From: Acidimicrobiia bacterium
Lineage (GTDB): Bacteria > Actinomycetota > Acidimicrobiia > Acidimicrobiales > Aldehydirespiratoraceae
Reading direction: 5' to 3'
Assembly: GCA_021296315.1 (NCBI GenBank)
Contig: JAGWAO010000002.1
Location: 1 to 48,817, forward strand
DNA: 48,817 bases
A program made the position numbers and the translations under genes. Positions 1-48,817 of this stretch are shown here, piece after piece. Below the pieces are notes generated by a model that had not been told where the DNA came from, did no database searches, and saw nothing but the letters and a program-made list of their open reading frames with translations. Each line of letters opens with the position of its first letter. Position 1 is the first letter of the stretch.

Positions 1-665
1 ACCAGTACCTTGCCCCGGGCCGCCAGCACGCCCTGGAGAAGCGTGTAGATCTGGCCCATGGCGTGACGCTTCCTGGCGGCGGCCGCGGCCGCAGGGTTGG
101 CGATCAGCTCGGTGTAGGAGGTCAGCAGGGTGTCGATGATCCGCAGTCCGGCGGCCCGCAAGGCCCGGCCCGTCTCGGTGATCTCCACCACCGCATCCAC
201 GATGTCGGGAACCTTGGCCTCGGTGGCGCCGTAGCTCAGAGCGATCTGGGCCTCGATGCCGGCGTCGGTGAAGAACCGTCGGGTGAGCTCCGGGTACTCG
301 GTCGACACCCGCACTCCCTGAGACAGGTCCGCGATGCTCCGGTAGGGCGCGTCGCCGGCCACGGCCAGCACCACCCTGATCGGCAGCGACGTGGCCTTCG
401 AGTACTGAAGCTCGCCCAGCGACACGACCTCGCTACCGGTCTCCTCCACCCAGTCCCGGCCGGTGATCCCCAAGTCGAAGAGGCCGTCTGCGATGTAGAT
501 CGGAATCTCCTGGGGACGCAGGATCCTCACGTCGCTGATGCGCGGGTCGGCCACCGAGGCTCTGTAGGCGACGTCGGAGGACCGCTGAACCGGCAGGTCA
601 GCGGCCTCGAACAGCTCGAGAGTGGCCTTCTCGAGCGATCCCTTGGGGAGAACGAGCTTCAGCAT
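1..665 (-). CDS. hisG: ATP phosphoribosyltransferase, HisG (3' end outside window)
   Basis: First enzyme of histidine synthesis: it condenses ATP with PRPP in the cytoplasm. The minus strand reads from an ATG at 665 to the window edge without a stop, giving 221 residues. It opens LVLPKGSLEKAT, the HisG N-terminus, has DLGITGRDW at about 64-72, and GATEAKVPDIVD followed by EITETGRALR at 146-170, the PRPP-binding region. The frame continues past residue 210, so a long form with a C-terminal regulatory ACT-like domain is possible but is not visible. AAGGA lies 5 nt before the ATG, so this start is Shine-Dalgarno led. It follows the mog-like gene by 80 bp. Identification rests on family motifs read by eye. 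Confidence 0.93.
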   Translation of the reverse strand, partial: MLKLVLPKGSLEKATLELFEAADLPVQRSSDVAYRASVADPRISDVRILRPQEIPIYIADGLFDLGITGRDWVEETGSEVVSLGELQYSKATSLPIRVVLAVAGDAPYRSIADLSQGVRVSTEYPELTRRFFTDAGIEAQIALSYGATEAKVPDIVDAVVEITETGRALRAAGLRIIDTLLTSYTELIANPAAAAAARKRHAMGQIYTLLQGVLAARGKVL

Positions 666-698
666 TGGGGTCCTTCGGCCTCTACGGCGACCGCGCCG

Positions 699-704
699 AG
701 GCTA
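699..704 (-). promoter_or_regulatory. -10-like hexamer TAGCCT upstream of hisG
   Basis: Minus strand CCGGTAGCCTCGG carries the same TAGSCT-C motif seen immediately before many starts in this window, but here about 34 nt from the ATG. The transcript would have a leader of roughly 26 nt containing AAGGA. No good -35 hexamer was found. Confidence 0.35.
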
Positions 705-745
705 CCGGCGCGCGGACGCCGCGCTGCCCGCTGCCCGCTGCCCGC

Positions 746-1246
746 TCACTCGCCGTGGGGGTGCGGGTCGTAGTTGTCGACGAGGAGCCGGACGGCGTGG
801 CCGATCACGTCGATCACGGCCTCGACCGTCTCCACGCAGCCCTTCGAGGAGCCGGGGGTGTTGAGAATCAGCGCGGTTCCGATCGTCCCTGCCGTGCCCC
901 TGGACAGCCGGCCCAGCGGGTTGACCAGACGCATGGCCTCGGCCAGACCGGGCGCCTCGCGGTCGAGCACGGCCTTGGTCCCCTCCGGGGTGGCGTCGCG
1001 GGGCCCGAAGCCGGTGCCCCCGGTAGTGACGATGAGTCCGTGGAAGCCTTCGGCCAGGCGGTGCAGCTCCCCCGCCACGGATTCGACTCCGTCGACGACG
1101 GCCGACCGCTCGACCACGACCCAGCCCGCTGATGACAAATACGCCCCCAGAGCCTCCCCGCTGCGGTCCTGCCGGGTGCCTTCGACCACGCCGTCGGACA
1201 CGGTAAGCACCTTGGCCACGAGACCGGAATCGCCGCCGTTCGTCAC
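746..1246 (-). CDS. MogA/MoaB-family molybdopterin adenylyltransferase-like protein
   Basis: Family role: adenylylation of molybdopterin during molybdenum cofactor synthesis. Encodes 166 residues from a GTG at 1246. Motifs are VLTVSDG near the N-terminus, TTGGTGFGPRD at 74-84 (MPT-binding loop) and NTPGSSKGC at 129-137. The open frame extends upstream to 1387, but that part is palindromic repeat DNA (family B), so the GTG is preferred. It is preceded by TAGGGT at a 7-nt distance, as expected for a leaderless start. No other molybdenum cofactor genes are nearby, so Mog versus MoaB cannot be decided from context. Confidence 0.82.
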   Translation of the reverse strand: MTNGGDSGLVAKVLTVSDGVVEGTRQDRSGEALGAYLSSAGWVVVERSAVVDGVESVAGELHRLAEGFHGLIVTTGGTGFGPRDATPEGTKAVLDREAPGLAEAMRLVNPLGRLSRGTAGTIGTALILNTPGSSKGCVETVEAVIDVIGHAVRLLVDNYDPHPHGE

Positions 1247-1253
1247 GACTCCG

Positions 1254-1259
1254 ACCCTA
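1254..1259 (-). promoter_or_regulatory. -10-like hexamer TAGGGT of the mog-like gene
   Basis: TAGGGT with a 7-nt spacer to the GTG at 1246, so the predicted transcription start coincides with the start codon. GGAG lies only 2 nt from the GTG, too close for normal use. Confidence 0.4.
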
Positions 1260-1292
1260 TCCACAGCCCTCTGCCCTCCGTCACGCCCGCCG

Positions 1293-1408
1293 ACTGGCAG
1301 CACCGTGCACGCATACCGTGCAAAACGCTGCCAATTGCCCGACACTGTGCCAGCACCCGCCGAATTGGCAGCACAATGCACGCACACCGTGCATTACCCT
1401 GCCAATTC
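1293..1408. repeat. Repeat family B, paired palindromes (copies at 1293-1336 and 1362-1408)
   Basis: Two copies of a nested palindrome, separated by 25 bp. Outer arms are GAATTGGCAG / CTGCCAATTC (ACTGGCAG / CTGCCAATT in the first copy). Inner arms TGCACG / CGTGCA are perfect in both copies here. The rsmB stop codon TGA is formed partly by the first bases of the element (TGAATTGGCAG). The same paired arrangement recurs at 36828-36945. Confidence 0.85.
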
Positions 1409-2567
1409 AAGTGCGGTGCCAGCGGAACAGGGCCATGCCGTCGCGGTTGGTATCCGGGAGCAGCATCGCGCCGTCGCCGTGCGGCAGCCACGGTTCAGGT
1501 GGAGGTGGCCGAGGCTCCAAGCGGTCGTCTCGGGAAGCGTGCTCGGCCACAGCCGATGTCTCCGCTGCGGTGAGGGTGCAGACGCTGTAGACGAGCTGCC
1601 CGCCGGGACGCAGCAGGCTGGTGGCCGCGTCGAGCAAGGTCCACTGCAGCTCGGCCAGTCGAGGAACCGCCGTCCGCGCGATGCGCCAGCGCGCGTCCGG
1701 GCGGCGTCTCAGGGTTCCCAGGCCGCTGCACGGCGCGTCCACCAGCACTGCGTCAAACCGGCCGGGACGCAGCGGTGGGTACCGACCGTCGGCCGCCGTG
1801 ACCAGCATCGATTCAGCTCTCAGGGCCCTCCGGTTGGCTTCTAGCAGCCCGACCCGGCCCAAGTGCGAGTCAGAAGCAAAGACGGTCGCCCCGCGGGCAG
1901 CCAGCGCGGTGGCCTTGCCGCCCGGCGCGGCACACAAGTCAGCCACGAGAGCGCCCTCCTGCACCTCGATAGCGTCCATCACGAGCTGTGAACTCAAGTC
2001 CTGCACGTAGCCGTCGTCGCGTCGGTGCACCCGGGCGGGACCGTTCATCGACTCCAGCGCGGCCAGCGCCGTCGAGCGCCCGAGATCGTCGGCGAGTGTT
2101 TCGACGATCCAATCGGGATAACTGAGCCGAGTCGGATCGTCAGGCCAGTCCGGCACGCCTGCATCGGCGACGCGGCGCAGTACCGCGTTGACCAGGGACC
2201 GGTGCCTGCGGGGTGCGGCCGACACCGTGGCCGACACCGCCGCATAGGCGGGAGTTCCCAACTCGACGATCTGGTAGGCGCCCATGCGCAACGCGGCCCT
2301 CGCGGGTGGCGGCGGCGCGGCCACCAGGAAGGCGTCCAGAGCCCAGTCGAGGGCCCGGCGTCGGCGGGTGACGCCGTAGACGAGCTCGGTGGTGAAGGCT
2401 CGGTCGCGCTCGTCGAGATCGGACTGGGCCAGCGCGGCTCCAAGGGCCACATTGGCGTAGGCGCCCTCCGCGTCCACCCGGACCAGCACATCGAGCGCTA
2501 CCCGGCGGGCGTCGCTGACCGCTGGCCTACCACTCGGGTCCTTGTAGGAGCGCGAGGTCCGGCTCAC
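1407..2567 (-). CDS. rsmB: 16S rRNA m5C967 methyltransferase, RsmB/Sun family
   Basis: Methylates C967 of 16S rRNA using SAM. From a GTG at 2567 the product is 386 residues: a NusB-like RNA-binding domain (about 18-135), then a Rossmann methyltransferase domain with DLCAAPGGK at 210-218, DAPCSGLG at 277-284 (Cys280) and YSVCTL (Cys330), the two cysteines used by RNA m5C methyltransferases. The GTG overlaps the fmt stop as GTGA, implying translational coupling; a longer upstream frame only overlaps fmt and has no family similarity. It is somewhat shorter than the 430-450 residues common in proteobacteria. The stop codon abuts a family B palindrome. Confidence 0.93.
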   Translation of the reverse strand: MSRTSRSYKDPSGRPAVSDARRVALDVLVRVDAEGAYANVALGAALAQSDLDERDRAFTTELVYGVTRRRRALDWALDAFLVAAPPPPARAALRMGAYQIVELGTPAYAAVSATVSAAPRRHRSLVNAVLRRVADAGVPDWPDDPTRLSYPDWIVETLADDLGRSTALAALESMNGPARVHRRDDGYVQDLSSQLVMDAIEVQEGALVADLCAAPGGKATALAARGATVFASDSHLGRVGLLEANRRALRAESMLVTAADGRYPPLRPGRFDAVLVDAPCSGLGTLRRRPDARWRIARTAVPRLAELQWTLLDAATSLLRPGGQLVYSVCTLTAAETSAVAEHASRDDRLEPRPPPPEPWLPHGDGAMLLPDTNRDGMALFRWHRT

Positions 2568-3472
2568 GGGTCGAACGACTCGCCGCCGGCGATGCGGGCT
2601 CCGTTGGCCCAGTCCCGGGCCGGGCCGGCGGCCCGTCCCTCCGACTGCACCGTCAACAGCTCCACTGCGCCCCGGCCGGTGGCCACCACAACCGACGGAC
2701 CGTCCGGAGGCCGCGGTCCCAGCTGGATCGTGCCAGCCGCATCCATCCGGCTGCAGTCGGTCGCGCGCCCGGCTTCCAGCACCTTGAGCCGCCGATCCCG
2801 CAGCGTCGTCCATGCACCGCCCACCCGCACCAGCCGAAGCACGTGCTCAGCGGGACCGGTCCAGTCGATGCGCAGTTCCGAGGGGCTGATCTTGTCGGCC
2901 CACGTCATCTCGCCCGACTGGGGCACCGGATCTCCGAACCCCTCACCCAGAGCGTCCAGAAGCAGCCCGACGCCCATCTCACAGAGCCGGGCTCGCAACT
3001 CGTCGGCCGACTCGTGCGATTCGATCGCGGTGGACGCACGCCGGTACACCGCGCCGGCATCGATCTCGGAGGTCACATCCATCAGGCAGACGCCGGTCTC
3101 GGTGTCGCCGGCCAGGATGGCGCGCTCCACCGGTGCCGCCCCCCGCCATCGCGGCAGCAGCGAGAAGTGCAGGTTCACCGTGCGACAGCGTTCGAGGACC
3201 TCGTCGGGAATGTGCTCGCCGTAGGCGACCACGACGCCGAGGTCGGCTGCGACGTGCAACGCATCGGAGAGATCGGACGTGACGGCCAGTCCCAGATCGG
3301 CGGCCGCGGCCGCCACCGGCGAAGGTGTGGGGGCCTGGCGCCGGCCCCGGCGCTTGGGGGGACGGGTGACCACCAGGGCGACATCGTGGCCGGCGCGGCA
3401 CATTGCCTGAAGGGGCGGCACCGCGACGGTGGGTGTACCGAAGTAGACGACGCGTAGAGGCGTCGCCCTCAC
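2564..3472 (-). CDS. fmt: Methionyl-tRNA formyltransferase
   Basis: Transfers a formyl group from 10-formyl-THF to Met-tRNAfMet for initiation. 302 residues, GTG start. The formyltransferase domain begins VVYFGTP; NLHFSLLPRWRGAAP at 100-114 supplies Asn100 and His102, and EIDAG the catalytic Asp138, matching the family Asn-His-Asp spacing. The C-terminal OB-like domain contains KISPSELRIDW. The start overlaps the def stop and its stop overlaps the rsmB start, both as GTGA, so def-fmt-rsmB is a coupled unit for formylation and deformylation of nascent proteins. Confidence 0.95.
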   Translation of the reverse strand: MRATPLRVVYFGTPTVAVPPLQAMCRAGHDVALVVTRPPKRRGRRQAPTPSPVAAAAADLGLAVTSDLSDALHVAADLGVVVAYGEHIPDEVLERCRTVNLHFSLLPRWRGAAPVERAILAGDTETGVCLMDVTSEIDAGAVYRRASTAIESHESADELRARLCEMGVGLLLDALGEGFGDPVPQSGEMTWADKISPSELRIDWTGPAEHVLRLVRVGGAWTTLRDRRLKVLEAGRATDCSRMDAAGTIQLGPRPPDGPSVVVATGRGAVELLTVQSEGRAAGPARDWANGARIAGGESFDP

Positions 3473-4029
3473 AGCAGCCGCAGACCGCCCGAAGCCGCGT
3501 CGCCGCCCGTGTCCGATGGCCGCGGCGAGGGCGTCGAGCCCGGCCCGATCCCCAGCTCGCGCAGCGTGCGCAGCGCGGCCTTGCGCGTGTCGGTGTCCAG
3601 CCGCTCGATGAGCAGCGTCCCGTCGAGGTGATCCAACTCGTGCTGGAACAGGCGGGCCTCGATCTCGTCAGCCTCGACGGAGATCTCGCGGCCGTCCAGG
3701 TCGCGGCCGATGACGTGGACCTGCTTGGGCCTGACGATGTCCCACGACAGCCCCGGCACCGACAGGCACCCCTCGTCGTAGACCCACTCGCCGTCGGACT
3801 CGACGATCTGGGGGTTGACGATCGTGCGAGGACCGTCGCCCAGGTCCCACACGAACAGGCGCTTCTGCACCCCGATCTGGGGGGCGGCCAGACCGACCCC
3901 GTCCGCGGCGTACATGGTCTCGACCATCCCTTCGACTATGCGCACCAGCGTGGCATCAACGTCGGTGATGTCGGCGGCGCGGCGGCGCAGAACCGGATCA
4001 CCGATGATGCGTATGTCGTAGGGGGCCAC
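3469..4029 (-). CDS. def: Peptide deformylase
   Basis: Metalloenzyme removing the N-formyl group from nascent proteins. 186 residues from a GTG at 4029 (MAPYDIRIIGDPVLR). All three motifs are intact: GVGLAAPQIG at 44-53, EGCLSVPG at 86-93 (metal ligand Cys88) and HELDH at 130-134 (two His ligands and the catalytic Glu). The frame is open far upstream, but that part is antisense to the plus-strand methyltransferase. TAGCCT sits 8 nt before the GTG with no Shine-Dalgarno, suggesting a leaderless mRNA. First gene of def-fmt-rsmB. Confidence 0.95.
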   Translation of the reverse strand: MAPYDIRIIGDPVLRRRAADITDVDATLVRIVEGMVETMYAADGVGLAAPQIGVQKRLFVWDLGDGPRTIVNPQIVESDGEWVYDEGCLSVPGLSWDIVRPKQVHVIGRDLDGREISVEADEIEARLFQHELDHLDGTLLIERLDTDTRKAALRTLRELGIGPGSTPSPRPSDTGGDAASGGLRLL

Positions 4030-4037
4030 GCCGGTTG

Positions 4038-4047
4038 AGGCTACCGT
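4038..4047. promoter_or_regulatory. Divergent, overlapping -10-like hexamers for def (-) and the methyltransferase (+)
   Basis: Only 24 bp separate the two divergent start codons. Minus strand: TAGCCT (4038-4043) and an 8-nt spacer to the def GTG. Plus strand: TACCGT (4042-4047) and a 6-nt spacer to the ATG at 4054. The two hexamers share the TA step at 4042-4043, so polymerase could occupy only one at a time. Confidence 0.45.
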
Positions 4048-4053
4048 CGCGGC

Positions 4054-4878
4054 ATGGCCGATCCCGCCGCCAAGAGGCCGAGCGATCAAACGGTGAACCC
4101 GCGGGGATCGGGTGCGGCGTCGAGCGAGGCCGTGGCCCGAGCGGCCCGTGAGCGCAGCGAACAGGAGCGGGAGACACAACCCCTCACCGCGAAACCCTCG
4201 CCATCCATCCGCGCTCGCTCTGAGCCCGCCAGCGGCCAGTACTTCGAGGCCGAACCCCTGGCTGCGACTGCGCCTCGCACGATTGCGGTCAACATCAGTG
4301 GGATGCAACTGAGATTCGTGACCGATTCGGGCGTGTTCTCGCCCGACCGGCTGGATGCGGGAACGCGGCTGCTGCTGCTCGAGGCGCCGCCGCTCGGTGC
4401 CCGCGACCGGAGGGTGCTCGACCTCGGATGCGGCTGGGGTCCCATCGCCTGTGTCACCGGGCTGCGCTCCCCCGCGGCTGAGGTGCTGGCCGTGGACGTG
4501 AACGAACGGGCATTGAGACTCGCTGTCGGCAACGCCGAGGCGAACGGCGCCGGCAACGTGACCGTCGCCCACCCCGATGAGGTGAGCCCGACCCGCCGCT
4601 TCGACCGCATCCTCTGCAATCCCCCCATACGGGTCGGCAAGTCCGCCCTCCAAGGGTTGCTGGCTGCCTGGCTCGACCGCCTCGCACCCGGCGGGCGGGC
4701 CCATCTGGTCGTGCATCGCCACCTGGGCAGCGACTCCCTGGCCCGGTGGCTCGAGCAGCGGGGACATGAGGTGACCCGGCTGGTGTCGAGATCCGGATAC
4801 CGGCTCCTGGATGTGGGGCCCCGCGGCGGGGAATCCGCCTCTCCACGGCCGGAACCTGCGGCTGGGAGAGCACCATGA
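4054..4878 (+). CDS. RsmC/RlmG-like class I SAM methyltransferase with a repeat-derived N-terminus
   Basis: 274 residues. The methyltransferase part starts near residue 61 (GQYFEAEPLA) and has GVFS at 93-96, LDLGCGWG at 122-129 (SAM binding), VDVNERAL at 146-153 and CNPPIR at 187-192, the NPP-type motif IV of base N-methyltransferases, as in 16S or 23S rRNA guanine methyltransferases. The exact target is unknown. The first 60 residues are unusual: bases 4073-4222 are a copy of dispersed repeat family A, translated here with the core read as VARAARERSEQERE. The possible starts (ATG 4054, GTG 4093, GTG 4132) all include that core, so its translation seems unavoidable. The gene ends in an ATGA overlap with the next. 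Confidence 0.8.
   Translation: MADPAAKRPSDQTVNPRGSGAASSEAVARAARERSEQERETQPLTAKPSPSIRARSEPASGQYFEAEPLAATAPRTIAVNISGMQLRFVTDSGVFSPDRLDAGTRLLLLEAPPLGARDRRVLDLGCGWGPIACVTGLRSPAAEVLAVDVNERALRLAVGNAEANGAGNVTVAHPDEVSPTRRFDRILCNPPIRVGKSALQGLLAAWLDRLAPGGRAHLVVHRHLGSDSLARWLEQRGHEVTRLVSRSGYRLLDVGPRGGESASPRPEPAAGRAP
4073..4222 (+). repeat. Repeat family A, copy inside a coding sequence
   Basis: Begins with AGAGGCCGAGCG (4073-4084); after about 40 variable bases comes the conserved core GAGGCCGTGGCC ... CCCGTGAGCGCAGCGAAC ... GGAGCGGGAGACACAAC (about 4126-4180). It ends near CGCTCGCTCTGAGC (4212-4225), a slightly deleted inverse of the left end. The copy is in frame with the methyltransferase and has no stop codon in that frame. 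Confidence 0.8.
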
Positions 4879-5411
4879 GCCAGCTCGACTCCACCGGGCT
4901 GAAGCGGCTGCACCGCTACTGGCGAAGGCGTGGCCATGAACGCCTGGCACTGGTGCTGGACCGGGTGCAGAACCCCCTCAACGTGGGGTCCGTCGTGCGT
5001 ACGGCGTCTGCCGAGCGGGTGGAGCACATGTACCTGATCGAGGCTGCCTCGCCGGAGGCACCCAAGGCCGCCAAGACGGCCATGGGCACGGAGCGGCACC
5101 TCGCGTGGAGCGCCTTCGACGATGCGGCCTCGGCGATGGATGCGGCCCGTAGCGACGGCTACCGCATCGTGGCCGTGGAACTCGCCTCGGGGGCCCGGCC
5201 CCTGCATGAGCTGGATCTCACCGGCGCGGTGGCGCTGGCCCTCGGCAACGAGAATCACGGCCTGTCGACGACCGTGCTGGAGGGTTGCGACGCGGTGGGC
5301 TTCATTCCCCAACTCGGCCGGGTTGGCTCTCTCAACGTGGCCGCCGCCGCGGCTATTGCGGTCTACGAGGCCCGGCGCCAGCAGTGGACACGGATGGCAG
5401 ATCCAAGTTGA
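4875..5411 (+). CDS. TrmH/SpoU-family RNA 2'-O-ribose methyltransferase
   Basis: SPOUT-fold methyltransferase that 2'-O-methylates RNA ribose, in TrmH itself Gm18 of tRNA. 178 residues. The three family motifs are present: NPLNVGSVVRTA at 33-44 (Asn33, Arg42), ALALGNENHGLS at about 120-131 and GRVGSLNVAAAAAIAVYEA near 149-167, forming the knotted SAM site. It is short, without the extra N-terminal substrate-binding domain of rRNA-modifying relatives, so a tRNA target is more likely, though this is not proven. Start and the previous gene's stop overlap as ATGA. It converges with priA 36 bp away; no clear terminator is visible between them. Confidence 0.88.
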   Translation: MSQLDSTGLKRLHRYWRRRGHERLALVLDRVQNPLNVGSVVRTASAERVEHMYLIEAASPEAPKAAKTAMGTERHLAWSAFDDAASAMDAARSDGYRIVAVELASGARPLHELDLTGAVALALGNENHGLSTTVLEGCDAVGFIPQLGRVGSLNVAAAAAIAVYEARRQQWTRMADPS

Positions 5412-5447
5412 TGCCGATGATGGCCCCCGGCAGTATCTGCATCAATT

Positions 5448-7283
5448 TCAGACCCGCAGCGGGTCTACCTCGACTCGAAGCCGCTCGGCCGGCCGCGGTG
5501 TGCGGGCCAGCAGATCCAGAAGCGGCTCGTGGCTTCGAGCGCGCAGCAGGTAGTTCCCGTCAAGGGGGCCTCTGATACTCACCTCAGTGCCTTCGTCTTG
5601 TCGCAGGGCCGCAATGAACGCCTCCGCTCCCGGGCCGGAGACCCTGGCCTGGGCGCCGTAGGGCGAAAGGCCAAGAGTTCTGCGGCGGGCCTGCTCCACG
5701 GTGGCCACGATCGACGGATCGGCTCGGACCGCGGCCGCCACGACCGGATGGTCGGGCTGGAGGGTCTGGATCACGAGACGGCCACCATTCCGGCGCCCGC
5801 CTGCCAGCCGGGCGCCTCGAGCCAACAGAGCCAGCGCCTGCTCAGCGGCTCGTTGGCGGGGTGCCAGGAGCTCCTGGTCGAAGTCCAGGAACACCACCGC
5901 GGTCGCCGATGGCAGGCGCCACAGCACGGCCTCGGTGCCGATCACGATTCGCTCCTGGCCAAGCGCACCAGCCTCGGAGGTCATCTCGCCCACCGGCTCG
6001 CCCACCAGCGCGGCCAGTTCCTCGCGGGCCCGCGTCACACCCATGCGTAGGATGCGCAGGACCGTCGATCCGCACTCGGCGCACACCACCGGACGGCGCT
6101 CACTGCCGTCGGCCGCCACCAGCTCCTCGTCCTCGAGACGCATGGGCACCCGTCCGTCGGAGGTGCGGGCCAGCTCGCCGCAGGTCTTGCACGCCAGGAG
6201 CCGCCCGCGGCCCTTGCGGTTGAGCACTACCGCCACCTTTCCACCAGCGGCAGCCAGACGGTCGCGCAGGCCCTCGGCGAACAGCCCGCCCCGGACCGGA
6301 TCGTCGAGCCGCCGATCCAGCACCTCGACCGCAGGCCAACCGTCGCGCTCAGCCGACCGATCGACCGTCCACAATTCACCGGCCTCCAAGGCCTCCAGCG
6401 TCGGAACGGGCGACACCAGCACCGCCGGCGCCCCGACTCTCCGGGCCCGCTCCAAGGCCACATCGCGGGCATGCCACGTCGGCGCCCGCTCGCTCTGGAG
6501 GCTCTCAGCATGCTCGTCGAACACCGCGACCGCGGCTAGGCGCGGCATCGGCAGCCACACCGCGGTCAGGGTCCCGACCACGGTTGCCCCGGCGGCGGCA
6601 ATGGCCCAGTCGTCAAAACCCAGAGCGACCCGCACCCCCTGGCTCTCCAGATCGGCTGCAACGCGGCGGGCGTCCGCCGGCGTAGGCACCACGATCAGCG
6701 AGTCACCCCTGCGTGCCGCCGCTCGGGCCACCGCCGTACCGTTGTCTGCAGGCGGGCACCGCAGCGTGGTCACGGAACCGGAGCGATCGAACAAGCCGTC
6801 GTAGCCTTGGAGCGAACCTTCGCTCGCGACCGCGATGTGCCGACTTTGCTCCTGTCGACTCCCGCCTTGGCCGTACGGTTGCGGCGAACCGTCGCCCCCG
6901 TCTGCGACCGTCCGAGTTCCGAACGGATGGGTCACGACACGGGACGGCGACGAGGCGCGCAGCAGATGCACCGTGCTCCCGGCCCAGCGCCACGCGGCCC
7001 AGCTGGCCAGGCTCACGACATCGGCGGGTGGACCCATGCCGGTGAGCTGGGCCAGCGGCTGGAGCTCGACGTCCGGAGGCGGATCGACCCCCACCTCTGT
7101 GACCCAGCCTCGCAGCCGGCGGCCGCCCAGGGTGATGCGAACGATCGAGCCGACCCGAAGCCGCTCAGCCCTTCCGTCGGCCTTCCAAGCTTCGGGAACC
7201 GCGTAATCGAAGGTCCTGTCGAGGCGCACCACGTCGGGAAGCACCCGAACGACCGTCACCGGCGGTGCGTCCCCGGCCAGCAT
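5448..7283 (-). CDS. priA: Probable primosomal protein N' (PriA), ATPase-motif-poor actinobacterial type
   Basis: PriA restarts stalled forks in other bacteria. This product is 611 residues from an ATG at 7283; a GTG at 7376 would add 31 residues, partly from repeat DNA, so the start is uncertain. The N-terminus (VVRVLPDVVRLDRTFDYAVPE) is the PriA DNA-binding fold. In the helicase part the phosphate-loop position reads GDSLIVVPTPADARR and has no GKT; the DEAH-like box is reduced to VFDEHAES. Only two CxxC pairs remain of the usual zinc-binding set (CKTCGE and CAECGS). Actinobacterial PriA proteins are known to lack helicase motifs, so the protein is likely structural rather than a helicase. 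It lies downstream of metK, as in other actinobacteria. Confidence 0.85.
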   Translation of the reverse strand: MLAGDAPPVTVVRVLPDVVRLDRTFDYAVPEAWKADGRAERLRVGSIVRITLGGRRLRGWVTEVGVDPPPDVELQPLAQLTGMGPPADVVSLASWAAWRWAGSTVHLLRASSPSRVVTHPFGTRTVADGGDGSPQPYGQGGSRQEQSRHIAVASEGSLQGYDGLFDRSGSVTTLRCPPADNGTAVARAAARRGDSLIVVPTPADARRVAADLESQGVRVALGFDDWAIAAAGATVVGTLTAVWLPMPRLAAVAVFDEHAESLQSERAPTWHARDVALERARRVGAPAVLVSPVPTLEALEAGELWTVDRSAERDGWPAVEVLDRRLDDPVRGGLFAEGLRDRLAAAGGKVAVVLNRKGRGRLLACKTCGELARTSDGRVPMRLEDEELVAADGSERRPVVCAECGSTVLRILRMGVTRAREELAALVGEPVGEMTSEAGALGQERIVIGTEAVLWRLPSATAVVFLDFDQELLAPRQRAAEQALALLARGARLAGGRRNGGRLVIQTLQPDHPVVAAAVRADPSIVATVEQARRRTLGLSPYGAQARVSGPGAEAFIAALRQDEGTEVSIRGPLDGNYLLRARSHEPLLDLLARTPRPAERLRVEVDPLRV

Positions 7284-7347
7284 GGTTTCGCCGCCACCGG
7301 GCGCTGACGGCTCCTCGAAGGAGAACTGGCCCTGCGCGCTGGGGCTC

Positions 7348-7507
7348 AGAGGCCGAGCGGACTTACCGCAGTTCACTCGGGGATTCCACGGAGCGCGGAG
7401 CGAGGCCGTGGCCCGAGCGGCCCGTGAGCGAAGCGAACAAGAGCGGGAAAGGCAATGCTCGCCCGCGAGGCGGCCACCGCTTCGCGCCCGCTATCAGAGG
7501 CCGAGCG
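7348..7507 (+). repeat. Repeat family A, copy between metK and priA
   Basis: AGAGGCCGAGCGG at 7348-7360, a variable stretch, then the conserved core from about 7401 (GAGGCCGTGGCCCGAGCGG ... GAGCGAAGCGAACAAGAGCGG). A second AGAGGCCGAGCG (7496-7507) in the same orientation covers the metK stop codon, so the last residues of MetK (ALGL) are read from the motif. The copy is antisense to both neighbours. It fills the whole metK-priA gap and reaches the candidate longer priA start. Confidence 0.75.
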
Positions 7508-8675
7508 CCGACTTCAGGTCGTCGAGGCGGTCGATGCTCTCCCAAGTGAACCGCCCGTCCTCGGGTGTGCGGCCGAAGTGACCGTAGGCCGCGGTCGGTG
7601 CATAGATCGGGTTGAGCAGGCCCAAGTCCCGCACGATGGCCGCTGGCCGCAGATCGAACACTTCCCGCACGGCCTCGACGACCCGGTCCCGGTCCACGGT
7701 CTCGGTGCCGAAGGTGTCCACCATCAGCGAGAGCGGTTCGGCCATGCCGATGGCGTAGGCCACCTGCAGCTCGCAGCGCGACGCCGCGCCCGCGGCCACG
7801 ATGTGCTTGGCCACCCAGCGGGCCGCATATGCGGCGGAGCGGTCGACCTTGGAGGGATCCTTGCCCGAGAAGGCGCCGCCACCGTGGCGGGCCATGCCGC
7901 CGTAGGTGTCGACGATGATCTTGCGCCCGGTGAGGCCGGTATCGCCCTTCGGTCCACCGGTCTCGAACTTCCCGGTCGGGTTGACGATCACCTCGTAGCC
8001 GTCGTCGGCGAACTGCGGGCACTGCTCGCCGATGACCGGCCCGATTATCTGCTCGGTGACGTCGGGGAGGATCATCCGATCGCGGTCGATGCCGGTCCTG
8101 TGCTGGGTGGATACCAGCACAGTGCGCAGGCGCACCGGCCGGCTGCCCTCGTACTCCAGGGTGACCTGAGTCTTTGCGTCGGGCCCCAGGTAGGGGATCG
8201 TGCCGGCCCGGCGCACGTCGGCGTGGCGCTCGGCCAGCCGGTGGGCGAGATGGATCGGCAGGGGCATCCCGACGTCGGTCTCATCGCAGGCGTAGCCGAA
8301 CATCATCCCCTGATCGCCGGCGCCCTGGTCGTCGGCATCCTCGTCGGTGCGATCCACGCCCATGGCGATGTCGGGCGACTGGCCGCCGATGGCCACCACT
8401 ACGCCGCAAGTGTCGCCGTCGAAACCGAAGGTGGCATTGTGGTAGCCCGCGTCGCGGATGGTCCGGCGCACGATGTTCGGGATCTCCACGTACGCACCGG
8501 TGCGGATCTCGCCCGCCACTACGGCCAGGCCGGTCGTGAGCAGCGTCTCGCAGGCGACGCGGCTGGCGGGGTCGGCACCGAGCAGGGCGTCGAGGATGGA
8601 GTCTGAGATCTGGTCGGCCATCTTGTCGGGATGGCCCTCGGTGACCGACTCGGAAGTGAACATCCAAGTACTCAC
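7494..8675 (-). CDS. metK: S-adenosylmethionine synthetase
   Basis: Makes SAM from methionine and ATP in the cytoplasm. 393 residues, the usual length for the family. Both signatures are present: [12 protein letters not shown] at 118-129 and [16 protein letters not shown] at 265-280 (the P-loop-like phosphate site); the N-terminus has [10 protein letters not shown]. The GTG start overlaps the coaBC stop (GTGA); an ATG four codons inside is a possible alternative. Part of the gmk-rpoZ-coaBC-metK-priA order typical of actinobacteria. No SAM riboswitch is visible, as expected for an internal operon gene. Confidence 0.97.
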
Positions 8676-9874
8676 GGAGCCTCCGGCATGAGCGCGGCCA
8701 CCTTGTCGAGCACGACCCGGGCCGCCTCCTGCTTGGTGGTCAAGGGGACATGGTGGCGTGCGCCGTCAGCGGTGTACATCACTATCTCGTTGGTGTCGTG
8801 GCCGAAGCCGACGTGCTCCTTGGAGACATCATTGGCCACGATCACGTCGAGGTTCTTGCTGCGCAGCTTGATGAGCGCGTTGGTCTCGAGGTCCTCGGTC
8901 TCCGCGGCGAAGCCGACCAGCACCTGTCCGGGCGACTTGGAGGCGCCCAGCGACGCCAGGATGTCGCGGGTGGGCTGCAACTCGAGCGCCGGCACGCCTA
9001 GTCCCTTCTTGAGCTTGGTGCCGGCGGGGCGCGCCGGCCGGAAGTCAGCGACCGCAGCCGCCATCACCACCGCGTCGGCACCGGGAGCCTCCAACTCGAC
9101 CGCCGCGGCCATCTCGGCGGCCGTCTCCACCGCCACCACCCGAGCCGCAGCCGGCGCGCGATCGGGTTCGGTGGTAACGAGCACGACTTCGGCCCCGCGG
9201 GCCGCTGCTTCACTCGCAACGGCTGCGCCCTGCTTGCCCGACGAACGGTTGCCGACGAAGCGCACCGCATCTATGGGCTCGCGTGTCCCGCCGGAGGTGA
9301 CCAGCACCCGCCGGCCGGCCAGGCTCTGGGGAGTGAGCACCGCCTCGATCGCGGTCACGATCTCGGCCGGCTCCGCCATCCGTCCCGATCCGATGTCCCC
9401 ACCCGCGAGCGGACCTTCCACCGGGCCCACGATGGTCACGCCGCGCTCGGCCAGCACTGCGACGTTGTCCTGCACCGACGGCTGCTCCCACATCTCGGTA
9501 TGCATGGCAGGAGCCACGATCACCGGCGCCCGGGTGGCGAGCAGGGTGGCTGTGAGAACGTCGCCGGAGCGGCCCGTGCGCAGATCCGAGATCAGGCGGG
9601 CCGTAGCCGGGCACACCACGACCGCGTCGGCTCGCCGGCCCAGACTCGTGTGAGGGATGGCCGAGGAGGGATCGCTCCACAGCGACGTCACGGCCGGTTC
9701 CGAAGCCAGGGCCGAGAAGGTGGTCTCGCCCACCATCCGCAGCGCTCCGGCCGTGAGCACGGGCACTACATGAGCGCCGGCACCGACCAGCCGGCGGCAC
9801 ACCTCCGCCGCCTTGTAGGCGGCGATGCCGCCGGTCACACCGAGCACGATGCACCGGCCCCGGACCGGGCTCAT
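8672..9874 (-). CDS. coaBC: Bifunctional phosphopantothenoylcysteine decarboxylase / phosphopantothenate-cysteine ligase
   Basis: Two consecutive steps of coenzyme A synthesis in one 400-residue flavoprotein. The CoaC half (1-185) begins [14 protein letters not shown], carries the active-site His75 (IPHTSL) and PAMHTEMW at 122-129, and the substrate-clamp region [17 protein letters not shown] replaces the common PAMN. The CoaB half (from about 187) has [23 protein letters not shown] and the KLKK motif at 287-290. ATGA overlap with rpoZ upstream and GTGA overlap with metK downstream indicate tight coupling. Confidence 0.95.
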
Positions 9875-10245
9875 GGCGTCGAGGGCTGCCGGGTGCCTTC
9901 CGGGTCGCTGACGTCCTGCAGATGAGCGCCCTCGGAAGAGTCCCCCTGCTGGACCAGCATCTCCGGGTCCTCTACGACCTCGGCAGCCTCGGCATCGGGG
10001 TCCACCTCGACCGCTTCGATCTTGCCGGCCGCGATCTCCTCGAGGGCGATCGACAGAGGCTTGGAGGATGTGGAGATCACCTGAGGCGGCACGGACGCTC
10101 CGATTCCGCCGCCGAGTTGACCGAGGTAGTTCGTGATCTCGCGGCTTCGCATGGCAGCCAGAGTCACGAGCACGAACTTGGACTCTGTCCGGTCGAGGAG
10201 CTCCTCGATGGCCGGGGTCATCATCGTGTCGTAGCCGTGGGCCAT
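9871..10245 (-). CDS. rpoZ: RNA polymerase omega subunit
   Basis: Small RNA polymerase subunit that helps fold and hold beta-prime. 124 residues from an ATG at 10245 with GGAG 7 nt upstream. The core is MTPAIEELLDRTESKFVLVT, then AAMRSREITNY and KPLSIALEEIAAGKI, the omega fold with its conserved arginine helix. The acidic tail of about 40 residues is longer than in many bacteria and resembles actinobacterial omega. The frame remains open upstream to 10365, but that part lacks similarity. Its stop overlaps the coaBC ATG. Confidence 0.9.
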   Translation of the reverse strand: MAHGYDTMMTPAIEELLDRTESKFVLVTLAAMRSREITNYLGQLGGGIGASVPPQVISTSSKPLSIALEEIAAGKIEAVEVDPDAEAAEVVEDPEMLVQQGDSSEGAHLQDVSDPEGTRQPSTP

Positions 10246-10336
10246 GGCGCGCTCCGCTGGGTCTGCCGACTGGGGGAGCTTCACGCTACCAGCCGCACTC
10301 ACAGTTGCGGACGCATGGACCCAACCCGCAAGACCT

Positions 10337-10909
10337 CTAGCCGGTGCTGCTTCCCCGCCGGTCACGGTCCGACGCGATCAGGCCCTCAATTGCTCGAACA
10401 GCCCGGCTCACCTCGTCATTCACTACTATTTCGTAACCCATTTCCTCCGCTTCGGCCCGCTCCGAAGCCGTCTTTCGCATCCGGCGGGCCACCGTCACCT
10501 CATCGTCACCCCGGTTCTCGAGGCGCTTCCGCTGATGCTCGGGGCTGGGGGCGTCCACGAACACCAGCACGGCGTCGGGTACCAGCGCCTTCACCTGCCG
10601 TCCTCCCCGAACGTCGATCTCGAGCACCACATCCGCGCCCTCGGGAGGGTCCGGCACCGGCGTGCCCTGCAGATAGTCGAGGAATTCGACCCATTCCAGG
10701 AAGCCGTCCGCTTCGATGGCGGCCTCGAAGGCGGCGCGGTCCACGAAGCGGTAGGCCTCAGCAGGCTCTCCAAGCCTGCGGGGCCGCGTCGTCCAGGACC
10801 GTGACAGCCACAGGCGCGGGTCACGGGCCAGCAACTGCTCGACGATTGTGCCCTTGCCGACGCCTCCCGGTCCGGAGACGATGACGACCGAACGGCCCTC
10901 GAGGGTCAC
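10337..10909 (-). CDS. gmk: Guanylate kinase
   Basis: Phosphorylates GMP to GDP. 190 residues: P-loop GPGGVGKGT at 13-21, GMP-binding region SRSWTTRPRRLGEP (a variant of SVTTRxPRxGE), and VVLEIDVRGG. The usual YYGTP in the GMP domain reads YLQGTP. GTG start; TAGCCT lies 7 nt upstream with only a G-rich run and no true Shine-Dalgarno, so an internal leaderless promoter after mihF is likely. mihF-gmk-rpoZ is the conserved actinobacterial order. Confidence 0.95.
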   Translation of the reverse strand: MTLEGRSVVIVSGPGGVGKGTIVEQLLARDPRLWLSRSWTTRPRRLGEPAEAYRFVDRAAFEAAIEADGFLEWVEFLDYLQGTPVPDPPEGADVVLEIDVRGGRQVKALVPDAVLVFVDAPSPEHQRKRLENRGDDEVTVARRMRKTASERAEAEEMGYEIVVNDEVSRAVRAIEGLIASDRDRRGSSTG

Positions 10910-10916
10910 CCCCGCG

Positions 10917-10922
10917 AGGCTA
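10917..10922 (-). promoter_or_regulatory. -10-like hexamer TAGCCT of gmk
   Basis: TCGGTAGCCTC followed by a 7-nt spacer to the gmk GTG (10909), placing the predicted transcription start at the codon. It lies in the 28 bp between mihF and gmk. Confidence 0.4.
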
Positions 10923-10937
10923 CCGACCCGGTACTAG

Positions 10938-11249
10938 TCAGCCGAAAGCGTCAAACAGTTGGCTCCGCTGCCTGCTGCCGAGTCCCCGCAGGCGGCGGTT
11001 CTCGGAAATACCGATCCCCTCCATAGCTCTGCGAGCCTTCACCTTGCCCACGCCAGGCAGGGACTCGATCACAGCCAGAACCTTCATCTTGCCGACGGTG
11101 TCGTCGTCCAGCCGATCCAAGAGGTCGGAGAGCGAGATGTCACCAGCCTTGAGCTGCCCGCGCAGCTCCGCACGCTCCCGGCGAACCGCAGCAGCCTTGA
11201 CTAGCGCAGCGCGCCGGACTTCATCGGAAATTGAAAACGGTTGAGCCAT
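10938..11249 (-). CDS. mihF: Integration host factor, actinobacterial type (mIHF)
   Basis: Nucleoid-associated DNA-binding protein unrelated in fold to proteobacterial IHF. 103 residues. The diagnostic block is GKMKVLAVIESLPGVGKVKA, followed by GISENRRLRGLGSRQRSQL, the helix-two-turn-helix region that grips DNA. The N-terminal helix is arginine-rich (RRERAELRGQLKAG). It sits between pyrF and gmk, exactly the actinobacterial context, and is the best lineage marker in the window. ATG start with TAATCT 8 nt upstream and no Shine-Dalgarno. Confidence 0.95.
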   Translation of the reverse strand: MAQPFSISDEVRRAALVKAAAVRRERAELRGQLKAGDISLSDLLDRLDDDTVGKMKVLAVIESLPGVGKVKARRAMEGIGISENRRLRGLGSRQRSQLFDAFG

Positions 11250-11257
11250 GGGCGGTG

Positions 11258-11286
11258 AGATTAGCCAATCTGACGCGTATGTGCCA
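11258..11286 (-). promoter_or_regulatory. Predicted leaderless promoter of mihF
   Basis: Minus strand: TGGCAC (11281-11286), 17-bp spacer, TAATCT (11258-11263), 8 nt to the ATG at 11249. This is one of the few starts here where a -35-like hexamer at correct spacing can be proposed. Confidence 0.45.
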
Positions 11287-11330
11287 CCATTCCATCGAAT
11301 TGACCTTCCCCGTCGTCTCCGCTCGGATTC

Positions 11331-12056
11331 TCACTGCTGGAGGCTGCGGTGCAGGCGCTCGGCAGCCTCGACGGGATCGGCAGCCCTGGTAACCGGCCTG
11401 CCGACGACCAGCAGATCCGCGCCGGCCGCCAGCGCCTGAACCGGTGAGGCCACCCTCCGCTGGTCGTCCACCGAGTCTCCGACCAACCGGATACCTGGAA
11501 CGGCCCGGAGAAGCTCGGGGCGGACATGACGGGTCGCGGTCAGATCAGGTGCAGCGCACACCACGCCGGCGCACCCTGCCTCGAAGGCCATCTCCATGCG
11601 CCGGGCAACGAGGTCGCGGGTGGCCGCGACTTCGGCCTCGCTGGTCAACACGGTGACGGCCAGCACACCTGCGGGCCGGGTTGCACCTTCTGCCAGGCCC
11701 TCGGCACCGGCCTGCAGCATCTCGACCCCGCCAGCGGCGTGCACTGTGAGATACGAGACGCCCAACTCCCCCACCACTCGGGCCGCCCGGGCCACGGTGG
11801 TGGGGATGTCATGGAGCTTGAGGTCGCAGAACACGTCGTAGCCGAGGTCGATCATGGCCCCAATCGCCTCGGGTCCAGCAGCCGTGTAGAGCTCCAGTCC
11901 GATCTTGGCCACCCGGAAGTGCCCGACGAGCGATCGGGCCAAGCGGGAAGCCGCCACCAGATCGTCGACATCGAGCGCCAGCGCCAGACGGTCGCGAACG
12001 TCGGTGCCCCGCGAACCGCCTCCATCATCCGGGGAGCCAGAAACCGCTTCATCCAT
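11331..12056 (-). CDS. pyrF: Orotidine 5'-phosphate decarboxylase
   Basis: Last step of UMP synthesis. 241 residues from an ATG at 12056 preceded by GGAG and a 6-nt spacer; a TTG at 12068 is possible but lacks support. LALALDVDD opens the barrel; DLKLHDIPTT at about 78-87 holds the catalytic Lys-Asp set (Lys80, Asp83), and the C-terminal phosphate loop is GADLLVVGRPVTRA. Overlaps the pyrD end by 8 bp. An 81-bp gap separates it from mihF, which has its own promoter. Confidence 0.95.
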   Translation of the reverse strand: MDEAVSGSPDDGGGSRGTDVRDRLALALDVDDLVAASRLARSLVGHFRVAKIGLELYTAAGPEAIGAMIDLGYDVFCDLKLHDIPTTVARAARVVGELGVSYLTVHAAGGVEMLQAGAEGLAEGATRPAGVLAVTVLTSEAEVAATRDLVARRMEMAFEAGCAGVVCAAPDLTATRHVRPELLRAVPGIRLVGDSVDDQRRVASPVQALAAGADLLVVGRPVTRAADPVEAAERLHRSLQQ

Positions 12057-12972
12057 GGGCTGCTCCAATCAGTTCGTCGAGTTCTTGTACTCCCTCGCTC
12101 CGGCACCACTCCCGCAGTTCGCGGAGCACCCGCCAAGGGGCTCGAGGATCGGCGAAGATCGCCGTGCCCACCTGCACCGCCGACGCGCCGGCCTGCAGCA
12201 TCTCGACGGCGTCAGTGCCGCGGGCTACCCCGCCAACCCCGACGATGGGCACCTCGGGCAGAGCTTCGCACACGTCATAGACGGCTCGCACCGCAACGGG
12301 ATGCAGCGCGGCTCCGCTCACACCACCGCGCAACCCTCCGAGCGCAGGGCGCCGCTTGTCGATGTCGATGACCAGACCGGCAAGCGTGTTGGTGAGAACA
12401 ACCGCTTCGGCCCCGCCGTCGACCGCAGCCACAGCCACCGCTACCAGCTCAGGCGTGTTGGGGCTCAGCTTGGCCCAGCGGGGCCGTCCGCACCCGGCCG
12501 TAGCGGAGAGCGCCGCAGCGGTCGCGTCCACGGAGTGCGCGAACATGCGCATGCCGTCGTCGGTATTGGGGCACGACACGTTCACTTCGACCGCGACGAC
12601 CTCCGGTGGAGCCGCGGCCAGCGAATCAGCCGCCCGGCGGTACGCGTCAACGGTGTCACCCCAGATGCTGGCCACCACGTCGGCACCCGCAGCGACGAGA
12701 GCGGGCAGGTCCTCCTCCAGCCAAGACTCGGTGCCTGGCCCCTGTAGCCCCACACTGTTGATCATCCCCGCTGCAGCGTCGCGCAGCGGATGCAACCGTG
12801 GCGCCGGATTGCCCGGCCAGGGCTGGTCGCTCAGGGACTTGACCACCACCGCCCCCAGATCGGCCAGCCGGCCGTAGGGAGCCAACTCGGCACCATGTCC
12901 CGACGCGCCCGACGCAGTCATCACCGGGGCTCGCAGCGTGACGCTGCCAACGCTCGCCGTCAGGTCAGTCAC
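12049..12972 (-). CDS. pyrD: Dihydroorotate dehydrogenase, class 1 (1B-like)
   Basis: Oxidises dihydroorotate to orotate with FMN. 307 residues. VEVNVSCPNTDDG at about 128-140 carries catalytic Cys134, which marks class 1 (class 2 has Ser); phosphate-binding VGVGGVARGTDAVEMLQAGA lies near the C-terminus. The sequence resembles the NAD-linked 1B type, whose partner PyrK is usually encoded next door, but no pyrK is present in this window. GTG start (MTDLTASVGS). The 32 bp upstream hold a duplicate of this start region fused to a repeat end motif (see 12976-13008). Confidence 0.93.
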   Translation of the reverse strand: MTDLTASVGSVTLRAPVMTASGASGHGAELAPYGRLADLGAVVVKSLSDQPWPGNPAPRLHPLRDAAAGMINSVGLQGPGTESWLEEDLPALVAAGADVVASIWGDTVDAYRRAADSLAAAPPEVVAVEVNVSCPNTDDGMRMFAHSVDATAAALSATAGCGRPRWAKLSPNTPELVAVAVAAVDGGAEAVVLTNTLAGLVIDIDKRRPALGGLRGGVSGAALHPVAVRAVYDVCEALPEVPIVGVGGVARGTDAVEMLQAGASAVQVGTAIFADPRAPWRVLRELREWCRSEGVQELDELIGAAHG

Positions 12973-12975
12973 GGT

Positions 12976-13004
12976 TCAAGCTCGGCCTCTAGGCCACAGG
13001 TCGG

Positions 13005-13008
<4 letters not shown>
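12976..13008 (-). other. Linker mini-ORF between carB and pyrD, with repeat-A end motif
   Basis: An ATG overlapping the carB stop (ATGA) reads [10 protein letters not shown] and stops 3 nt before the pyrD GTG. Its first codons (ATGACCGACCTG) duplicate the pyrD start (GTGACTGACCTG). Between the duplicates lies CTAGAGGCCGAGCTTG, the terminal motif of family A. It looks like a small insertion with target duplication that displaced the original stop-start overlap. Expression as a peptide is not claimed. Confidence 0.5.
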
Positions 13009-16338
<3,330 letters not shown>

Positions 16339-16352
<14 letters not shown>

Positions 16353-17424
16353 GGCGGCGATCCATCATCTTGGCGAAGCTGGCGAAGTGGTGGCGGGCGT
16401 CGTGGGGGCCGGGACCAGCCTCGGGGTGGTACTGCACGCCGAAGGCGTCGGCGCCACTGACGGAGAGCCCCTCCAGGGCGCCGTCGTTGAGACAGACGTG
16501 AGTCTCCGTGACTCCCGGCACCGATCCCGCCTCGACCGCGAAGTTGTGGTTCTGGCTGGTGATCTCGATGCGGCCGGTGGCGGTGCAACGAACGGGCACG
16601 TTGCCCCCATGGTGCCCGAAACGCATCTTGAACGTGCGCCCGCCGAGGGCGAGGGCGAGCAGCTGGTGGCCGAGGCAGACCCCGAACAGGGGAACCGTGC
16701 CCACGAGGTCTCGCAGAGCCTCGATGGCCGGCCCGGCCAGCTCCGGATCGCCCGGCCCGTTGCTGAAGAACACCCCGTCGGGCCGGCGCGCCAGCACCTC
16801 GGCTGCGGGAGTGTGGGCGGGCACAACGGTCACGGTGGCCAACTCACCCAGGCAGCTCAGGATTGTGGACTTGATGCCCAGGTCGTAGGCGACGACCCGG
16901 TGCAGGCCTGTGCCGGAGGTGTACGGCTCGACGGTGGTGACCTCGCTCACGAGGTCAACCCCGCTGGTGCCGGGCTCTGCTCGGGCTGCGGTCAGCAGCG
17001 TGGCCTCATCCGCGGTGCCGAAGGCGCCGGGCATGGCCCCCGCGTCGCGGATGTGGCGGGTCAGGCGGCGGGTGTCGATCCCGGTGATGCCGGGGATGCC
17101 GTGGCGGCGCAGGAAGCCGTCCAGGCTGCCGGTGGCCCGCCAGTTGCTGTGGCGGCGGGTCAGGTCGCGCACGATCACACCCCGGCAATGGGGCCGAGCC
17201 GCCTCGGAGTCGGCGTCGTTGGTGCCGTAGTTGCCGATGTGGGGATAGGTGAAGGTGATGATCTGACCTGCGTAGGACGGGTCGGAGATCACCTCCTGGT
17301 ACCCGCTCATCACCGTGTTGAAGACGACCTCTCCGGAGGCCACGGCCGCGCTGGCGCCGACGGCCTCACCCTCGAACACTTCCCCGTCGCACAGCACCAG
17401 CAGGGCCGGCTCCGGTGCAGTCAT
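16339..17424 (-). CDS. carA: Carbamoyl phosphate synthetase, small (glutaminase) subunit
   Basis: Hydrolyses glutamine and channels ammonia to CarB. 361 residues from an ATG at 17424 overlapping the pyrC stop (ATGA); longer upstream frames overlap pyrC only. The N-terminal domain has [15 protein letters not shown] and [12 protein letters not shown]; the class I glutaminase domain has [16 protein letters not shown] with nucleophile Cys250, and [13 protein letters not shown] with His333 and Glu335. Confidence 0.97.
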
Positions 17425-18749
17425 CGCTGCGGCTCGCCGTCGACCACGACCGGCTCGGAGCCGAGCAGGGTGTGACGGACCCGGCCTCGCAGCTCCCGCC
17501 CCTCGTACGGCGTATTGCGGCTCGGGCTTGCCATGGCCTCGCCGGACACCGTCCAAGTTGCGCCGGGGTCGATCACGCACAAGTTGGCGGGCTCGCCGGG
17601 CGCCACCGGCCGTCCATGAAGGTCGTCGATGCCCGCGATGGCCGAGGGCTGCCAGGACATCAAGGCCAGGACCCGATCGATGGGCAGGTCCAACGTGGTC
17701 AGTGCAAGGGCCAGGGCCGTCTCGAGACCCAGCATTCCCGGGGGCGCCGCGTCGAAGGGCCTCTCCTTGTCGGCGCTGGCGTGGGGCGCGTGATCGGTGG
17801 CGATGGCGTCGATAGTGCCGTCGACCAGCCCAGCCCGGACCGCAGCCACATCGGCATCGGTTCGCAGCGGCGGATGGACCTTGAAGACGGTGTCGTAGTC
17901 GGCGCAGCAGGCATCGGTGAGCGTGAAGTGGTGGGGAGCGGCCTCGGCCGTTACCGGCAGACCCGCCTCCTTGGCCGCTCGTACCATGGCCACCGACCCG
18001 GCCGTCGACAGGTGCAGGAAGTGCACCCTCGATCCTGTGAGCCGCGCCAGGGCGATGTCTCGCATGACCATCAGCTCTTCAGCCTCGGAGGGCTGGCCGC
18101 CCAGGCCCAGACGGCTCGACCACTCCCCTTCGTGCATGTGACCGCCGACACTGAGTTCCGCTACCTCGCAGTGCTGGGCCAGCACCACCCGACGACCGCC
18201 CGTGAGGTGGTCGAGACCGGCCGCGTACTCGAGGGCACGTCTCATCACCCGCGCGTCCTGCACGCCGCTGCCGTCGTCGGTGAACACCCGAACTCCCAGC
18301 CGGACCAGCTCAGCCATGGGCACCAGGTCGACTCCTCGGCGGCCGACGGTGATGGCGGCCGAGGGGTACACGTCACAGCACGCCCCGGCACTGAGGTCCT
18401 GCACTTCGCGGACTACCGCCGCGCAGTCGATAGGCGGGTCGGTATTGGGCATGGCGATCATGGCGGTGAACCCGCCCAAGGCGGCGCCGCGGGCGCCGGT
18501 CTCCACGGTCTCGGCGTCCTCGCGGCCGGGCTGGCGCAGGTGGACATGCAGATCGACGAGTCCCGGAGCCACCACGCACCCCGAGGCGTCCAGCGTGCGG
18601 TCGCCGTCCACACCGGCGGGTTCGACCGAGATCACGCGGCCGTCGCCGACCAGCACATCGGCGCGGCGACTGCCGCCGGAGTCCACCACGGTCCCACCTC
18701 TGATGGCGACGGTGCCATGAGGGGGCACCGCGGCCAACCTCGTGCTCAC
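17421..18749 (-). CDS. pyrC: Dihydroorotase, class I
   Basis: Zinc amidohydrolase closing carbamoyl aspartate to dihydroorotate. 442 residues from a GTG at 18749 (MSTRLAAVPPHG); a GTG at 18791 would add 14 basic residues and is less likely. DLHVHLRQPG near 66-75 gives the metal-binding HxH; AMPNTDPP, the APHHFTL segment, KVHPPLR and the ATDHAPH motif (catalytic Asp) follow. Lies between pyrB and carA in a standard pyr order. Confidence 0.96.
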   Translation of the reverse strand: MSTRLAAVPPHGTVAIRGGTVVDSGGSRRADVLVGDGRVISVEPAGVDGDRTLDASGCVVAPGLVDLHVHLRQPGREDAETVETGARGAALGGFTAMIAMPNTDPPIDCAAVVREVQDLSAGACCDVYPSAAITVGRRGVDLVPMAELVRLGVRVFTDDGSGVQDARVMRRALEYAAGLDHLTGGRRVVLAQHCEVAELSVGGHMHEGEWSSRLGLGGQPSEAEELMVMRDIALARLTGSRVHFLHLSTAGSVAMVRAAKEAGLPVTAEAAPHHFTLTDACCADYDTVFKVHPPLRTDADVAAVRAGLVDGTIDAIATDHAPHASADKERPFDAAPPGMLGLETALALALTTLDLPIDRVLALMSWQPSAIAGIDDLHGRPVAPGEPANLCVIDPGATWTVSGEAMASPSRNTPYEGRELRGRVRHTLLGSEPVVVDGEPQR

Positions 18750-18810
18750 ACCGCCCCCGCGCCGCAGCCGCCTCGGGCGGATTCGGTGCACCGTGCAGTC
18801 GGGCGGATCC

Positions 18811-19776
18811 TCACGCCGCCATCATCCTCTCACCCTCGGCGAGGTCCAGTCCCGAACCGAGCAGCAGGAACAGCACCGCCATGCGGACCGCTACGCCGTT
18901 GGCGACCTGCTCGGTTATCACCGCATTGGGCCGGTCGGCGACGTCTCCGTCGATCTCCACGCCGCGGTTCATGGGTCCGGGGTGCATGATCAGGGCGCCC
19001 TCCCCGAGCCGGTCGGCCCGGGCCGCGTCGAGGCCGTACTCGGCCCGGAACTCGCGCAGCGACGGAACCGATGCCCCGGCCTCCCGCTCCAGCTGCATCC
19101 GCAGCAGGTAGCAGATGTCGATTTCCTCGAGGACCGAATCGAAGTCATGGGTGACGGCGACGGGCCAGCCTTCGAGGCTCGACGGCAGCAGAGGACGGGG
19201 CGCGACCAGGGTGACCTCCGCGCCCATGGACGTGAAGGCCAGCACATCGGAGCGGGCCACCCGGGAGTGGAGGATGTCGCCGACGATGGCCACGCGGGCG
19301 CCGTCGAGGCCCCCCAGATGGGTGCGGGCGGTGTAGAGATCCAGAAGCGCCTGGGTGGGATGCTCGTGACGGCCGTCACCGGCGTTGACGACCGAGGCGT
19401 CGATCCAGTCGGCCACCCGGTGGGGCACGCCCGCGCACGGGTGACGCACGACGATGGCGTCGATTCCCATCGCCTCGATCGTCTGCACGGTGTCTCGCAC
19501 CGACTCGCCCTTGTTCACCGACGAGGACCCGACCGAGAAGTTCACGGTGTCGGCAGACAACTGCTTGGCGGCCGCCTCGAACGACAACCGGGTGCGGGTG
19601 CTGTCCTCGTAGAACAGCCACACCACGGTCTTGCCCCGCAGGGCCGGCACCCTGGGGATGCGGCGCTGGCTCACCTCGGCGAACGAGCCGGTGAGGTCGA
19701 GAATGCGCTCTAGGTCGGGCCGGTCCAGATCGGCGATCGACAGCAGATGGCGGCGCGGCGGTGCGTGATCCGTCAC
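18811..19776 (-). CDS. pyrB: Aspartate carbamoyltransferase, catalytic subunit
   Basis: Condenses carbamoyl phosphate with aspartate. 321 residues. Carbamoyl phosphate site FYEDSTRTRLSFE (STRTR 59-63), the GDGRHEHPTQALLD segment and the aspartate loop HPGPMNRGVE are intact. No pyrI regulatory chain is present. GTG start with GGAG 6 nt upstream. The start also overlaps the stop of a 20-codon linker ORF that begins in the pyrR stop codon, so coupled translation from pyrR is plausible. Confidence 0.97.
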   Translation of the reverse strand: MTDHAPPRRHLLSIADLDRPDLERILDLTGSFAEVSQRRIPRVPALRGKTVVWLFYEDSTRTRLSFEAAAKQLSADTVNFSVGSSSVNKGESVRDTVQTIEAMGIDAIVVRHPCAGVPHRVADWIDASVVNAGDGRHEHPTQALLDLYTARTHLGGLDGARVAIVGDILHSRVARSDVLAFTSMGAEVTLVAPRPLLPSSLEGWPVAVTHDFDSVLEEIDICYLLRMQLEREAGASVPSLREFRAEYGLDAARADRLGEGALIMHPGPMNRGVEIDGDVADRPNAVITEQVANGVAVRMAVLFLLLGSGLDLAEGERMMAA

Positions 19777-19835
19777 GTCGACTCCAAAATGTGCGTCATT
19801 CCTGCGTCCATCACACCAACACCTGCGTCCGTCAC
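19773..19835 (-). other. 20-codon linker ORF bridging pyrR and pyrB
   Basis: GTG overlapping the pyrR TGA opens a frame reading MTDAGVGVMDAGMTHILEST that stops in a TGA overlapping the pyrB GTG. Both ends are thus GTGA overlaps. The frame contains a 21-bp near-duplication (GTGTGAYGGACGCAGG twice), and its MTD start matches the pyrB start MTD. It also carries the pyrB Shine-Dalgarno. It may be a coupling device or a chance frame; translation is not shown. Confidence 0.45.
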
Positions 19836-20398
19836 ACCAGTTCCCCGATGTGCACGCCGTCTGATTGCACGTCCACCATCTCCTCGCGGCTGGTCGGGAG
19901 GTTCTTGCCGACGTAGTCGGGCCGGATGGGAAGCTCCCGGTGGCCCCGGTCGACCATCACGGCCAGTTGCACCGCGCTGGGACGGCCCCAGGTGTGCAGG
20001 GCGTCGAGCGCGGCCCGCACGGTCCGGCCGGTGAATAGGACGTCATCGACCAGCACCACCACCTGCTCGTCGAGGTTCACCGGGATCTGGGTCTCGGCCT
20101 GCGGCAGCACCGGCCTCAGGCCGATGTCGTCGCGGTGCAGAGCCACGTCGAGGGTGCCGACCGGCACCGCGGAGCCCTCGATCTCGGCGAGCGTGTCGGC
20201 GATGCGGTTGGCGATGTGAACGCCTCCGGTCTGGAGGCCGATCACCACCAGGCCCCCGGTGCCGTGGTTGCGCTCGATCACCTCGTGGGTCATGCGGCGG
20301 ATGGCACGGTCCACATCGTCGGCGCTCATCACCTGGCTGCGCGACCGGAACGTGCCGCTGGTGTGGGGCACCGTGAAGCGGCGTTCTCGTTCGGCCAT
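19832..20398 (-). CDS. pyrR: Bifunctional pyr operon regulator / uracil phosphoribosyltransferase PyrR
   Basis: RNA-binding regulator sensing UMP, also able to make UMP from uracil and PRPP. 188 residues. The PRPP motif VLVDDVLFTGRT at 115-126 is exact for the family; VIGLQTGGVHIANRI and ALHRDDIGLRP are also typical. ATG with a strong GGGGAGGA upstream, one of the few strong Shine-Dalgarno sequences here. The leader contains a match to the PyrR recognition loop whose base stem abuts that Shine-Dalgarno, pointing to translational autoregulation. First gene of pyrR-B-C-carAB-pyrD-pyrF. Confidence 0.96.
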   Translation of the reverse strand: MAERERRFTVPHTSGTFRSRSQVMSADDVDRAIRRMTHEVIERNHGTGGLVVIGLQTGGVHIANRIADTLAEIEGSAVPVGTLDVALHRDDIGLRPVLPQAETQIPVNLDEQVVVLVDDVLFTGRTVRAALDALHTWGRPSAVQLAVMVDRGHRELPIRPDYVGKNLPTSREEMVDVQSDGVHIGELV

Positions 20399-20408
20399 GC
20401 TGTCCTCC

Positions 20409-20439
20409 CCGTTCGAGCCTCACCGGACCCGTTTCACGG
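20409..20439 (-). promoter_or_regulatory. Predicted PyrR-binding stem-loop in the pyrR leader
   Basis: Minus strand GGTCCGGTGAGGCT (20416-20429) matches the known PyrR recognition consensus ARUCCNGNGAGGYU at 13 of 14 positions. Flanking CCGT (20436-20439) can pair with ACGG (20409-20412), leaving an internal bulge as in known PyrR loops. The 3' arm runs directly into the GGAGGA ribosome site (20403-20408), so bound PyrR could block translation. No terminator/antiterminator pair was found, which favours translational control as described for mycobacteria. Confidence 0.6.
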
Positions 20440-20449
20440 TCGGCCGGCG

Positions 20450-20455
20450 ACGGTA
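20450..20455 (-). promoter_or_regulatory. Candidate -10 hexamer TACCGT of the pyr operon
   Basis: TACCGT fits the TANNNT form of the other candidate promoters. Initiation about 7 nt downstream would start the transcript just before the PyrR stem-loop, giving a leader of about 44 nt. No -35 could be identified. Confidence 0.3.
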
Positions 20456-20770
20456 TCACCGGCTCAGGCAATACGCGCGCATGGCCCAGATGCAGTTCAT
20501 GACCTTGTGTTTCGCGACGCGGGTCGACAAGCTTGACTCTGAGTCCCTCCTCCCTCGTACACCCAACAAGAACGGCATCAGCGCCGCAATTCACACTGTC
20601 TGGCGCTTACGGCCCGCCGAGTTTAGGGGTAGGTGCCGCGCACCATCGCCCTAGTCGTTCGAGACAACGCAGCGCGCTGTCAAGGCTCTTCGAGTTGCCG
20701 CGGGCTGTCGCAGGATCCCAGGAAGTCTGAACGAACTCACGTATGGCGGCAGTCCACGTCACCGCAGCAG
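20456..20770. other. Non-coding region between vapC1 and the pyr leader
   Basis: About 315 bp with no convincing gene on either strand. It holds a TTGACA on the minus strand (near 20685) without a good -10 at 16-18 bp, and a small palindrome GACTCTGAGTC (20535-20545). It is less GC-rich than its neighbours. It probably carries pyr promoter elements or is debris from the neighbouring toxin-antitoxin insertion. Confidence 0.4.
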
Positions 20771-21154
20771 TCAGCGGGGCACCAGGGTGATCGGGCAGTC
20801 CGGGCCGGGCGCTCCGGCCAGGCGGGCGTCTGCCGTGAGCAGCGGGCAGTTGAGCGCCTCCGCCAGGGCCACATAGCTGGCGTCGTATGCCGAGAGGTTG
20901 TGGCGCAGTGCCCACATTCTTTGGCTGAGCCAGTGAACCCCCAAGCGTCGCACACCGAGTTGGACCCACTGCCGTACTGCGCCGTCGGCTATCCGGGGGG
21001 TAACCGCCCCTCGGGCCACCAGTCTTCGCATTGTCTGGAGGACCTCCGCATCGACCAAGTGCGGAGCGACGAGCCGTTCGGTACTCAAATAGCGGCGCGC
21101 TTCGTCATCATGCAATAGCGCTCGCACCGCGGCCGACGCGTCAACGACGACCAT
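20771..21154 (-). CDS. vapC: PIN-domain ribonuclease toxin, VapC family
   Basis: Type II toxin; PIN-domain VapCs cleave RNA, often tRNA or rRNA. 127 residues. The four acidic active-site positions are visible: Asp5 (VVVDASA), Glu37 (DAEVLQTM), Asp91 (AYDASYVALAE) and Asp109 (LTADARLA). ATG start; it follows its antitoxin by 57 bp, an unusually wide gap, partly spanned by a frame that starts in the antitoxin stop and ends 13 nt inside vapC. It sits just upstream of the pyr operon leader. Confidence 0.9.
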   Translation of the reverse strand: MVVVDASAAVRALLHDDEARRYLSTERLVAPHLVDAEVLQTMRRLVARGAVTPRIADGAVRQWVQLGVRRLGVHWLSQRMWALRHNLSAYDASYVALAEALNCPLLTADARLAGAPGPDCPITLVPR

Positions 21155-21211
21155 GGCCGCCGCCGCTGTCGCGGACCAGACCGCGGACAGTGCCCAGCAC
21201 GGTGACCGCGT

Positions 21212-21433
21212 TCACACCTCGGTACGCGCCTCATCCAGCGCGGCAACCACTTCGGAGATCGAGACCTCAAGGTCCGGAAGGTACCGCAGCAACGCTGCAT
21301 TGTCGGCTCGGCGAGTTGATTCTGCCAACTCCCGCACAGCCATAGCAGAGACCGAAAGGCCCTCTCTTGCGGACAGCAACTTGAGACGATCCAGGACGTC
21401 GTCGGGAACATTTCGCAGATACAGCGTATTCAT
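21212..21433 (-). CDS. vapB: Ribbon-helix-helix antitoxin, VapB/FitA type
   Basis: Antitoxin and autorepressor partner of the downstream VapC. 73 residues: an N-terminal beta strand and two helices (MNTLYLRNVPDDVLDRLK, then AREGLSVSAMAVRELAE) as in FitA-like ribbon-helix-helix proteins, followed by a toxin-binding tail. ATG at 21433 with TAGCAT 8 nt upstream and no Shine-Dalgarno. That hexamer is also the right arm of an inverted repeat, the likely operator. A longer upstream frame exists but lies antisense to the neighbouring gene. Confidence 0.85.
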   Translation of the reverse strand: MNTLYLRNVPDDVLDRLKLLSAREGLSVSAMAVRELAESTRRADNAALLRYLPDLEVSISEVVAALDEARTEV

Positions 21434-21441
21434 GTTGCAAG

Positions 21442-21458
21442 ATGCTAGCAGATAGCAT
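21442..21458 (-). promoter_or_regulatory. Operator/-10 of vapBC (first module)
   Basis: Perfect inverted repeat ATGCTA-TCTGC-TAGCAT read on the minus strand. The right arm TAGCAT is placed as the -10 element, 8 nt from the vapB ATG, so repressor binding would occlude the promoter directly. Confidence 0.6.
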
Positions 21459-21511
21459 GCATATTGCGACCGAACGTCAGGCTCGCAGGGCCGTCGACTA
21501 TACAGACGCCC

Positions 21512-22051
21512 ATGACACCACCGCCGCCCAGCCAAGACACACCTCTCGATCCCGGACTGGCCGAGGCCCTGGCTTGTGTGGAGCTGCAGCGCCTGGAGGG
21601 TCGCTATGCCGACGTGGTCACCCGCCGGGCGTGGGCCGAGCTGGCCGAAATCGTGCTCCACGACTGCCCCATAGTGGTGGACGTCCGCCACACGAAGTTC
21701 GAGTTCACCGGCCCCACCGAGTACGGAGAGTTCATCGCCCGCCAGATCGAGCGCTTCTCGCTCTTCGAGTTCGTGCTGCTCAACATGGTGATGCAGATCG
21801 ACGCCGGGCGTGGTGTCGCCGCGGCCCGGGTGTACATGCAGGAGGTCCGCCAGAACGTCTCCGACGGGCGCCGCACCGACGCCTTCGGCGTCTACCACGA
21901 CCGTCTCGAACGAGGCGACGATGGCCGCTGGTGGTTCGCCTGGCGGCACTATCGCAGCTTCGCCCGCACCGCCGAGCCCCGCGTCGACACCGACTACGAC
22001 GTCTTCGACCTGCCGGTCATCGACCTCGCGGACATCCTGGGCGGTCCGTAG
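21512..22051 (+). CDS. NTF2-like / SnoaL-type protein of unknown function
   Basis: 179 residues. The fold is suggested by an N-terminal helix with EGRYADVVTRRAWAELAEI, then alternating strands including CPIVVDVR, EFTGPTEYGEFI and the C-terminal WWFAWRHYRSFAR, typical of SnoaL/NTF2-like cone-shaped proteins. Family members include isomerases, dehydratases and pure binding proteins, so no activity is assigned. ATG at 21512 with TATACA 7 nt upstream and no Shine-Dalgarno. It stands alone on the plus strand, divergent from vapB and convergent with the acetyltransferase gene. Confidence 0.7.
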   Translation: MTPPPPSQDTPLDPGLAEALACVELQRLEGRYADVVTRRAWAELAEIVLHDCPIVVDVRHTKFEFTGPTEYGEFIARQIERFSLFEFVLLNMVMQIDAGRGVAAARVYMQEVRQNVSDGRRTDAFGVYHDRLERGDDGRWWFAWRHYRSFARTAEPRVDTDYDVFDLPVIDLADILGGP

Positions 22052-22082
22052 GCCACACCGCCGGGATGGCCCGACCGGGCTC

Positions 22083-22847
22083 TCAGGAGGTCTGCTCCCC
22101 GGCTCGGGTGCGGGCGAACACCAGCATCTGCGGGCCATAGGGCTTCCCAGACGGGTGTCGGGGTGCATCCACTCGGCGCAGACCGGCCCCGCGGGCCACG
22201 ACCAGCGACGCGGGGTTGTCCGCTCCGATCTCGGCCATCACCGCCTCCAGCGGCCCCTCCGACAGCACCCAGTCCACCACCAACCGGGCCGCCTCGGTGG
22301 CTCGACCCTGGCCGCGCCAACTCTCGGCGATCCACCAGCCGACCAGCGCGGCCCGCCGGACGGGGTCGAAGCCACTCAACCCCACCTCGCCGATCACCGT
22401 TCCCGTCGGCGGATCGGTGACGGCCAGATCAACAGACCGCCCCTCGGTCCACGCCTGCTCACGCTGGGAAATCCAACGGACGGCGAGCGCCTCATCCGCG
22501 GGCTCTGGGACCCTCAAACGGTCCCGGATCTCTGGATCGTGCCACGCGGCCAACAGAGCCGGAGCATCTGTGAGTCGCCAAGGCCGCAGCAGGGTCGTGG
22601 GACCGGCGAGCCGAGGCACGGGCAGGACCATGGCGGCCACCGAACCCCCAGAGGCCACCGAACCCTCAGGGGCCGCCAGATTCTCAGGGGCCGGCGAACC
22701 CCCAGAGGCCACCGAGTCCTCAGGGGCCGCCAGATTCTCAGGGGCCGGCGAACCCCCCGAGGCCACCGAACCCTCAGGGGCCGCCAGATTCTCAGGGGCC
22801 GGCGAACCCCGGGAGGCCGCGGACCACGCTGGGGCCGCACCGCTCAT
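22083..22847 (-). CDS. RimJ/RimL-like GNAT N-acetyltransferase with a repeat-encoded N-terminus
   Basis: 254 residues. The acetyltransferase domain (from about residue 75) has TTLLRPWRLTDAPALLAAW, a GEVGLSGFDPVRRAALVGWW strand pair, and the acetyl-CoA loop ESWRGQGRATEAARL; substrate unknown. Residues 14-67 are three perfect-length 18-residue repeats (GSPAPENLAAPEGSVASG type). The ATG overlaps the nusB stop as ATGA, which supports translation of the repeat region; an ATG at 22631 would give the catalytic domain alone. The linker is Pro/Ala/Ser-rich and presumably disordered. Confidence 0.82.
   Translation of the reverse strand: MSGAAPAWSAASRGSPAPENLAAPEGSVASGGSPAPENLAAPEDSVASGGSPAPENLAAPEGSVASGGSVAAMVLPVPRLAGPTTLLRPWRLTDAPALLAAWHDPEIRDRLRVPEPADEALAVRWISQREQAWTEGRSVDLAVTDPPTGTVIGEVGLSGFDPVRRAALVGWWIAESWRGQGRATEAARLVVDWVLSEGPLEAVMAEIGADNPASLVVARGAGLRRVDAPRHPSGKPYGPQMLVFARTRAGEQTS
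22647..22808 (-). repeat. In-frame 54-bp minisatellite, three copies
   Basis: Three 54-bp units encode residues 14-67 of the acetyltransferase; the second unit differs by Gly to Asp. A partial fourth follows. The unit length is a multiple of three, so copy-number changes would keep the frame. Confidence 0.85.
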
Positions 22848-23278
22848 GCCGGCGAATCTGATCCGCGCACTTCGTCGGCCACCGCCCGCAGCACACCGTT
22901 GAGGAAGCGGGGAGACTCGGCACTGCAGTACTGCGTGGCCAGAGCCACCGCCTCGGACAGCACGACGCCGGTCGGCACGTCGTCGCGGTGCACCAACTCC
23001 CAGACCGCGATCCGAGCCAGGGTCCGGTCGACCACCGCGAGGCGCTCGAGCCGCCAGCCCACCAGGTTCCGGCGCAGCAGGTCGTCCACGTTGGCGCGGT
23101 CGTCGTCCACGCCCAGCGACAGCTTCACCGCGTACTTCGACGGCGGCACCCCGCGACGGGCCAGCGCCTCAGAGGCCGAGCCTCCCGCGATCTCGGCCTC
23201 GTAGAGCACCGCGAGAGCGTCCTCGCGCGCCTCCCGGCGGGCTCCGAAGCCGGGAACGGACGTGCCTGAACCCGCCAC
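22844..23278 (-). CDS. nusB: Transcription antitermination factor NusB
   Basis: Binds boxA RNA with S10 during rRNA antitermination. 144 residues: AREDALAVLYEAEIAG at the N-terminus, RLAVVDRTLARIAVWELVHRD in the middle, and GVVLSEAVALATQYCSAESPRFLNGVL near the end, all NusB signatures. GTG start, 12 bp after efp. efp-nusB followed by pyrR is the actinobacterial arrangement; here a GNAT gene, an NTF2-like gene and a vapBC module have been placed between nusB and pyrR. Confidence 0.95.
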   Translation of the reverse strand: MAGSGTSVPGFGARREAREDALAVLYEAEIAGGSASEALARRGVPPSKYAVKLSLGVDDDRANVDDLLRRNLVGWRLERLAVVDRTLARIAVWELVHRDDVPTGVVLSEAVALATQYCSAESPRFLNGVLRAVADEVRGSDSPA

Positions 23279-23290
23279 CGCAAGACTCGC

Positions 23291-23854
23291 TCACGCTCGG
23301 GCGATGTAGGTGCCGGAGCGGGTGTCGACCTTGACCCGCTCCCCGGGCGACACGAACAGCGGCACCTGGACGACCAGCCCCGTCTCCAGCGTGGCCGGCT
23401 TGGTGGCGCCCGACACCCGGTCACCCTGGATGCCCGGTTCCGTCTCCGCGATGGCCAGTTCCACCGCCGCGGGCAGATCGGTGCCGACTATCTCGGCTCC
23501 GTGCATCAGCATCACCGCGACCGAGCCCTCCACCAGGAACTGGGCCGCGTCACCCAGGATCTGGGGAGGCACGGTCATCTGGTCATAGGACTCGTTGTCC
23601 ATGAACACCAGGTCCTGCCCCTCGCGGTACAGAAGCTGCATCTCACGCTTGTCGATGGTGGCTCGCTCGACCTTCTCGCCGGCCCGGAAGGTGCGGTCGA
23701 CCACTGCGCCGGTGCGGGCGTTCTTGAGCGTGGTGCGCACGAAGGCGTGGCCCTTGCCCGGCTTGACGTGCTGGAACTCGACGACGCTGAACAGGTTCCC
23801 GTCGAGATCGAGGGTCATGCCGTTCTTCAGGTCGTTGGTCGTGATGGTGGGCAA
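23291..23854 (-). CDS. efp: Translation elongation factor P
   Basis: Relieves ribosome stalling at polyproline. 187 residues, the standard length, from a TTG at 23854 preceded by AAGGAG with a 6-nt spacer, which decides this rare start against a longer upstream frame. The KOW-like domain I has VKPGKGHAF with Lys34 at the tRNA-contacting tip; the two OB domains end [17 protein letters not shown]. No EF-P modification gene is in the window. Confidence 0.96.
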
Positions 23855-23907
23855 GTTCAGCTCCTTGTCGGTCCGTGACGGTCCCCGTCGGGGGCCGCAG
23901 TGTCGTC

Positions 23908-25068
23908 CTACGCCGTTATCGGCACCACTGGAGTCTTCGGGTAGAAAGTCAGCGAACGGCACCCGTCATCGGTGACGACCAGCAGATCCTCCACCCTGGC
24001 GCCCCCGACTCCGGGAAAGTACACGCCCGGCTCGACGGTCAGCACATTGCCGGGCTCCAGCACCGCGCTGGACCCTGAAGTCACCCGGGGCAACTCGTGG
24101 ACATCCAGCCCGACACCGTGCCCCGAGCCGTGCACGAAGGCCTCTCCCATTCCGGCCTCCTCGATGACCGAGCGGCACGCTCCGTCGATGTCGCCCGCCT
24201 CCACACCGGGACACACCGCTTCTACGCCGGCCGACTGGCTACGGCCCACCAGCTCCAGCATGGCCTCGGCCTGTTCGTCGGGATCCCCCAGGACGAACGA
24301 GCGGGTCATGTCACTGCGGTAGCCGTCCACCGTCGCTCCGACATCGACGATCACGAGATCGCCGGCCTGAAACTCCCGCTCGGTTGGTCGGGCATGGGGA
24401 AGCGCGCTGTTGGGACCCGAGGCCACGATGGTGTCGTAGGCGGGGCCGGATGAGCCCGCAGCTCGGATGGCGTAGTCCAGGGACCTCTGGAGTTGTGCCT
24501 CGGTCACTCCGGGTCGCAGCATGGGCTCGTTGGCGGCCAGCGCCCCGTCCGCGATCCTGGCTGCAGCCTGCATGCGGGCCAGCTCGGCCGGGTCCTTGAC
24601 GGCCCGCAGCTCCTCGACGGCCTCGGTGAGCGGCACCGTGGAGGCGTCCACGGCCTCGCTCCAGCGGATCTGCTCGCTCCAGGCGACGCTGTCCTCCAGG
24701 CCGAGCCGAGCAGCCGCTCCGAGCCGCTCGGCCACCGCGTGGGCGGCCCTGCGGGCCACGACCACCTCCACTTCGGCCGAGCAGCCGGCGTCTGCGAGCT
24801 GTGCCGGCGCCTGCTCGGCGTAGCGGGAGTCGGTAACGAGGAGGGCCTCGCCCGAGCCGAGCACCACCACGGTCCCGTTGGAGCCGGTGAAGCCGGTGAG
24901 CCATCTCACATTGGCCGGTTCGACGATCACGGCGGCGTCGACGCCCGAGTCGGCCAGCCGGTCGCGGAGCCGGCCGAGACGCCCGTCCACCCGAAGGGGC
25001 GGAAGGCTGCCCAAGTCGACGGCCGCCGCTGCGGGCACGGGCTCCGGGACCTCCGGGATCTCCTTCAT
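23908..25068 (-). CDS. pepP: Xaa-Pro aminopeptidase (M24B family)
   Basis: Cytoplasmic metallopeptidase removing N-terminal residues before proline. 386 residues: creatinase-like N-terminal domain, then the pita-bread domain. All five dinuclear metal ligands are visible: Asp242 and Asp253 ([18 protein letters not shown]), His317 ([12 protein letters not shown]), Glu346 ([10 protein letters not shown]) and Glu360 (GARVEDLL). The ATG overlaps the aroB stop. The next gene is efp, the usual actinobacterial order. PepQ-type dipeptidase activity cannot be excluded from sequence alone. Confidence 0.92.
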
Positions 25069-26087
25069 CGAATCGCCGCCAGCGCTTCTCGCTGCACCGC
25101 CTCGGGCACGCCCACCACCGGCTCCACGCCACGATCCGAGTCGAGCACGAAGGTGACGCCGTCGACGGCCTTCTTGTCCCGGCCGAACAGCGCCATCAGC
25201 TCGTCGTCGTCGAACACTGCCGGCAGCCGGTCCGGGAGGCCGTAGCCGGACACCACCCGGCGGTGGGCGGCCACGCGCTCGGAACCGATGCGGCCCAGCC
25301 GCATGGCTACCTCGGCCGCGTACACGAGGCCGACGGCCACCGCCTCGCCGTGGCGCAGGTCGTAGCGTCCCGCCGTCTCGATCGCGTGGGCCAGGGTGTG
25401 GCCGTAGTTGAGGATGGCCCGCCGGCCTCCCTCACGCTCATCGGCCGCCACTACCTCGGCCTTGATTCGCACCGCAGCTGCGATCCGCTCATCGGTGTCA
25501 AGAGCGTCGAGGTCGTCGCCGGTCAAGAAGTGGTACTTGGCCAGCTCGCCCTGGCCGCTGCGCAGTTCCCGCGGCGGCAGCGTGGCCAGCATCTCGGTGT
25601 CGCAAAGCACAGCGTGAGGCTGCCAGAACGCGCCGACAAGGTTCTTTCCCTCGGGCAGGTTCACTCCGGTCTTGCCCCCTATGGCCGCGTCCACCTGGGC
25701 CAGCAGCGTGGTGGCAACCGAGACATAGCGCATGCCGCGGTGGTAGACGGCGGCCACGAAGCCCGCCAGGTCGGTGACCACTCCCCCGCCGACGGCCACG
25801 ATCACATCGGAACGGGTGAAGCCCGCTTGCGACATCGCCCGGCAGAGCCGTTCGGCCTCGCTCAGCGACTTGGCCTCCTCACCGTCGGCAACGGTGAACA
25901 CCGACTGGTCGAGACCGCTGTCGACGGCCCAACCGACACCTGCCTGGGTTATCACCGCGGCCCGGCGCGCCCCGGCCGGCATGACCGAGTCGAGCCGGGA
26001 CCGGACCCCCCCGCCGACATGGACGTCGTAGGAGCGATCGCCCAGCGCGACGGTCACAACATGGGCATGCGAGGCGGACGGCGGCAC
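25065..26087 (-). CDS. aroB: 3-dehydroquinate synthase
   Basis: Second shikimate-pathway step, NAD- and zinc-dependent. 340 residues. NAD loop GGGVVTDLAGF at 100-110, DAAIGGKTGVN at 133-143, SGQGELAKY and zinc-binding YGHTLAHAIE are present. GTG start with TAGGCT 6 nt upstream, indicating its own leaderless promoter. aroE lies upstream, but aroC and aroK, normally between aroE and aroB in actinobacteria, are absent here. Confidence 0.96.
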   Translation of the reverse strand: MPPSASHAHVVTVALGDRSYDVHVGGGVRSRLDSVMPAGARRAAVITQAGVGWAVDSGLDQSVFTVADGEEAKSLSEAERLCRAMSQAGFTRSDVIVAVGGGVVTDLAGFVAAVYHRGMRYVSVATTLLAQVDAAIGGKTGVNLPEGKNLVGAFWQPHAVLCDTEMLATLPPRELRSGQGELAKYHFLTGDDLDALDTDERIAAAVRIKAEVVAADEREGGRRAILNYGHTLAHAIETAGRYDLRHGEAVAVGLVYAAEVAMRLGRIGSERVAAHRRVVSGYGLPDRLPAVFDDDELMALFGRDKKAVDGVTFVLDSDRGVEPVVGVPEAVQREALAAIR

Positions 26088-26093
26088 CCGGAG

Positions 26094-26099
26094 AGCCTA
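26094..26099 (-). promoter_or_regulatory. -10-like hexamer TAGGCT of aroB
   Basis: CGGTAGGCTC with a 6-nt spacer to the aroB GTG (26087). The rest of the 92-bp aroE-aroB gap shows nothing recognisable. Confidence 0.4.
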
Positions 26100-26179
26100 C
26101 CGACGCGCCAGTGAGGCTCCCGGAGCGCGCCCCTACGAGCCGGCGACGGCAGGGAGGTGGCGCACCGCGGCCGCGGCCA

Positions 26180-27061
26180 TCACCGACCCGCAACCGCAGC
26201 CCGGCGCATCACCTCCACCGGCGCTTCGACGCCGGTCCACAGCTCGAATGCGGCCGCTGCCTGGTAGGCCAGCATCGACAGGCCATTGTGAGCCTCCACG
26301 CCCCGCTGCCGCAGGGCAGCCAGCCAGGCCGTCTCTGTCGGCTCATACACCAGGTCGACCGCGACCTGGCCCGGACTCAACAGGGTCGGATCGCAGGGCA
26401 TGGCGCTTCTCCTTGAGTGTGCTGTTCTCCCCGGATGTGCTGAAGTACCCGCTCCCATGCCCACCGAGGTTGCGTTGACCACGAGATCGGCACCCGCGAT
26501 GTCGTCGATCGAGCCGACCCGACCCGGCTGTCCTGTCCGCGGTGTCGCATTGGCAATTGCCGCCGCGGCCTGCGCTCTGGCCGGTGTGCGGTTGATCACG
26601 GCGACATCGACCGCCCCCGCTGCGGCCAGCCCCCAAGCCACGGCCCGAGAGGCTCCGCCTCCCCCCAGCAGCGCTACCCGAATGCCGTCGGGCCCGATCC
26701 CGGCATCGGCCTCCAGCCCGGCAACGAAGCCGATCGCGTCGGTGTTGACGGCACGCAGTCGTCCGTCGCCCACCGGCACGATGCAGTTGGCCGCGCCGAG
26801 CACCTCCACCTCATCGTCACGCAGGTCCGCGGCCTCGGCCACCTCGACCTTGAGCGGCATGGTGACCGACAAGCCCGCGAGCTGCAGGACCCTCATCGCC
26901 TCCAGCGCGGCCGATCCACCCCCCACCGGCACCTCGAACGCGGTGAACACCCAGTCGATGCCGGTCGCCGCGAATGCGGCATTGTGTATCGCGGGCGAGC
27001 GCGAGTGGCGCGCCGGTTCGCCGATCACCGCGGCCACCCTCGAGATCGACAGCCCGCTCAT
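26180..27061 (-). CDS. aroE: Shikimate dehydrogenase
   Basis: Reduces 3-dehydroshikimate with NADPH. 293 residues. Substrate residues Ser20 and Ser22 (HSRSPAIHN), Lys71 (VTMPLK), Asn92 (GAANCIV) and Asp108 (NTDAIGF) are present; NADP loop GGGGAS at 133-138, NRTP near 157-160, and C-terminal GLSMLAYQAAAAFELWTG. Residues about 204-222 (after NATSVGMGAG) form an insertion of roughly 15 basic residues in a surface loop, encoded by noticeably less GC-rich DNA. The start overlaps the mltG stop by one base (TGATG). Confidence 0.94.
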   Translation of the reverse strand: MSGLSISRVAAVIGEPARHSRSPAIHNAAFAATGIDWVFTAFEVPVGGGSAALEAMRVLQLAGLSVTMPLKVEVAEAADLRDDEVEVLGAANCIVPVGDGRLRAVNTDAIGFVAGLEADAGIGPDGIRVALLGGGGASRAVAWGLAAAGAVDVAVINRTPARAQAAAAIANATPRTGQPGRVGSIDDIAGADLVVNATSVGMGAGTSAHPGRTAHSRRSAMPCDPTLLSPGQVAVDLVYEPTETAWLAALRQRGVEAHNGLSMLAYQAAAAFELWTGVEAPVEVMRRAAVAGR

Positions 27062-28656
27062 CAGCAGTACCCGAGCTCACGGCAGACGGAGACTTGCTCC
27101 TCGTGCTCCTCCAGCGTGCGGTGGAAGTGGTGGGCGCCTCGCACCCCTCCCTCATCGGTGCGAACGTAGAACAGCCAGTCGCCGTCGACGGGCTGAAGCG
27201 CAGCCATCAGCGACGCCTCGCCCGGCGCCGATATCGGCGTGGGGGGCAGGCCCGTGACCACCCGAGTGTTCCAGGGCGACTCCAGGCGGATGTCGGCGGA
27301 GGTGAGATCGGCACACGACTTGGCCGCGGCGTAGCAGGCGGTGGCGTCGATGTCGAGGCGCATGCCCTCAGCCAGCCGGTTGTAGATCACCCGGGAGATC
27401 TTGGCCCGGTCCTCGGACACCAGAGCCTCCTCCTCGATGAGGCTGGCCACGATGATCAACTCATAGGGCACCAGACCCAATTCGACGATGTCGGGATGGA
27501 GACCGGGATCCTCCAGCAGACGAGCGAAACGGCGATCGAACTCGTCGGAGAGGCGCAGCAGGAAACCGTGCTCGTCGGCGAGGTCATCGGCGTTGATGTC
27601 GTAGGTGGCCGGGAAGAGCATGCCTTCGAGGCTCCTTACCGGCGCTTCGTCGGGCAGGTAGGACGCCTCCCGCACCAGCGAGATGTAGGCCGCCTCCAGG
27701 TCCTCCCACTCGAAGGCGGGATTCTCCTCCATGAGGCGCAGGGCCATCTCGCTCCAGCGAAGGCCCTCGGGAATGCGTACGAGTTCGAAGACCTCACGCT
27801 CCGGTCCGGCCCCAAACACTGTGCGTACCGAGGCGAAGTCCATGTTCTCATAGAGGATGTAGTCGCCGGCCTCCACGGCCACCACCGTGTCGCATCCCAG
27901 GAAACCGGTGATGGTCAGCTCGCCGTCGCAGCGCAGCCAGTAGCGGAAGACGGTGGCGTTGGATATGACTCCCGCATTCTGGAGCTCCCCGGCGATCTCG
28001 TTGACGGAGGCTCCCTGGGGAATGGTCAACTCGACCGCCGCGCCCGGCAGCCCCTCCGGGGTGATCTGAGCGTCCACCCAGCCGTAGATTCGCCCCCGAG
28101 CCCACCCGACGGCCAGCACCACCACCACCACCAGCACCACCAAGCGGACGAACCCGCCCCAGAAGGGGCGGTAGCGCACCCAGTTGCGGTCGTCGGCGTC
28201 GTAGACGGGATCGACAAAGGGGTCGTCGCCGAGTTCCTCCTCCACCACCACCATCGCGCCCTGATCGACAGTCGACCAGCCGGCCCGAGACGAGACGGCA
28301 GGCTGCTGATCGCGACGGGCCGCCTTGCGGGCCGTCTTCCGGTAGGAGCGCTGGGCGCGGTGCGCAGAACGCTTAGGCCGGCGATCGCGACGGTTCTTGG
28401 GAGGCTTGGGGGGCCTGGTACGGCGGACGGCAGGCCCAGGTGACGCAACCGGACCGGCAGGATCGGCGGCGCGTGGGCGCGGGGCAGCCGAGGTCCGCGA
28501 GGCGGCAGCCTTCGGACGGGCAGCCTTCGGACGGGCAGCCTTCGGACGGGCAACCTTCGGACGGGCAGCCTTCGGACGGGCTCCGCCATCGGGGCGTCCG
28601 GTGATGAAGTCCGACAGCTTCGACGGGCGTCGAGCGCCCTGACCGCGGTCAGCCAC
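27061..28656 (-). CDS. mltG: Endolytic murein transglycosylase MltG (YceG-like)
   Basis: Inner-membrane enzyme cutting nascent glycan strands. About 531 residues from a GTG at 28656, overlapping the ruvX stop; a TTG at 28674 is possible. Layout: a long basic, disordered cytoplasmic N-terminus including five RPKAA repeats, one membrane segment at about 169-186, then the LysM-like and YceG domains. The catalytic Glu is in IIVASLIEEEAL (about residue 408); IVYNRL-like ISRVIYNRLAEGM and NTRVVTGLPPTPISAPG are signature motifs. The ruvX-mltG-aroE order is conserved. Confidence 0.92.
   Translation of the reverse strand: MADRGQGARRPSKLSDFITGRPDGGARPKAARPKVARPKAARPKAARPKAAASRTSAAPRPRAADPAGPVASPGPAVRRTRPPKPPKNRRDRRPKRSAHRAQRSYRKTARKAARRDQQPAVSSRAGWSTVDQGAMVVVEEELGDDPFVDPVYDADDRNWVRYRPFWGGFVRLVVLVVVVVLAVGWARGRIYGWVDAQITPEGLPGAAVELTIPQGASVNEIAGELQNAGVISNATVFRYWLRCDGELTITGFLGCDTVVAVEAGDYILYENMDFASVRTVFGAGPEREVFELVRIPEGLRWSEMALRLMEENPAFEWEDLEAAYISLVREASYLPDEAPVRSLEGMLFPATYDINADDLADEHGFLLRLSDEFDRRFARLLEDPGLHPDIVELGLVPYELIIVASLIEEEALVSEDRAKISRVIYNRLAEGMRLDIDATACYAAAKSCADLTSADIRLESPWNTRVVTGLPPTPISAPGEASLMAALQPVDGDWLFYVRTDEGGVRGAHHFHRTLEEHEEQVSVCRELGYC
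28507..28581 (-). repeat. 15-bp in-frame repeat, five copies, in mltG
   Basis: Five 15-bp units encode ARPKA/V repeats in the cytoplasmic tail of MltG. Such basic Ala-Lys-Pro tracts are common in disordered regions of GC-rich genomes. Confidence 0.85.
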
Positions 28657-29071
28657 CGGGCATACCGGCGTCAAGCCAGGACTGAAGCATCACCGCGGCC
28701 GCCACCTGGTCGACAACACCCCGCCTTTGCGGCCCCTTCATCTGCTGCTCCATGAGGCTCCGTTCCGCGATGACCGTGGTCAGCCGTTCATCGTAGGAAA
28801 CAACCGGCACGGCCAGGAGACGCCCGAGCCGGTCTATCTCGGCGCGAGCCGCCCGGGCGGCCGGACCCTCCGAACCGTCGAGCGAAATGGGCAGCCCGAC
28901 CACCACGATCTCGACCTGCCACTGGCTCAGGAGATCGACGATGGCCTGCACGTCCCGATCGGGATCGCCGGTGCGCACGAGGGTCTCGACCGGAGTCGCC
29001 ACCGTCCCGGCCGAGTCGCACACCGCCACACCGACCCGGCGCTCGCCCAGATCGAGCCCTAGGGCCCGCAC
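28649..29071 (-). CDS. ruvX: RuvX/YqgF-family RNase H-fold nuclease
   Basis: Putative Holliday-junction resolvase, with a role in 16S rRNA processing in some bacteria. 140 residues from a GTG at 29071 (MRALGLDLGERRVGVAV). The acidic residue in LGLDLG, the VVGLPISLDGSEG strand, SYDERLTT and the C-terminal VDQVAAAVMLQSWLD (final Asp) match the family. A longer frame begins at 29164 inside repeat family A and would add a repeat-coded peptide (ARAARERSEQERE); the GTG is preferred because it matches the family start. No Shine-Dalgarno is visible. Confidence 0.88.
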   Translation of the reverse strand: MRALGLDLGERRVGVAVCDSAGTVATPVETLVRTGDPDRDVQAIVDLLSQWQVEIVVVGLPISLDGSEGPAARAARAEIDRLGRLLAVPVVSYDERLTTVIAERSLMEQQMKGPQRRGVVDQVAAAVMLQSWLDAGMPGG

Positions 29072-29099
29072 TTTCAGAACATCCGCGGGTTTGTGAAAC

Positions 29100-29223
29100 C
29101 GCCTCGCGGTGAGGCGTAGCGTCTCCCGCTCTTGTTCGCTGCGCTCACGGGCCGCTCGGGCCACGGCCTAGCTAAGCGGCCGGCGAGGACCCTCATGGGA
29201 TGCGACCCGTCCGCTCGGCCTCT
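29100..29223 (-). repeat. Repeat family A, copy across the alaS end and ruvX upstream region
   Basis: Minus strand: AGAGGCCGAGCGG (29211-29223), a variable segment, then the core with CCCGTGAGCGCAGCGAAC and GAGCGGGAGACG, and CCTCACCGCGAGGCGG shared with other copies. The first part is translated as the last residues of AlaS (PEAERTGRIP) and contains its stop. Confidence 0.8.
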
Positions 29224-31799
29224 GGCGCAATTCCAGCCGCGGCCCGTGCCAGCTCGAGGGCCTCGTCCAGACGGTCGGCGTCCCTGCCCCCGGCAACGCA
29301 AAGGTCGGCCGCGGACCGACCTCCGCCACCGATCGTCTTCTTGGCGTCACCGATGAGTTCGCCGGCGTGGAAATCGCCGCCCTCGGTTGCCGCCGCGGCC
29401 AGGGCTGCTCCTCCCGAGTCGAGCGCAGTGCCCAGCACCACGGCCTTCACGCCGTCGATGTCGCGTATCGACACCGCCAGGTCGCGCAGGCCGTCGCGGC
29501 CGACGTCATCGACCCGGGCCACCACCACGCCCTCCACTGCCGTTGCCGCCAGCTCCGGCGCCCGGCTCAGTGCCAACCGGCGTCTCAACTCGGCGACCTC
29601 GGTCCGCAGGGCCTTGGTCTCGCTCTGTCGCTTGGCCACACCGTCGGCCAGCTCAGCCGAGGGGACTCCCAGCGAGCGGGCCACGTCGTCTATGCGCGAC
29701 TGCTGGTCGCGCAGCAGGGTGAGCGTGTCGTGACCGGTGATGGCCTCCAACCTGCGCATGTTGGCGCCGATCGACGCCTCCGAAGTGATGTGGAACGCGC
29801 CGATGTCACCGAGGGCCCGCACATGGGTGCCACCGCACAGCTCCACCGAGTGGCGCCCGGCCTCCAGCACCCGCACCATGTCGCCGTACTTCTCGCCGAA
29901 GAAGGCGATGGCGCCGATCTGTTGGGCGTGGTCGAAGGTGGTCTCGTAGTGGCGGCACGACTCGTTGTCGAGCACCTCGGAGTTGACGATGTCCTCCACT
30001 TCGGTGATCTGCTCGGCCGTAAGGGCTTCGTAGTGGCTGAAGTCGAAGCGGAGACGGTCGGGGCCGACCCAGGATCCCTGCTGCTTGACGTGGTCTCCAA
30101 GAACCTCTCTCAGCGCCCAGTGCAGGATGTGGGTGGCGGTGTGGTTGCGCCTGATGCCGGCCCTGCGCTCGGCGTCCACCGCCGCGGTGACTTCGTCGCC
30201 GACGCGCAGTCCCCCGTCGATCGCCTCGACTATGTGGACGTGAAGGTCGGGCACTCCGTAGACGGTGTCGACGACACGCACCCGGGCACCGGTCGCCTCG
30301 CATGAGATCTCGCCGGTGTCTCCGATCTGACCACCGCTCTCTGCATAGAACGGTGTGCGGTCCAGCACTACCCGGCCGTCCGCGGCGTACAGCACCCGTC
30401 CGACCGTCGTCAGCTCGGCCCGGCCGCAGAACTCGGTGGGTCCTGTCGCTGAGAACAGCGCCACGAACGGGGCCACATCGTCGGTGGCGGCCACCGAGCG
30501 GGCGCTGCGGGCCCGCTCCTGCTGCTTGGACATCGCCGCCGCGAAGCCTTCGGTGTCCACCTCCACGCCCCTCTCGGCCGCGATCTCGACGGTGACCTCG
30601 AGGGGGAAGCCGTAGGTGTCGTGCAACAGGAAAGCGACCTCGCCATCGATCGGCTGGCCGGGGTCGAGAGCCTCCAGACGACTATCGAGGATGGCCTGCC
30701 CGGTGCGCAGCGTCTGGTGGAAGCGCCGCTCCTCGCGGTCGATCACATCGCGCACGTAGCCGTGGTTGCGAGCCAGGTCGGGGTAGGCCTCGCCCATCAC
30801 CTCCACGACCGCGTCGACCATGCCGCCCATCACGGGCACCTCGACACCCAGCAGGTAGGCATGGCGCACGGCTCGCCGGATGATGCGCCGCAGCACGTAG
30901 CCGCGGTCCTCGTTGGAGGGAAACACCCCGTCGCTGACGAGCAGCGATGTGGAGCGGGCGTGGTCGGCCAGTATGCGAAGCGACACATCGCGAGGCTCGG
31001 ACTCGCCCAGTTTGGCGCCGGCGAGGCGCTGGGCCGCGTCGAGCAAGGCGACGAACTCGTCGGTCTCCCACACCGAGTCCACGCCCTGAAGCACGGCCAC
31101 GGTTCGCTCCAGGCCCAGGCCGGTGTCGATCGAGGGTTTGGGCAGCGGGATCTCGGTGCCGTCGGGGGTGCTCTCGAACTGCATGAACACCAGGTTCCAG
31201 ACCTCTACGAAGCGCTCCTCGCCGCCGTGGGCCGGGCCTCCGTCGGGCCCGTAGTCGGGCCCCTTGTCCCAGAAGATCTCCGAGCACGGCCCGCAGGGGC
31301 CCACGTCGGCCATGCGCCAGTAGTTGTCCTCGCCCAGCCGCTGGATCCTCTCGGCGGGGACGCCGACCTCGTCGCGCCATATGGCCTCGGCCTCGTCGTC
31401 GCTGTGGTGGACCGTCACCCACAGCCGCTCGGGATCGAGGCCGAGCACACCGGTCACGAGTTCCCAGGCCCAGGCGCAGGCATCGGACTTGAAGTAGTCG
31501 CCGAAGCTGAAGTTGCCGAGCATCTCGAAGAAGGTCAGGTGACGGGACGTGCGCCCAATCTCGTCGAGGTCGTTGTGCTTGCCCCCGGCCCGAACGCACT
31601 TCTGGACGGTGACGGCCCTCGAGAACGGGGCCTGCTGCTCGCCAGTGAAGTACGTCTTGAACGGCACCATTCCCGCCACGGTGAACAGCAGCGTGGGGTC
31701 GTGGGGGATCAGGCTGGCCGACGGGTGATGGGTGTGGCCCCGCTCGACGAAGAAATCGACGAAGGCTCTGCGGACCTCGGCCGCGGTCATCGACTTCAT
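29193..31799 (-). CDS. alaS: Alanyl-tRNA synthetase
   Basis: 868 residues, full length: class II catalytic core (FTVAGMVPFKTYF, SRAVTVQKCVRAGGKHNDLD), tRNA-recognition domain, editing domain with zinc ligands His553 and His557 (HTATHILH) and Cys655/His659 (CGGTHV), and a C-Ala domain ending GGRDADRLDEALELARAAAG. The final ten residues (PEAERTGRIP) come from repeat family A. The ATG overlaps the stop of the preceding small gene as ATGA. No T-box leader is expected or seen within the operon. Confidence 0.97.
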   Translation of the reverse strand: MKSMTAAEVRRAFVDFFVERGHTHHPSASLIPHDPTLLFTVAGMVPFKTYFTGEQQAPFSRAVTVQKCVRAGGKHNDLDEIGRTSRHLTFFEMLGNFSFGDYFKSDACAWAWELVTGVLGLDPERLWVTVHHSDDEAEAIWRDEVGVPAERIQRLGEDNYWRMADVGPCGPCSEIFWDKGPDYGPDGGPAHGGEERFVEVWNLVFMQFESTPDGTEIPLPKPSIDTGLGLERTVAVLQGVDSVWETDEFVALLDAAQRLAGAKLGESEPRDVSLRILADHARSTSLLVSDGVFPSNEDRGYVLRRIIRRAVRHAYLLGVEVPVMGGMVDAVVEVMGEAYPDLARNHGYVRDVIDREERRFHQTLRTGQAILDSRLEALDPGQPIDGEVAFLLHDTYGFPLEVTVEIAAERGVEVDTEGFAAAMSKQQERARSARSVAATDDVAPFVALFSATGPTEFCGRAELTTVGRVLYAADGRVVLDRTPFYAESGGQIGDTGEISCEATGARVRVVDTVYGVPDLHVHIVEAIDGGLRVGDEVTAAVDAERRAGIRRNHTATHILHWALREVLGDHVKQQGSWVGPDRLRFDFSHYEALTAEQITEVEDIVNSEVLDNESCRHYETTFDHAQQIGAIAFFGEKYGDMVRVLEAGRHSVELCGGTHVRALGDIGAFHITSEASIGANMRRLEAITGHDTLTLLRDQQSRIDDVARSLGVPSAELADGVAKRQSETKALRTEVAELRRRLALSRAPELAATAVEGVVVARVDDVGRDGLRDLAVSIRDIDGVKAVVLGTALDSGGAALAAAATEGGDFHAGELIGDAKKTIGGGGRSAADLCVAGGRDADRLDEALELARAAAGIAPEAERTGRIP

Positions 31800-32131
31800 G
31801 GCCGATCGGTTCCGGTGGTGGACCCGTTGTCGTCGGGCGAGGGTTCGTCACCGGTCAGCTCGGACTCGGCCCGGCGCATGGCCTCGCGTCCCTCGGCCAC
31901 GGCTTGGCGGACGTCGTCGGCGACGCGCCGAGCCTCGCGCCCGATATTCCTGGCGCTGTCGAACGCGGTCTCCCGGACCCGGCTGGCGGCCTGCTGGGAC
32001 CGTTCGGCCACGACGTTGCGGACGTTGGCGGGCGCGTAGCGCTGCGCGGCCTCACGGGCCTTGCTGCGCAGCCAGGCCGCGGTGCCGAGACCGGCCACAT
32101 AGCCCGCTCCCAGCCACCACACCCGCCTCAT
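31796..32131 (-). CDS. Small membrane-anchored hypothetical protein
   Basis: 111 residues. An N-terminal hydrophobic stretch (VWWLGAGYVAGLGTAAWL) is followed by a charged, helical, probably coiled region rich in Arg, Ala and Glu (VVAERSQQAASRVRET, REARRVADDVRQAVAEGREAMRR) and an acidic tail. No family is recognised. The start overlaps the DUF948-like gene and the stop overlaps alaS, both as ATGA. Unknown proteins of this shape commonly lie beside alaS in actinobacteria. The start is fixed by the overlap; the longer upstream frame is antisense-like. Confidence 0.65.
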   Translation of the reverse strand: MRRVWWLGAGYVAGLGTAAWLRSKAREAAQRYAPANVRNVVAERSQQAASRVRETAFDSARNIGREARRVADDVRQAVAEGREAMRRAESELTGDEPSPDDNGSTTGTDRP

Positions 32132-32694
32132 CGCCGCCGCCTCCTGGTCCGGGTCCGCCCGGTGTTCCCGGAGTGGCTGGGCCGGGTCGCGGCGGGACGG
32201 CTGGCGGCCGCAGCCTCCGCCGTGGTCGAGATCTCTCGGGCGGGAGCCGAGCTGTCTCCGGTCGCCTCGACGGTGGTCGAGACCTCTCGGGCGGCGGCTG
32301 CGCTGTCGTTGGCGGCCAGGTCGAGGGACCGGCGATGGCGGCGGCGCTCTCTCAGGCGCCGGCCGGCCTGGCCCGCCCCCGACACCAGCGACAGACCCTT
32401 GATCAGCGGCGGAGCGAAGGCCCGGTAGGTCAGGCGGCTGGCATGGTCCGCGGTGGCGGCGATGCGCTCGGCCCGCCCGATCACCCGGTCCACCCGATGA
32501 AGTTCGGCGTCGGCCTTGGTGACGGTTGTGCGGAGATCGTCGACCATGGGCAGCGCCGAGTCCCGCAGGTCGTCGACCACGTCGCGCAACTCGCGCATGG
32601 TCCTCACCAGCGACACCACCGCCACCGTCAGCACGACCACCGTCGCCAGGCAGACGACGGTCACGATCACGGCGGCCAGGTCGACAGCGCTCAC
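32128..32694 (-). CDS. DUF948-like membrane protein
   Basis: 188 residues. An N-terminal transmembrane helix (VIVTVVCLATVVVLTVAVV) is followed by a predicted coiled region typical of DUF948 proteins (RTMRELRDVVDDLRDSALP), then a basic, low-complexity Ala/Thr/Arg tail ending RTRTRRRRR. Function unknown; related proteins are thought to organise at the membrane. GTG start with TATCTT 6 nt upstream, leaderless type. It overlaps the following small gene, with which it presumably acts. Confidence 0.75.
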   Translation of the reverse strand: MSAVDLAAVIVTVVCLATVVVLTVAVVSLVRTMRELRDVVDDLRDSALPMVDDLRTTVTKADAELHRVDRVIGRAERIAATADHASRLTYRAFAPPLIKGLSLVSGAGQAGRRLRERRRHRRSLDLAANDSAAAAREVSTTVEATGDSSAPAREISTTAEAAAASRPAATRPSHSGNTGRTRTRRRRR

Positions 32695-32700
32695 GCAGCC

Positions 32701-32706
32701 AAGATA
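32701..32706 (-). promoter_or_regulatory. -10-like hexamer TATCTT of the DUF948-like gene
   Basis: CCGGTATCTTGG with a 6-nt spacer to the GTG (32694). It lies just downstream of a repeat family A copy and would start transcription of the DUF948-like gene, the small gene and alaS. Confidence 0.4.
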
Positions 32707-32741
32707 CCGGCAAGCCAGTGGGCCGAGAGCGGGCCCGCCTT

Positions 32742-32888
32742 AGAGGCCGAGCGAGTAGGCGATGCCGTCCCGCGGCACCGGGTTGTGTTGCCCGCTCTTG
32801 TTCGCTGCGCTCACCGGCTGCTCGGGCCACGGCCTCGCCGGGTGCCTCGCCATGATCCTGATGGATTGCCGCCTACCCGCTCGGCCTC
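32742..32888 (-). repeat. Repeat family A, copy with inverted terminal repeats, between rarA and the DUF948-like gene
   Basis: The best-bounded copy (147 bp). The two ends are inverted repeats over about 20 bases: GAGGCCGAGCGAGTAGGCG on the plus strand at the left, and GAGGCCGAGCGGGTAGGCG on the minus strand at the right. The core between them (GCGAGGCCGTGGCCCGAGC ... GTGAGCGCAGCGAACAAGAG) reads on the minus strand. It fills nearly all of the 198-bp intergenic gap and has no coding capacity. Confidence 0.85.
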
Positions 32889-32892
32889 CTCG

Positions 32893-34245
32893 CTATCCGC
32901 CGCAGTGTCGCGGTCCTGATGGGCCGGCTGGAGGCGCCCCGGGCCGGCGCTTGGCCAGGTCGGCCTCAGAACCGTGGTCGGAGGGCTCGTAGTACACGTT
33001 GCCGGCGACCTCGGCCGGGCGGTGCTGCTGGGTGACCCAGCCGTCGGGATCGTCGTGGGGGTAGCGGTACCCGTCTCCGTGGCCGAGGGATTTCGCCCCC
33101 TGGTAGTGGGCGTCGCGCAGGTGCATGGGCACCTCGCCCGTCCCCGCGGTCCGGGCGTCGGCCGCGGCCCGGCCCAGGGCCACCGTCACCCGGTTGGACT
33201 TCGGCGCAGTGGCCAGCCGCACCACCGCGTGGGCCAGGTTGAGCTGGGCCTCGGGCAAGCCGACGTACTCCACCGCCCGGGCCGCGGCATCGGCCACCAG
33301 CAGCGCTCCGTCGTCGGCCAGACCGATGTCCTCGGATGCCAGGATCACCAGCCTGCGGGCGATGAAGCGGGGATCCTCACCGGCCTCCAGCATGCGGGCC
33401 AGCCAGTAGAGCCCCGCGTCGGCGTCGGATCCCCGAATGCTCTTGATGAAGGCGCTGATCACGTCGTAGTGGCCGTCGCGGCCGTACCGCACCGCCTTGG
33501 CGTCGGCGGCCGCCTCGGCGTCGGCCAGCGTCACCTGGACCGGTTCGGCCGGTCCGGGGCCGGGCTCGGCTCCAGTTCGGCGACCGGCCAGCGCCACCGC
33601 CACTTCTATGCCGGTCAGGGCGTGGCGTCCGTCGCCGCCGCTGCGGGCCGCGAGATGGTCTACGGCGTCATCGTCGGCGGTGGCCTGCTCGGCGGCCAGG
33701 CCGCGGCGCACCAGTTCGACCAGCGACGCATCGTCCAGCGGGTGCAGGCGGAACAGGGTCGAGCGCGACATCAGCGGCGGGTTCACCTCGAAGTGCGGGT
33801 TCTCGGTAGTTGCGCCGATCAGCACGATCAAGCCGTCCTCCACCGCGGGCAACAGGGCGTCCTGCTGGGCCTTGTTGAAGCGGTGGACCTCGTCGAGGAA
33901 CAGGATCGTGCCGGTGCCGTGGACGCCGAGTCGGTCCCGGGCCCGGTCGATCACGCCTCTTACATCCTTGACCCCGGCGGTCACCGCGGAGAGTTCCTCG
34001 AACGCCTTGGCGGTGGTGAGGGCGACCACCCGGGCCAGTGTCGTCTTGCCCGTGCCCGGCGGGCCCCAAAGGATCACCGACGACAGCCGGTCGGCTTCGA
34101 TCAACTCCCGCAGGGGCCGCCCCGATCCCACCAAGTGGTCCTGGCCGACGATCTCGTCGAGAGTGCGGGGCCGCAACCGGGCCGCCAGCGGCGCCCGCCC
34201 TCTCAAGCGCTCAGCCGCAGCCGCATCGAACAGGTCAGGTGCCAC
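32893..34245 (-). CDS. rarA: Replication-associated recombination protein RarA (MgsA)
   Basis: AAA+ ATPase acting at stalled forks. 450 residues: N-terminal RPRTLDEIVGQDHLVG, Walker A GPPGTGKTT at 61-69, Walker B with DEVHRF at 118-123, GATTENPHFEVNPPL (sensor 1), and the C-terminal tetramerisation domain with SIRGSDADAGLYWLARML and YPHDDPDGWVTQQ. GTG start with TAGGGT 6 nt upstream. It differs from clamp loaders by the long C-terminal MgsA domain. Confidence 0.95.
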   Translation of the reverse strand: MAPDLFDAAAAERLRGRAPLAARLRPRTLDEIVGQDHLVGSGRPLRELIEADRLSSVILWGPPGTGKTTLARVVALTTAKAFEELSAVTAGVKDVRGVIDRARDRLGVHGTGTILFLDEVHRFNKAQQDALLPAVEDGLIVLIGATTENPHFEVNPPLMSRSTLFRLHPLDDASLVELVRRGLAAEQATADDDAVDHLAARSGGDGRHALTGIEVAVALAGRRTGAEPGPGPAEPVQVTLADAEAAADAKAVRYGRDGHYDVISAFIKSIRGSDADAGLYWLARMLEAGEDPRFIARRLVILASEDIGLADDGALLVADAAARAVEYVGLPEAQLNLAHAVVRLATAPKSNRVTVALGRAAADARTAGTGEVPMHLRDAHYQGAKSLGHGDGYRYPHDDPDGWVTQQHRPAEVAGNVYYEPSDHGSEADLAKRRPGAPPAGPSGPRHCGG

Positions 34246-34251
34246 CCCTCG

Positions 34252-34257
34252 ACCCTA
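34252..34257 (-). promoter_or_regulatory. -10-like hexamer TAGGGT of rarA
   Basis: GCGTAGGGTCG with a 6-nt spacer to the rarA GTG (34245). It is divergent from the vapBC promoter about 75 bp away. Confidence 0.4.
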
Positions 34258-34304
34258 CGCGCCATGGATGACGGATGGCTCTCTCCAAGACTCCACCGAC
34301 GGTG

Positions 34305-34335
34305 GTATATCCGATTCTGGATCTATTGGATATAC
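34305..34335 (+). promoter_or_regulatory. Operator of the second vapBC module
   Basis: Perfect 8-bp inverted repeat GTATATCC (34305-34312) and GGATATAC (34328-34335) with a 15-bp spacer. The right arm overlaps TATACT (34331-34336), which lies 6 nt before the vapB GTG and is the likely -10 of a leaderless mRNA. Confidence 0.65.
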
Positions 34336-34342
34336 TGATGAG

Positions 34343-34549
34343 GTGACCAAACGCCTTGTCGACATTGACGACGATCTCCTTGAGCAGGTTCGCGAGATGA
34401 CCGGAGCGGCCACGATGAAGGAGGCTGTGAACGGCGCGCTGCAACATGTGGTCGACTTCGAACTCCGGCTGGAGCATGTGCGTCGCCTCATCACGCTTGA
34501 AGGAATGGACCTCGCCGACGAGCAGATCATGCGCGACGCATGGCGGTGA
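34343..34549 (+). CDS. vapB: VapB-family antitoxin
   Basis: 68 residues from a GTG at 34343: TKRLVDIDDDLLEQVREMTG, then ATMKEAVNGALQHVV, the ribbon-helix-helix pattern of VapB antitoxins, followed by a toxin-wrapping tail ending IMRDAWR. Overlaps vapC by 10 bp. A much longer open frame upstream is antisense to rarA and is not used. The AT-rich promoter contrasts with the surroundings, typical of mobile toxin-antitoxin modules. Confidence 0.85.
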   Translation: MTKRLVDIDDDLLEQVREMTGAATMKEAVNGALQHVVDFELRLEHVRRLITLEGMDLADEQIMRDAWR

Positions 34550-34956
34550 GCCCCAGCTACCTGGCCGACAAGAGCGCTCTGGCAAGGATGACGCATGCCG
34601 CGGTGGCCGAGCGGCTCGCTCCCCTCATCTTCGCTGGACAGGTCGCCACCTGTGCTGCTATCGACCTCGAGGTTCTGTACAGCGCCCGCTCGCTTCGCGA
34701 CTACGAGCAAGTCCTGGCAGGGAGGCGCTCCCTCCCCACGCTGCCGATGACCGAGACGGTCGCATCCCGAGCTCTCGACGTGCAGCACTTGCTGGCCCGT
34801 CGCGGCCAGCACCGCGTGCCCGTGCCGGACCTGTTGATAGCGGCCACGGCCGAGGTCAACCACGTATCAGTCATCCACTACGACGCCGATTACGACAGGA
34901 TCGCCGAAGTCAGCGGGCAGCACACCGAGTGGGTGGTCCCGCGCGGCTCCATCTGA
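34540..34956 (+). CDS. vapC: PIN-domain ribonuclease toxin, VapC family
   Basis: 138 residues. Active-site acids: Asp10 (YLADKSALARM), Glu44 (AIDLEVLYSAR), Asp97 (VPVPDLLIAATAE) and Asp115 (VIHYDADYDRI). The ATG lies inside the last codons of vapB, so translation is coupled. It converges with aspS; the 65-bp gap holds a GC-rich GCCGC-CGAT-GCGGC hairpin without a T-run. The target RNA is unknown. It is not closely similar to the module at 20.8 kb (shorter N-terminus, different C-terminus). Confidence 0.92.
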   Translation: MAVSPSYLADKSALARMTHAAVAERLAPLIFAGQVATCAAIDLEVLYSARSLRDYEQVLAGRRSLPTLPMTETVASRALDVQHLLARRGQHRVPVPDLLIAATAEVNHVSVIHYDADYDRIAEVSGQHTEWVVPRGSI

Positions 34957-35021
34957 CCGCCGCCGATGCGGCGCCGAAATCGCGGACCCGTCCGACCCCG
35001 GATCAGTCCAGCGGCAGAGTG

Positions 35022-36779
35022 TCAGGCTGGAGGCAGGACTCGCAGGCCGAGCTCGCGCAGGTGAGTGTCGGCTATGGGGCTGGGGGCGCCGGTCAGGGGA
35101 TCGGCGCCGGACTGCGTCTTGGGGAAGGCGATCACCTCGCGGATGTTCTCCTCCCCCACCAGCAGCGCGGCCAGGCGGTCCAAGCCGACCGCGAAGCCGG
35201 CGTGGGGCGGGGCGCCGTAGCGGAAGGCGTCGAGCAGGAATCCGAAGCGCTCCCGGGCTTCGTCGGGAGCTATGCCCAGCACCTCGAAGATCCGCTGCTG
35301 GACGTCACGGCGGTGGATCCTCACGCTGCCCGATCCGAGCTCCCAGCCGTTGAGCACGAGGTCGTAGGCCTGGCTGCGGACATCCAGCAGGGCCTCGCCC
35401 CGGGGCGGTCCGTCGCCGGCCATGAGCAGCGGCAGGTCATCGGCGTGGGGCATGGTGAACGGGTGGTGCGACGGGATCGGATCCCCCTCAGCGCTGAGGG
35501 CCTCGAACAGCGGGAAGTCGAGCACCCACAGGTAGTTGAAGCTGCCGTCGTTGACCGGCGGGCGGCCCAGCTCGAGGCGCAGCAGCCCCAGCACGTGGCG
35601 CACCAACCGGCGCTCGTCGGCCACCAGGAACACCATGTCGCCGGGCCGGGCATCCAGCGCCTCGATCACGCCCGCGGCCTCATCCGACGACAGGAACTTG
35701 GCCACACCCCCGTCCAGGGCTGAGCCGATGCTGTCGGCAGCATGTACAACCCTCATCCAGGCCAGGCCCTTGGCCCCCCAGCTCTGGCAGGTGGCCACCA
35801 GCTCGTCGACACGGCTGCGAGGCAGCGAGTCCGCTCCGCCGGTGAGGCAGATGCCCTTGGTGCACGGCGCCTGGAAGACCCGGGCCTGGGTGCCGGCGAA
35901 GACCGGCGTGAGCTCGGCCAACTCCATGCCGAAGCGGGTGTCGGGCTTGTCGGAGCCGAAGCGCTCCATGGCGTCGTGCCACGTCATGCGACCGAACGTG
36001 CCGGGGTCGTGCCCGGCGACCTCGACGGTGGCCTCGGCCACAGCCCGGGTCACGAAGCCGAGCACGTCGTCGCGACTCGCGAACGACGCCTCCACGTCGA
36101 GCTGGCAGAACTCGAACTGGCGGTCGGCCCGAAGGTCCTCGTCGCGCAGGCAGCGAGCTATCTGGTAGTAGCGGTCTACGCCGCCCACCATGGTGAGCTG
36201 CTTAAAGATCTGCGGGCTCTGGGGAAGGGCGTAGAAGGAGCCGGGCTCCTTGCGCGACGGAACCACGAAGTCACGGGCTCCCTCGGGGGTGGAGGCAATG
36301 AGCATCGGGGTCTCCACCTCGACGAAGCCCTGGGCGTCCATGGCCCGGCGGATGGCCCGGTTGACCGCGGCCCGGGCCCGCAGGTTGTGCTGCATGCGGG
36401 ACTTGCGCAGATCGACGTAGCGATGCCGCAAGCGCAGGGTCTCGTCCACCTCGGTGCGCTCGTCGAGGGGGAACGGCGGCGGCTCGGCCCGCGAGAGCAG
36501 CTCCACGTCGCAGTCCTGAAGCTCGACCTCGCCGGTGGCCAGCGCCGGATTGGCGGTGCCCTCGGGCCGCCGCCGAACCGTGCCGGTGATCCGCACCACA
36601 AACTCCGAGCGGAGGTCGCGGGCGCCGTCGACAACGCACTGGAGCACCCCGCTGTGGTCCCTCAGGTCCACGAAGGCGAGATGCTCGCTGTGCTCGCGGC
36701 GGCGGTCCACCCAGCCGCACACCGTGACGGTGCGGCCCGCGTCGTCACGGCCGAGGCGGCCGCACAGATCGGTACGCAT
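35022..36779 (-). CDS. aspS: Aspartyl-tRNA synthetase
   Basis: 585 residues from an ATG at 36779 (MRTDLCGRL); the frame is open further upstream but runs through palindromic repeat DNA. OB-fold anticodon domain (TVCGWVDRRREH), class IIb core with RCLRDEDLRADRQFEF (motif 2), the bacterial GAD insertion (about 290-410), and motif 3 GAPPHAGFAVGLDRLAALL. Whether it charges only tRNA-Asp or also tRNA-Asn cannot be decided here; no gatCAB genes are in the window. No Shine-Dalgarno and no -10-like hexamer at 6-8 nt were found for this start. Confidence 0.95.
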   Translation of the reverse strand: MRTDLCGRLGRDDAGRTVTVCGWVDRRREHSEHLAFVDLRDHSGVLQCVVDGARDLRSEFVVRITGTVRRRPEGTANPALATGEVELQDCDVELLSRAEPPPFPLDERTEVDETLRLRHRYVDLRKSRMQHNLRARAAVNRAIRRAMDAQGFVEVETPMLIASTPEGARDFVVPSRKEPGSFYALPQSPQIFKQLTMVGGVDRYYQIARCLRDEDLRADRQFEFCQLDVEASFASRDDVLGFVTRAVAEATVEVAGHDPGTFGRMTWHDAMERFGSDKPDTRFGMELAELTPVFAGTQARVFQAPCTKGICLTGGADSLPRSRVDELVATCQSWGAKGLAWMRVVHAADSIGSALDGGVAKFLSSDEAAGVIEALDARPGDMVFLVADERRLVRHVLGLLRLELGRPPVNDGSFNYLWVLDFPLFEALSAEGDPIPSHHPFTMPHADDLPLLMAGDGPPRGEALLDVRSQAYDLVLNGWELGSGSVRIHRRDVQQRIFEVLGIAPDEARERFGFLLDAFRYGAPPHAGFAVGLDRLAALLVGEENIREVIAFPKTQSGADPLTGAPSPIADTHLRELGLRVLPPA

Positions 36780-36827
36780 GGAGGTGGCGTCGATCCCGGT
36801 CACCGGTGCCGCCCTCCCGAGCATCCC

Positions 36828-36945
36828 GAATTGGCAGCACAGTGCACGCATAGCGAGCGAAACACTGCCAATCCCGCCGCAGCCATCCGCCCGCCTCCGA
36901 ATTGGCAGCACGGTGCACGCATGGCGAGCGAAACACTGCCAATTC
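36828..36945. repeat. Repeat family B, paired palindromes (copies at 36828-36873 and 36899-36945)
   Basis: Two copies of GAATTGGCAG ... CTGCCAAT(TC) separated by 25 bp, the same spacing as at 1293-1408. The inner segment is GTGCACGCATRGCGAGCG, with a smaller CGC/GCG inner arm than at the other locus. It fills the hisS-aspS gap, starting 18 bp after the hisS stop. Confidence 0.85.
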
Positions 36946-36963
36946 CGGTGGGGGGCCGGGTGA

Positions 36964-38241
36964 TCACGGCACGCCCTTGGCCAGTAAGTCGGTCACAGCC
37001 GCCACGACGTGTGCGGATGCCACCCGTCGCTGACCGCCTCCCGGGCGCATGTCTCGCACCGTGACCACGCCGTCGGACTGCTCGTCTGTCCCGATGATCA
37101 CCGCCACGACGGCCCCGGAGCGGTCCGCCCGCTTCATCTGGGCCTTCATCGACCGGCTGTCGAAGGCCCTGTCCACGCCCAGGCCGGCCTGGCGGAGCCG
37201 GTCACAAATCACGACCGCGCTCTGGCCTCCGGCGGTGTCAACCACGAACACCTGCACCGGCGCGGGATCTCCCCCGAAGACATCCTCGGCGTCGCAGGCC
37301 AGCAGTATGCGGTCGACGCCCAGAGCGAAGCCGATGCCCGGTGTCGGAGGCCCGCCCAGTTCCTCGACCAGCCCGTCGTAGCGCCCGCCGCCGCCCACCG
37401 CGTTCTGGGCGGTGTCGAGGGCGTCGGCCACGAACTCGAAGGTGGTTCGGGTGTAGTAGTCGAGACCGCGCACGAGTCGGGGAGAGATCTCGTAGGCCGC
37501 GTCGAGGCTGTCGAGCCCGACCCTCACCTCGGCGAAGTGCTCGGCCGAGGCGCCCGACAGGAAGTCGGCCATCACGGGAGCCTCCGCGATCACCGTTTGA
37601 TCCTGCTCCCGCTTCGAGTCGAGGACACGCAACGGGTTGCGTTCAAGGGTGACACGGGACTGCTCCGAGAGCTCGTCACGCCGGCTGCGGAGATAGTCGG
37701 CCAGCGCAGCGTCATACACGGGGCGGCTCTCAGCGTCACCGAGGGAGTTGACCAGCAGGCGAACCCGCCTCATCCCGAGAGCCTCGTAGAAACGCACGCC
37801 CAGTCCGATCACCTCAACGTCGGCGTGAGGGTCGTCGGTGCCGAGCGTCTCCACCCCGACCTGGTCAAACTGGCGGTAGCGGCCGGCCTGGGGGCGCTCG
37901 TAGCGGAACTGCGGGCCGGAGTACCAGATCTTCCACGGCACTGTCGGCCGGTGCTCGGCGAACGCCCGGCACACGCTGGCGGTGAGCTCGGGGCGGAGGG
38001 CCAGGTGCCGGGGCGGTTCGCCCTTGTCGAAGAACTCGAACAATTCCTTGGTGACCACATCGTTGGCGGGGCCCAGACGCTGGAACACGCCGATCTCCTC
38101 GAACACCGGCGATTCCAGCCGACCGAAGCCGCTGCGCTCGGCAAGGTCGGCGAACACGCGCACCAGCCGGCGCCGCCGCGCCGACTCCGGCGGCAGGATG
38201 TCGCGGGTGCCCACAGGGGCGCGGAACAAGGGTCGAGCCAC
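36964..38241 (-). CDS. hisS: Histidyl-tRNA synthetase
   Basis: 425 residues. Class II motifs: GTRDILPPES near the N-terminus, motif 2 FRYERPQAGRYRQFDQVGVE, histidine-specific RGLDYYTRTTFEF and VGGGGRYDGLVEELGG, motif 3 GIGFALGVDRILL, and a C-terminal anticodon domain with AVVAVIIGTDEQSDG. GTG start with TAACCT 8 nt upstream, leaderless type. The start is supported by the TRDILP motif placement. Confidence 0.96.
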   Translation of the reverse strand: MARPLFRAPVGTRDILPPESARRRRLVRVFADLAERSGFGRLESPVFEEIGVFQRLGPANDVVTKELFEFFDKGEPPRHLALRPELTASVCRAFAEHRPTVPWKIWYSGPQFRYERPQAGRYRQFDQVGVETLGTDDPHADVEVIGLGVRFYEALGMRRVRLLVNSLGDAESRPVYDAALADYLRSRRDELSEQSRVTLERNPLRVLDSKREQDQTVIAEAPVMADFLSGASAEHFAEVRVGLDSLDAAYEISPRLVRGLDYYTRTTFEFVADALDTAQNAVGGGGRYDGLVEELGGPPTPGIGFALGVDRILLACDAEDVFGGDPAPVQVFVVDTAGGQSAVVICDRLRQAGLGVDRAFDSRSMKAQMKRADRSGAVVAVIIGTDEQSDGVVTVRDMRPGGGQRRVASAHVVAAVTDLLAKGVP

Positions 38242-38249
38242 GACCCCGG

Positions 38250-38255
38250 AGGTTA
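38250..38255 (-). promoter_or_regulatory. -10-like hexamer TAACCT of hisS
   Basis: ACGGTAACCTCC with an 8-nt spacer to the hisS GTG (38241). TTTGGA lies about 15 bp further upstream as a weak -35 candidate. Confidence 0.4.
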
Positions 38256-38298
38256 CCGTCGCCCTACCGCTCCAAATGGGAACGCGGGATGAACGCGG

Positions 38299-40539
38299 TT
38301 AGCCGGAGCGGCCGTTGCGGCCGGGGTGGACCCGGTAGGCCTCGAAGACTGCCTCCAGGGCCAGAACGCTGGACAGCACCGAGTCAAGCTGGGACAGGTC
38401 GGCCAGCTCGAACTCGAAGCTCATATGAGCGATGAAGTCGTCGCCGGTCTCGGCCTTGGCGCTGATGATGCTCAGCCGGTGCGCGGCCAGCACGTCGGTA
38501 ACGTCGCGCAGCAGGCCGGGCCGGTCCAGCGCTTGCACCGAGATCGTCGTCGAGAACTTGCCGGCGAAGTCGGTGTCCCACTCGACCTCGATCAGCCGGT
38601 CGGTTTGGCCCTCCGCCAGCCCGATGGCGTTGACGCAGTCCGCCCGGTGCACCGACACGCCCCGTCCCCGGGTAACGAAGCCGATGATCTCGTCGGGCGG
38701 CACCGGAGCGCAGCACTGCGACAACCGGATGAGGATGTCGTCGAGGCCCTCGACATGCACGCCCACGTCGGAGTCGCTGCGGAGATGCCCGCCACGCCGC
38801 CTGACGGTGGTGGGCAGGCGGTCGCGATCGGCTTCGCCGCCGGCATCGTCGCCCTGCAGCGCCCGAGCGAAGCGGCCGGCCACCGAGGCCGCCGACTGGT
38901 GGCCCTCCCCGATGGCCAGGAACAGAAGATCGGTGGAGCTGTAGTTCAGCTGCTCGGCGATGGTGTCCAGCAGCTTGTCCTTGAGCAGGCGCTGGGCGGG
39001 GAGGCCCTCGCGCCTCAGGGCCTGGATCAGGTCGTCGCGGCCATTCTCGATGGCGTCGGCCCGGCGCTCGCGGGAGTACCACTGCTTGATCTTGTTGGCC
39101 GCCCGGCGGCTGGCCACGAACTTCAGCCAGTCCCGGCTGGGTCCCGCGCCCTCGGTTCGGGTGGTGAAGATCTCCACCACGTCGCCCGACAGCAGGCGGC
39201 TGTCGAGAGCGACCAGACGGCCGTTCACCTTGGCGCCCACGCACGCATGCCCGACGTCGGTGTGAATCGTGTAGGCGAAGTCCACCGGGGTGGCCCCCAC
39301 CGGCAGCTCGATCACCTTGCCCTTGGGCGTGAACACGTACACCTCGTCGGTGTCGAGCTCGGTCTTGAGGTTGGACATGAACTCGGCGGGGTCCGACGTC
39401 TCCTGCTGCCAGTCGACGATGCGCGACAGCCAGGCCATTTCCTCCGACGGCGAGGCGTCCTTGTACTCCCAGTGGGCCGCCACGCCGTGCTCGGCCCGGT
39501 CGTGCATCGCCCGGGTGCGGATCTGCACCTCCAGGGCCTTGCCCGCCGGTCCCACCACCGTCGTGTGCAGCGACTGGTAGAGGTTGAACTTGGGCATGGC
39601 GATGTAGTCCTTGAACCGGCCCTGCACCGGCCGCCAGGTGGCATGGATGGAGCCGAGCGCCGCGTAGCAGTCCCGAACGGAGTCCACCAGCACGCGTATG
39701 CCGACCAGGTCGAAGATGTCCTCGAAGGAGCGGCCCTTGACCACCATCTTCTCGTAGATCGACCACAGGTGCTTGGGCCGGCCTGTCACCTCGGCCTTGA
39801 TGCCCAGCTCGCCCAGGCGCGACTCCACGTCGCCGAGCACTTGCTCGAGATAGATGTCCCGCTCGGGTGCTCGCAGTTGGACCATCTGATCGATCTCGGC
39901 GTAGCGGCGGGGCTCCAGCGCGGCGAAGGCCAGGTCCTCCAACTGCTGCTTGATGTCCTGCATTCCCAGGCGGTGGGCCAGCGGCGCGTACACATCGAGG
40001 GTCTCACGCGCGATGTAGTCCTGCTTGAACGCGGGCAGGACCGCGAGGGTGCGCAGGTTGTGCAGCCGGTCGGCCAGTTTGATGATCAACACCCGCAGGT
40101 CGCGAGCGATGGCGACGATCATCTTGCGCACCGACGCGGCCTGCTGCTCCTCGCGGGTGTCGTAGTGGACCCGGTCCAGCTTCGTGACTCCGTCCACGAT
40201 GCGGGTGACCTCGGGACCGAAGTCGGCCTCAATGGTGGCCAGAGCCACGTCGGTGTCCTCCACTGCGTCGTGCAGCAGCGACGCGGCGATGGTCACGTCG
40301 TCCAGCCCGAGCCGGGCCACGATGGTGGCCACGGCCAGCGGGTGGCGGATGTAGGGCTCCCCCGACAGGCGCATCTGGCCCTCGTGGGCCTTGGCCGCGA
40401 CGTCGAAGGCCTGCACGATCAGATCGGGCGACCGGTCGCGGTGGCGCTGGCGGTAACTCTCCAGCAGTGGGGCGATTTCGGCCGCCGCGGGCCGTCGGGC
40501 CCCACGCCTCCACGGCAGGACCCGGGTTACGGTGGCCAC
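38299..40539 (-). CDS. relA: Bifunctional (p)ppGpp synthetase/hydrolase (Rel)
   Basis: Makes and degrades the stringent-response alarmone. 746 residues. The HD hydrolase domain is intact (His90-Asp91 in LLHDAVEDT); the synthetase domain has RPKHLWSIYEKM, RFKDYIAMPKFNLYQSLHT and QIRTRAMHDRAEHGVAAHW. The regulatory half contains TGS (VYVFTPKGKVIELPVGATP), a CC zinc-finger region (RLSQCCAPVPPDEI) and ACT. Both active sites look functional. The GTG start directly abuts the TAG of an 11-codon frame that begins in the secF stop. The apt gene usual between secF and rel in actinobacteria is missing. Confidence 0.96.
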   Translation of the reverse strand: MATVTRVLPWRRGARRPAAAEIAPLLESYRQRHRDRSPDLIVQAFDVAAKAHEGQMRLSGEPYIRHPLAVATIVARLGLDDVTIAASLLHDAVEDTDVALATIEADFGPEVTRIVDGVTKLDRVHYDTREEQQAASVRKMIVAIARDLRVLIIKLADRLHNLRTLAVLPAFKQDYIARETLDVYAPLAHRLGMQDIKQQLEDLAFAALEPRRYAEIDQMVQLRAPERDIYLEQVLGDVESRLGELGIKAEVTGRPKHLWSIYEKMVVKGRSFEDIFDLVGIRVLVDSVRDCYAALGSIHATWRPVQGRFKDYIAMPKFNLYQSLHTTVVGPAGKALEVQIRTRAMHDRAEHGVAAHWEYKDASPSEEMAWLSRIVDWQQETSDPAEFMSNLKTELDTDEVYVFTPKGKVIELPVGATPVDFAYTIHTDVGHACVGAKVNGRLVALDSRLLSGDVVEIFTTRTEGAGPSRDWLKFVASRRAANKIKQWYSRERRADAIENGRDDLIQALRREGLPAQRLLKDKLLDTIAEQLNYSSTDLLFLAIGEGHQSAASVAGRFARALQGDDAGGEADRDRLPTTVRRRGGHLRSDSDVGVHVEGLDDILIRLSQCCAPVPPDEIIGFVTRGRGVSVHRADCVNAIGLAEGQTDRLIEVEWDTDFAGKFSTTISVQALDRPGLLRDVTDVLAAHRLSIISAKAETGDDFIAHMSFEFELADLSQLDSVLSSVLALEAVFEAYRVHPGRNGRSG

Positions 40540-40575
40540 CTAGCAGCCCCGGTGACGGCGAACCAGGGCGATCAC
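40540..40575 (-). other. 11-codon linker frame between secF and relA
   Basis: GTG overlapping the secF stop reads MIALVRRHRGC and ends in TAG directly before the relA GTG. No duplication is visible. It may be a chance frame. Confidence 0.25.
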
Positions 40576-41708
40576 CGCTTCTTCTTCTTTCGGGGACGGG
40601 GAGGAATCGCGCCCGTCGCCGATCCCGCCGCGGCTCGGGGAGCCGTTCCGGACTTCCGGGCCGTGGTCGACCGCTTGGCCGCGGCCGCCTCGCCGAGCAC
40701 CGCGTCGTCGGCCGCGACCGTGCGGGTGCCGCCGCCGGCTGCCCCCCCGCCGCGCAGACGGACCCGCTCGGCGATCTCGACGTAGGCCGGCTCCCGTTCC
40801 TTCATTCTCGCCACCACCGCGGCTGCTACGAACAACGAAGAGTAGGTGCCCACTACGATTCCCACCAGCAGAGCGACGGCGAACTCCTGAAGCGTCACCG
40901 CGCCCAGCACGAATGAACCGATCACCAGCATCGACGCCACCGGGATCATCGAGGTGATGGAAGTGTTGACCGACCGCATCAACACCTGGTTGAGCGACAG
41001 GTTCATCATCTCGGTGTAGGTGTAGCGACCGGTGGCCGACACCCGGCCCACCACCTCACGGACCTTGTCGTACACGACGATGGTGTCGTACAGCGAGTAG
41101 CCCATGATGGTCAGGAACGCGATGACCGTGGCCGGGGTGACCTCGAACTGGAACACGGAGTAGAAGCCCACCGACACCACGATGTCGTGGACGACCGCCA
41201 CCAGGGCCCCCACCGCCATCTTCCACTCGAGCCTTATGGCGATGTAGACGGCGATGAGCGCGAAGAAGGTGATCAGCGCGTTGCGGGCCTTGCCGGTTAT
41301 CTCCGAGCCCCACGACGGTCCGACAGTGGTCACGCTCACGTCGTCGGTGGTGACGCCGGCGAGGTCGGCCAGCGCGTTGCGCACGCTGTCAACTGCGGTG
41401 GGAGCCTCGATGTCGGCCCGGACCCTGATGGTGTCGCCGCCGAGCGTCTGGATCTTGGCGTCAGCCGCGCCCGTGCCCCGCAGAGCGTCCCGGGCCTCGG
41501 CCACCGACACCTGTGGCGCGGGCACCTCCCAGGAGGTGCCTCCCTCGAACTCGATCCCCAGATCGATGCCGCGGATCCCGAAGCTGGCCACGCTCACCAC
41601 CACGGCCGCCAGCGAGCCGACAAGGGCGCGCCGCCACAGCCGCGGAAAGTCGATCTGCTGCTGCCCGCGGTACAGCGATCCCAGCACGCCCAACGACCAG
41701 CCGGTCAC
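40572..41708 (-). CDS. secF: Protein translocase subunit SecF
   Basis: Membrane partner of SecD using proton motive force in late protein export. 378 residues from a GTG at 41708 with GGGAG 7-8 nt upstream. The first periplasmic motif GIDLGIEFEGGTSWEV follows TM1; FFALIAVYIAIRLEWK, ALVAVVHDIVVSVGFYSVF, MGYSLYDTIVVYDKVRE and the C-terminal TM5-6 are typical. The tail is unusually basic, ending RPRKKKKR. The start lies in the third copy of a 35-bp tandem repeat that duplicates the secD/secF junction. Confidence 0.95.
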   Translation of the reverse strand: MTGWSLGVLGSLYRGQQQIDFPRLWRRALVGSLAAVVVSVASFGIRGIDLGIEFEGGTSWEVPAPQVSVAEARDALRGTGAADAKIQTLGGDTIRVRADIEAPTAVDSVRNALADLAGVTTDDVSVTTVGPSWGSEITGKARNALITFFALIAVYIAIRLEWKMAVGALVAVVHDIVVSVGFYSVFQFEVTPATVIAFLTIMGYSLYDTIVVYDKVREVVGRVSATGRYTYTEMMNLSLNQVLMRSVNTSITSMIPVASMLVIGSFVLGAVTLQEFAVALLVGIVVGTYSSLFVAAAVVARMKEREPAYVEIAERVRLRGGGAAGGGTRTVAADDAVLGEAAAAKRSTTARKSGTAPRAAAGSATGAIPPRPRKKKKR

Positions 41709-41793
41709 GACGCCGCTCCCGGCATGCCACCCACCGCCGTCACGACACGGCTCCCCGCACGGCACCCATCGCGGTCACGACCCCGCTCCCGGC
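41706..41793 (-). repeat. 35-bp tandem repeat at the secD/secF junction
   Basis: Units begin (plus strand) at 41706, 41741 and 41776; the last is partial. Each minus-strand unit carries GGGAG or GGGGAG, then TCGTGAC, that is, a Shine-Dalgarno, a GTG and an overlapping TGA. GTGs at 41778 and 41743 open 12-codon frames (MTAMGAVRGAVS and MTAVGGMPGAAS), each ending in a TGA that overlaps the next GTG; the last GTG is secF. Confidence 0.85.
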
Positions 41794-43223
41794 CGTTGAG
41801 CGCCGGACCGCGCCAGCGACGCGGGTATCCCGAACCGGCCCGGGTGGGCGTACAAGCCCGAGCCGCGGGACATGAGGCCGATCAGCGGACCCATGAAGAA
41901 GTACGTGGCCACCAGGTCGAGGATCGTGGCCAGCCCGAGGTACAGGGCGAAGCCCCGGACCTGACCCACGGTCAGGAAGTACAGCACCGCGGCGGCGATC
42001 AACGACGCGAAGTCCGCCTTGACGATGGTGGAGAAGGCCACCGGGAACGCCCGGTCCACCGCGGAGCGCAGCGTCCGGCCCGAACGGACGTCCTCCTTGA
42101 GGTGCTCGAAGTACACCACGTTGGAGTCCACCGACACACCGATGGCGACGATCAGGCCGGTCACACCGGCCAGGGTCAGCGCCAGTCCCTGGGACTCGCC
42201 CAGCCAGGCGATGATGGTCCACAGCATGGCACCCGACAGGCCCAGGCTGGCGATGGCCACCAGTCCGAGCAGGCGGTAGTAGGTCAGCAGGTACGCCGAC
42301 ACGAGTCCGAGGCCGATGAGCCCGGCGAGGACGCCGGCGGACAGCGCGTCGGTTCCCAGCGACGCCGACACGATCTGGCTCTGCTGGGCTTCCAGCTCCA
42401 TCGGCAGGGCGCCGTAGTCGAGCACGAGAGCGACATCGCGGGCCTCCTGCTCGGTGAAGCCCCCGGAGATCGTGATGCTGGAACGCTCGAACGGCTCGAA
42501 GACGGCGCTGTCGGCCTGGACGGTGGGGGCGCTCACAACCTCGTTGTCCAGCTCGATGGCCACCTGCCCCGTGGGGCACGAAACGGCACGGACGTGGCAC
42601 CTGCGACTCACGTCGTTGAACAGGTCGATGCCCCCGGACCCCGGCTTGAACGTGGGCGCAACGTGCCAGCCGATGAACGAGTGGAACTGGGCGACGGCAC
42701 CCTCGAGACCGTCCCCCGCCACCGCGGTGGGCCCGAGCCGGTAGCGGAGCACGATGTTGCGGTCGTCGTCGTACTGGGGCAGCACCACCTCGGCGCCGGC
42801 CGCAACGTCGCCTTCGGTGAGGGCGAACAGCTCCAGCATCGTCTCGTCGGCGTCGGCACTCGTTAGAGCATCCTCGGACACCACGCTGAGCACGGGGCGG
42901 AACCGCAGCTCGGCCGTCTGTCCCACCAGGTCCAGGGCCCGCTGCTGCTCATCGACGCCGGGCAGCTGGACGAGGATGTTGTTGCCCTGCGTGGAGATCT
43001 CGGGCTCGGCCACGCCCAGGCCGTCGACCCGGTTCCGGATGATCTCCACCGCGACGTCCAGCTCTTCGGGCTCTGCGATTCGGGTCGGCTCCAGCACCAC
43101 GCTGGCACCGCCCTGCAGGTCGAGGCCGAGCAGGGGCTCGTTGCCGGCGACCAGCGTGTAGGCCACGCCCGCGACGGCGACCGCGACGATGCCAATGACA
43201 TAGGCGATCTTGCGACGCAACAA
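41775..43223 (-). CDS. secD: Protein translocase subunit SecD
   Basis: 482 residues. N-terminal TM (YVIGIVAVAVAGVAYTLVAG), then LLGLDLQGGASVVLEP (the DLxGG motif), a large periplasmic region with VDGLGVAEPEISTQGNNILVQLPG, and five C-terminal TMs including TGLIVAIGVSVDSNVVYFEHLKED. Start is a TTG at 43223 or the adjacent TTG at 43220; GGGAGGG sits immediately upstream, closer than usual for the first TTG, so the second may be used. The stop overlaps the first GTG of the 35-bp repeat. Confidence 0.94.
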   Translation of the reverse strand: MLRRKIAYVIGIVAVAVAGVAYTLVAGNEPLLGLDLQGGASVVLEPTRIAEPEELDVAVEIIRNRVDGLGVAEPEISTQGNNILVQLPGVDEQQRALDLVGQTAELRFRPVLSVVSEDALTSADADETMLELFALTEGDVAAGAEVVLPQYDDDRNIVLRYRLGPTAVAGDGLEGAVAQFHSFIGWHVAPTFKPGSGGIDLFNDVSRRCHVRAVSCPTGQVAIELDNEVVSAPTVQADSAVFEPFERSSITISGGFTEQEARDVALVLDYGALPMELEAQQSQIVSASLGTDALSAGVLAGLIGLGLVSAYLLTYYRLLGLVAIASLGLSGAMLWTIIAWLGESQGLALTLAGVTGLIVAIGVSVDSNVVYFEHLKEDVRSGRTLRSAVDRAFPVAFSTIVKADFASLIAAAVLYFLTVGQVRGFALYLGLATILDLVATYFFMGPLIGLMSRGSGLYAHPGRFGIPASLARSGAQRPGAGS

Positions 43224-43268
43224 CCCTCCCGCGGTCCGAGGCGAAGGCCCCCTGGGAGCGTTGGGAAC

Positions 43269-43580
43269 CTAGCCCCCGTCCTCCGAGTCCTCGTCGGCGC
43301 CGTCTGATTCGTCGGCGTCGGCACTCGCTGCCTCGGACACCCGGCCGGCCACGGAATCCCGGGACATCTTCAACTCGACGTCGGGGGCCACCTCCAGCCA
43401 CACCACGGCATCCTCCACTTCGGCCACGACTCCGTGTATGCCGGCGTTGGTCACCACCTCGTCGCCCACCTCAAGGGAGCGAACCAACTCCCGGCGAGCC
43501 TTCTCCCGCTTCTGCTGGGGGCGCAGCAGCAGGTAGTAGAGCGCGCCGAACATGAGGATGATGATGAGGAACTGTTCCAT
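43269..43580 (-). CDS. yajC: Sec translocase accessory protein YajC
   Basis: 103 residues. One N-terminal TM (FLIIILMFGALYYLLL) followed by RPQQKREKARRELVRSLEVGDEVVTNAGIHG, the YajC signature, and an acidic Ser/Asp/Glu tail. It belongs with SecDF. ATG with TAGGCT 6 nt upstream and no strong Shine-Dalgarno. It is separated from tgt by the long repeat array, so yajC-secDF likely has its own promoter. Confidence 0.95.
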   Translation of the reverse strand: MEQFLIIILMFGALYYLLLRPQQKREKARRELVRSLEVGDEVVTNAGIHGVVAEVEDAVVWLEVAPDVELKMSRDSVAGRVSEAASADADESDGADEDSEDGG

Positions 43581-43586
43581 GCCCTG

Positions 43587-43592
43587 AGCCTA
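43587..43592 (-). promoter_or_regulatory. -10-like hexamer TAGGCT of yajC-secDF
   Basis: GCAATAGGCTC with a 6-nt spacer to the yajC ATG (43580), just downstream of the 67-bp repeat array. Confidence 0.45.
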
Positions 43593-43640
43593 TTGCGGCA
43601 GTGTGCGGAGGTGACACCCGTCGCAGTGAGGCGCCTTCGT

Positions 43641-44043
43641 TCTCGCTCCTGTTCGCTGCGCTCACGGGCCGCTCAGGCCACGGCCTCACAAGCTCGGCCT
43701 CTGGGCTTCCCGCTCCTGTTCGCCTCACAAGCTCGGCCTCTGGGCTTCCCGCTCCTGTTCGCTGCGCTCACGGGCCGCTCAGGCCACGGCCACACAAGCT
43801 CGGCCTCTGGGCTTCCCGCACCAGTTCGCAGCGCTCACGGGCCGCTCAGGCCACGGCCTCACAAGCTCGGCCACTGGGCTTAACGCACCTGATCGCTCCG
43901 CTCACCCGCCGCTCAGGCCACGGCCTCACACGCACGGCCACTGGGCTACCCGCACCTGTTCGCTGCGCTCACCGGCCGCTCAGGCCACGGCCTCACAAGC
44001 TCGGCCTCAGGGCTTCCCGGACCTGTTCGCTGCGCTCACGGGC
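43641..44043 (-). repeat. Tandem array of 67-bp units of repeat family A
   Basis: Units (plus-strand coordinates): partial 43641-43702, a unit with a 28-bp internal deletion 43703-43741, full units 43742-43808, 43809-43875, 43876-43942 and 43943-44009, and a partial unit 44010-44043. Each combines AGAGGCCGAGC with the family core (GAGGCCGTGGCC, CCCGTGAGCGCAGCGAAC), the variable stretch being cut to 4 nt. Units abut with no spacers, so this is not CRISPR. The array occupies the 412-bp tgt-yajC gap and encodes the last residues and stop of Tgt. Confidence 0.9.
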
Positions 44044-45093
44044 GCGTACTCGATCCATGAATCGCAGCACCCAGGCCAGGTTGTGCAGCGTGATGAGCCG
44101 GGCCGCGGTGGGCTCGTGCGTGGCCAGCAGGTGGCGCAAGTAGCCCCGCGACCAACGGCCGGCCGGGCTGTCCGGGAACGACGGATCGAGCGGCTCGTCG
44201 CTGCTCGCATGGCGGGCCGCGGCCAGGTTGTAGCGCCCTGTGTCGGACAGGACCGTGCCGTGGCGACCGAGCCGGGCCGGCAGCACGCAATCGAACATGT
44301 CCACACCCCGGGCCACCGCCTCCGCTATGCCCGCAGGGTCGCCCAGCCCCATGAAGTAGCGGGGCCGGTCGGCGGGCAGGGGGACCATGCACGCATCGAG
44401 CGCATCCAGCATTGCCGGTCGATCCTCGCCCACCGACAGCCCGCCCACCGCGTAGCCGTCGAACCCGGCCTCCAAGGTGCGTTGGGCCGACTCCAGCCGG
44501 AGGCTCGCGTCCGCGCCACCCTGCACGATGCCGAACTGGCACTGGCGCTGCGGTGCGTCCGGGTGGGCCAGGAACGCATCGCGGCCCCGGCGGGCCCAGA
44601 GGGCGGTGCGGCGCACCGCTTCGGCAAGGACCGGGCGTTCGGCCACCGCGGAGGGGCACACGTCGAGCACCATGGTCATGTCGGCGCCGATCAGAGCTTG
44701 CAGGTGCACGGCTTCCTCCGGAGTCAGCCGGCACGCCGAGCCGTCGTAGACCGACTTGAAGCTGGCTCCGTCGTCATCCACCTCGGGGTCCAGCGAATAG
44801 ATCTGGTAGCCGCCGGAGTCGGTCAGGATGTGTCCGTGCCACTGGGCGAAACCGTGGATCCCGCCGAGCCGAGACACAGTCTCGGCGCCGGGCCTAAGCA
44901 TCAGGTGGTAGGTGTTGGCCAGCACTACCTCCACGCCGAGGACCTCCAGATCGCTCGAGTCGAGGTGCGGAACCGCCCCGCGGGTGCCGACCGGCATGAA
45001 GCAGGGAGTCGAGAACGTTCCACGCGGCGTGGTCACAGTGCCGGCGCGGGCCGCGCCGTCGGTTGCCTCGACGGTGAAGACGGCCGCGGTCAC
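43993..45093 (-). CDS. tgt: tRNA-guanine transglycosylase lacking zinc cysteines
   Basis: Exchanges guanine 34 for a queuine precursor in GUN tRNAs. 366 residues from a GTG at 45093 with GGGGAG upstream. ANTYHLMLRPG, LTDSGGYQIYSL (general acid/base Asp92), GIVQGG and VDMFDCVLPARLGRHG (nucleophile Asp268) are intact. The zinc site is not: where the family has CxCxxC before the YSRAYL helix, this protein reads LDPSFPDSPAGRWSRGYL, with Phe306, Asp308 and Ala311 in the cysteine places; only the distal His337 remains. The last 16 or so residues (RERSEQVREALRPSL) are encoded by the repeat array. It partners with QueA upstream. Confidence 0.92.
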   Translation of the reverse strand: MTAAVFTVEATDGAARAGTVTTPRGTFSTPCFMPVGTRGAVPHLDSSDLEVLGVEVVLANTYHLMLRPGAETVSRLGGIHGFAQWHGHILTDSGGYQIYSLDPEVDDDGASFKSVYDGSACRLTPEEAVHLQALIGADMTMVLDVCPSAVAERPVLAEAVRRTALWARRGRDAFLAHPDAPQRQCQFGIVQGGADASLRLESAQRTLEAGFDGYAVGGLSVGEDRPAMLDALDACMVPLPADRPRYFMGLGDPAGIAEAVARGVDMFDCVLPARLGRHGTVLSDTGRYNLAAARHASSDEPLDPSFPDSPAGRWSRGYLRHLLATHEPTAARLITLHNLAWVLRFMDRVRARERSEQVREALRPSL

Positions 45094-45188
45094 ATCGGCT
45101 CCCCGACTGCCCTGTCGGCGAAATCGGCGACGAAATGGGTCCTCCACACCCAATATCGACACCAATTTGGGCGCTGCCCCCGCATCAC
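45090..45188 (-). other. 32-codon linker frame between queA and tgt
   Basis: GTG overlapping the queA stop opens a frame (MMRGQRPNWCRYWVW...) that ends in a TGA overlapping the tgt GTG. It bridges the 91-bp gap with stop-start overlaps at both ends. It is rich in Trp and Arg and has no family. It may be chance, since open frames of this length are common in such GC-rich DNA. Confidence 0.25.
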
Positions 45189-46234
45189 GACGCTCCGCCG
45201 GAGGCGCTGACCGTCTCGGAGCGGGTCACGAACATGGCGTCGCCGAAGGACAGGAACCGGTAGCCGTGCTCGAGCGCGGCGGCGTAGAGCGTGCGCCAGC
45301 GAGGCCCGATGAAGGCGTCGAGCAGGCACAGGAGCGTGGAGCGGGGCAAGTGGAAGTTAGTCATCAGCCCGTCGACGACGCGCCATGCATACGGCCTGCG
45401 GATGAACAGGCTGGTGCGCCCGGACGCCTCGCCGGTGGCGGCCCAGGCTTCCAGGCACCGCACCACTGTGGTGCCCACCGCCACCACCCGCTCGGCCCGG
45501 TCCAGGGCCTGCTGCACGTCGGCGGGCACGTTGTACTGTTCGGTGTGCATGTCGTGGTCGTCGAGACGCTCCGCGGTGACGGGCCGGAAGGTGTCGAGAC
45601 CCACGGCCAACTCGACCGCCACTACCTCGGCGCCCGCATCTCGCACCCGGCCCAGGAGTTCCCCGGTGAAGTGCAGGCCCGCGGTCGGGGCCGCGGCTGA
45701 GAGAGGGCGCCGGCCGTACACCGTCTGGTAGCGCTCGGGATCGGCGATACCGGCCGTGATATACGGCGGCAATGGCACGGCACCCATCTCGTCAAGCACT
45801 TTCAGCAGCGGCTGCCCGCCGGTGCGAACCCGGACCACGCGCCGCCCCTCTCCGAGATCGTCGCGGATCTCCACGCTTGCCTCGGCGCCGGCAGCGTCCG
45901 GTGCCACCACTTCTCCGGGTCGCAGGCGCCGAGACGGCCTCACCAGCGCCTCCCAGTCGCCGTCGTCGCGCTCGTGCAGCAGTAGCACCTCCACCGCTCC
46001 TCCGGTCGCCCGTCGCATCCGCAGGCGGGCGGGCAGCACGCGGGTGTCGTTCACGACGACCACATCGCCGGGTCCCAACAACTCCGGCAGGTCGCTGACC
46101 CGGCGGTGTGCGATGGCACCGGCCTCATCCACCAGCAGCCGGGCCTCGTCACGTTGGGGCAACGGCGTCTGGGCTATGGCTTCGAGCGGCAAGTCGTAGT
46201 CCAGATCGGCCGGAATGGTCGGCGAGGAGGGCAC
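45185..46234 (-). CDS. queA: S-adenosylmethionine:tRNA ribosyltransferase-isomerase
   Basis: Adds the epoxycyclopentanediol moiety to preQ1-tRNA during queuosine synthesis. 349 residues: DLDYDLPLEAIAQTPLPQRDEARLLV at the N-terminus, VVVNDTRVLPARLRMRRATG, AAPTAGLHFTGELL and VVAVGTTVVRCLEAWA, FIRRPYAWRVVDGLMTNFHLPRSTLL, all QueA motifs. GTG start 16 bp after ruvB, without a clear Shine-Dalgarno. The adjacent tgt completes the pair; the preQ1 biosynthesis genes are not here. Confidence 0.95.
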   Translation of the reverse strand: MPSSPTIPADLDYDLPLEAIAQTPLPQRDEARLLVDEAGAIAHRRVSDLPELLGPGDVVVVNDTRVLPARLRMRRATGGAVEVLLLHERDDGDWEALVRPSRRLRPGEVVAPDAAGAEASVEIRDDLGEGRRVVRVRTGGQPLLKVLDEMGAVPLPPYITAGIADPERYQTVYGRRPLSAAAPTAGLHFTGELLGRVRDAGAEVVAVELAVGLDTFRPVTAERLDDHDMHTEQYNVPADVQQALDRAERVVAVGTTVVRCLEAWAATGEASGRTSLFIRRPYAWRVVDGLMTNFHLPRSTLLCLLDAFIGPRWRTLYAAALEHGYRFLSFGDAMFVTRSETVSASGGAS

Positions 46235-46250
46235 TGTCCGGCCGGGAGGT

Positions 46251-47351
46251 TCAGGCGAACAGGCCCGGCTGGGTGTCCGGGTCTGACTGAGGTGCCTCCA
46301 GACCGAGGTGAACCCATGCCGCAGACGTCGCCACCCTGCCCCGCGGCGTGCGCATGAGCAGGCCCTGCTGTATCAGGTAGGGCTCGTAGACGTCCTCGAC
46401 CGTCTCGGTCGGCTCGCTGACCGCGATGGCCAGGGTGGACAACCCGACAGGACCGCCACCGAAGTTGCGGCACAAGGCTTCCAGCACGGCCCGCGTGGCC
46501 CGGTCCAGTCCCAACTCATCGACCCCGAAGAAGTCCAGGCCGTCGGCCGCCACCGCCGAGTCGATGCGACCGTCCCGGTGTACCTCCGAGAAGTCCCGCA
46601 CTTGCCGCAGCAGCCGGTTGGCGATGCGAGGGGTGCCCCGGGCCCGATTGGCGATCTCAGCCGCGCCGCCGGTATCGATGGTCACGTCGAGTATCCCTGC
46701 GGTGCGCTCCACGATCGATACGAGGTCGTCTGCGGTATAGAAGTCGAGTCGGGCCACCAGCCCGAAGCGGTCTCGCAGCGGTCCGGTGATGAGGCCGGTG
46801 CGGGTGGTGGCACCGACCAGGGTGAACGGCGCCAGGTCCAGGGGGATGGAGCGGGCCGCGGGGCCCTTGCCGAGCACGATGTCGATGCGGAAGTCCTCCA
46901 TGGCCGGATACAGCACCTCTTCGACGGGTCGGGGTAGGCGGTGAATCTCGTCGATGAACAGCACGTCGCCGGGCTCGATCTTGGTGAGCATGGCCGCCAG
47001 GTCCCCAGCCCGCTCCACCGCTGGGCCGGATGTGGTCTGGAGGTGGGCATCGAGTTCGTTGGCCACGATGTGGGCCAGGGTGGTCTTGCCCAGTCCCGGT
47101 GGCCCGGCGAACAGCAGATGGTCGACTGGTTCGCGGCGCTTGCGAGCCGCGCCGAGAAGCACGTCGAGATGGCCCTTCAACTCGCTCTGGCCGACGAACT
47201 CCGGAAGGCTGCGCGGTCTGAGAGCAGCTTCGCCGAGACGGTCGGCGGGCAGTGGATCCGGCGACAGCAACTCTGCCGCATCCGTCTCCGGGCTGGCGGC
47301 AGCCACGGAACCGTCGCCCGAGAGTGGGGCCAGTATCTCGGAGCGGGTCAT
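46251..47351 (-). CDS. ruvB: Holliday junction branch-migration helicase RuvB
   Basis: AAA+ motor of RuvAB. 366 residues: [17 protein letters not shown], Walker [10 protein letters not shown] at 83-91, Walker [12 protein letters not shown], sensor 1 [19 protein letters not shown], arginine-finger region, and C-terminal winged helix ([20 protein letters not shown]). The N-terminal 30 residues are a variable extension. ATG with TAGCGT 8 nt upstream and no good Shine-Dalgarno, suggesting its own leaderless promoter. It is separated from ruvA by a family A repeat. Confidence 0.96.
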
Positions 47352-47359
47352 GCTCGGCG

Positions 47360-47365
47360 ACGCTA
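47360..47365 (-). promoter_or_regulatory. -10-like hexamer TAGCGT of ruvB
   Basis: GAGCGTAGCGTCG with an 8-nt spacer to the ruvB ATG (47351). Confidence 0.35.
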
Positions 47366-47408
47366 CGCTCTCCGCACGTCAGCGGCAGTTCGGTCGGGTG
47401 TCATCGCC

Positions 47409-47528
47409 CACGGTGAAGCGTTGTGTCTCCCGCTCCTGTTGGCTGCGCTCACGGGCCGCTCGTGCCACGGCCTCGCTGCAAGTCTCCCCGGACCTCGTCA
47501 TCAATCGCCGCCGTTCCGCTCGGCCTCT
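47409..47528 (-). repeat. Repeat family A, copy between ruvA and ruvB
   Basis: Minus strand: AGAGGCCGAGCGG (47516-47528) directly at the ruvA stop codon, about 40 variable bases, then the core (GCGAGGCCGTGGCACGAGCG ... GTGAGCGCAGCCAACAGGAG) and GAGACACAACGCTTCACCG, which matches the 4.1-kb copy. No right-hand inverted end is recognisable. Confidence 0.8.
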
Positions 47529-48142
47529 CAGGCGGCGGCACCGGCTAGGCGCCGCAGCGCCTCGCGCAGCAGCAGACCGGCGTCATCGCCTGCAGGCAAC
47601 TCGGCCAACACGCCCCTGATCTCCTCGGTGCCGTAACCCAGCTCGTCGAGCGCAGCCCGCACGTCGTTGCGGGCGTCGTCGTGCGCCGCGGGAACGGCTG
47701 CGAGGCCCTCCGTGCCGGGGGGCGCTTCGACCTCGGGCAGGTCGAGGCGCGACTTCAGCTCCACCAGCATCCGCACCGCGGTCTTGGGCCCCACCCCCGG
47801 TACCAGGCACAACATGTCCACATCGTCTTCGGCCACAGCCCGGCGAAGGGCGTCGGGGTGGTGCACGGCCAGGATCGACAGCGCCAGGCTGGGACCCACA
47901 CCGCGAGAGCCGATCAGCGCCTCGAAGGTCCGTCGCTCGTCCAGCGTCGAGAACCCGTACAGCGTCTGCGCGTCCTCGCGCACGATGTGGCTGATGTGGA
48001 CGAACACCTCTGAGCCCAGCAGGCCCGCGGCCGCGGCCGTCCGGGGCGTGGCCTGCACCCGGTAGCCGACCCCGGACACCTCGACCACCAGCTCGGCGTC
48101 CGGTGTCCGGGCCAGCAGCTCGCCCCGCAGAGACCCGATCAT
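47528..48142 (-). CDS. ruvA: Holliday junction DNA helicase subunit RuvA
   Basis: Tetrameric junction-binding protein that loads RuvB. 204 residues: OB-fold domain I (MIGSLRGELLARTPDAELVVEVSGVGYRV), HhH domain II (GSRGVGPSLALSILAVH, CLVPGVGPKTAVRMLVELK), and C-terminal domain III (DVRAALDELGYGTEEIRGVL). The ATG at 48142 is the innermost of six ATGs in a 17/18-bp tandem repeat; only this one gives the full protein. Confidence 0.95.
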   Translation of the reverse strand: MIGSLRGELLARTPDAELVVEVSGVGYRVQATPRTAAAAGLLGSEVFVHISHIVREDAQTLYGFSTLDERRTFEALIGSRGVGPSLALSILAVHHPDALRRAVAEDDVDMLCLVPGVGPKTAVRMLVELKSRLDLPEVEAPPGTEGLAAVPAAHDDARNDVRAALDELGYGTEEIRGVLAELPAGDDAGLLLREALRRLAGAAA

Positions 48143-48231
48143 CGCAGAGACCCAATCATCGCAGGAGCCCGATCATCGCAGAGATTCCGATCATCGCAGG
48201 GATCCGATCATCGCAGAGATTCCGATCATCG
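48130..48231 (-). repeat. 17/18-bp tandem repeat of the ruvC/ruvA stop-start junction
   Basis: Six units (48130-48146, 48147-48163, 48164-48180, 48181-48198, 48199-48215, 48216-48231), each carrying CGATGATCGG on the minus strand. ATGs lie at 48229, 48211, 48194, 48176, 48159 and 48142. The first overlaps the ruvC stop (ATGA). Frames 48229-48191 and 48194-48156 (12 codons each, MIGISAMIGSLR and MIGISAMIGLLR) and 48159-48139 (MIGSLR) each end in a TGA overlapping the next ATG; the last ATG is ruvA. Confidence 0.9.
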
Positions 48232-48741
48232 GGCACCGCTTCCGACCTCGGCCCGCCGGCTCGCCGCCGCGGGCGGTCCCATGCGGGCAAGGTGGCAGAG
48301 GGCGACGGCCACCGCGTCGGCGGCATCGGACGGATGCAGCAGCTCTCCGAGCCCGAGCAGCACCCGGACCATTTCGGCGATCTCCTGCTTGTCGGCACCG
48401 CCCCAGCCCGCCACCGCCTCCTTCACCTCGTTCGGCGAGTACTCCACCACGTCGCAGCCGGCCGCGGCCGACTCGGCCAGCACAACACCGACGGCTTGCC
48501 CGACGGACATGGCCGTGGCCACATTGCGCTGGAACAGCACCCGCTCCACCGCGACCACGTCGGGCTTCAGTTCGGTGATCAGCGACCGAACGTCGGACTG
48601 CAGTTCGGCCAGTCGCAAGGCCCGGTCCATCTCCGCGGGCGTGGTCAGCACCCCGGCCGCCTCGGCGGTGGGCTTGCGCCCCTGCCGGACCGCACCGTAA
48701 CCGCAGCGCGAGAGCCCCGGATCGATGCCCAATACGAACAC
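48226..48741 (-). CDS. ruvC: Holliday junction resolvase RuvC
   Basis: Cuts Holliday junctions symmetrically. 171 residues from a GTG at 48741 (MFVLGIDPGLSRCGYG). The acidic tetrad is complete: Asp7, Glu66 (VAVERVLFQ), Asp139 and Asp142 (HPSDAADA). A TTG at 48771 would add ten residues lacking family similarity; the GTG is preferred and has TAGAGT 7 nt upstream. The stop overlaps the first ATG of the tandem repeat leading to ruvA. Confidence 0.94.
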   Translation of the reverse strand: MFVLGIDPGLSRCGYGAVRQGRKPTAEAAGVLTTPAEMDRALRLAELQSDVRSLITELKPDVVAVERVLFQRNVATAMSVGQAVGVVLAESAAAGCDVVEYSPNEVKEAVAGWGGADKQEIAEMVRVLLGLGELLHPSDAADAVAVALCHLARMGPPAAASRRAEVGSGAR

Positions 48742-48748
48742 ATGCGCG

Positions 48749-48754
48749 ACTCTA
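48749..48754 (-). promoter_or_regulatory. -10-like hexamer TAGAGT of ruvC
   Basis: TCAATAGAGTCG with a 7-nt spacer to the ruvC GTG (48741). It would start a leaderless ruvC-ruvA transcript. Upstream, at 48789-48797, is AGAGGCCGA, a possible family A trace at the window edge. Confidence 0.4.
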
Positions 48755-48817
48755 TTGACCCTCCCGGTCAAGAGCGCGGATGGCCGCTAGAGGCCGAACT
48801 CGCGAGACCCCGGGCCC

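Follow-up and report, generated by a model that had tools for sequence, protein, structure and literature searches.

Why is the start of ruvA present six times in a row behind ruvC, and can translation still pass from one gene to the other? This question was raised by a contig of an Acidimicrobiia bacterium (the window, i.e. the whole 48,817-nt stretch of DNA analysed here) whose minus strand carries ruvC, ruvA, ruvB and queA in this order, ruvC and ruvA being DNA-repair genes, with secD and secF further on (Table 1). The original prediction of a ruvA start repeated six times in 17- or 18-bp units was borne out by the sequence, the extra units measuring 18, 17, 18, 17 and 17 bp. Each of them is a copy of the RuvA N-terminus MIGSLRG (units 1 to 5 encode MIGISA, MIGSLR, MIGISA, MIGLLR and MIGSLR, respectively), and ruvA's own start, ATGATCGGGTCTCTGCGGGGC, directly follows unit 5. 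Its ATG at 48142, the sixth of the series, is the real ruvA start, since the RuvA_N match begins at residue 1 of this last ATG and the starts of RuvA homologues fall at the same place. Tandem Repeats Finder (TRF) reported the array with a period of 17 (6.1 copies, score 149) and, in a second row, with a period of 35 (i.e. 18 + 17, score 163).

The ruvC stop codon (TGA, 48228-48226) and the first ATG of the array (48229-48227) share a 4-nt overlap on the minus strand. Reading on from there opens three mini-frames, 12, 12 and 6 codons long, and every one is closed by a TGA that overlaps the next ATG, until the sixth ATG is reached, exactly as had been predicted. All four links from ruvC through the mini-frames to ruvA are ATGA overlaps (4/4).

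Table 1. Features of the window, with the evidence for each
Feature	Position	Strand	Basis or remark
ruvC	48226..48771	-	ORF; PF02075 RuvC, E 1.7e-41
Array of five extra start units	48143..48229	-	sequence; TRF 48126-48231
Unit 1, 18 bp, ATGATCGGAATCTCTGCG	48229-48212	-	
Unit 2, 17 bp, ATGATCGGATCCCTGCG	48211-48195	-	
Unit 3, 18 bp, ATGATCGGAATCTCTGCG	48194-48177	-	
Unit 4, 17 bp, ATGATCGGGCTCCTGCG	48176-48160	-	
Unit 5, 17 bp, ATGATTGGGTCTCTGCG	48159-48143	-	
Mini-frame 1, MIGISAMIGSLR then stop, 12 codons	48191..48229	-	sequence; chain walk
Mini-frame 2, MIGISAMIGLLR then stop, 12 codons	48156..48194	-	sequence; chain walk
Mini-frame 3, MIGSLR then stop, 6 codons	48139..48159	-	sequence; chain walk; TGA overlaps ruvA ATG
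ruvA, true start 48142	47528..48142	-	PF01330 RuvA_N from residue 1; start conserved in relatives
secD-secF relay, two 35-bp GTGA units giving two 12-codon mini-frames	41705..41778	-	chain walk; SecD, SecF domains; TRF 41672-41793, period 35; secD ends 41775, secF starts 41708, units at 41778-41708
pyrR-like phosphoribosyltransferase gene to pyrB (19776), single bridging mini-frame	19773..19835	-	chain walk; Pfam
Tandem repeat, 54 bp	22635-22838		
Tandem repeat, 15 bp	28504-28581		
Tandem repeat, 67 bp	43722-44043		
Interspersed repeat, start positions	4139, 7415, 29138, 32804, 43655-43981, 47442		

A relay of coupled mini-frames, crossed by repeated termination and reinitiation, is probably the best explanation of this array. 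ruvC and ruvA would have been coupled ancestrally by a 4-nt stop/start overlap, and replication slippage would then have duplicated the ruvA start in tandem, putting 87 nt between the ruvC stop and the real start, a distance beyond the reach of ordinary coupling. Coupling in E. coli reporters drops by 80-100% at 38 nt (PMC10666635), and because of this steep fall an 87-nt spacer would need a bridge; left unbridged, it should lose most of the coupling. A weaker dependence on distance has been reported by other studies (PMC12548453). The junction could nonetheless still work since each copy supplies a start codon together with an overlapping TGA that closes the preceding frame, so that a ribosome finishing ruvC would go through three rounds of termination and restart on nonsense mini-frames and then a fourth one at ruvA. 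Selection would remove the duplications and indels that break the relay and tolerate those that keep it. Against such a relay, the losses at each of the four restarts could be large.

The ruvA array by itself proves little about selection on the chain. It had been noted that no unit breaks it, which is true of the array but weak evidence on its own since 92% of all possible single-base indels also leave the chain intact. Likewise, all three reading frames and 65 of the 70 entry positions in the array end at the ruvA ATG: as 17 is not a multiple of 3, any frame runs into a TGA belonging to an ATGA after a few units at most. The array could accordingly be a neutral minisatellite, a slippage product devoid of translational effect in which the chain is a by-product of ATGA recurring in 17-bp steps. 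Thanks to its periodicity the array would survive most indels, tandem repeats abound in the genome (TRF gave 161 rows for 374 kb), and 17-bp ATGA arrays also occur where no start can be served. A perfect one, ATGAGGTCGCCGAAACT, lies between opposite-strand genes on contig C25 of the source genome G000 (L109, G000:C25:24200-28200, locus ~1951-2005), so not every such array serves a start.

Among 111 ruvC-ruvA junctions of the order, 89 displayed the direct 4-nt NTGA overlap, the ancestral state in the order, and five a 1-nt relation. Within the genus (16 genomes), a single ruvA start was mostly found, and the number of extra units varied by species (0, 1, 2 or 5): one 17-bp unit in G003, 18 + 17 in G012 and the 87-nt array in G000, while the sister species G002 displayed a 71-nt spacer with one 24-codon frame. 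To follow a chain, the frame of a start overlapping the upstream stop was read to its end, and this step was repeated from each further overlap until the walk arrived in frame at the downstream start. Spacers were eligible when a start codon lay on the upstream stop, the gap measured 4 nt or more and the first frame did not already enter the gene. All 12 eligible ruvC-ruvA spacers were chained, versus 3.7 expected when spacer order and length modulo 3 were randomised (P = 7e-7). Eight of them came from outside the genus of the window and were mostly devoid of repeats, with stop-to-start spacings (gap + 4) of 8, 17, 17, 20, 23, 29, 31 and 32 nt; the 29-nt case (G038) is ambiguous, as an in-frame ATG further upstream could also be the ruvA start. 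Uncoupled ruvC-ruvA junctions do exist, given the ineligible and unchained spacers of G019 (TAG), G254 and G327 (both CTGA).

Candidate loci elsewhere were found with the pattern ATGAN{12,15}RTGAN{12,15}RTGA, which served for finding only; its hits were discarded as statistics because many of them were in-frame repeats within genes and the reversed-pattern control differs in composition. At secD-secF, all six eligible spacers were chained: next to the two units of the window, there was a single 35-bp unit in G007, G009 and G014, 101 nt (33 + 34 + 34) in G003 and 38 nt in G018, from another genus. The samp-ttuA junction behaved alike (7/7 eligible spacers chained). Out of 14 genomes, seven displayed a direct overlap and seven a spacer, of 104, 70, 35 (four times) and 32 nt. 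Substitutions were the sole difference between the orthologous 35-nt mini-frames of four species, and the 32-nt mini-frame of a fifth had lost exactly 3 bp, i.e. one codon. In the window, the single mini-frame bridging the gap to pyrB starts with GTGACGGACGCAGG, which resembles the pyrB start GTGACGGATCACGC (compared by eye).

At aroA-cmk, 9 of the 13 eligible spacers were chained, the exceptions being G002, G022, G023 and G041. Extra cmk units numbered 0, 1, 2 or 6 depending on the species; intact chains were made of none, of 17, of 18 + 17, and of six units (19, 17, 18, 17, 18, 17 or 12, 17, 16, 17, 17, 17). The rimP-nusA junction of G007 carried a chain of 14, 17, 17, 19, 17 and 17 bp; one of these units lacks its TGA (ATGG), and the chain stays in phase thanks to the 19-bp unit. 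The nusA spacers of G004, G005 and G011 were not chained. With such exceptions, coupling is not indispensable everywhere. In G005 (L293, contig G005:C158), the gene upstream of nusA ends in TAA, and nusA itself directly follows AGGAGG and a 17-bp copy of its own start; this free-standing mini-frame could load ribosomes and pass them on. The longest chain consisted of nine mini-frames, mostly of 17-bp units, joining a P450-like gene (identified by eye) to one with a glutamate/leucine dehydrogenase domain (L105, G004:C31:13400-17400, positions 1925-2095). An isochorismatase-like array of G007 (L106) was set aside, its upstream ORF looking antisense, and its chain was not counted.

Ten arrays, read by eye, were pooled for unit length and gave 17 bp 23 times, 18 bp nine times, 19 bp twice, and 16, 14 and 12 bp once each. 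Units of 16 and 19 bp were not as common as those of 17 and 18, in line with what had been anticipated for related genomes. A strict 17/18 rule had to be abandoned, as had the claim that a 16- or 19-bp unit must break the chain: such units sit in arrays whose chain is intact, since a neighbouring 17-bp unit can restore the phase and absorb them.

The several loci also bear on whether the array could be an artefact of assembly. The source is a draft genome (2.66 Mb in 83 contigs) and its closest named relatives are metagenome-assembled genomes (MAGs) of Acidimicrobiia, which we take to be sponge-associated sets. Yet, the array is short (106 bp), its units differ from one another and similar arrays occurred at several genes in independently assembled genomes, which makes this origin extremely improbable.

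In a pooled test, each evidently shared spacer was represented once and the cases that had led to a locus were left out. The chain was found in 19 of the 24 groups, against 6.05 expected when relays alone were counted (P = 6e-9), 8.19 when in-frame fusions were set aside (P about 1e-6) and 12.03 under the most conservative null, in which in-frame fusions were successes for the null but not for the data (P = 0.002). Groups were formed by eye, which makes all three P values approximate. At the scale of the genome, 15 of 41 eligible spacers in 374 kb of the source genome were relayed versus 5.75 expected (P = 8e-5), and the control with CTGA stops, where no start is offered, gave 7 of 35 versus 5.6, which is not significant. 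In G008, another species of the genus, 10 of 24 were relayed versus 4.15 (P = 0.003), with 5 of 33 versus 2.85 in its CTGA control. The counts for E. coli (3/8) and G038 (1/9) were too small to judge. All genome-wide counts relied on a simple gene caller of our own, with gene starts predicted rather than mapped.

These figures suggest that the chain is kept by selection when the spacer changes. A neutral minisatellite leaves unexplained why other genera have chained spacers free of repeats, why chains at several loci exceed those of shuffled or frame-randomised spacers and why the CTGA control shows no excess; such an origin of the ruvA array appears decidedly unlikely. We conclude from these comparisons that start duplications born by slippage at coupled junctions would be kept only if a mini-frame relay preserves coupling. 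The proposal that ribosomes step from ruvC to ruvA thus gained a comparative basis, the chain being kept far above chance at independent junctions and in several lineages, and reinitiation itself is what we infer from it. The selection involved would presumably act on the supply of RuvA.

The mini-frames might also act by RNA unfolding, merely carrying translation as far as the ruvA start, whose region would then stay open for new ribosomes to initiate. Both models of coupling are live in general (PMC12548453) and the array RNA can fold (-74.9 kcal/mol). However, this fold was no better than those of shuffled sequences (z = -1.3), so that RNA structure was also rejected as the array's function, and no Shine-Dalgarno-like match longer than 3 nt was found at any of the six starts of the array, ruvA's own included. 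Moreover, the overlap is exactly 4 nt at each step, which argues for one ribosome being used again. Unfolding is possible but rather unlikely, and the chain would more readily be used by reinitiation.

Unit number varied between species at ruvA, cmk, secF and ttuA, and it might be a slippage-driven dial for the RuvA:RuvC ratio, somewhat as the length of the repeat region upstream of fpg in Mycobacterium tuberculosis correlates with fpg mRNA (PMC2734929). Yet, the signal found here is that coupling is kept, not that it is varied, and such contingency tuning seems quite unlikely. A bolder version, which we regard as unlikely too if less so, would make the array an evolvable relay that collects ribosomes of any frame and delivers them in phase, with slippage of unit number adjusting the arrivals and whole operons of the genus tuned in this way.

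Another repeat was recorded alongside these arrays. Its core, GCTGCGCTCACGGGCCGCTC, occurred in nine interspersed copies in the window versus 0.01 expected, and its 22-nt form (at most one mismatch) in 242 copies genome-wide; the latter recurred in both orientations across the genus (15 of 16 genomes). A copy sits in the interval from ruvB to ruvA, and the aroA-cmk spacer of G002 contains another alongside its broken chain. In G008 (L217, G008:C12, ~14430-14580), a single open mini-frame runs through a copy in a junction spacer and shares a 4-nt overlap with the gene on either side, a MIRU-like arrangement.

Studies of coupling usually deal with one overlap between two genes, and here the overlap was repeated up to nine times in a row (G004). 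Chains kept intact while their sequence drifted would provide a ready-made experiment on ribosome stepping and on the loss per step, and relays may be of use in telling reinitiation from RNA unfolding. They also suggest a simple rule for the indels that bacterial operons tolerate. Gene callers may misplace starts in such regions.

A literature search for chained or duplicated start codons returned nothing relevant, and the relay is best compared with three kinds of known systems. Translational coupling through a 4-nt stop/start overlap, by termination and reinitiation, is classical (Huber et al. 2019, PMC6728339; 2023, PMC10666635), and a single -4 overlap is nothing new. The relay shares with it the ATGA/GTGA overlap, found at each step, and the adjacency of operon genes, some encoding partners in one complex; it differs in having several overlaps in succession, by way of non-coding mini-frames, where the classical case has a single overlap joining two genes. 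Single nonsense mini-frames that end at or near a gene start and affect its translation are also known (uORF coupling, in which a short upstream ORF delivers ribosomes to the gene), as synthetic nfORF boosters (PMC13255528) and as the axe-txe minigene (PMC8708949). These are single designed or natural ORFs, whereas the relay runs from the stop of the upstream gene via up to nine links. The closest known parallel is the coupled mini-ORF found in mycobacterial MIRUs (Supply et al. 1997, as described in PMC12548453), and the fpg repeat region is a second one. According to that description, MIRUs likewise contain an internal ORF that overlaps the flanking stop and start by 4 nt, and they can be tandem and variable in number. 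Yet, a MIRU is a mobile, dispersed element 40-100 bp long (PMC2734929, PMC12548453), whereas relay units measured 17-18 bp (ruvA) or 33-38 bp (35 bp at secF in the window). Nor are relay units homologous between sites as MIRU insertions are: they differ by locus (ATGATCGG at ruvA, ATGAGGGTCATAG at cmk and GTGAAGTGCCGGG at ttuA), each being a local copy of its gene's own start.
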